Below are positions 1 through 43,301 of a stretch of DNA of 43,301 nt, piece after piece. This stretch comes from a virus. Numbering within the stretch: the stretch's first letter is position 1; each line of letters opens with the position of its first letter. The stretch covers positions 1-43,301 of IMG/VR virus record IMGVR_UViG_3300033064_000945; one strand, 5' to 3'. Both the position numbers and the translations under genes were made by a program. The notes under the pieces were generated by a model that saw only the letters and a program-made list of their open reading frames with translations, searched no databases and was not told the DNA's origin.

Positions 1-2398
1 CCTTTGGCCTGTAGCCATTGACTCTGCGTGTGGTTCCCGCCACCGGGCCAGACGACAGGTCGATGTCTGCCACGTCTGCATTGAGTCCCACCCTCTTCGT
101 GAGCACCTGCTTAGTGGTTCCACTAACCAATGAGGCCGTGACCTTCTGCACCTTGCGCTCGATGATGACGTAACTCCAGCCGCCGTCAGGGCTTGGGTTC
201 AGCCTGATGTCGAGCCTGCTGCGGGCTACGCTTGTAAAGTCGTCAAGGACTGTCTGGAACTGAGCGAGCGTTCTGTTCACGCCGGAAGCTACTATCGTGC
301 CTATGCCGTATGAGTTGGCGTAGCTGACCGGGACGACTTCCTTGGAGCCTGAGACGGACTGCTCCCTTGTCTCTACCACCCTGTAGGAATACCCGCCATC
401 CCCGCTTCCATCGACGATGAGCTGATGCCTCTTGCCAATTCCTGTCGTAAACCCGTCGAGGACGGTCTGCATTGCCAGAAGCGTCGAGTTGGTTCCGACT
501 GCTAGCGTGGTCGGGATACCCGTGCTGCTGACTACCCCGAGGTCCGTGATGCCGATACTCTCAGACGTAGCCGGAGCCTGTTCCGTTATCTCTCGAACCG
601 TGTAGTCCCAGCCGCCATCGTCTCCCCCGCCCAGAATGATCTGATGGGTCTTGCCTATGCCCGACGAGAAGGTAGCAATGACTGCCTCCATCTCCTCGAA
701 CGTGGCATTGTGGCCCGACTTAACGACATTACCCAGCCCCGTACTTGCGCCTGCGGCTATTGTTTCCGATGCCGTTGGCGTCTGGGCCAAGACCTCGCGC
801 AACACCCCGCTGAAGGTCTGGTCGTCATTAGGCTGTAGGTCCATCTGTAGCCGCTTGCCTACACCGGGCGTGTATGCCGCAAGGGCTGACGTGATTTCGG
901 CCAAGGTGGCACTATCCAATACCTGAACGATGGTTCCCAAACCCTGAAGCGACTCGTCGATGCTTGCGGTTCCGGCATCGTCCACTGGTTGTAGCGAAAG
1001 CTGGCCGGAATCGTTTACGGTCTTCGTTGTGATGGACGCAATGTAATCGAACGAGCAGTCGTCTTCCCGTGTCACCCTGAAGTTCACCGTCTTGCCTACA
1101 GCGGCAACCGTGGTGTCGTACAATGACTTGATCGCATCCATGTTGACGAGCGAGAAGTTGTACCCGAACTGCTGCTGGTCCGTAATCTTCGTGCCTGTAG
1201 GCAGCGTGATTGTGAAGTCGGCAGTGGAGTTCTCGCCCGCCTGCGCCCAACTACGCTCCGTCACAATAGCGTCGAACAGCCCGTCTCCACGGGTCTGTGT
1301 TTGCACCTGCCTAGAACGTATGATCTTGCCATCTTCTGTTGTGCCTATTGCTGAATCGTGTAATCCGAGAAATGTATCAAGCTCGCTCTCTGTGTACCCC
1401 CAAGCATAGTGCTTACGCTCGTGCGTGTCACAGGATATGCCTATCCAGTCGGTAGTGAGATTGGCCTTGCCCGCAAACGCTGCCAGCACGATGTTCAGTA
1501 GGCCAGCGGCTGGGCTGTAGCTCGCCGTAGCGCTCCGCCCTTGCCCTGCATCCCATGAGTCTATGATCGACTGTCCCAGGGTCTCTGGGACATTCCAGAG
1601 GTAGCCTATGTTGCGCTCCTGGGTCGTGTTGTTGCTCTCAAAGCCATTGATTGTGAACTGGGGTTTGGCTATCACAAACGTAACCGTCACAGAGCCGTCC
1701 TGCTGGCGGGCTGGATCGGCTACGAGATAGTGCCAAGTGTTTGCCGCGCCGTAACTTACCCCCTCAATGGTGAGTGTTCCGGTCATCTTTCCCGAGATTT
1801 GCTTGGCGATAGCTTGCCCCTTGAACGGGCTACAGTTGGCTATGCGCAGGGTGAGGGCCTCGATTGTGGTGTCCGAGGTGCTGTTGGATACCGTGTCTCC
1901 AGCGTCTTCCCCTGCCGATGCTCCGCCGCCTGTCGGGAACACCACCTTGCTCGTGTTGCTGGGGCTTGTGTGGGCCGAGTCCAGCAGCACCTCGTCCCAT
2001 GCGAATGTCTCGACGTACCCCTTGCGCAACGTGAGCTGCACGAAGTATTCGATCTCGTCCCGTCGAATCTCCTGCCTGCGCTCCCTGACAAATGCCTGAC
2101 GCCACCTGCCGAAGAACGGTTGACCCTCTATCTCGAATGCAACCTTGTCAGGGTCATCTCCCTCTACATATCTCTTTCCAGCCGTGGGAGATAGTGCATT
2201 CGTGGGCCATGTGTAATAGCGCAGAAATTCCTTGAACTGCGGCAGTTCTCTGGGCGTGGAGAATGGCCCCCATTCGACGTTCAATTCCTCTACGTCGGAC
2301 AGCGGCACAAGCGTAAGCGCCTCGCGGGCTGCGAGGCGTGCTTCACGGGGTGCCAGCATCTCCCGGCAATGGGCTATGTCAACGTCTCTGATGTCCAT
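1..2398 (-). CDS. large phage tail/fibre protein with C-terminal tandem repeats (partial, 3' end off window)
   Basis: An open frame runs from ATG at 2398 to the left edge (about 799 residues visible) with no stop, so the C-terminus is missing. The start follows a GAGGTAAGT ribosome site just after the stop of the gene ending at 2401. Residues 1-130 are charged and rich in Trp/Tyr/Arg; the middle is Thr/Ser/Asn-rich like virion beta-structure. From about nucleotide 1200 to 110 the protein has roughly five degenerate repeats of 65-75 residues, each with a G(I/V)GK(R/T)xQ turn, a DGGW/Y segment and an (R/E)E...Q strand. No signal peptide. It ends the structural operon, so a tail tip, stem or adhesin is likely, but I recognise no named family. 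Coding confidence is high, role moderate. Confidence 0.8.
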   Translation of the reverse strand, partial: MDIRDVDIAHCREMLAPREARLAAREALTLVPLSDVEELNVEWGPFSTPRELPQFKEFLRYYTWPTNALSPTAGKRYVEGDDPDKVAFEIEGQPFFGRWRQAFVRERRQEIRRDEIEYFVQLTLRKGYVETFAWDEVLLDSAHTSPSNTSKVVFPTGGGASAGEDAGDTVSNSTSDTTIEALTLRIANCSPFKGQAIAKQISGKMTGTLTIEGVSYGAANTWHYLVADPARQQDGSVTVTFVIAKPQFTINGFESNNTTQERNIGYLWNVPETLGQSIIDSWDAGQGRSATASYSPAAGLLNIVLAAFAGKANLTTDWIGISCDTHERKHYAWGYTESELDTFLGLHDSAIGTTEDGKIIRSRQVQTQTRGDGLFDAIVTERSWAQAGENSTADFTITLPTGTKITDQQQFGYNFSLVNMDAIKSLYDTTVAAVGKTVNFRVTREDDCSFDYIASITTKTVNDSGQLSLQPVDDAGTASIDESLQGLGTIVQVLDSATLAEITSALAAYTPGVGKRLQMDLQPNDDQTFSGVLREVLAQTPTASETIAAGASTGLGNVVKSGHNATFEEMEAVIATFSSGIGKTHQIILGGGDDGGWDYTVREITEQAPATSESIGITDLGVVSSTGIPTTLAVGTNSTLLAMQTVLDGFTTGIGKRHQLIVDGSGDGGYSYRVVETREQSVSGSKEVVPVSYANSYGIGTIVASGVNRTLAQFQTVLDDFTSVARSRLDIRLNPSPDGGWSYVIIERKVQKVTASLVSGTTKQVLTKRVGLNADVADIDLSSGPVAGTTRRVNGYRPK

Positions 2399-2400
2399 AC

Positions 2401-3279
2401 TTACCTCGTCTTGAACGGTAGGGTTGTCATAGTGAATCGTTTGTCGCGTTTGTCCCTCGCAGACGCAATCTTCCTGCGCTTCGGATTGGCCCTCAGCGCC
2501 GATGCCAGAGCGTCCTTGAGCATACTCGTGCTCACCGGGAACTTGCCCTTGGATTCCGGTATGCTGCGAAGCGTCCTGAACTTCAGGATGTCTGACGTAG
2601 GCAGCAGGATAATGTCCTGATTTCGGTACAGCGGGACAGGCATTTTCCAGTAGTACACATCCACCGACCTGTCGTACAGGTAGTCCTCGGCCTCGTCGAT
2701 AATTGACATCTTCCTTGTCGATGCCCACGGCCTTACCGCAAACGGGGTGCGGGACTTGTTTTCGCCATGATACACGGGCGTAAACGTGAACGGAGTCGTC
2801 GCACTGCTCACGAGATACATGCCCAGCTCGTCGTCGAACTGCACGTACTGCCCGTCAGGGTCTTCCCCGTCGGCTGTGAGTAGCGCAGAGGTGAAGCTCG
2901 ATCCACCCTTGGAGACATAGCAATCAGTGCCTTCCCACAGGCTTGTACGGGACGGGAAGTAGGTGTAGTACCTGTTCCCCCAGCCGTCGTCCTTTGTGGC
3001 CACCCTATCCTGATTGAAGAATTCCACCTCGTTCGTGCTGTCCCACACAAAGTCTATGCCCAGAAGGTCGGACGGGAGCCAGAGGCCGGTAGCGTCAACA
3101 CCGGAGGCAGAGAAGTCTACCGCAACCGGATCGCCGCGCAATGCGGTCCACGAATACTCAGCGCACAGATTGAAGTATTCCGTGTTCAATTGCCGCCAGA
3201 TGCGAGCCTCCATTTCAGAGTCACTCTTGGCATAGAGGATGTCCTTCATCTCTTCCATTATCGGTCCACAAGGTATCAT
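2401..3279 (-). CDS. putative tail adaptor/connector-like structural protein (292 aa)
   Basis: The start ATG at 3279 has a GGAG site 7 bases upstream. Residues 14-50 (ARIWRQLNTEYFNLCAEYSW) match the style of podovirus adaptor proteins, where an N-terminal helix carries an xxxY..L...Y.W pattern and is followed by a beta domain. A basic C-terminus (RANPKRRKIASARDKRDKR) ends the protein. It stands alone after a strong hairpin (3314-3353) and before the large tail protein. A role at the head-tail interface or collar is inferred from this pattern and position. It could instead be an unrelated tail protein. Confidence 0.7.
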   Translation of the reverse strand: MIPCGPIMEEMKDILYAKSDSEMEARIWRQLNTEYFNLCAEYSWTALRGDPVAVDFSASGVDATGLWLPSDLLGIDFVWDSTNEVEFFNQDRVATKDDGWGNRYYTYFPSRTSLWEGTDCYVSKGGSSFTSALLTADGEDPDGQYVQFDDELGMYLVSSATTPFTFTPVYHGENKSRTPFAVRPWASTRKMSIIDEAEDYLYDRSVDVYYWKMPVPLYRNQDIILLPTSDILKFRTLRSIPESKGKFPVSTSMLKDALASALRANPKRRKIASARDKRDKRFTMTTLPFKTR

Positions 3280-3313
3280 GTTTTATCTCCATTTTCACAC
3301 ATTAGAAAATCGT

Positions 3314-3353
3314 CTAGGTGTAATACCCCCTTAAGGGGGGTATTACTACCTAG
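3314..3353. terminator. strong inverted repeat, probable bidirectional terminator or processing hairpin
   Basis: Arms 3314-3330 and 3336-3353 pair as CTAGGT-GTAATACCCCC with GGGGGTATTAC-T-ACCTAG: 17 base pairs, one bulged T and a 5-base loop. It begins inside the stop codon of the DUF1353 gene. On the minus strand a short T-rich run (ATTTTC) follows, so termination is plausible but the U-tract is weak. Confidence 0.6.
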
Positions 3354-3838
3354 TTTAATTTCCGATCAGCGTTTTTAGCCCCTCTAAGCCTCTTGTACCT
3401 GTTCCACGAAATGAACGCGCCGAGCCTCACGGCGTGGTATATTGCCCACACAACCAGCTTGTGTCCACCCTCGGCTGAGATGGTTATGTGCATCAGGTCG
3501 TCGAGGCCCTTGCGAGCCATCTCACAGAACGTAAATTCCTCTTCTCCGGCCAGAGCGATCCACAGCCCTCCCCGCTGGTATCCGTCGTCATGGAAGAAGT
3601 ACGACATGAGAAACAGCATCGGGTTCATTCCGGGCAGGGACTGCGCTATGCGTGGTATGCTCCCGGCGTCGCTCCTGAACGCCGTGCTGGTTCGGTATCT
3701 GGTTCCGTCCTCCATGTGCAGGGTCAAGGGGTTCATTGACGGAATGGTGACGTTGAAGACCACCTTCCACCAGAAGAACATGGTTTTCTTCTTCTCTCCA
3801 CCAGCCAGCCGATATTCGCCTGTGAAATACGCTTTCAT
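3350..3838 (-). CDS. DUF1353 family phage protein (162 aa)
   Basis: The centre reads TSTAFRSDAGSIPR, then a Pro/Met-rich stretch and FFHDDGY. This is the DUF1353 signature (D-x-A-S-x-P-R followed by an HD...Y motif) in a usual-length protein. DUF1353 proteins occur in phages near lysis and tail genes; their biochemical role is not established, although the conserved HD has prompted hydrolase ideas. The C-terminus is basic. It follows a membrane/coiled-coil protein and precedes a hairpin, so it closes a transcription unit. Family call is good, function unknown. Confidence 0.8.
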   Translation of the reverse strand: MKAYFTGEYRLAGGEKKKTMFFWWKVVFNVTIPSMNPLTLHMEDGTRYRTSTAFRSDAGSIPRIAQSLPGMNPMLFLMSYFFHDDGYQRGGLWIALAGEEEFTFCEMARKGLDDLMHITISAEGGHKLVVWAIYHAVRLGAFISWNRYKRLRGAKNADRKLN

Positions 3839-3845
3839 TGTCTAG

Positions 3846-4151
3846 TTACTTTGACGGCAAGCGGTCCCTGACATCCTCCATGATGTCCTTCAACTCGTCG
3901 ATCTTGCTGCCAACCTGCGCCTGAATGGCTGCCATGCTGACCTCAAGGCTCTGGCACTTGCCGTCCAATTCATTATCCTTGGCCTCGCCACTGGTCAGGC
4001 GAACCTCGTGCTGCTGAATGGTGACACCATGTTCGACCTGAGTGCTTCCGAACCGAATAGGTCCTGCGAGTAGAACGCCTATTGATACAAGCACACCAAG
4101 CACTACCCCGGCAATTTTCAGTCCGCACCACAATCTGTTACCGTTCGACAT
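3846..4151 (-). CDS. small membrane protein with C-terminal coiled coil (101 aa), holin/spanin-like candidate
   Basis: Start chosen at ATG 4151, which shares a base with the TAA of the upstream lipoprotein gene (TAATG coupling); an in-frame start 21 codons earlier would lie inside that gene. Residues about 10-33 form one hydrophobic segment (GLKIAGVVLGVLVSIGVLLA), followed by a predicted amphipathic helical region to the C-terminus. One membrane anchor plus a long outer coiled coil resembles inner-membrane spanins or XhlA-like lysis proteins, and it sits beside a lipoprotein gene. No lysin is seen nearby, so the lysis role is speculative. Confidence 0.65.
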   Translation of the reverse strand: MSNGNRLWCGLKIAGVVLGVLVSIGVLLAGPIRFGSTQVEHGVTIQQHEVRLTSGEAKDNELDGKCQSLEVSMAAIQAQVGSKIDELKDIMEDVRDRLPSK

Positions 4152-5299
4152 TATCGCACCACCCTTACCTTGAACACTTCGCTCCAGTTGCCTAGATCGC
4201 TCCATCCTATCCACATAGTGCCATCATCCGTCACGCAGCCTGACCCGCCGAAGCTGCGGTCCCTGGCGGTCTCCCCGCTGCGCTCGTAAACCTTGCGGAA
4301 GGAGTACCCGTTGCCGTCCGGCGTCATTTCAAATGCGCGGTCAGGGTCGACGCCAATCAAGATCAAGCGGTCACCTAGATCGACGATGCCCGGTACGGAG
4401 TAACACCCGGTGTCGTAAAGTACATCCCAGTCAGCCTTGCCCCGCCAGCGGTAGACCTTGCCGTCACCAATCTTCAAATGACTCGGGCCTGCCTTCTGTG
4501 ACCCGGCCCCGATGAGTGCGTTGTTGAACCACGCCAGCGACAGCGCCGGGGAGTCGTACACGTCCCACTGTGTGCCCCCCACCGTCTTCTGTACGGCCAG
4601 GCACTCGCGCCCGAAGTTCAGGGACACGTACAGCCGGCCGCGTTCATCAAACACCATCGCACGGGGCATGCCCTTGGCCGGGATGGTGCCCAGGTACTTG
4701 CCGTCCCTGGCGTCTATCAGTTGCGGCTCATCTTGGAAGGATGCCCGGATTAACGGCAGGCGGGCGAACGGCCCCACGTCCGCAACAAATGGGTCACGGG
4801 CACCGAAGGCACTGCGGTACGAGTTGTTCTGTGGTACGTACTCACCTTGCGCGGTCACACTCCATGAACCAATCGTTCTGGCCCGACTTGCGAAAGACCC
4901 ACCCGTGTATTCCCGCACGCGACTACCGTGCTCTGGCGTCAGCCATGTATTGCCGCCCCACTCCCACAGCGACACGGTTTCCTCGGAGGCACGGTAGATC
5001 CGCTCCCCGGTTCGTGCGTCATACACCTCCGCCAAGTTCCCGCCATGGTAGACGTTGGCCGCGCTTAGTCGTGGCGAGTTGCCATTCGCGGACATGGTGA
5101 TGGCCTTCGCCAGGTTCACGCGCAGACCGGGCTTGAACGTGTAGGTCGCACTCGGTGGATCGTCAACCGGCGGCAAGTCGGGATTGTCAACCACGGGGGG
5201 CCATGTGATCGTCTGACAGCCCGTCAGTAGCGCGACGAGGGCGACCGCTATGGCTGACCCTATCACGTAGACTAGCGTTGCTTGGCGGTGTTTTGTCAT
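4151..5299 (-). CDS. lipoprotein with beta-propeller-like body (382 aa)
   Basis: Residues 1-28 are a lipoprotein signal: basic MTKHR, a hydrophobic core and LLTGC with the lipidated Cys at 28. A Pro/Asp linker (PPVVDNPDLPPVDDPP) follows. The body has repeated strand-turn elements such as YDARTGERIY, DARDGKYLGT and DDGTMWIG, as in beta-propeller or YVTN-like folds. It is preceded by a GAGG site and coupled to the membrane protein gene. The product should go to the outer membrane or periplasmic face of a diderm host, which is odd for a virion module; receptor blocking or host-surface alteration are possibilities. No named family recognised. Confidence 0.75.
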   Translation of the reverse strand: MTKHRQATLVYVIGSAIAVALVALLTGCQTITWPPVVDNPDLPPVDDPPSATYTFKPGLRVNLAKAITMSANGNSPRLSAANVYHGGNLAEVYDARTGERIYRASEETVSLWEWGGNTWLTPEHGSRVREYTGGSFASRARTIGSWSVTAQGEYVPQNNSYRSAFGARDPFVADVGPFARLPLIRASFQDEPQLIDARDGKYLGTIPAKGMPRAMVFDERGRLYVSLNFGRECLAVQKTVGGTQWDVYDSPALSLAWFNNALIGAGSQKAGPSHLKIGDGKVYRWRGKADWDVLYDTGCYSVPGIVDLGDRLILIGVDPDRAFEMTPDGNGYSFRKVYERSGETARDRSFGGSGCVTDDGTMWIGWSDLGNWSEVFKVRVVR

Positions 5300-5342
5300 G
5301 GCCTAATCCTCTGCCGTTACTTGCGTTTCGACTTCCAGCTAT

Positions 5343-6143
5343 TCAGTCGCTTCTACCCGCGTACCACAGATTACTTATAGTCGTGTCTGACAGCACGGTG
5401 TCGTCAATCAGTACGTCGTCTATATCTCCACTGTGGTAATATATGGCATTGTTGAACCTTCCTACTTCCTCGGGAACATTGCTTTGAAACATGGATGCAG
5501 AGGTTTCGGCAGAAGTGGCGACGTGTACTCCATTGATGTATAGTTTTGAATTGCCTGCCGCTTCCCATGTTCCTGCCAGATGGGTCCAAGTGTTTGATAC
5601 CCCATAGGCCGAAGTCGCTAGTTTTCCGGCACCAAAAAGACCATCAGGCGAAACACCGAAGTAGATTGACGCGCCAGCCCTGTATAGTGCCCATGTGCGC
5701 TTGCTGCCTGTGTTCCATTTTCCAACTGCAGCATTGTCCCCGCTACTAGCAGACCACCGCACCCACGCCGCACAAGTCAACGCAGACCAATTAGTCGTCA
5801 CATAACCACAACTCCCATAGTCCCCACCATCCGAGTTGACGTAGGTGCTGTCCGTCCATGTCAGCGCCAGCGCACCCGCCCCGTTCACGCCGTTGGTCCC
5901 GCTCGTCCCGCTGTTGATGATTGGTGCCGAGGCATTGGTCGGGTCAGCACTAAACAGGTAGAATACGTCATAGGGATATGCTGTCGTCGGAGGGTCCAGC
6001 ACAACCGTCGTGCCGTCTGCCGTGTAGACGCGCCCAAGGACGACGTTGGTTCCGTCAACCGTATAGTCGAAGTCGAGCACAACGTCCACGGCCAGCGCGG
6101 TCCCGGCCAGAAGCAAGCAAGCTATCAGTGCAATTCGTTTCAT
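5343..6143 (-). CDS. secreted LamG/concanavalin-like jelly-roll protein (266 aa)
   Basis: Start set at ATG 6143, overlapping the TGA of the fibre gene (ATGA); upstream in-frame codons lie inside that gene. Residues 1-19 are a Sec signal (MKRIALIACLLLAGTALA) with a probable A-L-A cleavage site. Residues about 100-260 match the LamG_3/concanavalin-like pattern: CAAWVRW, a central VSNTWTHLAGTWE, then LYINGVHVATS and GDIDDVLIDDTVLSDTTI. These folds bind carbohydrate or mediate adhesion. It could decorate tail fibres or act outside the host cell. Confidence 0.8.
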   Translation of the reverse strand: MKRIALIACLLLAGTALAVDVVLDFDYTVDGTNVVLGRVYTADGTTVVLDPPTTAYPYDVFYLFSADPTNASAPIINSGTSGTNGVNGAGALALTWTDSTYVNSDGGDYGSCGYVTTNWSALTCAAWVRWSASSGDNAAVGKWNTGSKRTWALYRAGASIYFGVSPDGLFGAGKLATSAYGVSNTWTHLAGTWEAAGNSKLYINGVHVATSAETSASMFQSNVPEEVGRFNNAIYYHSGDIDDVLIDDTVLSDTTISNLWYAGRSD

Positions 6144-9100
6144 GGCTGCCTCCCCAATATCCACAGATTTGTGCCGTCCATCGTGAAGTACGCACCGTTC
6201 GTCCCGTTCAGCGTTCCCTCGTACCACCACGCAACGCCGTTTGTGGACGTGCGGGGAAGTGCGGCGTCGGCAAGGTCATCCGACGCCTGTGCCGCTGCGT
6301 CGAGGTCGAATGATGCTGGGTTGGCGTCGATGTTTGTCCCGCCCAAACTCGATAGCGCGTTTGTTATCACTGTGAGCGCGGCGCTGCCCGTGAGTTGCGC
6401 GGCGTCGTGGAAGTCCGTAGCCTCGTCGCCGTCCAGTGTGCCCGTGCTGGTGAAGTTGCCGCCCAGCGTGAGACCGGTATCGGTGTCCTGTACGGCGGAG
6501 GTCGCGAGTCCCGCCGCCGTGTTCCAGCTGTAAACGCTATTCGAGGTTATCCCCGGACCCTGCGCCTGTACGACTGACACTGACGCCAGCAACACGAGCA
6601 ACAGCGCGGAACGCCGCAAAGCCTTACGCAACACTTCGGAGATACGCTTGCGCTTCCCTCCGAGCCAGCCGGACAAATAGAGGAGCAGCGCGGCAATCGG
6701 CCCCTCCGCTCGCCTGCGTTTGCTTGTGACCGCACCCCACTTATCCGCCGAGATTGTCTGCCCGCTTTTGAAGTGCAATGAGTTGTCTCCGATGTTCGTG
6801 ATGCAGTAGTTCCCCATATCCAGCCGCCCTCCAAGCGTGATGTTGCCATTCGTCTCGATCCGTAGCGCCTCGCTGTACCAAGGTGCCGGAGACCCCGCAG
6901 GCAAGTTCGTCTTTCCGGGCATTGAAACGAATACCCAAGGATAAAAGTGGGCGGCGTTCGTGGCTGAGGGCCACGGGCAAAACACAATGGCTTCCATCTC
7001 CGGGCAGGCAGCCCATTCCCCGCGATACTCAGCGCCATCCCATAAGATAGGAGCACTGCCAACTGTCGCATAGGTTCGGAACCGCGCTGCGTAACTATCC
7101 TTTGTCGAGGTGAGATCGTTGGATACGACAATGGCCGTGGGGGTCGTCGCTCCGCGGCCCGTGACGGATTGCAGGGTGTCAGATTCCACGATAAGAAATT
7201 GCCCCGTCCCTCCCTGTGCCACGTACAGCGCCGCCGCTGCCTCTGCCGCGTCGTTGGTCGCGCCGTCAACCAGGGAGTTGGTGAGGCCGACGAGTGTGTC
7301 CAGGTCGGTACGCAGGTCGTTCGTCCCGCCGCTCAATGAATTGGTAGCCGCCTGAAATGCGGACTGTGGCGCGGCGGCGTCCGCAAGGTCCAGTGAGGCG
7401 TTGATTGACACGTCAAGCTGCGTCTCGTCCACGCCGGCGTTTGTGCTGATACCGGACCAGCCTGTGAGGTTGGCCGTGAGGGGCTGGTAAGCAGCGTCAC
7501 TCTCCGTCTCGGTGTAGTACCTGCCGTCCAGGTCGTAGCTCGTCACGCTGTCAACGTGGCCCAGCCCATCCACCCCAACGTCCTGGATGACCGTGCCGCC
7601 CGAGTTGTCAACATCGGCCTGGCTCGATGAGTCCGTATGCGCCACGGCCCGTGTGCGCCCGCTGCCGGTCACGGTTATGCCGGTCCCTGCGGTGATGTTG
7701 GTGAGGGCATTGACGTACACTGTCGCGCTGGTTCGTGCCACGGTGGTATCTACCGCAAAGCTACGGTCTGCCGCCAAGGTGCCGCCCCCGTCCAGCCCGT
7801 CACCCGCCGTCAAGGTCCGCGTCAGGGGCGTATAGGTCGATGCGACATGATCCAGTATGTTCGTCCCGCCTACGGTCGCGGAGCCGCCCACCGCCAGGTC
7901 CTTGGCTACCCATGCGTTGCCGCCTGTGTCCTGCTTGATGCTGAAGTCGTCAACGTAGACCGCATAGTTGTCCCCGGCTATGATGGTGTTGGTGTAGGCG
8001 CTGATGTTGGCGGCCCGCAGTGGGTGAAACTTGCCGAATGTCTCCGTCGCCGTGCTTGTCCTGGTATTGGTGTACCCGCCCATTGTGGCCGTGCTCAACA
8101 CGGAATCCCCGAAGCTGTATATCTTGAGCGATGTGCGGTACGTGGCCCCGGTGATGAGGCTGACTGGCGTGGTCTGGGAGAATACTCCGGTAGTACCAGC
8201 AGCGATTACGAAGGTGTTGGCGTATGTCCCGCCAGACTGGTAGCTTGCCCCGCTGACAGTCCACGCATAGGCGCTTGTTACGCCTCCATTCACGATCAAT
8301 TCCGAGCCCAGGCTTGAGGGGTCTGCAACGATCAACTGGCTCACTGTTCCGGTTTCTGTGGCACCCTGCCCCAGCACTGTAATGAGTCCGTTTGTGACAG
8401 TGGAACCATCTCGCGTGGTTCCGCTTGCGCCCCATGCGCTCACTGTCTTCGTACTGAACGTCACCCCGCCCAAATCTAGTATGTTGGTGGCCGTGGAGCC
8501 ACGATCGGCAACGGATTGCAGCGTTGAGGCTACATCGAAATCAGTGCCGCTCCACGTCAGGTCTGTCCCTCCAAGTCCTGCCAAGAAGTTTGTGGCCCGT
8601 GCCAATAGAATGTTCCCTGTAAAGTTTGATGCTGCATGAACGTCAGCGTCTACGTCGAAGTCCGTCCCACTCCATGTGAGGTCGGTTCCGCCCAGTCCGG
8701 ACAGGGCATTGGTTAGGGTGACTGTCGGGGCGCTGCCGGTGAGCCCAGTCGCCGGGGCCACAAGCGTATCCAGCGTCAGGTTGCCGCCCGTCTGCGTGAT
8801 GGTCTGGTCGGTTACGGTGTTGGCCGCTACGGTTGCGGTGCCGGTAGACGTTTGGTAAGCCGTGTAATTCGCGCCTTCTATCGTAGCGCCAATCCGCTGC
8901 CATGATGGTCCGGCCAAGCTCCCCGCCGTAGGACTTACGGCCCACGCCGCGCCCTCGCCGGACCAAATCCAGTACGCGCCATCCGTCCGCATATAGGCGT
9001 TTCTACCCCCGTACGCCCCGTTCAGGATGTAGCTGCCCGTCGCGTCGGGGGTCAGTGTGCCCGTTATAATGTACTCCGGTACGTCCACGGTCAGGCCCCA

Positions 9101-10216
9101 AAGCGTTGCCGTATTCGTGGCGTCGTCGCCAAGGCGCATGACGGCTTGTAGGTCTTGGGCTTCAGCGATGAAGAACTGGCTCGTACCTGACTGGTTGACG
9201 TAAAGCGCCTCGGCGGCTACGGCAGACAGTCCGGTTGCGATGGCTACGGCATCGCTGGTGTACGCCTGCACAATCACGTCCAGCCCGTTCGTGTAGCTCT
9301 GGGCGAGGATATCGACTCCGTTGGTGTAACTCTGTGCCAGTGCATCCACATCATTCGTGTAACCCTGCACAATGGCATCGAGGTCGTTTGTGTACCCTTG
9401 GGCAAGCGCGTCCGAGGCATTGGTGTACGATTGCGCCAGATCATCTGAGGCGTTGGTGTAACTCCTGGCCAGTACAGCCGAGGCATTGGTGGATGATTGA
9501 TAGACTGTGTTCGTTGCGGCTGTGCCCCAGTGCGATTGCACGGCGCTGGATACCGTCGACGTGGTCAGTCCGATGTCAATATCGCCCGTGACGCCACCAG
9601 CTTGCAGTAATCCCCCGGTTGGGGTGACGGAAGTAATGTCGCTAAGGCCGCGCTCCAGATCCCAGTAGTACGAGCCGGTCCCGTCGCCTACTGCTCGCCA
9701 GGATATGTTGCTGCCCGGGCGCAGGGGGAAGGAGTTGCTGATGGATGTATGCGGCCCCATGGTCGACCAGTTGACAGCCGCTGTGCCCAGTACGCCTGTC
9801 CCTCCGGTGATCTCCGGTGCGTCGAGGATGGTGATGGTGCCCCTGGCGTAACTGTGGGCCTCCGTGGGGCTGGTGAGCGTCAGGACGCAATACCCATCCT
9901 CACAGGGGTAGGAAAGGTCGTTGGTGTCTGGTTGGACGGTGACAGTGGTACCGCTGACCGTGGCGGCAATGCTGAACATATTCGTCCAGTCCTGCACATC
10001 CTCAATTCGGTTGGTTGTCCAGCGGAATGTCGACGTGTACCCGGTTGCCGTGAAGTCCAGCACGAATACCCACTTGGGTGTGTTGAGTTCGGATGTCTCC
10101 AGTTCAAACTGCTGGCTGGCGTCCGCGAAGTACACGTTGTTGGTGACACTCGGTGTGGCGCCGCAACCAACACCAGCGATCATGCACACGGCAAGCATTG
10201 TAAGCAGTTTCTTCAT
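6140..10216 (-). CDS. very long fibre-like protein with N-terminal signal peptide (1358 aa)
   Basis: Start set at ATG 10216 by ATGA overlap with the adaptor gene. Residues 1-19 form a signal peptide (MKKLLTMLAVCMIAGVGC), possibly a weak lipobox with Cys18. The rest is Thr/Asn/Gly/Ala-rich fibre sequence: eight 11-residue coiled-coil repeats near residue 240-330, two copies of a GLGGTDLTWSGTDFDV block, and duplicated GxSQFFIAEA/GTGQFLIVES modules as in trimeric phage fibres. Around residues 1170-1218 are two hydrophobic segments with basic flanks ending in A-Q-A, resembling a second signal peptide, followed by another fibre-like stretch. It may be a fusion of two fibre genes. Position after an adaptor supports a virion role, but an exported protein is also possible. 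Confidence 0.8.
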   Translation of the reverse strand: MKKLLTMLAVCMIAGVGCGATPSVTNNVYFADASQQFELETSELNTPKWVFVLDFTATGYTSTFRWTTNRIEDVQDWTNMFSIAATVSGTTVTVQPDTNDLSYPCEDGYCVLTLTSPTEAHSYARGTITILDAPEITGGTGVLGTAAVNWSTMGPHTSISNSFPLRPGSNISWRAVGDGTGSYYWDLERGLSDITSVTPTGGLLQAGGVTGDIDIGLTTSTVSSAVQSHWGTAATNTVYQSSTNASAVLARSYTNASDDLAQSYTNASDALAQGYTNDLDAIVQGYTNDVDALAQSYTNGVDILAQSYTNGLDVIVQAYTSDAVAIATGLSAVAAEALYVNQSGTSQFFIAEAQDLQAVMRLGDDATNTATLWGLTVDVPEYIITGTLTPDATGSYILNGAYGGRNAYMRTDGAYWIWSGEGAAWAVSPTAGSLAGPSWQRIGATIEGANYTAYQTSTGTATVAANTVTDQTITQTGGNLTLDTLVAPATGLTGSAPTVTLTNALSGLGGTDLTWSGTDFDVDADVHAASNFTGNILLARATNFLAGLGGTDLTWSGTDFDVASTLQSVADRGSTATNILDLGGVTFSTKTVSAWGASGTTRDGSTVTNGLITVLGQGATETGTVSQLIVADPSSLGSELIVNGGVTSAYAWTVSGASYQSGGTYANTFVIAAGTTGVFSQTTPVSLITGATYRTSLKIYSFGDSVLSTATMGGYTNTRTSTATETFGKFHPLRAANISAYTNTIIAGDNYAVYVDDFSIKQDTGGNAWVAKDLAVGGSATVGGTNILDHVASTYTPLTRTLTAGDGLDGGGTLAADRSFAVDTTVARTSATVYVNALTNITAGTGITVTGSGRTRAVAHTDSSSQADVDNSGGTVIQDVGVDGLGHVDSVTSYDLDGRYYTETESDAAYQPLTANLTGWSGISTNAGVDETQLDVSINASLDLADAAAPQSAFQAATNSLSGGTNDLRTDLDTLVGLTNSLVDGATNDAAEAAAALYVAQGGTGQFLIVESDTLQSVTGRGATTPTAIVVSNDLTSTKDSYAARFRTYATVGSAPILWDGAEYRGEWAACPEMEAIVFCPWPSATNAAHFYPWVFVSMPGKTNLPAGSPAPWYSEALRIETNGNITLGGRLDMGNYCITNIGDNSLHFKSGQTISADKWGAVTSKRRRAEGPIAALLLYLSGWLGGKRKRISEVLRKALRRSALLLVLLASVSVVQAQGPGITSNSVYSWNTAAGLATSAVQDTDTGLTLGGNFTSTGTLDGDEATDFHDAAQLTGSAALTVITNALSSLGGTNIDANPASFDLDAAAQASDDLADAALPRTSTNGVAWWYEGTLNGTNGAYFTMDGTNLWILGRQP
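9233..9496 (-). repeat. eight tandem 33-bp repeats encoding 11-residue (hendecad) units
   Basis: The units follow (S/G)YTN(A/D/G)xDxLAQ eight times with no indels. DNA identity between units is only moderate while the hydrophobic positions are kept. An 11-residue period is the hendecad of right-handed coiled coils, typical of trimeric stalks. Confidence 0.85.
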
Positions 10217-11127
10217 GGGCTGAAATCGTCCAATCTGTTTGTAAACTCCGTTCGGTTTTCCTTTAGGGCCTTCGCCCATCCCACGTTGTAGCGCACCCGC
10301 ATCTTGGCCTCGAGGGCGGCGTCGGTGTAGGGCATCTTAGGCCTGCCAGCGAGTTCGGCTATCGTGCCGGCGGAGAGGTAGTTGCTCCACCGATCGAGGA
10401 ACCAGTTGGGCAGCGTGGTCGTGTTGATCTCAGGACGGAACACCACTTTGACGGCAAGGGCACCAGCCAGCGCCCCTACCCCCGTCAGTCCGTTCATGTA
10501 TCCGGCACCCGAGATATCGGTCCCCTCGCTCCCTGCTGTCAGGTAGGAGACCACGCCGCCTGGATTGTAGATGGTGAAGTGATCTGCCGCCCACCGGATC
10601 TCGCCCGTGTTGCTGCTGATGGAGTCTCGCAGGGCTGTCTGAATGATGATGGCGACCTCTTCCATATCGTCAGCGTCCGAGAAGTCCAGGTCAGTCAGTC
10701 CGTAGGTCGAGCCGTTGATGCTCACCGTCACCGATCCGTCAGTCACCAGATTCCAAGTGGCAATGACCGCCGTGCCTGCAGTGGCGCAGGTCAGTAGCGA
10801 AAGGCTAAGGTCATGCGGTACCGACGCGGACTTGAACCTCAGATGCGTTTCATGGCGCAGTTCATAGTCGTTCGGCGAGTACCGCTGACCATTAACATCA
10901 ACCCACAGGATGCGATGGATTGCCGCGTCGTAGGCGTGAACCAGTTGGTAATCCTGCTGGTAGTCCGCAACCCCCACCAGGTCCAGGTCGTCCCTGAACG
11001 CCTCGGTGTCCTCGCAGAACGTGCGCGAGACTTCCTTGAGGGTCAGGGCGATGACGTCGGGATCGCAGCCAGGAAGCCGCGGCACGATGTAGGGATACAG
11101 TTGAGTGTATGCTGTGACCTGTGCCAT
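10213..11127 (-). CDS. putative head-tail adaptor with an inserted domain (304 aa)
   Basis: Residues 13-75 (PYIVPRLPGCDPDVIALTLK, then FCEDTEAFRDDL and a YxL strand) match the helical-plus-strand start of podovirus adaptor/joining proteins. The C-terminal 80 residues (FLDRWSNYLSAGTIAELAGR, then AALEAKMRVRYNVGWAKA) match their closing helix. Residues about 121-222 look like an extra domain, with a TDLDFSDADDMEEVAIIIQT segment reminiscent of DUF3383-type phage structural proteins. An AAGGG site precedes the start. Role in joining portal and tail is inferred. Confidence 0.7.
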   Translation of the reverse strand: MAQVTAYTQLYPYIVPRLPGCDPDVIALTLKEVSRTFCEDTEAFRDDLDLVGVADYQQDYQLVHAYDAAIHRILWVDVNGQRYSPNDYELRHETHLRFKSASVPHDLSLSLLTCATAGTAVIATWNLVTDGSVTVSINGSTYGLTDLDFSDADDMEEVAIIIQTALRDSISSNTGEIRWAADHFTIYNPGGVVSYLTAGSEGTDISGAGYMNGLTGVGALAGALAVKVVFRPEINTTTLPNWFLDRWSNYLSAGTIAELAGRPKMPYTDAALEAKMRVRYNVGWAKALKENRTEFTNRLDDFSP

Positions 11128-11167
11128 GGTGTTTCCCTTCTACCGACAGGTCCGCGTGTGGCGCCTG

Positions 11168-11785
11168 TCAGGCTTTTGCGGCAGCAGCCGCTTCGTAAGC
11201 GGCCTTGTCGGCTTTGGTGCCTTCCGCGAGCATCTCAGCGTACTGCTCGCGAGTGGCCAGTTCTTGCCTGATGTCGTGCGGCCAGGTCCGGATGGTTCCA
11301 ACCTGTTTGCGGAGTTTCCCGGGGATTTGCTCAAAATGCGGGTGAACTGCGTGCCTCGCGCACTCGACGAACCTTGCTGGCAGGATCACCCACTTGTTCC
11401 GCTGGATCTTCAGGACTTCACTATTGACGCCGAGTTCGACGTGGTCGGGGTCCTGTGTATTGGCCTTATCGTGGAAACGCACCCAGAAGAACTTCTCGTC
11501 CTCTGCCGTGCTGTCCAGTTTGGCCTTGATGGCCGCGGCTTCCCGTTCCTGGGGTGTGCGGTGCGGGTCTTCCTCGGTGTCAGCCATGCCGAATGACTTG
11601 CGGACGATGGCGAAGCCTATTCCTGTGCCGTGCGGCTGGACGTCCCAGTCGTTGATCGCCAGCCCTTTCGCGGCTCTGGCGCTCTTGGCGGCAGCCTCTG
11701 TCTTGAAGGGCTCTCCGCTGTTCGCGAGGATGGTGTTCGAATCAATCTGTCCTTTGGGCTGTTTTGCCTCTGGCTCTTGTGTCAT
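11168..11785 (-). CDS. virion-associated hypothetical protein (205 aa)
   Basis: Soluble, Ala/Lys/Glu-rich ends with no signal or membrane segment. Residues about 120-160 contain HVELGVNSEVLKIQRNKWVI followed by LPARFVE, a pattern (VNSE, then R-x-K-x-V-x-(L/V)P) seen in small proteins encoded just after phage major capsid genes. The start follows AGAAGGAACTGACCA. It sits between the putative coat-associated protein and the adaptor. I infer a structural or head-completion role and cannot name a family. Confidence 0.7.
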   Translation of the reverse strand: MTQEPEAKQPKGQIDSNTILANSGEPFKTEAAAKSARAAKGLAINDWDVQPHGTGIGFAIVRKSFGMADTEEDPHRTPQEREAAAIKAKLDSTAEDEKFFWVRFHDKANTQDPDHVELGVNSEVLKIQRNKWVILPARFVECARHAVHPHFEQIPGKLRKQVGTIRTWPHDIRQELATREQYAEMLAEGTKADKAAYEAAAAAKA

Positions 11786-11875
11786 TGGTCAGTTCCTTCT
11801 GTTGGTGTGATGTTAGTGGTCTGGAAGCGGGACCCGGGCCAATCCCGGGCCCCGCCTTGTTTCCAGGCGAACCGG

Positions 11876-12595
11876 CTAGTTATCGTGGATGCACGCCTCG
11901 AAGTACTGGATCTCGTCGCTGACGTTCACGATCGACGTGTTGTTCAGCTTGATACCAGCAGGCGTGACCTTGCCAATCGCGATAGGCGCCATGGAGTACA
12001 GTCCCGTGATGCGCTCGATGGTCCCCGACTTCAATGGCCGACTGAGTGTTACCTCATTGGCCCCGCTGCCCGTGTCGTGCGTGAGCGCCTCGATGAGTGC
12101 CTGCTTGACCGCGCCACCCATGGTCTCGCGTACCGTGATGACCGAACCTTCGCCAATGCGAGGAATGGTCGCAACAACGTCGCTGTTGAAGTTGCCGGTA
12201 CGGTTCCCCGAGCTGCCCAGCGTCCATGTATCGATGATCGCCGACTTGTACCCGTAGGTCGCGTTCTTGCGGTAGTCCTCGTTGTCCCACCCGAAGTAGA
12301 TGGCATCCGCGCCGAGGTAGTTGACGCTGGTCTGGTTCACCGCCGTCATCAGATCGCCACCCTCGTAGGGTTCGACTCCCGCAGTGGCGGCCAGCGCCAC
12401 AGTGGCTGTCGCGTCCGCCTCCCACAGGACGCCGTTGTTGACTTCCGCTGAACGGAAGTTACGGCGCCAATCCACGTAGGCTCCCACCTGGGTGCCGGCC
12501 TCGAGGCAGACGTTCTTGAACTCGTCGGGGATGAACCCGAAGCACAGATACAAAGCCGCCCCGGTCCCGTTGAATGTCCCTGATATTTTCTTCAT
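11876..12595 (-). CDS. virion-associated hypothetical protein (239 aa)
   Basis: Encoded directly after the major capsid gene with its own AAGGA site. The sequence is rich in Gly, Asn and Thr with alternating strand patterns (ISGTFNGTGAALYLCFGFIP at the N-terminus, VGAYVDWRRNFRS later), no signal peptide and no membrane segment. Position and composition suggest a capsid decoration or second structural protein, but I do not recognise a family. High coding confidence from frame length, ribosome site and downstream spacing. Confidence 0.7.
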   Translation of the reverse strand: MKKISGTFNGTGAALYLCFGFIPDEFKNVCLEAGTQVGAYVDWRRNFRSAEVNNGVLWEADATATVALAATAGVEPYEGGDLMTAVNQTSVNYLGADAIYFGWDNEDYRKNATYGYKSAIIDTWTLGSSGNRTGNFNSDVVATIPRIGEGSVITVRETMGGAVKQALIEALTHDTGSGANEVTLSRPLKSGTIERITGLYSMAPIAIGKVTPAGIKLNNTSIVNVSDEIQYFEACIHDN

Positions 12596-12676
12596 TGTAC
12601 TGTTCCTTCCCGCTATTCAGCGTTCTGGTTGAAAAAGGTCTCTACGGACTCTATAGTAAGACTGTCTGAGTGACGC

Positions 12677-13696
12677 TTAGAGCGCCGTCGCGGCAACCTC
12701 GAGCCTGTCGACCCAAAGCTGATTCAGGATCACCGTGCCATCCCAAAAACTCCAGGAAACGAAGCCCAGTTGACCCAACGGATTGGCTACCGTGCGTTCG
12801 CCCGGGTTCTTCACGCCGAACTCCACGGCCTTCTTCCCCTGCAGCGGAACGATGGCGTAGGAATCACGGGCGAGGAGGATGATCGGGTACACGTCGCATG
12901 CCGTGTTGCCGCTCACCTTGACACCGCCACTGAGGTACGTGGTACCCGCAAGACCTGCCGCTTCCCACGGCTCAAAGAGAGGCGTGAGGATGAACCGGAA
13001 CTCTTCGATGGCCCCGTACTCGTTCGGGAGCGCCTTCATCGAGGAGCCGTACTGCGCCACGGGGACCCAACCGTCCAACTGCTTGAGGTCGCTCAGGGAA
13101 TCGGTGTTGCCCAACGCGAAGTAACCACGGCTGATCGGCTCTGTCGAAACCATCGCGGTTGCGCCGATGATCTCGGTGAACTCGCGTGCCTTGTTCTTCT
13201 TGAAGGCACGATGACTCCGCCGAAGGTCGTTGACCAGGGCGGGGGAGTTCACCAACGCTCGCGAGGCCACGCCCGCAGCGTAACTCACGTTCGATCCACC
13301 CTTCAAGACGCTGATGCGGTTGACTTCCTTGGTCTCCGCCGCTGCTTCACCGCAGCGTTTCGTCATCTCTTTGAGAACTGGATCTTCGTGGGTGTCTGCG
13401 ATGACATCCGTGATCCACACCAAGTCACCGAACTGCTCAAGCGTTACGGTGATGTCGGTGGAGTTGATCTGCTGGCCAGCCGGCGCGATGCCTTCGGCTA
13501 ATGGCGCCGTCGCCCGCGGCAGCGAGTGGTACCGCTTATATTTGCGTGTCCGGGTCTTGTTTTGACCCTGGGGGTCAATCTGCCCGAAACGCTCCATCAC
13601 CATATCGTACTGACCGACTTGCAACAGGTTCGCTACTGCAAACCCATTAGTCCTGTCGCCGATATCCCCTGCTGTGTTGACTACTCCTGGAGGCAT
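12677..13696 (-). CDS. major capsid protein, N4-gp56-like (339 aa)
   Basis: Residues 45-110 carry the family hallmarks: RKYKRYHSLPRATAPLAEGI, then PAGQQINSTDITVTLEQFGD and VWITDVIADTHEDPV. This matches the N4-gp56 major capsid family (HK97 fold), in which a Lys/Arg-Y strand leads into a pLxEG loop and an xxQYG-xxxxTD strand. Length is normal for the family. The start ATG 13696 follows an AAAGGAGCG site. It lies in the expected order portal, scaffold, capsid. The many copies assemble the head shell. This is the most secure structural call in the window. Confidence 0.9.
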   Translation of the reverse strand: MPPGVVNTAGDIGDRTNGFAVANLLQVGQYDMVMERFGQIDPQGQNKTRTRKYKRYHSLPRATAPLAEGIAPAGQQINSTDITVTLEQFGDLVWITDVIADTHEDPVLKEMTKRCGEAAAETKEVNRISVLKGGSNVSYAAGVASRALVNSPALVNDLRRSHRAFKKNKAREFTEIIGATAMVSTEPISRGYFALGNTDSLSDLKQLDGWVPVAQYGSSMKALPNEYGAIEEFRFILTPLFEPWEAAGLAGTTYLSGGVKVSGNTACDVYPIILLARDSYAIVPLQGKKAVEFGVKNPGERTVANPLGQLGFVSWSFWDGTVILNQLWVDRLEVAATAL

Positions 13697-13782
13697 GATG
13701 CATCGCTCCTTTCGCGAGTTGGCTAATGTAAGCCGGTTCGCTCGGAGGTCTGCTGCCTTCTGGCGTTCTGTTGATTTTCATT

Positions 13783-13992
13783 TTAGATGTAAACCATGGT
13801 CGTAAAGTTATGGCACTTACCACACTTGATCTCAAAGGCGGTCCCTGTTGGCAGCGTGCCGTAAAAAAATAGCCTGTTGCACACTGGGCATGTTATCGGC
13901 TCCATCTTGACTGCTGGCAGCGTGGGCGTGCGGTATGCCCTGTTGTGGAGCATCCTGCCCGACACGCTCACCATTGCCAGTTCTGTTCCCAT
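13783..13992 (-). CDS. Com-like zinc-finger protein (69 aa)
   Basis: The C-terminal half reads CPVCNRLFFYGTLPTG, then FEIKCGKCHN. Two CxxC knuckles around an L(F)F...(F/I)EIKCxxC core match the Com family of phage Mu, a zinc protein that activates translation of mom. Start ATG 13992 lies 2 bases after the scaffold stop, with AGGA before it; a shorter start at Met30 would still contain the finger. No mom-like gene is visible here. Such fingers are found beside capsid genes in many phages with unknown roles. Confidence 0.7.
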   Translation of the reverse strand: MGTELAMVSVSGRMLHNRAYRTPTLPAVKMEPITCPVCNRLFFYGTLPTGTAFEIKCGKCHNFTTMVYI

Positions 13993-13994
13993 TG

Positions 13995-15314
13995 TTATCC
14001 TGCCCTCGCCTTGGCTTCCGCGGCCGCTTGCTTGGCCGCCTCTTCAAACCCTGCTTCGTAGGTGTCTTCGCCGTCCGATTCTGAACTCCGCCCGCCACCA
14101 CCGCCACCCGGGGAGGTCTCCCTGTGCAGGTCAGTGCGCTTCTTGTGCTTTGTATCCTTCGCGGCGTCGGCGGGTGTCTTGGCTTCCCGTGCGGTCTTCT
14201 CTTTGTAGGCTCCCATGGCCAGCGCGACATCCCTGCCATCCCAACTGGCGGCGAGACGCTTCATGCCCTCACTGGCTTCGCCTACCCATTTCTTGTACTC
14301 CGGACTGGCCTCGAGTTGCTCCGCATCGGAATGCCCGCGCAACCGCAGGTCCCGGTACAGTTTCGACTGCTGTACCTCCTGTTCCATCTGCTTCAGATCT
14401 TCCGGCTTGACGTACTCCCGGGCCTCCAGTTCCGCAATCTTAGCTTCGAGCGCGGCGGTCTTAGTGTCCTGGCCCTGCCGCGCCAAGGTCAGGATGCCGA
14501 CGAGCATGTTGTCTCCGACCTCTGCCCGGAGGTCCCCGATGGTCTGCGGATCGCCTTCTGCGGCTCCGGGGATCTTCACGTCCTTGGATGCGTCCAGCAG
14601 TGTGCTGATGTCGCCCTGATCGCCCACGACGGGCGCCTTGCCGGCTTTCTGCGTGGCCTCGTACTTGTCCACCAGATCGATCACGTCCGCAGGGTTGTCC
14701 ATGTTCGCCTGCTCCTTGACCGCGGTGGGCTGCTTGGCAATCCAGTCGAAGAACGCTTGGTCCTTCACCAGTGCCTCTATCTGAGGGCGGTCCTTTTTGA
14801 CGACGGCGAAGTTCCTGTCATACGCCTCTACCGCCTGCTCTTTCTCCAGTTCCGCCGCCCGAGCCTCAGCAGCAGTGGCAGCGGGATTCTCGTCCGGCAC
14901 CTTCGCCTTGGCCTCGTCCAGCGTGGCTTGGGCCGCAGCGGTGGCCTCATCGCCCTCGGCGTCCGTTACCGCCTGCTCAAGGACGGCAATGTCCTCGGGG
15001 GTGGGCGTGGCGGGCGCCTCCTCCGTCTTCCCTCCTGCATCCGTGAAGGCTTTGGCCGCAGCGGTCTTGGCCTCGGGAGTGTCGGCATCAGCGACCGCCT
15101 GCTCGAGTGCGGCGAGTTCCGCTGTCTTGGCGTCTTCAGCGACCTTCGCGGTATCCGCCTCGGCCTTTCCCTCTACCTCTTCCTCGGGCGGCTTGGGGAT
15201 TGCTTTGCCCGCGGCGGCTGCATCGAACGATGCGTCGAAGTCCTTGTTCTGCTCTGGGCTAGCGTCATCGGCTTCGAGGGCCGCGACTTCTTCCTCTGGC
15301 GTTTCCGTGGTCAT
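13995..15314 (-). CDS. capsid scaffolding-like protein (439 aa)
   Basis: Highly acidic and Ala/Glu/Lys-rich, mostly predicted helix, with a low-complexity N-terminal half (repeated ELAALEQAVADAD / IAVLEQAVTDAEGD heptad-like units), a folded centre with FFDWIAKQPTAVKEQ, a coiled coil (KTAALEAKIAELEAREY), and a Gly-rich linker before a charged tail. Placement between portal and capsid genes is the classical scaffold position. I chose the second ATG (15314) because the GGGAG site is 8 bases from it but only 2 bases from the ATG at 15320. Scaffold role is inferred from composition and position. Confidence 0.8.
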   Translation of the reverse strand: MTTETPEEEVAALEADDASPEQNKDFDASFDAAAAGKAIPKPPEEEVEGKAEADTAKVAEDAKTAELAALEQAVADADTPEAKTAAAKAFTDAGGKTEEAPATPTPEDIAVLEQAVTDAEGDEATAAAQATLDEAKAKVPDENPAATAAEARAAELEKEQAVEAYDRNFAVVKKDRPQIEALVKDQAFFDWIAKQPTAVKEQANMDNPADVIDLVDKYEATQKAGKAPVVGDQGDISTLLDASKDVKIPGAAEGDPQTIGDLRAEVGDNMLVGILTLARQGQDTKTAALEAKIAELEAREYVKPEDLKQMEQEVQQSKLYRDLRLRGHSDAEQLEASPEYKKWVGEASEGMKRLAASWDGRDVALAMGAYKEKTAREAKTPADAAKDTKHKKRTDLHRETSPGGGGGGRSSESDGEDTYEAGFEEAAKQAAAEAKARAG

Positions 15315-15357
15315 GGTCATGTCTCCCTGGTGGTTGACGACTTGTGGTTCGGTACTG

Positions 15358-15582
15358 CTACGACTTCTTCTTGGCGGCCTTCTTCTTCGCCGCTGCCGGT
15401 GCGTCAGGTGTCGGTTTCTTTGCTTTCTTTGCCGCTGCCTGGGCCGGGGGTTCCGGCTTTGCGGACAGCGCGACGACTGCGGACTTGATGATTGCGGCCA
15501 GCAATGCCTGTCCCGCTGGTGATTCGATGTACTCGCGGATAATCTGCCGCACCTGCTTGCTGTTGATGGTTCCCAAGCTCAT
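15358..15582 (-). CDS. small protein with histone H1-like basic tail (74 aa)
   Basis: Residues 1-35 form a short amphipathic helical region (QVRQIIREYIESPAGQALLA); residues 40-74 are a Lys/Ala/Pro tail (KKAKKPTPDAPAAAKKKAA). Tails like this bind nucleic acid in H1-like and bacterial AlgP/HctB-type proteins. Start Met3 (15582) is preferred because GGAGG lies 8 bases upstream. It sits in the head gene cluster, so an internal or DNA-associated head protein is possible. Confidence 0.65.
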   Translation of the reverse strand: MSLGTINSKQVRQIIREYIESPAGQALLAAIIKSAVVALSAKPEPPAQAAAKKAKKPTPDAPAAAKKKAAKKKS

Positions 15583-15600
15583 GGTCATGTCCTCCTGTGA

Positions 15601-15620
15601 GGGCGCCCCAAGGGACGCCC
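15601..15620. terminator. GC-rich hairpin between fibre and small basic protein genes
   Basis: GGGCGCCCCAAGGGACGCCC folds into an 8-bp hairpin with one G-T pair and a 4-base loop. The T-run (GTTTTTG) lies on the plus-strand side, so as an intrinsic terminator it would act on plus-strand transcripts. For the minus-strand operon it could be a processing or stability hairpin. Confidence 0.4.
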
Positions 15621-15647
15621 GCCGTTTTTGTCTGCGCCGTTACGATC

Positions 15648-16865
15648 CTAGTTGTCTTGCGCCTTGGTCGTGAACAGGTACACATTCCCTGTCACCGTGT
15701 TCGTCACGCCATTGGTGGTGGCGTCATCGTCAATGGCCCATGTGATGTACAGGTCTACCGCCGTGCCAGTGCCATCGAAGTTCGCCGGAGCCGCAAGTAT
15801 GGCGTCAAAGGCGTTCGTGAACACCGTTCCAGCGGTCGTGTCAAGCGTGGTGGACGGGATAATGTCGGCCTCAGTCGATGTCAGCGCACTGTCGGCTGTG
15901 GCAGCGGCCGTACCAAACGCCATCGCATAGGTGTCGGTCACGCCGCCATTGACAACAGAAGTGCAATCCGCCACGGCCAGAAGCAGCGTAAACGCCCCGG
16001 CATCGAAGTCGGCTATCTGGACTTCCTCGCCCCTGTCGCCGGAGTCAGCCGCAGACATTACCACGTTGGTCAGCGAGATGGTCGTAACCACGATGTCGCC
16101 CATTGCCTCGGCAGAAGCAGCCGCAGCCGCAATGGGGGTAATCAGACCCGCGCTTGCCAGCTTGGTCAGAGCAATCGCCGCCGCAGCAGAAATGTCAGCA
16201 TTGACAAGCGTGCCATCATCAACCTGGGCGGTGCCAATAGCATCGAGAAGGCCGTTGGTCATTCTGGCAATAGCCAGATTGCCAAGCTGGATTCCCGCAG
16301 CGTTGATGTTCGTGATCGCCTCGCCGCTCACTGCCGGAACAGTCCAGCCCGCAGCGAGCACGTTGGTTACAATGGTCGGGTCAAGCGCGTCACTGTCAAT
16401 CGTACCATCGCCAATTTGCTCGCCGTCAATCACGCCGTTGCTGACCAAGATGTTCGTAGTCGCGCTGTTGTCGCTGATGGCGATTAGATCGCCCTTCGCC
16501 CCAACAGTCAGATTCGACACGGCAAGGTCAGCATTGGCCCCGCCAGCAGCACCGCCATCCAGCGCGTCAAGCCGCGCTTCCGCATCGTTCAGTTCTCCTA
16601 CAGTGGCCGTGATGCCGTCCATCGTGTTCAGCTCAGCGGCAGTAGCAGTGAGATCGACACCTTTCAGCCGCGTGGTGCCACCGAGATTCACGCGCCCCGT
16701 GAAGTTCTGATTGCCCCGGACGTTCACGCCCAGCAAGGGCAGGGCGTCCGTGGGCGTGTCTGCCACAGGAACGGGCAGGGGTCCCTGCAGGCCGGCGCAG
16801 CCAGTGAACAGGAATGCGACGAGCAGCAGGGTGAGGATGGTCAGGAAACTGCGATAGGTTCTCAT
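15648..16865 (-). CDS. lipoprotein with phage fibre repeats (405 aa)
   Basis: Residues 1-23 are a lipoprotein signal (hydrophobic LTILTLLLVAFLFTGC, lipidated Cys23). The next region has LTATAAELNTMDGITATVGE, the TAAELNxLDG module typical of phage head and tail fibres, then Gly/Asn/Thr-rich beta sequence with repeated xxNGxIDGEQIGDGTID. Start overlaps the upstream gene as ATGA. It lies between portal and scaffold, where head fibres are often encoded, yet the lipobox predicts export and lipidation. That mixture is unusual; a host-surface decoy carrying the phage's own fibre motif is one alternative. Confidence 0.75.
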   Translation of the reverse strand: MRTYRSFLTILTLLLVAFLFTGCAGLQGPLPVPVADTPTDALPLLGVNVRGNQNFTGRVNLGGTTRLKGVDLTATAAELNTMDGITATVGELNDAEARLDALDGGAAGGANADLAVSNLTVGAKGDLIAISDNSATTNILVSNGVIDGEQIGDGTIDSDALDPTIVTNVLAAGWTVPAVSGEAITNINAAGIQLGNLAIARMTNGLLDAIGTAQVDDGTLVNADISAAAAIALTKLASAGLITPIAAAAASAEAMGDIVVTTISLTNVVMSAADSGDRGEEVQIADFDAGAFTLLLAVADCTSVVNGGVTDTYAMAFGTAAATADSALTSTEADIIPSTTLDTTAGTVFTNAFDAILAAPANFDGTGTAVDLYITWAIDDDATTNGVTNTVTGNVYLFTTKAQDN

Positions 16866-17158
16866 GGTCGCGGGTCCTCCTTGTCGGCACTTTCGATGAA
16901 TTGCTGCGCCTCTGTCGGATACCCGAGTATCTCTTGGGCTTTGTCGATTCTTCCGAGAATGAAAAACAGGTGCTTTCGAATGTCAAGGTCAATCATACTG
17001 GGCTTGTTGTCGCGGATCTCCTCGTCGATGCGCTTGCCCGCAGCAATAGCATCGAGCAATGTCTTTGCCCCTTCCATCTGTGGCGCCGTCGCCAACTGGC
17101 GTATCTGTTCGCTGTCGGGCACCAAGGCTTCAATGGCTTTCCGCTTCCGATTACTCAT
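16862..17158 (-). CDS. hypothetical helical protein in the head cluster (98 aa)
   Basis: ATGA overlaps join it to the portal gene upstream and to the lipoprotein fibre downstream. The sequence is charged and helical (IRQLATAPQMEGAKTLLDAI, then KHLFFILGRIDKAQEILG) with no signal or zinc motif. Its place right after the portal suggests a head-assembly or ejection accessory protein. No family recognised. Confidence 0.65.
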   Translation of the reverse strand: MSNRKRKAIEALVPDSEQIRQLATAPQMEGAKTLLDAIAAGKRIDEEIRDNKPSMIDLDIRKHLFFILGRIDKAQEILGYPTEAQQFIESADKEDPRP

Positions 17159-19206
17159 ACGACCACCTGCGTCTGGACCTCTTCAGCCCGCTCGACTTGC
17201 TCTGCTTCGATCTCTACCCTGGCAGCATCCGTCTCAGCCTTGCTCAGTTTCGCGGCACTGTCAGCCTCAACCTTAACGTCGTCGGTGTCGGACTTGCGCC
17301 TGCTGGCTTCCGCGGCCGCCGCCGCCCGCTCGGCCTCAGCCTGGGTCTTGGCGATCTCTGCGACCCCAGCTTCTCTGGCCATGGCCGCTTCCTCTGAGTT
17401 CTGTGCCGTCTGCAGCTCAATGGCCTTCTCTTCCTCGGTCTTCCTGAACTCGTCCGGATCCATGTCGAGGGCTTTGCCGATCGCTTCACCCAGTCGCGGG
17501 ATGCTGTACTCGTCGCTCATGCGCGGATCAGAGAGGATCAACACGAGCCACTGCTGCAGCTTGGTGATGCGCTGCACTCTGTCCTGGAAGCTGGAGAAGC
17601 CCGTGGGGATGATGATGTAGTCGCCCTTGCCCTCAGTGATGGCGGGGTCTTCCATGTTGAAACGGTAGAAGTCAGTCATTATGGGCTCGATGAGCCCCTC
17701 GTCGAAGTTGCGGATGACCCCCGCGATGTACTTTCCAGCCTTCTCTGCCCGCTGGGCGTCTGCAAAGGCGGTCTCTTGACGCGGGTTGGCAATGCCCTGG
17801 CTCAGTTTCGGGATCATCGAGTCGTTGTCTCCAAACCCCTCCAGCATCTTGATCAGGTCGATCACCGCCTTGCCGGCGTCCTTGATAGTTACCTGGTGGA
17901 TGGCATCGGCCGCAGAACCATCGAAGTCCTCGTGGATGATAAGCTTGAGGAAGCCCTCTTGGATGCCCTTGTTGAAGTCCTCGGGGTTCTCGAACGCCCG
18001 CTCACGCATGGCCAGGATCAGGGAACTGGCGAGTTTCGATGTGTTCTCTATGTGGCGCAGGGCTCCGCTCATGGCGTTCTGCTCGGGCTCGACGTTGTCA
18101 GCTACCCCGATGCCGTTGGGGTTGTCGATGCTGTGTTCCCACACTGCCCGGTAAAGGTTTCTCTCCTGCGGGTCTACGCGGGCAAAGCGCACGACCAATT
18201 CGTTCGCCAGTACCACCATGCACTCCACGGTGTCGCCGGCCAACTCTGTATCTGTCGTTCGGAAGTTCATGCTGCTCTGAGCGTTACCGCCTGTGGCGAT
18301 GTACTCCACGTATCTCTGGAAGTTCTCCGCATAGGCGCGAGGCACCTCGAGGAATCCCTCAAGGTAGCGGATACTGCGCGTGGTGTTCTTGATCTCGCGC
18401 AGCCCAGGTGGTTTCGTGGCATTGTCGGCGCCATCTTCCGGGTCTGGTACAGGGATGGCGGGATTGCCGCCCGTCTTCTGCTGTTCGAGCATCGTCCGGA
18501 TATTGGCATCGATGAAGAAGGGCTTGCCCAGCTTGCTGCGTAGCTCGGTAGCGGTGATGAACCTGCGCCGGAAGTACCCGATGCCTTTTCGCGGGTCGTT
18601 GACCTCCATGTCGCGGAAGATGTTCCAGTTGCTCTCGTCCTCCCAGGATGGGGCCAGGGTGGTCTGCGTGTAGGGCTCCCACTGGATCAGGTCCGGGGAC
18701 AGAGTGCTGGTGTCGGTGATGCCGGGGATCTGTACGGGCTGGAATCCTGGGCGCTCTACGCTGATCACCCTACGCACGGCGAATGTCTCGCCGTAGGTGG
18801 CCGCGCTGAGGACGTTCATGGCGAAGGCTCTGTCAGCGTGGCAGTCTCGTAGCTGCTGGCGGTGTAGACGAGTCATGGAGTCAACGTCGCGCTTGGCCCG
18901 CTCGGGGTCAGCCTGCTGGTGCCGGCTGTAGGGCGAGAGTTTCATCATGAAGGGGATCTCGCCACCCTGTAGCATCGTATCGAGAACCAGCGATACGCCT
19001 GAGACGATCTTCTGCTTGGCATACCCGAGGACCGCCCTGGACTTCCACGACTTCTTGGCGTCTCCGTCCCGCCACTCTTGCAGGATGCGATGGAAGGCGT
19101 TGTAGTTCTTCTCCCACTTCGCGTCTGTCGGCTTGCGGTCATCCCGCCATGCCTTGTACCGTGCCAGTGCGAACTCGCCCAGTTGTGAATGTCCCGCCAA
19201 ATCCAT
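17155..19206 (-). CDS. portal protein (683 aa)
   Basis: Long, soluble, mixed alpha/beta protein following a terminator and GGGGAT ribosome site. Portal features include an N-terminal WRDDRKPTDAKWEKNYNAF helix region, a core with KQKIVSGVSLVLDTMLQGG, the acidic middle RDMEVNDPRKGIGYFRRRFI, and a long Ala/Glu-rich C-terminal coiled coil (residues about 560-683) like the barrel of P22/N4-type portals. Twelve copies would form the DNA gate at the capsid vertex and dock the terminase. Size and position ahead of scaffold and capsid agree. Family assignment is by pattern, not search. Confidence 0.85.
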   Translation of the reverse strand: MDLAGHSQLGEFALARYKAWRDDRKPTDAKWEKNYNAFHRILQEWRDGDAKKSWKSRAVLGYAKQKIVSGVSLVLDTMLQGGEIPFMMKLSPYSRHQQADPERAKRDVDSMTRLHRQQLRDCHADRAFAMNVLSAATYGETFAVRRVISVERPGFQPVQIPGITDTSTLSPDLIQWEPYTQTTLAPSWEDESNWNIFRDMEVNDPRKGIGYFRRRFITATELRSKLGKPFFIDANIRTMLEQQKTGGNPAIPVPDPEDGADNATKPPGLREIKNTTRSIRYLEGFLEVPRAYAENFQRYVEYIATGGNAQSSMNFRTTDTELAGDTVECMVVLANELVVRFARVDPQERNLYRAVWEHSIDNPNGIGVADNVEPEQNAMSGALRHIENTSKLASSLILAMRERAFENPEDFNKGIQEGFLKLIIHEDFDGSAADAIHQVTIKDAGKAVIDLIKMLEGFGDNDSMIPKLSQGIANPRQETAFADAQRAEKAGKYIAGVIRNFDEGLIEPIMTDFYRFNMEDPAITEGKGDYIIIPTGFSSFQDRVQRITKLQQWLVLILSDPRMSDEYSIPRLGEAIGKALDMDPDEFRKTEEEKAIELQTAQNSEEAAMAREAGVAEIAKTQAEAERAAAAAEASRRKSDTDDVKVEADSAAKLSKAETDAARVEIEAEQVERAEEVQTQVVV

Positions 19207-19214
19207 ACGTTATC

Positions 19215-19282
19215 CCCAAAAAAGAAACCGCCGCACAGGCAGGGCGAGGAAGCAGCAAACAACCCAACCTTCTGTACGGCGG
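19215..19282 (-). terminator. long-loop intrinsic terminator upstream of the portal gene
   Basis: On the minus strand CCGCCGTACA (19282-19273) pairs with TGTGCGGCGG (19237-19228) in 10 bp, followed at once by TTTCTTTTTT. The loop is about 35 bases and can form a small inner hairpin. It would end transcripts from the 19.3-28.9 kb block, partly or fully, before the portal. Confidence 0.6.
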
Positions 19283-19305
19283 CTCTAATTCAGACGCAGC
19301 TTACC

Positions 19306-19641
19306 CTACGTCTGACTTGTGGCCTTATCGAAACCCTCAGAGAACTCCTCTGATGGGTCCCTTGCAATACTGATGTCTTGAATCTGTAACTCTACCCGCT
19401 CTCGGGTGTCGCTATCGCCTGTGTCCTTGATGCGAACTTCAGTGACCTTGGCCATGGCGTGGATCTCGACCATCTCGCCGCCACCGACCTCTTTGAGGGC
19501 AGCGATCTTCTTGATGGTGTCGTTGTCGAAGCTGAGGCTGGTGCCATAGGGATAGGTCTCGCCGCTATCAATGGAGGGCATCGCCATTGCTTTCATGTCC
19601 TTCTTGGACTTCTTCGGGAGCTTCAGGCTGATCATTGTCAT
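19306..19641 (-). CDS. small virion-type protein, possibly capsid-staple-like (111 aa)
   Basis: The start is coupled to the upstream gene (ATGA). The pattern YPYGTSLSFDNDTIKKIAAL, then EVGGGEMVEIHAMAKVTEV and ERVELQIQDISI matches a small phage family in which a YPYGl-x-D segment leads to two strands and a final velQIxx motif. Members of this group are sometimes annotated as capsid staple proteins and lie next to portal genes. The assignment is from memory of the pattern and is tentative; coding is secure. Confidence 0.7.
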   Translation of the reverse strand: MTMISLKLPKKSKKDMKAMAMPSIDSGETYPYGTSLSFDNDTIKKIAALKEVGGGEMVEIHAMAKVTEVRIKDTGDSDTRERVELQIQDISIARDPSEEFSEGFDKATSQT

Positions 19642-20372
19642 GTGCGTGGCCTCCGGTGGGGGTGTTGTTCAAAGCCGCCGACTGCGGCGGTAGCGGCGTG
19701 GAGGGCAGGCGGGAAGACTTCCCCGCCGTGGACACTGAGTGCCTGTAGGTCCTGGTGCAGCGGCTCGTTGGCCTGGACTTTCAAGCGCCCCATGTTGACA
19801 TACCCCCGAATGGTAAAGATGGCCTGCTCGTCTTCCTGCCAGATTGCCTCGACGAGATACGGATTAGGTTTGATCTGATCAGACCGGATAATCTTGAGGC
19901 GATAGACCCGCACGGTCTCGGCGTCCTGGTGATAGTACATCGTGTCTGCATAGTACAAAGTCCAACACTGCATCAGCCATGCGGCCAACCCATAGTGGAC
20001 GATCCCGCCTACAGTCGTAATGCCATCATTCGTAACGGTTTCATTGCCATCTCGTAGTACGTGTTCAATGCTGATGAACCTTAGCGTTTCGAACTCGTAG
20101 ACTATGTTGGTTGAAATGTCAAGGCCCAAAAGAACGGCATGGCCCTGGAGTTGAATCTTGCTCTGGCCATCCGGCTTGGGGAAGCAGATGCCGCCCTTCA
20201 TCTGAAAGCGGGAGACATAGGGCTTGCCTGCGTCGTCGAATGTCAGGGTGCTGGTGCGGTCCTCCTTGTTGTAGATCGCTGCGGTGGGGCGCATGATGGC
20301 CGGCAGCTTGGGGATCTGCGGGGGATCGTCCCACTCTGGTTTGTCTACGCCTCTGAGGTAGCGTTCGGTCAT
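19638..20372 (-). CDS. hypothetical phage protein (244 aa)
   Basis: ATGA overlaps link it to the genes on both sides. Apparent two-part layout: an N-terminal 50 residues rich in Pro/Asp (PEWDDPPQIPKLP), then a beta-rich body with several aromatic residues (LLGLDISTNIVYEFETLRFI, YYADTMYYHQDAETVRVYRL). No signal, zinc or nucleotide-binding motif. It may be a virion or tail-associated protein because it lies between terminase-side genes and the staple-like protein. Function unknown. Confidence 0.65.
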   Translation of the reverse strand: MTERYLRGVDKPEWDDPPQIPKLPAIMRPTAAIYNKEDRTSTLTFDDAGKPYVSRFQMKGGICFPKPDGQSKIQLQGHAVLLGLDISTNIVYEFETLRFISIEHVLRDGNETVTNDGITTVGGIVHYGLAAWLMQCWTLYYADTMYYHQDAETVRVYRLKIIRSDQIKPNPYLVEAIWQEDEQAIFTIRGYVNMGRLKVQANEPLHQDLQALSVHGGEVFPPALHAATAAVGGFEQHPHRRPRT

Positions 20373-20677
20373 CCCGACTTCCCTCCAGTCTGATTGATGC
20401 GGGCAAACTCGTCCCGCACGCGACGGGCAGAGAGTGCTTTGGCCCGCGCTTTGCTGGCGGCGTCCCTGAACTCATTCGTGGCATCATCTGCGCGATGCCA
20501 GCGCAATGACACACTTTCCTCATCGTGCTCAATCTCTACCAGATGAACTAGCCCGCAATCGCAACACACGAATGCAGTTTCCATGACCTCGGCCTTGGAT
20601 ATCGGGTAGATACTCTTGTGCCCGTCCATCATGTGAACGCCTTCGCCCATGCCTGCGTCCATCTTCGTCTCGCTCAT
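20369..20677 (-). CDS. hypothetical small protein with CxxC (102 aa)
   Basis: ATGA-coupled to both neighbours. Residues 34-44 hold ETAFVCCDCGLVHLVEIE, a single zinc-knuckle-like CCxC, followed by a basic helical C-terminus (ASKARAKALSARRVRDEFAR). One knuckle alone may not bind zinc unless the protein dimerises. No family recognised. Confidence 0.6.
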   Translation of the reverse strand: MSETKMDAGMGEGVHMMDGHKSIYPISKAEVMETAFVCCDCGLVHLVEIEHDEESVSLRWHRADDATNEFRDAASKARAKALSARRVRDEFARINQTGGKSG

Positions 20678-20895
20678 ATCCTGTTCCCTTCTGGCTTGGG
20701 CCTACCCACTGGCTTCCTCCGGTCATGCCCGCACCACGGGCAGAACGTGATCGGGATGCCTATTCCGCCAGCGCAGGGTTGTCCCGCGCCATCGTTCCAG
20801 ATCAACTCGCTGACGCCTTCAGAATCCGTCCCTGTCTTCCTGGCCCTCGCCCAGTCGTCACAGCAGGGTGGGTCTGCCTTTGGTGTGTCACACAT
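20674..20895 (-). CDS. small zinc-ribbon-like protein (73 aa)
   Basis: Start ATG 20895 follows GGAGGGCGATCAGA. Contains CC at residues 11-12 and FCPWCGHDRRKPVG near the end, typical of the short phage zinc-ribbon proteins that end in CPxCG. Overlaps the upstream gene by 8 bases (ATGTGTGA). Confidence 0.65.
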   Translation of the reverse strand: MCDTPKADPPCCDDWARARKTGTDSEGVSELIWNDGAGQPCAGGIGIPITFCPWCGHDRRKPVGRPKPEGNRI

Positions 20896-21088
20896 TCTGA
20901 TCGCCCTCCTCGAATGGTTCCTGTGCCGGTGGGATCGGTTTCTCCCTGCGCCACTTGTGCGGGGTGCCGTCGCTCGGCTCGTCGAATGCCGACACAGCCT
21001 TGAAGCTCGCGAAGACCTTCTTGAGGTCGTCCAGCGTGACGTTACCCCTGGGTGCGCTGCCCTCTGGCATTACGCATATACAAATCAT
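20888..21088 (-). CDS. hypothetical protein (66 aa)
   Basis: Start ATG at 21088 overlaps the upstream stop (ATGA), so a longer GTG start at 21130 is less likely. Sequence starts MICICVMPEGSAPRG and ends acidic (QEPFEEGDQNV). No recognised motif. Confidence 0.5.
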   Translation of the reverse strand: MICICVMPEGSAPRGNVTLDDLKKVFASFKAVSAFDEPSDGTPHKWRREKPIPPAQEPFEEGDQNV

Positions 21089-21294
21089 TCTGGGTCCTCT
21101 CCAATGTACGGGTGGGCCAGTTGAAACCACACCTCATCCGATCGACACATCATCCGTCCGTCGTCAGGTCCGCGCAAACAGAAGTCCTCGATGTCCACAG
21201 GCTCCATGCAGCCGAAGTGGCCTGACACCCCGACAGGAGTGTTGTCTGGGATGTTCGCAATCAATCGCTTGAGATCTCTGACGGTCGTCGGCAT
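21085..21294 (-). CDS. hypothetical TVRDL-type small phage protein (69 aa)
   Basis: Opens MPTTVRDLKRLIANIPDNTP, the common pattern of small phage proteins (xTVxELxxxLxxxPxDxxV) followed by one strand and a hydrophobic tail. Overlaps the upstream gene by 34 bases. Function unknown. Confidence 0.6.
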   Translation of the reverse strand: MPTTVRDLKRLIANIPDNTPVGVSGHFGCMEPVDIEDFCLRGPDDGRMMCRSDEVWFQLAHPYIGEDPE

Positions 21295-21524
21295 AGCAGT
21301 CCTCCATGGCCAAACCGCTGCTCCCTCAGTTTCGTCATAATGCTCGGCTTGAATCGTAGCAATTTGCCGATAGCCAAGGGTATGTCCTGCCGTGTTCGCT
21401 TCACGGCATCAGGGAAATCCACGTCTGGATCTTGATCCCATCGCGTGAGCGTGTATATGCTACACATGACCCCCCGCGTCACCTCCGCCATCGGGACGAC
21501 CTTGCCTTTATGGTACACCCTCAT
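21261..21524 (-). CDS. hypothetical protein (87 aa)
   Basis: ATG 21524 lies one base after the HNH gene stop; a TTG three codons earlier is also in frame. Basic, soluble sequence (YHKGKVVPMAEVTRGVMCSI, later IPLAIGKLLRFKPSIMTKLR). No family recognised. Its long overlap with the next gene lowers confidence in one of the two starts. Confidence 0.5.
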   Translation of the reverse strand: MRVYHKGKVVPMAEVTRGVMCSIYTLTRWDQDPDVDFPDAVKRTRQDIPLAIGKLLRFKPSIMTKLREQRFGHGGLLCRRPSEISSD

Positions 21525-21525
21525 G

Positions 21526-21906
21526 TCACTCAACCCCGATGTACGGTGGCGCCCCAGTGTTCACCAGCCCGTCCTGGTCCATCCTCCGCAGGATCTGCAG
21601 GACCCTGGCCGCGGTGGCCGGGGAGACCGTGTTCCAGTGCTTCCAGTTCTTGGCGTGGCCCCATACGAAATGGCAGTGCCGGCAGAGTGTGATGAAGTTG
21701 GCCGGGGTCGTCGCCTGATCCGGTGCGACGTGGACGGGCACCTTGTGATGCACATCGTTCTTCTTGCCCGTCACGGGGTCACGTTCGCACTCACAGGCTG
21801 CACACGCTGGGTGCTCCCGGCGGTGGAGGTTCTTGGCCTTGGTGACTTGGTACTCGGTGTACGGGTGGCGCAGCACCCCGAGGAATCTGCTCAGTCTGTA
21901 GTTCAT
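21526..21906 (-). CDS. HNH endonuclease (126 aa)
   Basis: Residues 34-90 contain CAACECERD, then DVHHKVPVHV, ANFITLCRHCHFVWGH. This is an HNH core (first His pair, Asn, second H) held by two CxxC pairs, as in McrA-like phage HNH nucleases. Length is typical of free-standing ones. ATGA joins it to the upstream gene. Could be a homing endonuclease, or an HNH that assists terminase cleavage; such HNHs often lie near terminase genes, as here. Confidence 0.8.
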   Translation of the reverse strand: MNYRLSRFLGVLRHPYTEYQVTKAKNLHRREHPACAACECERDPVTGKKNDVHHKVPVHVAPDQATTPANFITLCRHCHFVWGHAKNWKHWNTVSPATAARVLQILRRMDQDGLVNTGAPPYIGVE

Positions 21907-22220
21907 GCTGGCTCCTTCTTGTTCGGTTTCATGGGAATGCCCTGCTCATGCAGCAGGACTGATCGGTGCCCGTTTACTCGTGCAAACTTCTGGATCTGCA
22001 TCCACAGCGCGTCGATGTTGCCCTTGCACGCCGCACCCCAGCCGGCCAGCAGCATGTCGAGGCCCAACTGCTTCTGAGTGTACCATGTCGTGCCGTGCTC
22101 ACCCGGCGTCCACTCGACGACGGCCAGGAAGGATAAGCCGTGCTGCTGGGCGTCCTGTCCCAGTTCCAGCAGCTTCGGGCCGATGTGCTTGTCGTAGTAT
22201 TTCTCTGCTTTGGTCTTCAT
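21903..22220 (-). CDS. hypothetical phage protein (105 aa)
   Basis: ATGA-coupled to both neighbours. Helix-strand sequence beginning KYYDKHIGPKLLELGQDAQQ and continuing LSFLAVVEWTPGEHGTTW, a pattern I have seen in small uncharacterised phage proteins. Ends with a Lys-rich tail. No catalytic motif. Confidence 0.6.
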   Translation of the reverse strand: MKTKAEKYYDKHIGPKLLELGQDAQQHGLSFLAVVEWTPGEHGTTWYTQKQLGLDMLLAGWGAACKGNIDALWMQIQKFARVNGHRSVLLHEQGIPMKPNKKEPA

Positions 22221-22546
22221 GCCGTCACCCCTCTCTTGATCATCCGCCTGTGTGACCCTTCACCCAGCGTCTCCCAGCCATGCCCGATGGTCGTCCCGAT
22301 CTCATGCGTCTGGATGCCTGCCCTGTGCATGGCGTGTACCCGCTCGATTGCCTCCATCCTCGCCCTGTACGATGAGTCATCGATTCTCCCCAGTGCCAGA
22401 TCATGCTCAAGGATGCGCTGACAGGTCGTCGGCCCCGTCCCTCCAATCCGTAGACAGAGTCTCGCAGCGTGGGCATCCGGTGAGTTGCCCTGCGCTATCG
22501 TCCTGGCGTAACAGATCCACGTCGACTTCAGGCTGAGTCCTGGCAT
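22217..22546 (-). CDS. hypothetical protein, possibly helix-turn-helix (109 aa)
   Basis: Start ATG 22546 follows AAGGAGACCAG. The C-terminal 40 residues (VHAMHRAGIQTHEIGTTIGH) have the spacing of a resolvase-like helix-turn-helix (xxxxGxxxxEIxxxxG). The N-terminal part has paired Cys residues. DNA binding is a guess. Confidence 0.55.
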   Translation of the reverse strand: MPGLSLKSTWICYARTIAQGNSPDAHAARLCLRIGGTGPTTCQRILEHDLALGRIDDSSYRARMEAIERVHAMHRAGIQTHEIGTTIGHGWETLGEGSHRRMIKRGVTA

Positions 22547-22558
22547 CTGGTCTCCTTG

Positions 22559-23332
22559 TTACTCCCACACCTTTCTGCCCATCTGTATCCGCCCGCATAC
22601 CCCGCACTTGCGAACGTCAGACTTCCCCATGATGAAGTGATGTTGCCACACATGCCCGATCACCGCGCATATCACCCCGTCCTCTGCCAGCTCGCGGATG
22701 GCGTTGGTCGTGTGCGCCGGGAACACGCCCGGATAGCAGTCGGCCAACTCAACCCAGAACTGGCGACTGGCCTCGTCCATCGTCAACCCCTCGGCTATCG
22801 TGACCGCTCCGTTTGTGACGCTGATGGTCACGGGTCCGATTTCGATGGCAGTCCATACCAATGCGTCCATGAGGGTACAGCCGTTCGTTGCGAACAGAGA
22901 ATAGTTCGTCGTGTAGTACGGCCCCCAATCAATCGCCGAATCGTACTCGCTCGTCACTGCCTCAGTCAGCGCGATCTCAGGTATCGGGATCAGCTTGTCG
23001 ACGATGGTCTGGATGTTGCTGGGGACCGGCCCCAGGGTCAGGACTGTCGCGTTAGTGTTGCCCGACTGTAGCGCCTGGACAGCCCGCCATATCACGTTGT
23101 TCGTGCCGCTCAAGTTCCACGTCTCGGCTCGGGCCACCCCTGCGACGAGCACCGCCGCTATGATCGCCATCAGTCGGCGCCAGCCGTCCTTGGCCATCCG
23201 GTACTTCGATCCGCTCTTGAGTACGGCGACGTCACCCTCGCGCTTCGGCAGCCAGACCATCCGCCTGAGTCTGGTCCTGAGTCCCTGCGTCCGCTTGTAG
23301 GGTGGTTGGTAATCCCATATCTTGGTCTTCAT
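22559..23332 (-). CDS. secreted-type protein with C-terminal zinc ribbon (257 aa)
   Basis: Start ATG 23332 follows GAGGAAGC. A 46-residue very basic leader precedes a clear Sec-like segment (GWRRLMAIIAAVLVAGVARA) with an A-R-A site, so either translation starts at the internal Met before GWRR or the protein has an extended N-region. The middle is Thr/Asn-rich (fibre-like), and the C-terminus has GHVWQHHFIMGKSDVRKCGV with CGVCGRIQ, a one-pair zinc knuckle. The combination looks chimeric. Not in a virion cluster. Function unknown. Confidence 0.65.
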   Translation of the reverse strand: MKTKIWDYQPPYKRTQGLRTRLRRMVWLPKREGDVAVLKSGSKYRMAKDGWRRLMAIIAAVLVAGVARAETWNLSGTNNVIWRAVQALQSGNTNATVLTLGPVPSNIQTIVDKLIPIPEIALTEAVTSEYDSAIDWGPYYTTNYSLFATNGCTLMDALVWTAIEIGPVTISVTNGAVTIAEGLTMDEASRQFWVELADCYPGVFPAHTTNAIRELAEDGVICAVIGHVWQHHFIMGKSDVRKCGVCGRIQMGRKVWE

Positions 23333-23349
23333 GCTTCCTCCCTTTCGAG

Positions 23350-23664
23350 TTACTTCGACACTGTGGCCCATACGCGATACCGACCGTTGGTGAAAGCGAA
23401 TCCGCATGGTGTCCACCCGAACCGCAACACGGCGGCCGCGCAGAGCGCCTGTGCGTCCTCCGCTGTGTCGGCCCACCACACGCGCAATTCCGGTTGCTTT
23501 ACTTCCATCCTGTCATCGGTCACGCGAGCCGACTCGACCATGCCCAGGGGCTCTGCTGCAGCCTCAAGGGCATCCAGTCGATCGCGTATGTTGTTGTCGG
23601 CTACAATCAGGAGGCATACCCATATCCATGCCGACGCGCCAAATACTGTAAGAATCTTGCTCAT
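23350..23664 (-). CDS. small membrane-anchored protein (104 aa)
   Basis: Residues 4-22 are hydrophobic (ILTVFGASAWIWVCLLIVA), followed by a coiled-coil-like NNIRDRLDALEAAAEP and a mixed soluble domain with paired Cys/Trp. One N-terminal anchor, C-terminus probably outside. Could be a lysis or host-takeover membrane factor; no family known. Confidence 0.6.
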   Translation of the reverse strand: MSKILTVFGASAWIWVCLLIVADNNIRDRLDALEAAAEPLGMVESARVTDDRMEVKQPELRVWWADTAEDAQALCAAAVLRFGWTPCGFAFTNGRYRVWATVSK

Positions 23665-23667
23665 CGC

Positions 23668-23904
23668 TCAGTCCTCCACTTCCACCGCTCTCGGGTCCCA
23701 CTCAGGCGGCGGCTCCTGCGGTCTGTGCCGCGGCCCGTGTCCACACCCACCGATCTTCCTGGTCTGATGATCGCACCTGCCGGCACGCCAGCCCTGCATG
23801 TAGGCTGCTGAGTAGTCGTAGTTCTCGGGGACCGGCTGTCTGCCTGCCTTGCCGTGCTTCTTGCCTGCTGCGAATGCCGTGTCTACGTCGGGGATCTTGC
23901 TCAT
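23668..23904 (-). CDS. hypothetical protein (78 aa)
   Basis: Start ATG 23904 is two bases after the upstream stop, with GAGG inside the upstream end. Contains KIPDVDTAFAAGKKHGKAG and YMQGWRAGRCDHQTRK, a Gly-Trp-x-x-Gly pattern common in small phage proteins. No function known. Confidence 0.55.
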   Translation of the reverse strand: MSKIPDVDTAFAAGKKHGKAGRQPVPENYDYSAAYMQGWRAGRCDHQTRKIGGCGHGPRHRPQEPPPEWDPRAVEVED

Positions 23905-23906
23905 GG

Positions 23907-24413
23907 CTACCTCTTTGTCGTGCTCGTTCGCACCAGCACGTACTGTGGGCAGCACGGGCTGGCCAGTGGTCCTGGGCCTCGCAGATCGTCCCTGTATTCA
24001 ATTCCGCAGTGAGGGCATGTGAGGATCAGGAAGACGTGCGTCGAATCGTAGGCTTCCGACAACAGCATCGGCTCGTCCTTGGGCGGGCACGCTGATGCTG
24101 CGAGATCCATGCGGTCCATCCATCGCTTATTCATTGCGAACATGTCCGCAATGACCTCGTCCCAAAATGTGTCGGGCGCTGGTTCGCGTTCGGCTCGCTC
24201 GTCCGGGCTGTCGGCCACAGCTTGCAGTGCTCGGTCTATCTCGCTTGCGGCATTCTCATACGCCAGCGCCTCGCGTCGGCACGCCAGTGATTCCTGTTCG
24301 TTGGCTTCGCGTGCAGCGGCTTCCCGCTTGTTCTCGGCTTCCGACATGCACCAATGATAGATGCCATGGAGCCTGAATCGTAGTGCCTGATTCAATGCTT
24401 CTTGCTTACTCAT
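23907..24413 (-). CDS. coiled-coil protein with C-terminal zinc knuckles (168 aa)
   Basis: Start ATG 24413 follows GGAGGGAG and overlaps the stop of the 48-residue membrane protein (ATGA). Residues 20-100 are helical and charged (SEAENKREAAAREANEQESL), then CPHCGIEYRDDLRGPG and a CCPQY end give four Cys with zinc-ribbon spacing. No family recognised. Confidence 0.6.
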   Translation of the reverse strand: MSKQEALNQALRFRLHGIYHWCMSEAENKREAAAREANEQESLACRREALAYENAASEIDRALQAVADSPDERAEREPAPDTFWDEVIADMFAMNKRWMDRMDLAASACPPKDEPMLLSEAYDSTHVFLILTCPHCGIEYRDDLRGPGPLASPCCPQYVLVRTSTTKR

Positions 24414-24556
24414 CTCTCCCTCCATTTCCTACTCACCATCGCCCAGAATCCCCAGAACACAAACCCAGTCCCCGCCACGCAGCAGTACACGATCAGCAGG
24501 TTCCGGGCAAAGTAGTACGCCATGATGCTCCACCAGATTACGTCGCCTAAGTTCAT
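24410..24556 (-). CDS. 48-residue membrane microprotein
   Basis: Reads MNLGDVIWWSIMAYYFARNL, a hydrophobic LIVYCCVAGTGFVFWGFW segment and a basic VSRKWRER end. Two predicted membrane spans or one long hairpin. Its ATG overlaps a mini-ORF stop upstream and its TGA overlaps the next ATG. Size and basic tail fit a small holin or membrane factor, untested. Confidence 0.6.
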   Translation of the reverse strand: MNLGDVIWWSIMAYYFARNLLIVYCCVAGTGFVFWGFWAMVSRKWRER

Positions 24557-24578
24557 CGCCTTGTTTCCATCGCCGCTC

Positions 24579-24989
24579 CTAGCTCATCCCCAAGAGCGCT
24601 CTCCCGAACTTCCACAGCCTCTCTGCTTCTTCTTTTATGCGGTCGCGCCCTGTCGCCTTGAATGCGTCCGCAGTATCCATCGCCGACACTGCACGCCCCA
24701 ACCGCGCCGCATCGTATTGCAGCGCGATCAGCGCCGCCGCCAAAACGAGGCGGGTTTCGGCCTTCTTCAGCTTTTCTCTGACGTGAATCAGGCCGAGCGG
24801 ATCATCCACGTCTGGAAAGTACAACTCCGCTTTCGTTACCTCGGTGAGCCTGTGCCGACAGAAGTTACAGATATGCCGTGCGGTTTTCATCGGGCTATCC
24901 GTCTCCGCGCTCCCATTGAAACCAGTGACCTTGTCGCTCGTCAGGTTGTCCGCCTCACAGATGTCGCACTTGTAGGATTCGCTTTTCAT
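24579..24989 (-). CDS. zinc-knuckle protein (136 aa)
   Basis: Start follows AAGGAGGTAAGAGA, supplied by the second repeat cassette. N-terminal CDICEADN and HICNFCRH give two CxxC pairs about 33 residues apart, a likely zinc site. The rest is helical (HVREKLKKAETRLVLAAALI). Shape resembles small phage DNA-binding or antirepressor-like factors, but nothing specific is recognised. Confidence 0.6.
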   Translation of the reverse strand: MKSESYKCDICEADNLTSDKVTGFNGSAETDSPMKTARHICNFCRHRLTEVTKAELYFPDVDDPLGLIHVREKLKKAETRLVLAAALIALQYDAARLGRAVSAMDTADAFKATGRDRIKEEAERLWKFGRALLGMS

Positions 24990-25023
24990 TCTCTTACCTC
25001 CTTGTTTCCATGGCTGCGCTCGA

Positions 25024-25179
25024 TCATCCGGCGGGTTGGATAGCCCACATCACCAATGCCGCTCCGCCTGCCCATAACGCGGCCTGAAACAACATCCACG
25101 CCGCCGCTTCCCGTGCCGTCATATTAAGACGATAGCGGATCTTCCGGGTGCCGTTTTGCTTCCATGTCTCTAGTTTCAC
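25024..25179 (-). CDS. 51-residue membrane microprotein, GTG start
   Basis: GTG start at 25179, 5 bases after the terL stop, with AAGGAGG 10 bases upstream. Basic N-terminus (VKLETWKQNGTRKIRYRLNM) then a hydrophobic ALWAGGAALVMWAI segment. Probably a single-pass membrane protein. No ATG alternative gives the full segment. Confidence 0.5.
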   Translation of the reverse strand: MKLETWKQNGTRKIRYRLNMTAREAAAWMLFQAALWAGGAALVMWAIQPAG

Positions 25180-25184
25180 GTCGG

Positions 25185-27731
25185 CTACCTCCTTGTTTCC
25201 ATCGCTGCTCCTGCCAGATCGTCTGTCGTCGTGCTTGATGCTGTCTCTATGCCGGATACGCAGAGGGCGTATGTTGCGAGTGCGGACGCCCCGTGCGAGT
25301 TGTGGACCACTACCCCTTCTGCTACGAAGTTGTTGTACCGCGGCACATGCATGTCGTACACGGCTTCACGGCTCCTAAGTCGCGAGACAGTGACGACCTT
25401 GTGGTTGCGCGGAGACGATTCTACTAGTGTGCAGTCGTCTCTGTGGGTCCACTTCTCAACGGGTTTGGTTCGCCGCCTATGCGAGTTGGCTTTGGCATTG
25501 CAGTTCGCGCAACAATACAACCGCTTCCAGTTTGCCCTCATCGTCCCGCCGCACTCCCTACACGGACGCAGTGTTTCGGATGCCTTCCAGCTTCTGATGC
25601 TATCCGCGCCTGTCTGGGCTCGCATTTCTCGCGTCCAGTTCGCAGGGTCGTGGTTCCATCCGGGCCTGCGCTTCACCACTGTCTTTTTTGCGCTGTTGTC
25701 CTTTGGTCTGGCCGCAGGGTGGTTGCAGTAAGCATTTCTAGCCAACTTTGCCAACCTCTCGGGCTCGCTGGCATGCGCCGATATATGCTCCGCAATACTT
25801 ATCATTGCCAGATTGGACGGCTCGTTATTGTGCTTCGAGCCATCCTCGTGATGAATGATCTTCCCGCGCTGCAGGGGGCCAATGCAGCGGGCGTACACAT
25901 ACTTGTGCTCTGGGGCAAGACTACCATCATTCAGGTGGATGTGAATGTACCCAGAGTCTATGCGCTCGTAGAAGGGCATTAGACTGTCTCCGGGCGCCAA
26001 AGCCCAAGCCGGCTTCCATCCCTCTGCTCTCAGCATGAACTTATGGTCGGCGGTGCATCGGATGGTTGCCCCATTGTCCAGCATAACCTCTACAACCTCT
26101 GCACAGTCAGCCGATTTCCAAACGCGCTGCGCCTGCGCTGGGACGATACGGTGCTCCACGATGCTGTAGCACCATACCCACGGCTGAGTGCCGACAAGCG
26201 TTCCGATCTCGCGCCAGCCGTTGAGTGTCCGTATATGTGTGTTGCTTGTCATGCACGCCCAGTTATGAAGCGGTGAGGTCTTCCAGACGCCGTTGTCTGA
26301 GTCCCATTCGTGCTGGTAGGATTCGAGGGAGGGGATGCCCACAGGTTGCTTGGCGTGCTCGCGTGTACAGTTGCTTTCATCGAATCGGCATTTCGGCAGT
26401 AGCTTGCGGACCTGTTCGATTCCGTCATCCAAGGATACCACAGGACCAGTGGTGAAGGGAATACCAAAGTCCATCAAGGCTGTCTCTAGTCGGGTCTTGC
26501 CTGAGCCCCACTCATGGACGGCTATATCGGCGGGTGCGTAGAAGTGGCGGTACTTGTATTTCTTCTTGTCCAGCTCCTTGCTGTAGTAGCCCAACCCCTC
26601 GCCTGAGTGCTCCAGGTAGTCGATGATGCGGTGCTCGCCCTGGATCTGCTGGATGAACCAGATGGCGGTGGAGTCCCTGTGCCCGATATCCCATGCCGTG
26701 TCCACCGGGTATCTCTTGTCGTAGGGCACCGCGCAGATCCTGCCCTCACGATAGGCGGCATACATCTGCTGCTTGTAGTAGGCGCCCTCGATGGCGCTCC
26801 TAAACGCCTCCTCGATGGTCGAGGGGTGCTGCTGTAGCATGTTGGCGCCGAGGACGCTCTCGGTGGCCACGTACCATGCCATCTGCTCTGGCGTAAACTT
26901 CACGCCCGTCTTGTCCTTGAGGTCACCGAAATATTCCTTCATGCGGCCCGTCATGGTCACGTCGCCCCGGGGCACCGCGTATGGCGCGTGGCGGTACCAT
27001 GGCTCGAAGAACAGTTGGAAGTGCAGGTCGCTCATCTTCACGTTCTCGCTGTCATTCTTCATGGCCTGCTGGACTAGATCGTAGTAGACGCCCTGCGGTC
27101 CTTCTGCGGTGCTCTCGATGAAGATATGGCCCTTCTGATGGACGGTGGGCAGAGAGCCCGTGATGATCTCTCTGGCCCTGGCCGGCTGGGTTACAGATAT
27201 TCTGGCGAGCTCAGAAACGTGAAGGAAGCGAGTTGTCGCACTCCTGAACGAAGTCGCCACCCTGAGCGAGGAGTTGTGCTTGAAGCGGATCTCGCCAGCC
27301 TCGTTCTTCTCGGTCTTCACTCGGTTCTTGATCCAAGGCGGCAATTGATCGTACACAAACCGGATCTTGTCCTGAAAGATCGCTTGGGCCGCCGGCATGG
27401 TGTGCGCGATGATGCCTGCCCGGAAGTTGCTCGTCCACGCCGCCATGTCAAAACCTAGCAAATCCACGAACGTAGTCATGCCCAGTTGGCGTGCTTTGCA
27501 TAGAATATTTCTGTAACGCCGGTTTTCGAAGAGGAACTTCTGCACCGGCCGCATCCTGAACGGCACCGCCAACCCGTCCTCGTCGATGACGGTGTAGAGG
27601 TTGTTGAGCCTCCACGTCTGGTCCTTGAGGAACGGGGCGATCAGCAAGCACTCGTCGGCCGTCCACTCACGGGCTGGCTTCTGCTGCATCACCTGAAGGC
27701 TTGGCTTCGGTGCCAGGATTAGGGGTGGCAT
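25185..27731 (-). CDS. terL: terminase large subunit interrupted by an intein (848 aa precursor, 529 aa spliced)
   Basis: The DNA-packaging motor. Start ATG 27731 has GAGGAG 8 bases upstream and overlaps the preceding zinc gene; a later ATG (27689) is possible. Residues 79-87 (KARQLGMTT) are the Walker A variant of terminases; FLHVSELA is the Walker B region; DTAWDIGHRDSTAIW near 370 is the first nuclease acidic motif. A 319-residue intein (residues 493-811) begins with Cys and ends HN before Ser. The remaining C-extein SHGASALATYALCV matches the third nuclease motif region, though its usual Asp is not obvious. Terminase small subunit lies upstream. Confidence 0.9.
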   Translation of the reverse strand: MPPLILAPKPSLQVMQQKPAREWTADECLLIAPFLKDQTWRLNNLYTVIDEDGLAVPFRMRPVQKFLFENRRYRNILCKARQLGMTTFVDLLGFDMAAWTSNFRAGIIAHTMPAAQAIFQDKIRFVYDQLPPWIKNRVKTEKNEAGEIRFKHNSSLRVATSFRSATTRFLHVSELARISVTQPARAREIITGSLPTVHQKGHIFIESTAEGPQGVYYDLVQQAMKNDSENVKMSDLHFQLFFEPWYRHAPYAVPRGDVTMTGRMKEYFGDLKDKTGVKFTPEQMAWYVATESVLGANMLQQHPSTIEEAFRSAIEGAYYKQQMYAAYREGRICAVPYDKRYPVDTAWDIGHRDSTAIWFIQQIQGEHRIIDYLEHSGEGLGYYSKELDKKKYKYRHFYAPADIAVHEWGSGKTRLETALMDFGIPFTTGPVVSLDDGIEQVRKLLPKCRFDESNCTREHAKQPVGIPSLESYQHEWDSDNGVWKTSPLHNWACMTSNTHIRTLNGWREIGTLVGTQPWVWCYSIVEHRIVPAQAQRVWKSADCAEVVEVMLDNGATIRCTADHKFMLRAEGWKPAWALAPGDSLMPFYERIDSGYIHIHLNDGSLAPEHKYVYARCIGPLQRGKIIHHEDGSKHNNEPSNLAMISIAEHISAHASEPERLAKLARNAYCNHPAARPKDNSAKKTVVKRRPGWNHDPANWTREMRAQTGADSIRSWKASETLRPCRECGGTMRANWKRLYCCANCNAKANSHRRRTKPVEKWTHRDDCTLVESSPRNHKVVTVSRLRSREAVYDMHVPRYNNFVAEGVVVHNSHGASALATYALCVSGIETASSTTTDDLAGAAMETRR
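25299..26255 (-). mobile_element. mini-sized HNH-containing intein in terL (319 aa)
   Basis: Block A: Cys1 then THIRTLNGWREIG. Block B: TADHKF, containing the T-x-x-H. Blocks F/G: VYDMHVPRYNNFVAEGVVVHN with penultimate His, terminal Asn, then Ser+1. All catalytic splicing residues are present, so it should splice. Between B and F sits an HNH homing domain (HHEDGSKHNNEPSNLAMISI, then EHISAH) and a four-Cys zinc finger (CRECGG...CCANC). Inserted close to the terminase nuclease motif, a known intein hot spot. Confidence 0.85.
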
Positions 27732-28050
27732 CTGTGGGCTCCTCGGGTGTGTCGTCGCGATACTGGACGTTCCATAGGGCCTTCCTCTTGCAGCATCGGC
27801 ATGTCCCCCTGAAGGTTGCCGCGAAGACTGGTGCGTCCGGTCCAGTTTGACCCGGCCTGTGCTCACTCGGCACTTCGTCCAGCGTCACTGGTGCCGCGCA
27901 GGTAGGGCACTGGAAGCAATGAGCAGCGGCATGCCTCACCGTCTGCGCTGGCTTCCTGGGCTTGCGCTCGATCCTGCGCGTGGCTGCGCCACCCGCGAAC
28001 AGTCGCAAGGCTTTGTACCACCGCGCCCTCTTCGATGTTCTTACTGACAT
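27667..28050 (-). CDS. zinc-ribbon protein upstream of terL (127 aa)
   Basis: A very basic N-terminus (SKRARWYKALRLFAGGAATR) precedes a CPTC ... CRCC zinc ribbon (residues 48-88) and an acidic Pro/Glu tail. Overlaps terL by 65 bases. May bind DNA or RNA in the packaging module; no named family. Confidence 0.65.
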   Translation of the reverse strand: MSVRTSKRARWYKALRLFAGGAATRRIERKPRKPAQTVRHAAAHCFQCPTCAAPVTLDEVPSEHRPGQTGPDAPVFAATFRGTCRCCKRKALWNVQYRDDTPEEPTDATPNPGTEAKPSGDAAEASP

Positions 28051-28068
28051 GCTGCTGCCTCCCTTGCC

Positions 28069-28263
28069 TCAGGATGTGCCGCATCGACGATAAAGTACCG
28101 CCGCATAGACCACCACCCCGATCTGTGTTGCGATCAGAATCCAGTGTTCCCGTGGTGCCCCAACACCACCCCATAGACAGGCTACTTCGTGGATGACGAG
28201 CAGCCCCATCCAGGCCATAATGCCGACCAAGACTTGTCTCAGTGTCAGGATGCGCCACATCAT
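28069..28263 (-). CDS. two-span small membrane protein (64 aa)
   Basis: Start is coupled to the terminase small subunit gene (ATGA). Two hydrophobic segments (LVGIMAWMGLLVIHEVACLW and WILIATQIGVVVYAAVL), short charged ends. Size and layout fit a class II holin, but no lysin gene is adjacent. Confidence 0.6.
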   Translation of the reverse strand: MMWRILTLRQVLVGIMAWMGLLVIHEVACLWGGVGAPREHWILIATQIGVVVYAAVLYRRCGTS

Positions 28264-28922
28264 TTCTTCCCCTTCTTCGGTAGCTTCGCCGCCTCACCTG
28301 CATCGAGTATGGCCTGGATCATCTTGGTGGCTTCGTCGCTGGCGTCGACCTCAATCTTGGTCGGTGGGTACGCTGCCCGTCGCTTGTAGAACGTGTCAAT
28401 CAGTCCGCGGCGGTCATGCAGTTTGTACTCGATGATCCGGGCGATGCTCTTATCGCCACCCTCTTCGGCCTTGGTGACTTCAATGCGCTGCTTCAGGCTG
28501 TGGACAGCGTACTTCCGCGGGCTGTCCGGGGTCAGGTGTATCACCGCCTCTCCGTCAGGCAGTATGAGCATATGGTCAGCGTAGGTCGTCTTGATCATCT
28601 CAAACAGGATCGCATCGACCTCCGCAATGGTGCCTATCTGGGCCTCGGCCACCTGAGATTTCAACCACTCAATCCTTGGCAGAACCTTGGTTGCCATCTT
28701 GGATGCCTGCTCGTCGACTGACTTGGGCTTCCACTTGGTCGAACTGGGGTATGCGTCCTGGTAGGCAGAGTGCTGGGTGTAGTTGGGGTCGACGCAGAGT
28801 TGGGCGAACCGTTCCTGTTGTGCGTACTTGAGGGGAAGAGAGGGGTCGGGCGGCTGCTTGACGGCAGGCTTCTTCTTTGGCTTTGGCTTGGCCTTCGACT
28901 TTGGCGTCTGGCGCTCAGTCAT
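28260..28922 (-). CDS. terS: terminase small subunit (220 aa)
   Basis: A Lys/Pro-rich N-terminal tail (KSKAKPKPKKKPAVKQPP) precedes residues 35-80 with QERFAQLCVDPNYTQHSAYQ, the N-terminal DNA-binding helix-turn-helix pattern of Terminase_2 small subunits. A central helical oligomerisation region and Lys-rich tail follow. It recognises packaging sites and feeds DNA to the large subunit. Only one ATG precedes the core, and it lies about 5 bases from the predicted transcription start at 28927, implying a nearly leaderless mRNA. Confidence 0.85.
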   Translation of the reverse strand: MTERQTPKSKAKPKPKKKPAVKQPPDPSLPLKYAQQERFAQLCVDPNYTQHSAYQDAYPSSTKWKPKSVDEQASKMATKVLPRIEWLKSQVAEAQIGTIAEVDAILFEMIKTTYADHMLILPDGEAVIHLTPDSPRKYAVHSLKQRIEVTKAEEGGDKSIARIIEYKLHDRRGLIDTFYKRRAAYPPTKIEVDASDEATKMIQAILDAGEAAKLPKKGKK

Positions 28923-28933
28923 AATGCCCGTTC

Positions 28934-28961
28934 TCTATAACAGGTTGGGTTGTAATGTCAA
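28934..28961 (-). promoter_or_regulatory. sigma70-like promoter of the terminase operon
   Basis: On the minus strand TTGACA (28961-28956), 16-base spacer, TATAGA (28939-28934). The -35 is a perfect consensus match, the -10 matches 5 of 6. It lies in one of few gene-free gaps and immediately precedes terS. Confidence 0.75.
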
Positions 28962-28984
28962 GGACGGACTCCCCTTGGTGTCGG

Positions 28985-29179
28985 TCATTTGTTGGCCTCG
29001 CGTAGTGCGGCTTCGGCTTCAGCCTTTGTCGCGTATAACCCCATCGCCTCATCATCGTGATTGCGGACCAGTATCCATTCCGTGTCGAGTGGATCCACCA
29101 CGCCGACCAATTCCTTTGGTTGCGGGCCGATTCTTCCGATTCGGTAACGTTCCGTCACGGGCGGGGTCGGCGCGGTCAT
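28985..29179 (-). CDS. hypothetical protein (64 aa)
   Basis: ATGA overlap with the upstream gene. Soluble: GRIGPQPKELVGVVDPLDTE, then ALREANK at the end. No motif recognised; last gene of the upstream operon before the terminase promoter. Confidence 0.55.
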   Translation of the reverse strand: MTAPTPPVTERYRIGRIGPQPKELVGVVDPLDTEWILVRNHDDEAMGLYATKAEAEAALREANK

Positions 29180-29598
29180 GGTTGGGCCTCGATTTCATAC
29201 GCCAATAACCAGTGGTCGGCTTTGTCCGCAATCATGTGGGGCTGGTAGCCCGGTGGTGTTTCGGTTCGGTAGCGGTGGATGATGTTCCGCGCCTCGTTTA
29301 CTGCAGACTTGAGCCGTGCAAGCCCCTCCCCGCCGCCAGTTTCCGCCGCGGGCTCAACCCTGTCCTCGCAGTCCGCATCGTCCAGGTCGCAGAAACCCGA
29401 CAAGGCATGGCCGCAGCGCGGGTTGACGCATTGCGTGTTGGCCGGGTCCGGCGCGGGGAGTTGCGATTTGACGAGGCTCCCTATGTGCTCGCGCAGGTAT
29501 ACTTGGAGCGCGTGCCACCTGTCCGGCCAGGCGGGAATAAATGAAACGATCCGCTGCATCTCGGTCAACACGTCACCGGCCAACAGTTCCTTGCTCAT
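29176..29598 (-). CDS. hypothetical protein with Cys pair (140 aa)
   Basis: Start ATG 29598 overlaps the upstream stop (ATGA). Helical N-terminal half (LTEMQRIVSFIPAWPDRWHA), then CVNPRCGHALSG and CDLDD, then another helical stretch. The Cys and His are spaced like a zinc knuckle. No named family. Confidence 0.55.
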   Translation of the reverse strand: MSKELLAGDVLTEMQRIVSFIPAWPDRWHALQVYLREHIGSLVKSQLPAPDPANTQCVNPRCGHALSGFCDLDDADCEDRVEPAAETGGGEGLARLKSAVNEARNIIHRYRTETPPGYQPHMIADKADHWLLAYEIEAQP

Positions 29599-29840
29599 AC
29601 CGCCCGCCCTCCTGCGCTCGATGCGCCGTCGGCCCGCCCCACCCATTCAACTACCTTGACGGCAAGATTGTTCTCGCCATGTCTGACGAGTGCCGCCGCA
29701 ATCTCTCGCAACTCGCCGGAGTCAACGCAAATCATCGGGGGAAGTGCGCCGATCTCGCACGGGGCGGTTCGGTTCGTGGCCGCCTCCGCCCTCATCCTTG
29801 CGTTGACCCCCTTTGGTATTACTCCAGTGAACCAGCTCAT
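29595..29840 (-). CDS. hypothetical protein (81 aa)
   Basis: ATGA-coupled on both sides. Soluble mixed sequence (PMICVDSGELREIAAALVRH), Ala-rich tail. Nothing recognised. Confidence 0.5.
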   Translation of the reverse strand: MSWFTGVIPKGVNARMRAEAATNRTAPCEIGALPPMICVDSGELREIAAALVRHGENNLAVKVVEWVGRADGASSAGGRAV

Positions 29841-30160
29841 CCCGCCTGCCCTCCTGCGCTACGGAACCAGAGCATCATCGCCCGTGCTCCAATGTCTACC
29901 GCCTTCGATTGCCCATGATCGGTCGTCTTTGTGTCTTGCCGGATTTCGGCAGCAAGGTGTTGCGCTGGATACTCGCCATCCCAGCCCGTGTATCCCTTTG
30001 CGGCCCGCTCATCCAGCCGTGCCTTTATCTCGGCAGCGAACGCATCAACCGCCGCGTCCCGTTTCTGTTTGTCGCTCATCCCACCCGCCTCCCGCACCGA
30101 CTCCGCAACAGCCGAGTCGACAAGCTGCGGCCCTGGTATATATGCCACTTCCTTGCTCAC
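29837..30160 (-). CDS. hypothetical protein, GTG start (107 aa)
   Basis: GTG at 30160 overlaps the upstream TGA (GTGA), the same coupling used elsewhere here. Charged helical sequence (DKQKRDAAVDAFAAEIKARL) with a C-terminal GARAMMLWFRSAGG. No family known. Confidence 0.55.
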   Translation of the reverse strand: MSKEVAYIPGPQLVDSAVAESVREAGGMSDKQKRDAAVDAFAAEIKARLDERAAKGYTGWDGEYPAQHLAAEIRQDTKTTDHGQSKAVDIGARAMMLWFRSAGGQAG

Positions 30161-30990
30161 GATTGCTCCCCCTCTGGCCGGTAGCCGTTGGTGTTGAGGT
30201 AGGCGGCGACGATGTCGCGCTTGCCGTGGGGTAACGAGGTGTTCGCGGCGCACGGCTCATTGGCTCGGGAAATGTACCAGTCCGGACCAACCCCGATCAC
30301 CGTCCGCACATTAGCCCCGCGTCTAAACGGAGCCCCGGCCACGATCTGCTCGGGACGGATCGGCTCGGGCGGGGCCACTTGGCGGACGTAGCGGAGGCGG
30401 CTATTATGGCCCACCGGGTCCCCCGCTTGGATTGTGTTGCGAAATATGCCCGGTTCGTCCTCGTCCTCGTACTTGTCCTCAACGCGCAGCACTTCCTTGG
30501 GGTCGGCCAACTCCCGCCACAGCCCGTCCAGCCCCGGCAGCTTAACCGCTTCAGTCTCGGCGGGCTTCCTCGCGGCGGCTATGCGCTCGTCCCATTCGGC
30601 GGGGGGGAAGGGGAGCCAGGAGCGAGCGCTGAAAGCCCATGTGGCAGCACACCGCCCAATGTGCTGATTTGCCGTGGAGCCGTCCCGGCATACGGCGTCT
30701 GTGCATGTGTCGTCTGTGACACGAAAGAACCGCACAAAGGAGGGGATATGTTTCTCTCCACCCACCCACTCAAAGCACCGCACCACCGGCTCGGGCTTCG
30801 CTTGCGCGGTTCGCAGTACCAGCGCGATCACATCATCAATGTACGCATATTGGAATTGCTCCCTCAGGTGGTACAGGTTGTGTAGGAATTTGTCGGTCTC
30901 TTTCATCTCTATGTCCTCCGGTATTACGAATGAATCGCATAGGTTGTAAATATGGGTCCACCGCTCCATGTTGTGGCAGTAGGGCTTCAT
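30157..30990 (-). CDS. hypothetical protein (277 aa)
   Basis: Start ATG 30990 overlaps the SSB stop (TAATG). Mixed alpha/beta, with several Cys (VTDDTCTDAVCRDGSTANQH) and many Trp/Asp. The final 20 residues resemble a short conserved end (HGKRDIVAAYLNTNGYRPEG). No signal, nucleotide-binding or catalytic motif seen. Sits just downstream of SSB in the replication-side operon. Confidence 0.6.
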   Translation of the reverse strand: MKPYCHNMERWTHIYNLCDSFVIPEDIEMKETDKFLHNLYHLREQFQYAYIDDVIALVLRTAQAKPEPVVRCFEWVGGEKHIPSFVRFFRVTDDTCTDAVCRDGSTANQHIGRCAATWAFSARSWLPFPPAEWDERIAAARKPAETEAVKLPGLDGLWRELADPKEVLRVEDKYEDEDEPGIFRNTIQAGDPVGHNSRLRYVRQVAPPEPIRPEQIVAGAPFRRGANVRTVIGVGPDWYISRANEPCAANTSLPHGKRDIVAAYLNTNGYRPEGEQS

Positions 30991-31418
30991 TAGAATGGCA
31001 GCTCCGACTCTGTATCATCCTGTGCCTGCTGCTCGGCTTCGTTGCGCGTGTCCGGGTGGCGGGTGGCTACGGGGCCTCCTTGCGCGTCCCGGTCCTGCTC
31101 GCCGCGGGGCTTTCCAAGGAACTGCACTCGTCGGGCCACCACGCTGATCTTACTCCGCTTCTGCCCGTCCTTCTCCCAGGTGTCCAGCTTCAGCCGGCCC
31201 TCGACCAGTACGGGGGAGCCTTTGTCTAAAAACTCTCCGCACGTTTCGGCCTGTTTGTCCCACACCGTCACGCTGACGAAGCAGGTGTCCTCAGTGTCCT
31301 TGAATTTGGTGGTGACCGCCAAACCCAACTCGCATACCGCTTTCCCTGCTGGAGTGAAACGAACCTCGGGCGATCGCGTCAGATTTCCTATCAACTGGAC
31401 GTTATTCATGCTGCTCAT
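30990..31418 (-). CDS. ssb: single-stranded DNA-binding protein (142 aa)
   Basis: OB-fold pattern of bacterial/phage SSB: MNNVQLIGNLTRSPEVRFTP near the N-terminus, FVSVTVWDKQAETCGEFLDK, then SPVLVEGRLKLDTWEKDGQK. The C-terminal tip DDTESELPF matches the acidic SSB tail that recruits partner proteins. Start ATG 31418 overlaps the TGA of the HNH gene (ATGA). It coats single strands during replication and recombination, working with the ERF and exonuclease pair. Confidence 0.9.
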   Translation of the reverse strand: MSSMNNVQLIGNLTRSPEVRFTPAGKAVCELGLAVTTKFKDTEDTCFVSVTVWDKQAETCGEFLDKGSPVLVEGRLKLDTWEKDGQKRSKISVVARRVQFLGKPRGEQDRDAQGGPVATRHPDTRNEAEQQAQDDTESELPF

Positions 31419-32029
31419 TTTCCTACCCCCCATAGCGAACGCTTTGCAGCGCACGACCTACTACACGTTATCCTGATGTCCGCCTGAAATTTCCTGGCCA
31501 TAAACGCTTGGCCACATACCTTGCAGATCAACTCAACACGAGTGCTCTTTCTGCGGTGCGCTCGCGTGTGATCGCTTCTCCGCATAACAAGCAGGTTGGA
31601 TATGTCATTATTGGTCCTGTTGCCGTCACGGTGATGAATGACCTCGATGGGTTCTAAGGGTCTGCCCAGCGCCTTTTCGACGACGAGAATGTGCTCTCTG
31701 ATATACCCCATCTTCCTTCCTTTGATGGACCGGCATCGAGGGTGGGATGCATCGTGCCGAACGTCAACATAGCCGCTCGAGAGGCGGCACCCACCTTTCC
31801 ACGCGCCATGCTTTGGCCCCGAGTAGCGTGTCTGGATCATCAACTTCGCGGCTGCTTCCGATATGCGGTGATGATCATGCAGCCCCACGAACCCTGTCTT
31901 ATAGCGTTGGCTCTTGATGGCGTCTCGCGACCTACCGAGAGCCTCGCCAATCACGTCGTCAGGAACGCCAGCCTTATACATTTTGCCGAGTCGTTTCGCG
32001 TCTGCGTCGGTCCATTTTCTTGCTTTCAT
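31415..32029 (-). CDS. HNH homing endonuclease with N-terminal HTH-like domain (204 aa)
   Basis: N-terminal 45 residues (WTDADAKRLGKMYKAGVPDD) resemble a SANT/helix-turn-helix, the middle holds EHILVVEKALGRPLEPIEVI, HHRDGNRTNNDISNLLVMRR, SDHTRAHRR: the classical phage HNH core (HH, N, H). A CxxC finger pair (CKVCGQ ... CSRSC) ends it. Free-standing HNH endonucleases of this size are mobile genes. Its stop overlaps the SSB start, so it may have inserted between a promoter and ssb. Confidence 0.85.
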   Translation of the reverse strand: MKARKWTDADAKRLGKMYKAGVPDDVIGEALGRSRDAIKSQRYKTGFVGLHDHHRISEAAAKLMIQTRYSGPKHGAWKGGCRLSSGYVDVRHDASHPRCRSIKGRKMGYIREHILVVEKALGRPLEPIEVIHHRDGNRTNNDISNLLVMRRSDHTRAHRRKSTRVELICKVCGQAFMARKFQADIRITCSRSCAAKRSLWGVGK

Positions 32030-32041
32030 GGTTCATAGATA

Positions 32042-32102
32042 CCATGCACTGATACACAAAGCAACGCTTATTATACTTCAGCTACGGGTCTCAGTGATGC
32101 CA
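32042..32102 (-). promoter_or_regulatory. candidate promoter with perfect -10 in an imperfect inverted repeat
   Basis: TATAAT at 32075-32070 on the minus strand, weak -35 about 17 bases upstream (ATCACT). Flanked by imperfect inverted arms CACTGA (32047-32052) and TCAGTG (32093-32098) with further partial matches, as a repressor operator would be. It would drive the HNH-ssb operon. Confidence 0.45.
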
Positions 32103-32107
32103 TGTTG

Positions 32108-32290
32108 TTAGTCCTCCACCATTCTCAGTGCTCTGCGTGATGTGTACTCTTTCTGCCCGTTGTCCAGAAATTCGATGTGACAGGTCAGCATCTTTCCCCC
32201 CGCGGCCACGATCCGGCAGCGACGTCCGAACATGGTCGCCCGCTTCTCGTTGTTCTTCCAGCGGTACTCGTAGATGCGGGGGTGCTTCAC
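32108..32290 (-). CDS. hypothetical small protein, GTG start (60 aa)
   Basis: GTG at 32290 overlaps the upstream TGA (GTGA). Basic, beta-like (YEYRWKNNEKRATMFGRRCR) with a conserved-looking EFLDNGQKEYTSRRALR end, a common pattern of small phage proteins. Function unknown. Confidence 0.55.
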   Translation of the reverse strand: MKHPRIYEYRWKNNEKRATMFGRRCRIVAAGGKMLTCHIEFLDNGQKEYTSRRALRMVED

Positions 32291-32814
32291 TTGGTTGCCG
32301 CCTCCACCAACTCGCCCTTATGCCGCGTCAGCCCCACAAACCAGATGTGCCAGTACACCGTCCTGCGCCATCGGTAGGTCAGTTGAATCGAAGCGGGCCA
32401 CTCTTCATCTCCGCGCCACACCGCAACCGTGAGTCTGCGACTGCGCCCTCTCGGGTACACCGTCAGGCAATGGGTGATGTATGGGTGAAATAGTGACCCC
32501 TCGGTTATCGGGACGGCACAGAAAGCGCAACGGTTCGGACAGCCAACCGTTGTGCGGGTTGCTAGCGGATTGATGCGCTGTAGGACGCCGGGGATGCTGT
32601 CGCCCACCGTGACGTGCGGCATATCGGCAAAGTAATCCGGCATGAGTCGCATGGCTGGCCCGCCTACTACTGCGGCGTCATAGAACATATCTCCGCACTT
32701 CAGGCGCTCGCGCAACTCGGGCAGGCACCATGTAAACGGCACCGACACGAATAGAGTCCGCGCCTCAATCCATGGCGTTGCGCTCTTTGGCCATTCTATC
32801 TGCGGTCTGCTCAT
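32287..32814 (-). CDS. truncated radical-SAM-like protein (175 aa)
   Basis: Residues 45-110 look like a B12-binding/radical SAM protein: AAVVGGPAMRLMP, VTVGDSIP, then TTVGCPNRCAFCAVPITEG with Cys92, Cys96 and Cys99 in the CxxxCxxC 4Fe-4S motif. The sequence departs from the family after about residue 112, into a Trp/Arg-rich tail. A functional radical SAM barrel needs about 200 residues after the cluster, which are missing. Possibly a remnant joined to an unrelated gene, or a cluster-binding mini-protein. Confidence 0.6.
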   Translation of the reverse strand: MSRPQIEWPKSATPWIEARTLFVSVPFTWCLPELRERLKCGDMFYDAAVVGGPAMRLMPDYFADMPHVTVGDSIPGVLQRINPLATRTTVGCPNRCAFCAVPITEGSLFHPYITHCLTVYPRGRSRRLTVAVWRGDEEWPASIQLTYRWRRTVYWHIWFVGLTRHKGELVEAATK

Positions 32815-33792
32815 TTACTCGCTCCCTTTCCCGGCTGGCGTCAAGGCCTTCATCGCGGCCTTCCAAACGGTGTCCCCTGTGCCGTCCTGCTTCAGTGTTC
32901 GGTACTGATCCTGCACCTTGCGTCCGAGGTCGCTGCGCAATGCCTTCCGGCCCTCCGGCGATAGCGTCTGGTCGGCATCGAGGCGGGCGATCTGCTCATG
33001 GACGTTGGCAACGGCTCGGCCAAACTCGTCTGCCTTGCGCTTCTCGTAGTCCTTGGCCTTGCGCGTGTCCTGGCGGCCGGTGAGGTAGTTGTCCAAGTGG
33101 CCGCAGGGTTTCCGCATCTGGGCTCCGGCGTAGTGGAGTGACATGGCATTAATGGCTGTAGCCTGCTCATCGGTGATCGTCATGGTGCCGTCCTTCATAT
33201 GCCCCTTCAGCGTGTTCTCGATGGCAGCGACGGGTACTCCCGCGAAGTCCGGATGACACTGTTTAATTGCGGCCACTGCCTCCCCGATCTTCATTCCCCC
33301 TCTAAGAGAATCAATACAAGAGTCTCCATCTCCATCTCCATCTCCTATGGAGAGCATAACCGAATCACCCTTTTTCGATGCAGTTGCACCCGATTTGGGA
33401 GTTTTGGCATTACCAGAATCGGGGTGATGCCGTGCCATTGCATTTTCCTTCGCAGTTCTGCGACGAGCAAGCTGCTTCAGTTTCTCCTTCCGGAGCCCGT
33501 TACTGACAAGCATATCCGGGTGGTCAGGATCGCCCTCAATGAGCAGCGGCTGGTACTTGTTCTGGATCTCCGCGAGGCTGGCTTGGACGCGCTCGATTGG
33601 ACGCTTCAGGACGACGACGGCAATGGCCTCTGGATCAGCAGGGCAGGTGTACTGGGTGGTCGAGTGCAGCCACATCCAGTTGATGATCTGGTGGTAGTCC
33701 CGGTAGGCCGCATCGCTCAGATGTTCTACGTGGGACATCCACTTGTCCGGGTAGTATTGGAACGCTGGGGCTCGCTTGCCGTCGTCAGTCAT
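32815..33792 (-). CDS. DUF1376-type replication protein (325 aa)
   Basis: N-terminal 70 residues (FQYYPDKWMSHVEHLSDAAY, then RDYHQIINWMWLHS) match DUF1376/YdaU-type domains, which open phage replication organiser or helicase-loader proteins (winged helix). A GDGDGDGD linker encoded by a hexanucleotide repeat separates it from a helical C-terminal region. Ribosome site GGAGG 10 bases upstream. Probable origin-binding or helicase-recruiting role, inferred from domain only. Confidence 0.75.
   Translation of the reverse strand: MTDDGKRAPAFQYYPDKWMSHVEHLSDAAYRDYHQIINWMWLHSTTQYTCPADPEAIAVVVLKRPIERVQASLAEIQNKYQPLLIEGDPDHPDMLVSNGLRKEKLKQLARRRTAKENAMARHHPDSGNAKTPKSGATASKKGDSVMLSIGDGDGDGDSCIDSLRGGMKIGEAVAAIKQCHPDFAGVPVAAIENTLKGHMKDGTMTITDEQATAINAMSLHYAGAQMRKPCGHLDNYLTGRQDTRKAKDYEKRKADEFGRAVANVHEQIARLDADQTLSPEGRKALRSDLGRKVQDQYRTLKQDGTGDTVWKAAMKALTPAGKGSE
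33323..33346. repeat. TCTCCA hexanucleotide microsatellite (3.8 copies)
   Basis: Encodes the GDGDGD linker of the DUF1376 protein. Copy-number change would alter linker length in frame. Confidence 0.7.
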
Positions 33793-33834
33793 TTGGCTTG
33801 GTCCTCCATCATGGCCAGTAGGGGCTCGGTCACG

Positions 33835-34026
33835 CTATCCCCCGTCGTTACAGTCCGAATCGGAATGCGGATCTGTCGGCGTGTCGTTGGGGTCGGTGCT
33901 GTGATCGTGACCGTCGCCAGAATCGTCGTCCCCGTCATAGCCGAAGTTATCAGCCCCAGACGTTTCCGACCCCGGACCATCGTAATTCCCGTCGCTGTCG
34001 TAATAACTGCTTCCACCACCACTCAT
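33835..34026 (-). CDS. Asp/Gly/Ser-rich microprotein (63 aa)
   Basis: MSGGGSSYYDSDGNYDGPGS, then DDDSGDGHDHSTDPND: extremely acidic, low complexity. Start 34026 lies one base after the upstream stop with GGGGGTGG before it. A competing GTG frame in the same place (33789-34022) gives a Thr/Val-rich sequence and ends on the next gene's ATG. I prefer the acidic frame because the YDSDGNYxGPG style recurs in real phage and bacterial proteins. Might mimic DNA or chelate calcium. Confidence 0.5.
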   Translation of the reverse strand: MSGGGSSYYDSDGNYDGPGSETSGADNFGYDGDDDSGDGHDHSTDPNDTPTDPHSDSDCNDGG

Positions 34027-34027
34027 G

Positions 34028-34204
34028 TTACCACCCCCTTTTTGTGCTCGCTGCCGTGGGCTTCTTCTTGCGCTCCCTGATCACGAGTATTGCGTTCCGC
34101 GATTGTTCAATCACCATTTGGTGGCACTCGATGCAGTAGCCGCCTACAAACGTGGTTCCATCCGTTTCCCGCTTCTTCCCGCAAAAATCGCAGTGTCCGT
34201 CCAT
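34028..34204 (-). CDS. small zinc-knuckle protein (58 aa)
   Basis: Start ATG 34204 overlaps the upstream TGA (TGATG). CDFCGKKRETDG ... YCIECHQ forms two CxxC pairs about 20 residues apart, a compact zinc ribbon, then a basic tail. Confidence 0.6.
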   Translation of the reverse strand: MDGHCDFCGKKRETDGTTFVGGYCIECHQMVIEQSRNAILVIRERKKKPTAASTKRGW

Positions 34205-34614
34205 CACGCTATCCCCTCCATCACGCACTGCTCGTTGACCCCGGCCCGCGTGTACCCGCCGTTCCGCCGCAGCCATTCCCTAGCTATGCCGCGGTTGGTC
34301 AGGCGGTACACCTTGACCTTGGCTCCTTTGCGAGTATCCCTGTCGCTCTTGTACTCAAGCTGCGCCCAGCCGCTCATCGTGCTACCCACCAGTACGGGCT
34401 CGATGACGCCAGCGGCCATCAACACCTTCGTTGCGCATCCTGGCGTGCTGTGGCTGCCGTCACGGTCCTCGTCGGGCACGATGTCCACGGTGAAGGTCGG
34501 GCTGTCCCGTTCGAGGGCGTGGTGGATCAGCGATCTCTGGAAGCGGAGGACGTGGCCAGGCTTCCACGCGCCTACCCGGTCCCTTGCTGTTGGGAAGTCG
34601 TTGGGGGTTGTCAT
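34204..34614 (-). CDS. hypothetical winged-helix-like protein (136 aa)
   Basis: ATGA-coupled. Basic sequence with KVYRLTNRGIAREWLRRNGG, the strand-helix ending of winged helix DNA-binding domains in small phage regulators, preceded by a helical region (TKVLMAAGVIEPVLVGSTMS). May bind DNA; not assigned to a family. Confidence 0.55.
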   Translation of the reverse strand: MTTPNDFPTARDRVGAWKPGHVLRFQRSLIHHALERDSPTFTVDIVPDEDRDGSHSTPGCATKVLMAAGVIEPVLVGSTMSGWAQLEYKSDRDTRKGAKVKVYRLTNRGIAREWLRRNGGYTRAGVNEQCVMEGIA

Positions 34615-34793
34615 GGATTATCCTCCCGTGGGTAGAAGTTGTCGCACGTCATCTTTCGCCCTACAGCTGGTCCCCACCTGCCGCGCCGTCCACACAGACA
34701 CCTAATCCGGTTCGACCATTTGTCGGGGCGGCTGCGATGGCAACAGTCCCAGCATGTCATCTCGCCCTTCCTTGCCTTGCGGTACTGCTTCAT
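34611..34793 (-). CDS. Cys-rich microprotein (60 aa)
   Basis: CWDCCHRS ... RCLCGRR ... MTCDNF: at least six Cys in 38 residues, likely one or two zinc sites, basic. ATGA-coupled at both ends. Confidence 0.55.
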   Translation of the reverse strand: MKQYRKARKGEMTCWDCCHRSRPDKWSNRIRCLCGRRGRWGPAVGRKMTCDNFYPREDNP

Positions 34794-35467
34794 GGCTCAT
34801 CCTCCATTACCGCCGTTATGAACGCCGCCGCATGTTTTCCCATCCATTCGGTGTAGACTGGAGGGATCGCTTGCGACAATTCCGCGCCTGTCATCCAGTC
34901 AATTCTCATCGCCTCGCGCCGTTGTTCCGTGGTGAAGTCTTGTGTGTTCACCGTGCGCCTGCGGTCGCGACCATGCCCACCATACACGCCGATTACACGC
35001 GGCTTCATCCGATGGCGGCACGGCGGAACCAGTACGTATCCCCACGACAATTCAAAGAGACGGTGCCGCCACAATTCTGCATCTCCCGACCCGAGGCCGA
35101 ACATCGTCCCGCAGAGGATAACCGGAGAGACGAGCGGAGCGCCTTCCACGTTCTCAATGATGTACGGTTTATCCGATTCCTTTAGGAGTTTCCGTGTCGG
35201 CCCGATCAGATCCTTGTGCTTTTTCGCATTCCACATATGCTTCAGATCGCAGTGGGCTTGGCACGGCGGGCTTGCGTGTATCAGGTCGTACTCATGGCCG
35301 TGCTCGCGCAGGAACACCAGCGCGTCCCCCTCGATGAATCTGTGCGGGTTGTGTGGTTGCGGGCGGTTGTCAACCCCCGTCACGTCAAACCCGGCACGGC
35401 GATATCCTTCACCAGCCCCACCGGCCCCACAGAACAGGTCAAGACATCTAAGACCAGCATTCCTCAC
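34790..35467 (-). CDS. short C5 cytosine DNA methyltransferase-like protein (225 aa, GTG start)
   Basis: GTG 35467 overlaps the upstream TGA. Motif I DLFCGAGGAGEGYRRAGFDV, motif IV ASPPCQ with catalytic Cys69, motif VI IENVEG, a RHRLFEL box like motif VIII and QAIPPVYTEWMG at motif X. It transfers a methyl group from S-adenosylmethionine to cytosine C5. At 225 residues the target-recognition region is nearly absent, as in compact phage enzymes of this class. Possibly protects phage DNA from restriction. A long second copy of the fold lies at 41.2-42.6 kb. Confidence 0.85.
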   Translation of the reverse strand: MRNAGLRCLDLFCGAGGAGEGYRRAGFDVTGVDNRPQPHNPHRFIEGDALVFLREHGHEYDLIHASPPCQAHCDLKHMWNAKKHKDLIGPTRKLLKESDKPYIIENVEGAPLVSPVILCGTMFGLGSGDAELWRHRLFELSWGYVLVPPCRHRMKPRVIGVYGGHGRDRRRTVNTQDFTTEQRREAMRIDWMTGAELSQAIPPVYTEWMGKHAAAFITAVMEDEP

Positions 35468-36261
35468 GCCTCATCCTCCCCGGTTGTGCTAATGCGCCCC
35501 TTCAGTGCCTCCAGTCGCCCAAGCAGTTTTTGGGTGACGCTATCATCGATGTTGATCCGCACGCCATCCCACCGCAGCGCCTGTTCGAGGCTCTCGGCAT
35601 CGGCAAACATGCCCTCGTCAAACAGGTAGCCCAAGACACCGCGCACCACAGATTTCAATGTTCGCGTGCGTTTTCTGTCCGTCTCCATGGCATTATGGCT
35701 GCACATCATGTCGCGGAGGGCGCGATGTCGCGTGCGATGGTCCCGGCGGATTCCGACCTGGGCGATGAAGTCGGCCATGTCGCCGGGGTGCTGGGCGTGC
35801 TCTGTTCCCGGCGCGGCCTTGATTAGAGTCCTACCGTCCTCGCTCATGTGTAATTCGCCCCATCCGCCACTGATGTAGCCAACGTCATTCCAGAGTGCAT
35901 GAGGCGCGGCCAGATAACAGTAGGTCGCGGGGAGACTGGCGGCTTTGATCTTCCGCTCCATGTCGCCCATCAAGTCGGCCTTCGTGATCTTGACCTCAAC
36001 CAGCACTGTAACAAGCCCGCCGATGCGCTGCCGCCAGTGGCGGAACACGTCATAGATTTCTTTCGATGGTTGCCCAAACCGCTTGTGCCACTTGGCGTAC
36101 CTGAATTCCGTCTGTGTCGGATAGCAGTACGACGCTAGATCCGCAATCCATGATGCCGCGACAGGCACCTCGGACTCCACGGGCTTACACCCTATGGCGT
36201 CGAGGTAACTTGCCGCCGTTGCCGTGATCCGCTGCGTCAGTGCTGTCTTGTTCTGGTCCAT
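35464..36261 (-). CDS. PD-(D/E)XK nuclease-like protein, MmcB style (265 aa)
   Basis: Residues 38-100 have IADL (Asp41), VLVEVKITKADLMGD with Glu89, Lys91 and Asp100. The EVKxTxxD spacing matches MmcB-like putative nucleases and other PD-(D/E)XK enzymes, which cut or repair DNA. A Tyr/Leu/His-rich alpha/beta middle and helical C-terminus follow. Overlaps the methyltransferase (GTGA), so a functional link (modification with cleavage) is possible but untested. Confidence 0.65.
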   Translation of the reverse strand: MDQNKTALTQRITATAASYLDAIGCKPVESEVPVAASWIADLASYCYPTQTEFRYAKWHKRFGQPSKEIYDVFRHWRQRIGGLVTVLVEVKITKADLMGDMERKIKAASLPATYCYLAAPHALWNDVGYISGGWGELHMSEDGRTLIKAAPGTEHAQHPGDMADFIAQVGIRRDHRTRHRALRDMMCSHNAMETDRKRTRTLKSVVRGVLGYLFDEGMFADAESLEQALRWDGVRINIDDSVTQKLLGRLEALKGRISTTGEDEA

Positions 36262-36319
36262 CGCCCCTTATCCTCCCCGGTTGTCTTGCGAACATAGCAA
36301 CTTGGTGCCGCCGTGTCCA

Positions 36320-36517
36320 TCAGGTTGTGCTGCGCTCCGACTTAGCCTTATCCTTCTCTGCCAGATCGCGGTACTTCTGCCAGTAATCCCTGAATGCGAG
36401 GCGCAGCCGGTCTTCGTTCTGGCAGTCCGCCCGACGGATACATTGCGCCAACGCTTTCACAAAGCCGCCGCCGTACTTGTCCATTGCTTCGACTACTTCA
36501 AGTGCATCGTCTCTCAT
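36320..36517 (-). CDS. hypothetical protein (65 aa)
   Basis: Helical, charged (DRLRLAFRDYWQKYRDLAEK) with one Cys pair. ATGA overlap with the downstream end of the ribbon-helix-helix candidate. No family recognised. Confidence 0.5.
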   Translation of the reverse strand: MRDDALEVVEAMDKYGGGFVKALAQCIRRADCQNEDRLRLAFRDYWQKYRDLAEKDKAKSERSTT

Positions 36518-36705
36518 GTCTCATCCCCCTCTACTACATCATGCAGGTCAACGTCCTCTGGCTGCCTGCCCATTTCCTTGTTTAACGTATGACGTAATAC
36601 CGCCGCCGCGCTCGTCTTGTTGATGGCAGCCAGCGCGGAAAGGTACTTGATATGGGCCTTCTCCAACCAGAATGACGTGCGCTCCATGCCTCGGTTTGGC
36701 CGCAT
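36514..36705 (-). CDS. ribbon-helix-helix-like regulator (63 aa)
   Basis: MERTSFWLEKAHIKYLSALA then INKTSAAAVLRHTLNKEM fits the short strand plus two helices of Arc/CopG-type DNA-binding proteins. Such proteins repress phage early promoters. The start could also be Met7. Confidence 0.6.
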   Translation of the reverse strand: MRPNRGMERTSFWLEKAHIKYLSALAAINKTSAAAVLRHTLNKEMGRQPEDVDLHDVVEGDET

Positions 36706-36716
36706 AACGTATTACC

Positions 36717-36893
36717 TTACTCGCCGCTTGCGATTTGCTCCGTGCGGATGTCAATGAGTTCCTGCAGGAGTCTGTTTTTGGCGAGTGCGACCAGCCGCAG
36801 GTGGTCGCCCCCCTCGGGCTCGGTCTCCAGTTCTGCCTGCTTCTTGGTTATAAACACGCGCCTGTATAGTTCGGTCAGCATGGCATCGCTCAT
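36717..36893 (-). CDS. hypothetical small helical protein (58 aa)
   Basis: Start ATG 36893 overlaps the NinG stop (ATGA); the longer in-frame extension is inside that gene. MSDAMLTELYRRVFITKKQA is helical; no motif. Confidence 0.55.
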   Translation of the reverse strand: MSDAMLTELYRRVFITKKQAELETEPEGGDHLRLVALAKNRLLQELIDIRTEQIASGE

Positions 36894-37441
36894 GGTGTTC
36901 CTCCGTATGGTTTGCGTGTCCGCATCATCGTCTCGATTCGGTCCATCCACAGCTTCATCATCTCGCGCAGTTCGTGCTCCGTGAACTGGCGCTGCTCCTT
37001 GTTCTTGGCGCGGATCTCGGCCATCACTTCCTTGCCGTAGGTCTTCTCCATGAATTCAGTGTAAGCTGGACCCTCACCCTGACCCCAAAGATTGCACGTT
37101 CGACATTGCCCATGCACACCCCTCTCGTCGAAGAGTACGGCATTCCTGCGCCCCGTCAGCCAGTGACCTGCCTGGAGCGCCTTAAAGTCGTAAGGACGCC
37201 CACAGGTCACACAGCGCCCTCGTCCGGGGTCACCTGTGGCCTGTAGGCAGTCACGCATCCGTATCATCCTGCTGAAGATCCTCCAGGCTTCAGCCTTGGC
37301 AGCCTTCACCGTTCCTGCGCGGGGGGTCTTCCGTAGCTTGGTCTTGGCTTTGAGCGGGGTCTTCCTCCGAATGGTCGAGTTGCGGACCATGCCGCTCTTC
37401 GCCTTCAGCTTCGCGAACGCTTTCTCAGACATCTTCAGCAT
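36890..37441 (-). CDS. ninG: NinG-like recombination nuclease (183 aa)
   Basis: Basic N-terminus (KTPLKAKTKLRKTPRAG) then CVTCGRPYDFKALQAGHWLT with CxxC at 77-80 and His93, and VHGQCRTCNLWGQGEGPAYT with His110, Cys113 and Cys116. This is the NinG/Rap family: HNH-related, structure-selective, acts on recombination intermediates in lambda. Fits the ERF, exonuclease and SSB set in this phage. Another start at the third codon (37432) is possible. Confidence 0.85.
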   Translation of the reverse strand: MLKMSEKAFAKLKAKSGMVRNSTIRRKTPLKAKTKLRKTPRAGTVKAAKAEAWRIFSRMIRMRDCLQATGDPGRGRCVTCGRPYDFKALQAGHWLTGRRNAVLFDERGVHGQCRTCNLWGQGEGPAYTEFMEKTYGKEVMAEIRAKNKEQRQFTEHELREMMKLWMDRIETMMRTRKPYGGTP

Positions 37442-37719
37442 CGTTGTCCCAAGTGCGAGTCGGGGATATAGATCCAGTAATCGTATCCCCGTTGTTCAGC
37501 GAAATGGTGACTCTTCACATCGTGGAGTTTCCGACCGTACACGACGCACCGAAGAAACCCTTTTGGGACGCGGCATTTGGCCTGCTCGCGGACAAGTATT
37601 TCTGCAACTTCCCACATTTCGCAACCGGCAGTGCGCTGTCTGTCATGCAGGCAATAGTCTCCGATCACCGCATGGGGGTCGAATCCGGCCTTCTTGGGTT
37701 TCTTCTTTGTTTTCTTCAT
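37435..37719 (-). CDS. hypothetical protein (94 aa)
   Basis: Basic start (MKKTKKKPKKAGFDPHAV) and several Cys/His (YCLHDRQRTAGCEMWEVAEI). Begins one base after the SMC-like gene stop. No family. Confidence 0.5.
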   Translation of the reverse strand: MKKTKKKPKKAGFDPHAVIGDYCLHDRQRTAGCEMWEVAEILVREQAKCRVPKGFLRCVVYGRKLHDVKSHHFAEQRGYDYWIYIPDSHLGQRC

Positions 37720-37720
37720 C

Positions 37721-38155
37721 CTACCCTACGTCGATCACGTTCCATGATCCTTCGTCTGCGAGCACCGCCCCACCGTGGCATGTCAGCACGATCACCTGCG
37801 CGTCGACATGTGCCAGACGCTCGAGCATGCGGTCCATGTTGTCCGTGTCGACTTCCGCCGCCTCGATGATCACCGGAGCCTTGGGGTTGATGGCGTACCC
37901 GAATGCCCCATCGAACTGTGATCGCTCTCCCCCGCTCAGTGTGTTGCGACTGACAGCCTTCCTGTCAGGGCGTATCCATGATATGTGCAGCTTGCGTCCG
38001 TCGTCTTCCATCCCCAGTGCGCCTTCGGGCAGGATCTCGGAGGATCGTGTCGCCAGCGTCTGGACCGCATCGTTGACCATTCCGGTGACCACTTCCTTGG
38101 CCTGGGCCAGATCATCTGCCGCAACTGCCAAATGGTTGTTGTTTTCACGATTCAT
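37721..38155 (-). CDS. C-terminal half of an SMC/Rad50/RecN-like ATPase (144 aa), apparently split
   Basis: Contains the ABC signature NTLSGGERSQFDGAFGYAI, then a Walker B-like PVIIEAAEVDTDNMDRMLER and a D-loop/H-loop QVIVLTCHGGA. A full Rad50/SMC-type ATPase also needs Walker A, which is absent from this frame and from the neighbouring ORFs. The start shown (ATG 38155) has no good ribosome site and lies inside the end of an HNH endonuclease gene. This looks like the 3' part of a gene interrupted by that element; N-terminal half not found in this window. Confidence 0.7.
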   Translation of the reverse strand: MNRENNNHLAVAADDLAQAKEVVTGMVNDAVQTLATRSSEILPEGALGMEDDGRKLHISWIRPDRKAVSRNTLSGGERSQFDGAFGYAINPKAPVIIEAAEVDTDNMDRMLERLAHVDAQVIVLTCHGGAVLADEGSWNVIDVG

Positions 38156-38720
38156 CAGGGAAATTCGCCCTTGCATGCTGCCCGTGGAGCCGCCGCGCTG
38201 CCGCATCATAGACTCGTGCCGCCTCTTCGGCAGACGAGTAACAGCCCAAGTATATCCGTTTGCTATGATCTGAGATCCTTGCCATCCACGGCCTCCCGCA
38301 ACAGCCGTCGTCATGGCGTATCCCGATAAACCCAGACGGGTTTGGTCTTGGCGCTCCCCTTTGGGTGTTCGTGCCGCACGTAACGACCCGCATGTTTCCG
38401 CGGCGGTTGTCTAATCCGTTACCATTGATGTGATCTACGACCATAGGCCGGGGTGGGCACTCTCCGATAATCTCGTGATGCATCCGGCGCTTGCGGACCT
38501 TGCAGTGCTTCCTGCCTCCCCCGAGGTAGATGCCTCGGTGGGCATACCAGATGCTCGCACTGGTCATATCAACACACCAGCGGTGGAGTGCAATCAAGTC
38601 GAAGTCATCGGGAGATATCAGTGCCGTCTGTCCCTTGGTCAACGGGATGACGCAGTATGGCCCTTCGTTGTCCTCGTAGATCCTGCGTGTGGCGTGGCGG
38701 TTGTAGGCGGTATTCGGCAT
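38145..38720 (-). CDS. HNH-AP2 homing endonuclease (191 aa)
   Basis: Start ATG 38720 with GGAGG 6 bases upstream. Layout: TKGQTALISPDDFDLIALHR, then MHHEIIGECPP, VVDHINGNGLDNRRGNMRVV (HNH core with DHxNGxxLDNR), then an AP2 domain WMARISDHSKRIYLGCYSS ... AARVYDAAARRLHGQHAR. This is a mobile HNH-AP2 homing endonuclease that cuts intronless or elementless alleles. It overlaps the ATPase fragment by 11 bases. Confidence 0.9.
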   Translation of the reverse strand: MPNTAYNRHATRRIYEDNEGPYCVIPLTKGQTALISPDDFDLIALHRWCVDMTSASIWYAHRGIYLGGGRKHCKVRKRRMHHEIIGECPPRPMVVDHINGNGLDNRRGNMRVVTCGTNTQRGAPRPNPSGFIGIRHDDGCCGRPWMARISDHSKRIYLGCYSSAEEAARVYDAAARRLHGQHARANFPDES

Positions 38721-38739
38721 GGTGTTCCTCCAGAAGTAA

Positions 38740-38831
38740 GCGGACCCCTCCGGGTGTGACAACCAGTGCCCGGTGACGGGCATGAGGTTCCCTCGGGGGT
38801 CCGCAGTTCTTCTAGGCATACTGGTTGTCAC
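38740..38831 (-). ncRNA. pseudoknot-capable structured leader
   Basis: GCGGACCCC (38740-38748) pairs perfectly with GGGGTCCGC (38796-38804), 9 bp; GTGACAACCAGT (38756-38767) pairs perfectly with ACTGGTTGTCAC (38820-38831), 12 bp, and its 3' arm lies outside the first stem, which makes a pseudoknot. Two further hairpins sit between: GCCCG/CGGGC at 38768-38781 and GAGG/CCTC at 38784-38794. The 92-base element ends 19 bases before the HNH-AP2 start. Confidence 0.55.
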
Positions 38832-38837
38832 TCTTTC

Positions 38838-38865
38838 ACCGTAGCCGATCCGTCCTGAAAGTCAA
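38838..38865 (-). promoter_or_regulatory. candidate promoter for the HNH-AP2 gene
   Basis: Minus strand TTGACT (38865-38860), 16-base spacer, TACGGT (38843-38838). It overlaps the stop of the gene to the right; -10 is weak. Confidence 0.35.
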
Positions 38866-39125
38866 TCACAATTGACAGGCGTCCTCACGCTCACGAAGCA
38901 CTCGTATGCGGCGTTGCAGTCTGGCTGTCCCCGCAGGGGTCGTTTAAAGGCGGCGTGCTTGCATACCTCCGCTACCCACTCGGGTGCCTCAACGGCTATC
39001 CCTGGCCTGATCGCGAGCATGCGGCCATTAAGCGAAACGTATATGTTTCTCTGCCGCTTCCGTGGTTTCCCGTCCTTGCGAAGCTGCGGTGGGAATATCA
39101 ATCGGACTGTCTTAGGCTTGCTCAT
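38862..39125 (-). CDS. hypothetical protein (87 aa)
   Basis: Start ATG 39125 with GAGGTAGACG upstream. Basic and beta-like (VRLIFPPQLRKDGKPRKRQR, RNIYVSLNGRMLAIRP) with Cys near the end. No family; its stop overlaps a promoter-like element. Confidence 0.5.
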   Translation of the reverse strand: MSKPKTVRLIFPPQLRKDGKPRKRQRNIYVSLNGRMLAIRPGIAVEAPEWVAEVCKHAAFKRPLRGQPDCNAAYECFVSVRTPVNCD

Positions 39126-39184
39126 CGTCTACCTCTATTATGGCTACCCACTCAGGGTGAAGGCTATACAATTCGTCAAGCGTA

Positions 39185-39265
39185 GATGAGGGACCCGGAT
39201 TCTCACCGGGACTTCCTGCAACGTAGGCGGTCGCTGCTGGCGTGCCGTTTACACCATCCCTCATC
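39185..39265 (-). tRNA. tRNA-like cloverleaf with non-canonical anticodon and T loop
   Basis: Minus strand: 9-bp perfect terminal stem (GATGAGGGA / TCCCTCATC), a D arm GGTG/CGCC with loop TAAACGGCA (A14-, GG- and A21-like), an anticodon-position arm GCAGCG/CGTTGC with an 8-base loop, and a T arm CCCGG/CCGGG with a 7-base loop TGAGAAT. Body length is about 77 bases. No TTC in the T loop, no T33, no CCA and the acceptor is long, so it is not a standard tRNA. No anticodon can be assigned. Confidence 0.45.
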
Positions 39266-39273
39266 ACATTCAC

Positions 39274-39702
39274 CTATCCGCGAGATTGCTGTAGACGACA
39301 GATCCGGTTTTCCAACCGCAGGATGTCCCGCGCTATGAACCAGAGGTCCTCTTGGACTGTCTTGATGGCGTCGGTATTGGCAAGGGTTTCATGGCTCCAT
39401 GCCTCGATGGCACGGTCCCGTTCCTCTGAATCTGGCGGGTCTGGGATCATGCGTTCTACCCGCCTGACCAAATCACGACACTCCGGGCGCCTGTCCATTG
39501 TCTCTATCAGATCGATCAGGCTGGCCTTCACGTCGTCGGTCATGTCACCAGGAGCAGGCGTGGTGCTGGGGTTCTCGTCGACAAGCGCGGTCTCTCGCTG
39601 TAGACGAGACTCCAACAGCTGCGCGGCCGCGCCTGATATCATCCTCATCAGAACGAGGCGCGACTCCAGGGATACCAGTAGTGCTCTCTCGGCCTCTGTC
39701 AT
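39274..39702 (-). CDS. hypothetical helical protein (142 aa)
   Basis: Start ATG 39702 is one base after the YqaJ stop. Helix-rich, charged (RALLVSLESRLVLMRMISGA, DLVRRVERMIPDPPDSEERD, DILRLENRICRLQQ), likely a coiled coil. No signal or motif. Adjacent to the recombination genes, so possibly a partner. Confidence 0.55.
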   Translation of the reverse strand: MTEAERALLVSLESRLVLMRMISGAAAQLLESRLQRETALVDENPSTTPAPGDMTDDVKASLIDLIETMDRRPECRDLVRRVERMIPDPPDSEERDRAIEAWSHETLANTDAIKTVQEDLWFIARDILRLENRICRLQQSRG

Positions 39703-39703
39703 A

Positions 39704-40333
39704 TCAACTCCATTCTGCCACGATACCTCGTAGCTTTTCCGTTGCCGCTTCGACCTCAGCGGAGAAGATAGGGACATGCTCCTCAAGGGCCGCGATGATC
39801 TTGGCGTCACGCTCGACGGGCCAGACGACGCTCGGAATCCCATGGTCGTCAGTGTAGAGCACGAAGTCCCACTTCTCCCGCTCGCACACCCACATCTCGC
39901 CCTGAATCTGCACCAGGTACTCAGTCGGCACCTTCCCACCCAGCAACTTCTCAACCATACCTGTCCGCAGGGGACACTTGATCTCGATGCCTCCCGTCAC
40001 TGTAAGGCCGTCAGGAGAGGCACCCCACCGCTTACTCTCATCCGCCCAGCAGAAGCCGACCTCTTCCACCTTGTTGCCCGTAACCATCTCGTACCACCCT
40101 CGAGCCAAGGGCTCCAGATTGGTGCCACGCTCCATGGCATACGTCTCGTAGCTCATCTGGATGGTGCGAGCCACGCGCTCCCCTGCCAGTTCGTGGATAT
40201 ATCGCTGCCTGGATGCCGCTTTACAGGGCTCTCCCCTGCTCGTCACGATATCGCTGAACCGTGAGGCTGTAGGAATGCCCAGACGTGCGCTGTGCCACTC
40301 CTCGCTGTTCTGCTTGCAGTGTAGAGCGATCAC
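39704..40333 (-). CDS. YqaJ-type viral recombinase / alkaline exonuclease (209 aa, GTG start)
   Basis: GTG 40333 overlaps the ERF stop (GTGA). Starts ALHCKQNSEEWHSARLGI, TASRFSDI; centre ERGTNLEPLARGWYEMVTGN; catalytic ASPDGL (Asp108), GGIEIKC (Glu117, Lys119); then PTEYLVQIQGEMWVC. These are the YqaJ/lambda exonuclease motifs. It degrades one strand of duplex DNA from ends to give 3' single strands for the annealing protein next to it. Length is normal. Confidence 0.9.
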   Translation of the reverse strand: MIALHCKQNSEEWHSARLGIPTASRFSDIVTSRGEPCKAASRQRYIHELAGERVARTIQMSYETYAMERGTNLEPLARGWYEMVTGNKVEEVGFCWADESKRWGASPDGLTVTGGIEIKCPLRTGMVEKLLGGKVPTEYLVQIQGEMWVCEREKWDFVLYTDDHGIPSVVWPVERDAKIIAALEEHVPIFSAEVEAATEKLRGIVAEWS

Positions 40334-41124
40334 GCCTTGCCTCCCTTCTTGGCCGCCCTGCCGCGCTTCAGTTTGTTGAGGGTACGCAGGGCGGTGTCGA
40401 AGAGGTCGGCAGGGAACTCTGCGACGGCAGAGCAGTCTCCGAACTTCAGGAGATTCGGCAGGTAGTCAAGTTCGCCGGCCAGTTTGCCGAGCGTCTCGGC
40501 TTCTTCTGCGCTCACGACCTTAGTACCCGCGGCGTTTCCGTCGTCGTCCTCATCGCCAGTGACGACGTTCAGTGCGCTGCAAATGCAGTACCGCTTGGCG
40601 TAGGTCGTGGCTGACCCCATCTGCTGGGCCTTGTTCTGGCTGCGGATCAACTCTGGGAGGGGCGCGTCGTACCGCAACTCTACCAGATGCCCGTCACGGT
40701 GCGTCAGCATCCCCGCCACGCTACAGATGCCGTCTGCGAGCGTGCAAGCCTGCCATGAGATAGTCAGGCCGTGCTTCTTCATCAGGGGACGGATCATTCC
40801 CCATATCCGGTCAAGGCGGGCATACGCCTTCCCGTTGGCATCATCGCCCTTCTCGATGATAGGGCACTCGCCCTGGAAGTCGGACATCGCTCGAGCAAAG
40901 GACTTCCGCGCCTCGTCCGCATCCCACTCCCTCCGAACGGCCAGAACCGCCCGTAGCTTTTCGACATCGATCTCAGGATCCCTCGCGAGTGCGGCAATCA
41001 TCTCCGCATTCGTCTGTCCTGTGGGTTCTTCTCCTGCGCTGGCGTCAGGCAGTGTCAGTTGTGCGCTCTCGTTCATGGCGTCTCCCTTTGCTGCTATCAG
41101 TGTCAGTTGTGCGCTCTCGTTCAT
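40330..41124 (-). CDS. ERF-family single-strand annealing protein (264 aa)
   Basis: Motifs: ARAMSDFQGECPIIEK, RIWGMIRPLMKKHGLTISWQ, MLTHRDGHLVELRYDAPLP, and the hallmark NKAQQMGSATTYAKRYCICS ending in GDEDDDGN. This is the ERF family of recombinases that anneal single strands. Two start codons (41124 and 41076), each with an AAAGGGAG site, result from a 48-base tandem duplication, so the product may have 264 or 248 residues. Works with the YqaJ exonuclease downstream. Confidence 0.9.
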   Translation of the reverse strand: MNESAQLTLIAAKGDAMNESAQLTLPDASAGEEPTGQTNAEMIAALARDPEIDVEKLRAVLAVRREWDADEARKSFARAMSDFQGECPIIEKGDDANGKAYARLDRIWGMIRPLMKKHGLTISWQACTLADGICSVAGMLTHRDGHLVELRYDAPLPELIRSQNKAQQMGSATTYAKRYCICSALNVVTGDEDDDGNAAGTKVVSAEEAETLGKLAGELDYLPNLLKFGDCSAVAEFPADLFDTALRTLNKLKRGRAAKKGGKA

Positions 41125-41248
41125 GGCGTCTCCCTTTGCTGCTATTCCGAATTGCCTCGATCTTTGAGTTGAGCGTGCGGCGGCAGGTGAGGCATACACC
41201 GTCCCACGTCTGTTTGCATCCTTTCGTTTCGCAGTCGATGCAGGTCAT
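41045..41248 (-). CDS. zinc-knuckle microprotein overlapping the ERF start (67 aa)
   Basis: CIDCETKGCKQTWDGVCLTC gives several Cys with CxxC spacing. The C-terminal half is encoded by the same 48-base duplication in another frame, so it repeats SSKGRRHERERTTDT twice. ATG 41248 overlaps the methyltransferase stop (ATGA). Confidence 0.6.
   Translation of the reverse strand: MTCIDCETKGCKQTWDGVCLTCRRTLNSKIEAIRNSSKGRRHERERTTDTDSSKGRRHERERTTDTA
41050..41145. repeat. perfect 48-base tandem duplication covering a ribosome site and start codon
   Basis: Copies 41050-41097 and 41098-41145 are identical as read. Each holds AAAGGGAG, ATG and the first nine codons of ERF, and the C-terminal end of the zinc gene in the other frame. 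Confidence 0.85.
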
Positions 41249-42612
41249 GTTGCGAGTCCCTCGATGACCGCCTCGACCATCTCAATCCTTCTGCCGATCC
41301 ATCGCATCACGTTTGCCGCCATGCTGTTGCCAAGAGCCTTGTAGCGGGGACCATCTGGGCAGTTCTTGGCGGGTTTCTTGCGCCACGCGATGCGCGTGTA
41401 GTCGTCTGGGAATCCCTGAAGCCTCTCGCACTCAACTGGAGTAAGGCGGCGAACGGTCATGCCAACTTGCGCGGCTGCGTATCCGCTTCCGGGCTTTCCT
41501 CCAGCACAAGATAGTTGTGGGGCGGCCGCCGATGTCCTGAGTTCACCGCGCTGGTTTTCAGCAAACGCCACCGCCCCTACCCCGATTCCATCTCTGCCCC
41601 CGTTGGGGGTCAGCACGGCGTTTGCGGTTCCATCCTGCCGTGTCTCAAGGTTGCGGCCATCACCCCGACCTCGCACGGCCAGGGTCAGGGGAACACCGCG
41701 ACCAGTGCCGTCCTCGCTTGCGTCATGCTCGGCGCGTAGGGTGTGGGCGAGTCCACCCGGAATCATATAGCCCGCTGCCGCATGGTCCGCACTGTTCGTC
41801 CACCCGCCACTCTTGGCGCATGACTTCAGTGTGCCGCATGTCTCGGGGATCAGCGTGGCGTCTTTGCCGTGCCCCGATCGCGCATTGTGACCCGCCTCAT
41901 GGCTGCTGCCGCACATAAGGGGTGATGACACAGGAACTATGGTGTCGCAGTCCTCGCGGTGTCTGAGGTTGCCACCGCTTCTAAGGCAATGTGCAACGCT
42001 TCTGGTAGTTCTTTTCCGCGCTTCTCTGCTCGGCGCAGGATTCCCTTGCAAGCTCTGGCGCTCAAATAGTACCGCTGCGGCAGGTCGCCAGTCTCCAAGA
42101 TGTCCGACAACGAACACACGCCGCCTTCGCTGTGGAACGGCACGCTCGTGCCCGTCCACTCGGATGTACTGAGCGTCAAGGATTCGGTAGGCCCACCCAT
42201 ACCCGAGTTGCGCCAACCCTCCGAGCATGGAACCAAAGTCCCGTCCTTCTCCACTCGACAGGACGCCGGGGACGTTCTCCCATACCAGCCAGCGGGGCCG
42301 ATACTTTGCAGCAACCGCAAGATAGGTAAGCATGAGGTTGCCACGAGGGTCATCCATTCCCGCTCTGAGTCCAGCGACGGAGAAGGACTGGCAAGGTGTT
42401 CCTCCGCAAATAACGTCAATTCCTTCATGTTTCGGCCACTCCTTGAATTTGGTCATATCTCCGTAGTTTGGAACGTCGGGGTAGTGGTGTCTCGGCACTT
42501 CACACGGGAACGGCTCAATCTCAGACTGAAACGCGCACTGCCATCCAAGAGGATGCCACGCCATTTCAGGGGCACCGATGCCGCTACATACTGTTGCGAA
42601 TGTCGGCGTCAC
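41245..42612 (-). CDS. C5 cytosine DNA methyltransferase (455 aa, GTG start)
   Basis: GTG 42612 overlaps the upstream TGA, with GGAGGGGGG before it. Motif I FATVCSGIGAPEMAWHPLGW, motif IV GGTPCQSFSVAG with catalytic Cys74, motif VI VWENVPGVL, motif VIII VPQRRRRVFVVG, motif IX RRLTPVECERLQGFPDDYT, motif X YKALGNSMAANVMRWIG. All motifs are intact. A long variable region (roughly residues 220-390) is the target-recognition domain. Methylates cytosine in duplex phage DNA, probably against host restriction. Confidence 0.92.
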   Translation of the reverse strand: MTPTFATVCSGIGAPEMAWHPLGWQCAFQSEIEPFPCEVPRHHYPDVPNYGDMTKFKEWPKHEGIDVICGGTPCQSFSVAGLRAGMDDPRGNLMLTYLAVAAKYRPRWLVWENVPGVLSSGEGRDFGSMLGGLAQLGYGWAYRILDAQYIRVDGHERAVPQRRRRVFVVGHLGDWRPAAAVLFERQSLQGNPAPSREARKRTTRSVAHCLRSGGNLRHREDCDTIVPVSSPLMCGSSHEAGHNARSGHGKDATLIPETCGTLKSCAKSGGWTNSADHAAAGYMIPGGLAHTLRAEHDASEDGTGRGVPLTLAVRGRGDGRNLETRQDGTANAVLTPNGGRDGIGVGAVAFAENQRGELRTSAAAPQLSCAGGKPGSGYAAAQVGMTVRRLTPVECERLQGFPDDYTRIAWRKKPAKNCPDGPRYKALGNSMAANVMRWIGRRIEMVEAVIEGLAT

Positions 42613-42764
42613 GCATCCCCCCTCCAGATTGCTCCGAACGCTGCGACCAGCATCATGTACCAGAACGCCGTGGACACGATCATGGTCAGGGCGATGACCA
42701 GCTTGGAGTCCTTCTGGGTGGGATGCGGTCTGGGTAGCGGGATCTTGTAGAGGGTGGGTATCAT
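42609..42764 (-). CDS. small membrane protein (51 aa)
   Basis: Start ATG 42764 overlaps the upstream TGA (ATGA). Pro-rich basic N-terminus (PTLYKIPLPRPHPTQKDSKL), then one span (VIALTMIVSTAFWYMMLVAA). Function unknown. Confidence 0.6.
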   Translation of the reverse strand: MIPTLYKIPLPRPHPTQKDSKLVIALTMIVSTAFWYMMLVAAFGAIWRGDA

Positions 42765-42961
42765 TGCCTTGACCACCGCTTCGCGTAGATGTCGCACGCA
42801 ATCCACGTCGTTATCCACCCGACCCACGGCCGCCAAGTAGTCCACGCAAATGGGCGCGGCATGATTACGCGCCATGCGAGCGCCAGAAGGGTCGCCGCAA
42901 GTATCACGCATCCGAACCACCGCACGAGTAATATCAACCTCTCGTTTCGCTCGTTCATCAT
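42761..42961 (-). CDS. small two-span membrane protein (66 aa)
   Basis: Starts at either of two adjacent ATGs (42961, 42958) that overlap the upstream stop. Spans RLILLVRWFGCVILAATLLA and WVGWITTWIACDI. Basic end. Holin-like size, no support beyond that. Confidence 0.55.
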   Translation of the reverse strand: MMNERNERLILLVRWFGCVILAATLLALAWRVIMPRPFAWTTWRPWVGWITTWIACDIYAKRWSRQ

Positions 42962-43050
42962 ATCCCCCAAGGCATACCAAAGGTTGCCGCCAGCGCAAGG
43001 GCCAGTGCGAGCACCAGCCCTGCTATGGCTATGTGTAGGAGTCTACGCAT
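42958..43050 (-). CDS. 30-residue hydrophobic microprotein
   Basis: MRRLLHIAIAGLVLALALAL, then AATFGMPWGI. ATG 43050 overlaps the repeat-protein stop by 8 bases; the TGA overlaps the next start. May be a leader peptide or membrane peptide; also a possible coupling ORF. Confidence 0.4.
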   Translation of the reverse strand: MRRLLHIAIAGLVLALALALAATFGMPWGI

Positions 43051-43301
43051 TGGCCGTTGTGCCCGTCTTGCTGGCGGAATTACCGATCACAACAGAGACA
43101 TTGCCGGGCTTGCTGCGGTCAATCATCGCCGCCATCTTCGACTTGAGGCACTGCGGGTCGATGGTCGTGTAGACGATGATCGTGGCCGAGCCGCGCACGT
43201 ACTGAATCGTGGCCGAGTCGCGCACGTCCTGAATCGTGGCCGAGCCGCGCACGTCCTGAATCGTGGCCGAGCCGCGCACGTACTGAATCGTGGCCGAGCC
43301 G
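43043..43301 (-). CDS. 9-residue repeat protein (partial, 5' end off window)
   Basis: The frame runs in from the right edge. Repeats of VRGSATIQ(D/Y) at least four times lead to a 50-residue end (YTTIDPQCLKSKMAAMIDRS, then KTGTTANA). The short alternating hydrophobic repeat suits a beta-solenoid. The tail is not recognised. Start unknown. Confidence 0.65.
   Translation of the reverse strand, partial: GSATIQYVRGSATIQDVRGSATIQDVRDSATIQYVRGSATIIVYTTIDPQCLKSKMAAMIDRSKPGNVSVVIGNSASKTGTTANA
43179..43301. repeat. 27-base tandem repeats (about 4.6 copies) at the right edge
   Basis: Unit with core ATCGTGGCCGAGCCGCGCAC, almost identical between copies, single-base differences changing Asp to Tyr or Gly to Asp. 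Encodes the VRGSATIQ(D/Y) repeats. Array extends beyond the window. Confidence 0.85.

Follow-up and report, generated by a model that had tools for sequence, protein, structure and literature searches.

An apparently orphaned C-terminal half of a split Rad50/SMC-type ATPase beside an HNH-AP2 endonuclease gene in a viral genome record

The DNA considered here, hereafter called the window, is the whole of an IMG/VR virus record of 43,301 bases. It is linear and without end repeats, so that it may be a genome fragment and a gene discussed below, that of the N-terminal half of an ATPase (N-half), could sit outside it. The locus of interest lies on the minus strand, where a 144-aa ORF for the putative C-terminal half (C-half) of a split Rad50/SMC-type ATPase (37721..38155) follows a gene for a free-standing HNH-AP2 homing endonuclease (38145..38720). 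Downstream of the C-half are a 94-aa ORF (37435-37719) and a NinG/Rap-like gene recognized by profiles (36890..37441). The upstream side of the endonuclease gene is occupied by an 87-aa ORF (38862..39125), two small ORFs and, assigned by domain and PHROG profiles, a YqaJ exonuclease (39704-40333) and an Erf annealing protein (40330-41199); the NinG/Rap-like gene, the 87-aa ORF and the YqaJ and Erf genes are likewise on the minus strand. The 87-aa ORF, with a weak match to phrog_15239 (function unknown), stands at the place expected for the N-half gene and is unrelated to it, and the Erf-YqaJ module (39704..41199) is a recombination module unlike that of the split-ATPase relatives described below. 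Besides, two DNA cytosine methyltransferase-like genes are present (34790-35467 and 41245-42801, minus strand), the latter being a long ORF of 518 aa in which the methylase match is broken in two, possibly by an insert.

The C-half ORF starts at an ATG (38153-38155), and a 37-residue helix precedes an LSGGER signature, which is followed by a Walker B-like strand (VIIEAAEVD) and an H-loop (TCH). No credible Walker A was found in any window ORF of at least 60 aa, this one included, and the fragment has no CxxC zinc hook. The first-pass annotation had described a 144-residue fragment with signature, Walker B-like and H-loop motifs but no Walker A, which the ORF call and motif reading confirm. Across an alignment of 17 sequences the three motifs are invariant or nearly so, with the Walker B-like strand of the family ending in EAAE or EGAE instead of DE. 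Used as a single sequence, the C-half gave no credible match in Pfam, PHROGs, NCBIfam, PDB sequences, a tblastn search of phages or a viral 8-mer scan. A profile of the family C-halves matches SMC3 (5e-10), bacterial Smc and, at 3e-5 to 1e-4, the C-halves of Rad50; the corresponding family model, of which the window sequence is a member, scores the window C-half at 200 bits. An AlphaFold model (pLDDT 88.3) shows a long helix and then a C-lobe, for which Foldseek returned the Rad50 C-half 1ii8_B as best match (E 7.7e-6); of the 36 PDB chains with E <= 0.001, almost every one is of SMC/Rad50 type. Judged by family profile and predicted fold, the ORF clearly resembles the C-terminal lobe of a Rad50/SMC-type ATPase, and the earlier description as a severed half of such an enzyme is right. 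As retron ATPases occur among the Foldseek matches, an ATPase-HNH pair of the Septu or retron kind was also considered and rejected, with no PADLOC match for the fragment and an HNH protein of homing type.

Alignment with the family places the beginning of the window C-half at approximately position 47 of the family C-half, so that the first ~47 codons are absent, together with about half of the coiled-coil helix; the truncation point is approximate because the alignment is loose over the first coiled-coil residues. The reading frame is uninterrupted, all catalytic motifs are present and the codon-position GC is like that of neighbouring genes. Decay, if any, is consequently recent, and these properties are as expected for a gene which is still in use or was only recently orphaned. 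By itself, the fragment would most likely be incapable of ATP hydrolysis.

Relatives were reached by a degenerate gapped DNA pattern, which gave four matches and with them the first true relative (L028), whose C-half is 38% identical to that of the window (E 1e-20) and follows a distinct ORF that contains Walker A. The remaining pattern matches were discarded, one having arisen by chance (L027) and two lacking a fitting ORF (L029, L030), and an apparent N-half in L020 and L021 turned out to be an unrelated coiled-coil ORF. Alignment-based scans then yielded 18 viral loci (L053-L070), the C-half of L053 being 37.8% identical to the window C-half over 135 aa (E 2e-19). In 16 of these loci (L053-L068) the N-half and the C-half follow each other as separate ORFs, while L069 and L070 encode a single fused protein of ~730-745 aa. 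Beyond the viral loci, split forms are carried by Solidesulfovibrio alcoholivorans, where the genes of L055 recur, by a Desulfovibrionaceae genome and by another two genomes of the order. The junctions between the halves are varied, most of them having overlapping stop and start codons: eight loci have ATGA, three ATGGATAG/ATGGATAA and one TAATG, another shows a longer overlap, and in the last three the halves lie 1-190 nt apart. Since the stop codons differ as well (TGA, TAG or TAA), one frameshift site cannot explain the split. The widest gap, a 190-nt low-complexity GGCAAGGC/GGCACGGC-like repeat, separates the halves of L061 (4811-5000), whereas the genes touch in other members. All 18 loci, the 16 split and the two fused, feature a conserved ~440-aa gene upstream of the ATPase and a UvrD/Rep-like helicase downstream. 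The ~440-aa protein matches solely phrog_32428, of unknown function; from our own reading we presume a resemblance to an annealase. The helicase of these loci also resembles GajB in PADLOC. The operon of ~440-aa protein, split or fused Rad50-like ATPase and helicase is probably an undescribed recombination module.

The halves divide the ATPase in a consistent manner. The glycines and lysine of Walker A are invariant in 16/16 N-halves, and so is a CxxC located 13-25 aa before the stop codon, while the C-half begins with the returning helix of the coiled coil; the split is therefore located at the molecule's tip, where Rad50 carries its zinc hook. The structure model of one relative's N-half shows an N-lobe, a pair of coiled-coil helices and, besides a disordered linker, a helix-CxxC-helix hairpin, and it matches SMC/Rad50 heads with overall TM-scores that are low on account of the flexible arms. 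The two products may pair via the coiled coil into one ABC head, and the CxxC may bind zinc. Searches of the L028 halves against PHROGs returned two profiles of phage proteins with unknown function, phrog_32642 for the N-half (4.9e-18) and phrog_1499 for both halves, along with the SbcC-like phrog_77 for the C-half (1.5e-5). In most relatives nothing lies between the halves, hence an endonuclease need not have caused the split. When relatives were searched for an intact ATPase without the endonuclease, as had been suggested, the outcome was twofold, with two fused genes (L069, L070) and 16 split ones having no endonuclease between the halves. A further association of HNH genes with this cassette was noted in L028 (728-1315) and L035 (6399-6980), where NUMOD4-type HNH genes, assigned by profile in L028 and by similar sequence in L035, lie directly after the C-half and before the helicase; these genes are unrelated to HNH-AP2 and represent a second, independent association.

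Neither the N-half nor the ~440-aa gene nor the helicase, whether downstream of the C-half or anywhere else in the window, was detected by profile HMM and tblastn, and for the N-half this includes searches with stop codons read through. An N-half profile built without L067 and L068 finds the divergent N-halves of these two loci at 1e-43 and 1e-50, so a comparable N-half in the window would have been seen. The statement of the first-pass annotation that no N-terminal half is visible in the window is therefore borne out. Its proposal of a split gene working in two parts holds for the family insofar as 16 viral loci carry two adjacent genes whose products may act jointly; for the phage of the window the other part is absent from the 43.3-kb record. 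A viral scan queried with the window revealed no relative closer than L067 and L068, and among the close relatives found none displays the state before the event proposed below.

The HNH-AP2 gene was characterized by Pfam, PHROG and homologue alignment. It matches HNH_3 with 28.1 bits, above the cut-off of 24.8, and phrog_99 (HNH endonuclease) at 1.7e-29, while the AP2 domain, at 21.7 bits and E 2.4e-4, is below its curated Pfam cut-off of 33.3. Its likely start is the ATG at 38720 behind a Shine-Dalgarno sequence GGAGGA read directly from the minus strand (38726..38731), giving a product of 191 aa. An in-frame GTG at 38831, which had been taken as the start in the first-pass annotation, is an alternative that falls within the 12-bp stem described below; its homologues begin to align at roughly residue 38-60 of the longer reading. 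The HNH stop (38145-38147) and the ATPase start (38153-38155) are arranged such that the two ORFs overlap by 11 nt. A complete HNH-AP2 gene directly upstream of, and overlapping, the ATPase is hence present as previously claimed, with the reservation that AP2 is sub-threshold. Direct repeats of at least 8 nt do not flank the gene, and no C-half was present in the records of HNH relatives or YqaJ relatives. Another HNH_3 homing-type gene (31415-32029, minus strand) runs into the start of the SSB gene (30990-31454), overlapping it and bringing the HNH elements of this phage to at least three. An HNH domain is also found inside an in-frame intein (residues 563-856; Pfam Intein_splicing 1.5e-19) of the 893-aa terminase large subunit ORF (25185-27866, minus strand); this intein ends VVVHN|S and is followed by a C-extein of only ~40 residues.

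In the leader of the endonuclease gene, on the minus strand, a stem search identified a perfect 12-bp stem (arms 38756-38767/38820-38831) crossing a perfect 9-bp stem (arms 38740-38748/38796-38804). The two crossing perfect stems had been reported with exactly these lengths. None of 1500 dinucleotide shuffles shows a crossing pair as long, and the pair is unique in the window, where the next best totals 17 bp. In the predicted fold, an outer 7-bp helix (38730-38736/38809-38815) lengthens the 9-bp stem as far as the Shine-Dalgarno sequence, pairing the first two G of GGAGGA. Both the fold with the 12-bp stem and that with the 9-bp stem and outer helix are far more stable than shuffled sequences (z -3.9 and -4.2); the two may coexist in a pseudoknot or be the mutually exclusive states of a switch. 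Pseudoknots of the HDV-like and group I kinds were tried and set aside, as neither the topology known for them nor Rfam fitted. Of the earlier alternatives, a group I-like intron or a structured regulator, the former finds no Rfam match, and the stems are better explained as a leader which probably controls the translation of a free-standing endonuclease. Leaders sequestering the ribosome binding site are known for the homing endonucleases I-TevI, segB and mobE, the last being an HNH gene (PMC2988022). The same leader might instead be a structured RNA in its own right, for instance a switch between mutually exclusive hairpins or a hitherto undescribed class, doing more than holding back HNH translation. 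The stability of each fold and the single occurrence of the crossing stems in the window speak for it; nevertheless, no homologous leader was found among phages or upstream of 16 HNH homologues, and we regard it as rather improbable, though compatible with the explanation of the ATPase fragment given next.

With moderate confidence, we interpret the window C-half as a remnant at a recombination junction, left from an ATPase which in this family is naturally encoded by two genes, with the HNH-AP2 gene sitting at the break, and not as part of an intron-interrupted gene. The family ATPase is encoded by two adjacent genes. Walker A, one arm of a short coiled coil and, at the tip, a hook-like CxxC come from the N-half; the C-half supplies the returning helix together with the signature, Walker B and H-loop motifs, and the two products would pair through the coiled coil into a single ABC head. 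The sequenced genome of the window phage lacks the N-half gene, the helicase next to the cassette and the initial ~47 codons of the C-half. At the break stands the HNH-AP2 gene with its own Shine-Dalgarno sequence and a structured leader probably restraining its translation. We infer that the front part of the cassette was replaced by recombination, either at this gene or by way of it, which left the C-half orphaned, an Erf-YqaJ module thereby meeting an old ATPase cassette at a junction which the endonuclease may have marked or made. Homing endonuclease genes are known to sit at boundaries of phage gene exchange (PMC10448857).

Among the competing explanations, a catalytic intron with its 5' exon lost, as entertained in the first-pass annotation, would have a group I or II intron encoding the HNH-AP2 endonuclease interrupt the ATPase, with the crossing stems as its core. 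Rfam gave no intron match, at the gathering threshold across the whole window or in a permissive scan of 37600-39200, the record has no 5' exon or other ATPase sequence ahead of the HNH gene, and the overlap of HNH stop and ATPase start leaves no room for a 3' intron part. The order of the stems and the placement of hairpins do not fit group I P3/P7 either, the endonuclease has its own Shine-Dalgarno sequence, and the relatives are split without an endonuclease between the halves. Even though the stems adjoin an endonuclease gene and HNH homing endonucleases are found in phage group I introns (PMC3428280), an intron of either group is very unlikely here.

Less improbable, if still unlikely, is that the C-half is still a working subunit of an ATPase in two parts, with the partner encoded in an unassembled portion of the genome and translation of the C-half coupled to the HNH gene. 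Intact frame and motifs, the two-gene nature of the family, a linear record without end repeats and a C-half start overlapping the HNH stop, which suits translational coupling, would all agree with this. However, in 16/16 split relatives the halves stand next to each other between a common pair of flanking genes, neither of which was found in the window, and about half of the coiled-coil helix is missing. A more elaborate version, in which a natively two-subunit Rad50-like family is cut after the CxxC hook, its arms joined by coiled coil and head, and the shortened C-subunit of the window works with an N-subunit encoded elsewhere at a dose set by reinitiation behind the endonuclease under the pseudoknot leader, appears doubtful to us. 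Similarly doubtful is a derivation from a once-fused ATPase of ~750 aa that was cut by insertion of HNH-AP2 and later lost its 5' piece. The fused cousins L069 and L070 share the flanking genes, and a tree grouping the window with the fused forms is not rejected (AU p = 0.42). Yet the best tree sets the window, on a long branch, among the split forms and nearest to L067, its C-half has an LPEG motif and short loops as the split members do, and its identity to fused forms (26.8%) is lower than that to split forms (up to 34%).

Several known systems resemble parts of this arrangement. The phage HNH-AP2 ("IPA-HNH") endonucleases have HNH and AP2 in the same order and are likewise found next to genes of DNA metabolism where modules meet (PMC10448857), whereas the window gene touches an ATPase gene at the latter's truncated end and has a sub-threshold AP2 domain in Pfam. 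Homing endonucleases regulated by a hairpin at the ribosome binding site feature one hairpin, in contrast to the two crossing stems of the window leader. In phage Aeh1, mobE splits nrdA. It is comparable in that an HNH gene lies beside a split gene and the leader structure, in the window a predicted one, reaches the Shine-Dalgarno sequence (PMC2988022), but in the window the upstream half is absent, and the ATPase family is split without an endonuclease. The window may illustrate how a split-ATPase cassette breaks down beside a homing endonuclease gene. The PHROG profiles matching the L028 halves (phrog_32642, phrog_1499 and phrog_77), none of which matches the window C-half, cover 427-967 residues and hence look like single-gene forms. 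No description of a two-gene Rad50-like family was found among the open papers searched, although one may exist. Known Rad50 and SMC proteins consist of one long chain folded back on itself, and a conserved two-chain family parting at the hook is therefore an unusual architecture. With Rad50/SbcC and T4 gp46-type proteins, the window ORF and its relatives have in common the fold of the C-lobe, the LSGG signature and the H-loop, as well as N-halves, in the relatives, with Walker A, coiled coil and CxxC. The split family differs from Rad50/SbcC in its two genes with a break just after CxxC, a Walker B-like strand ending in EAAE/EGAE and not DE, coiled-coil arms of only ~85 residues and a UvrD-like helicase as neighbour, no SbcD/Mre11 gene having been noticed among the ORFs beside the relatives. 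Such a family makes it testable whether Rad50 needs the covalent link via the tip of its coiled coil, or whether coiled coil, head and metal suffice.
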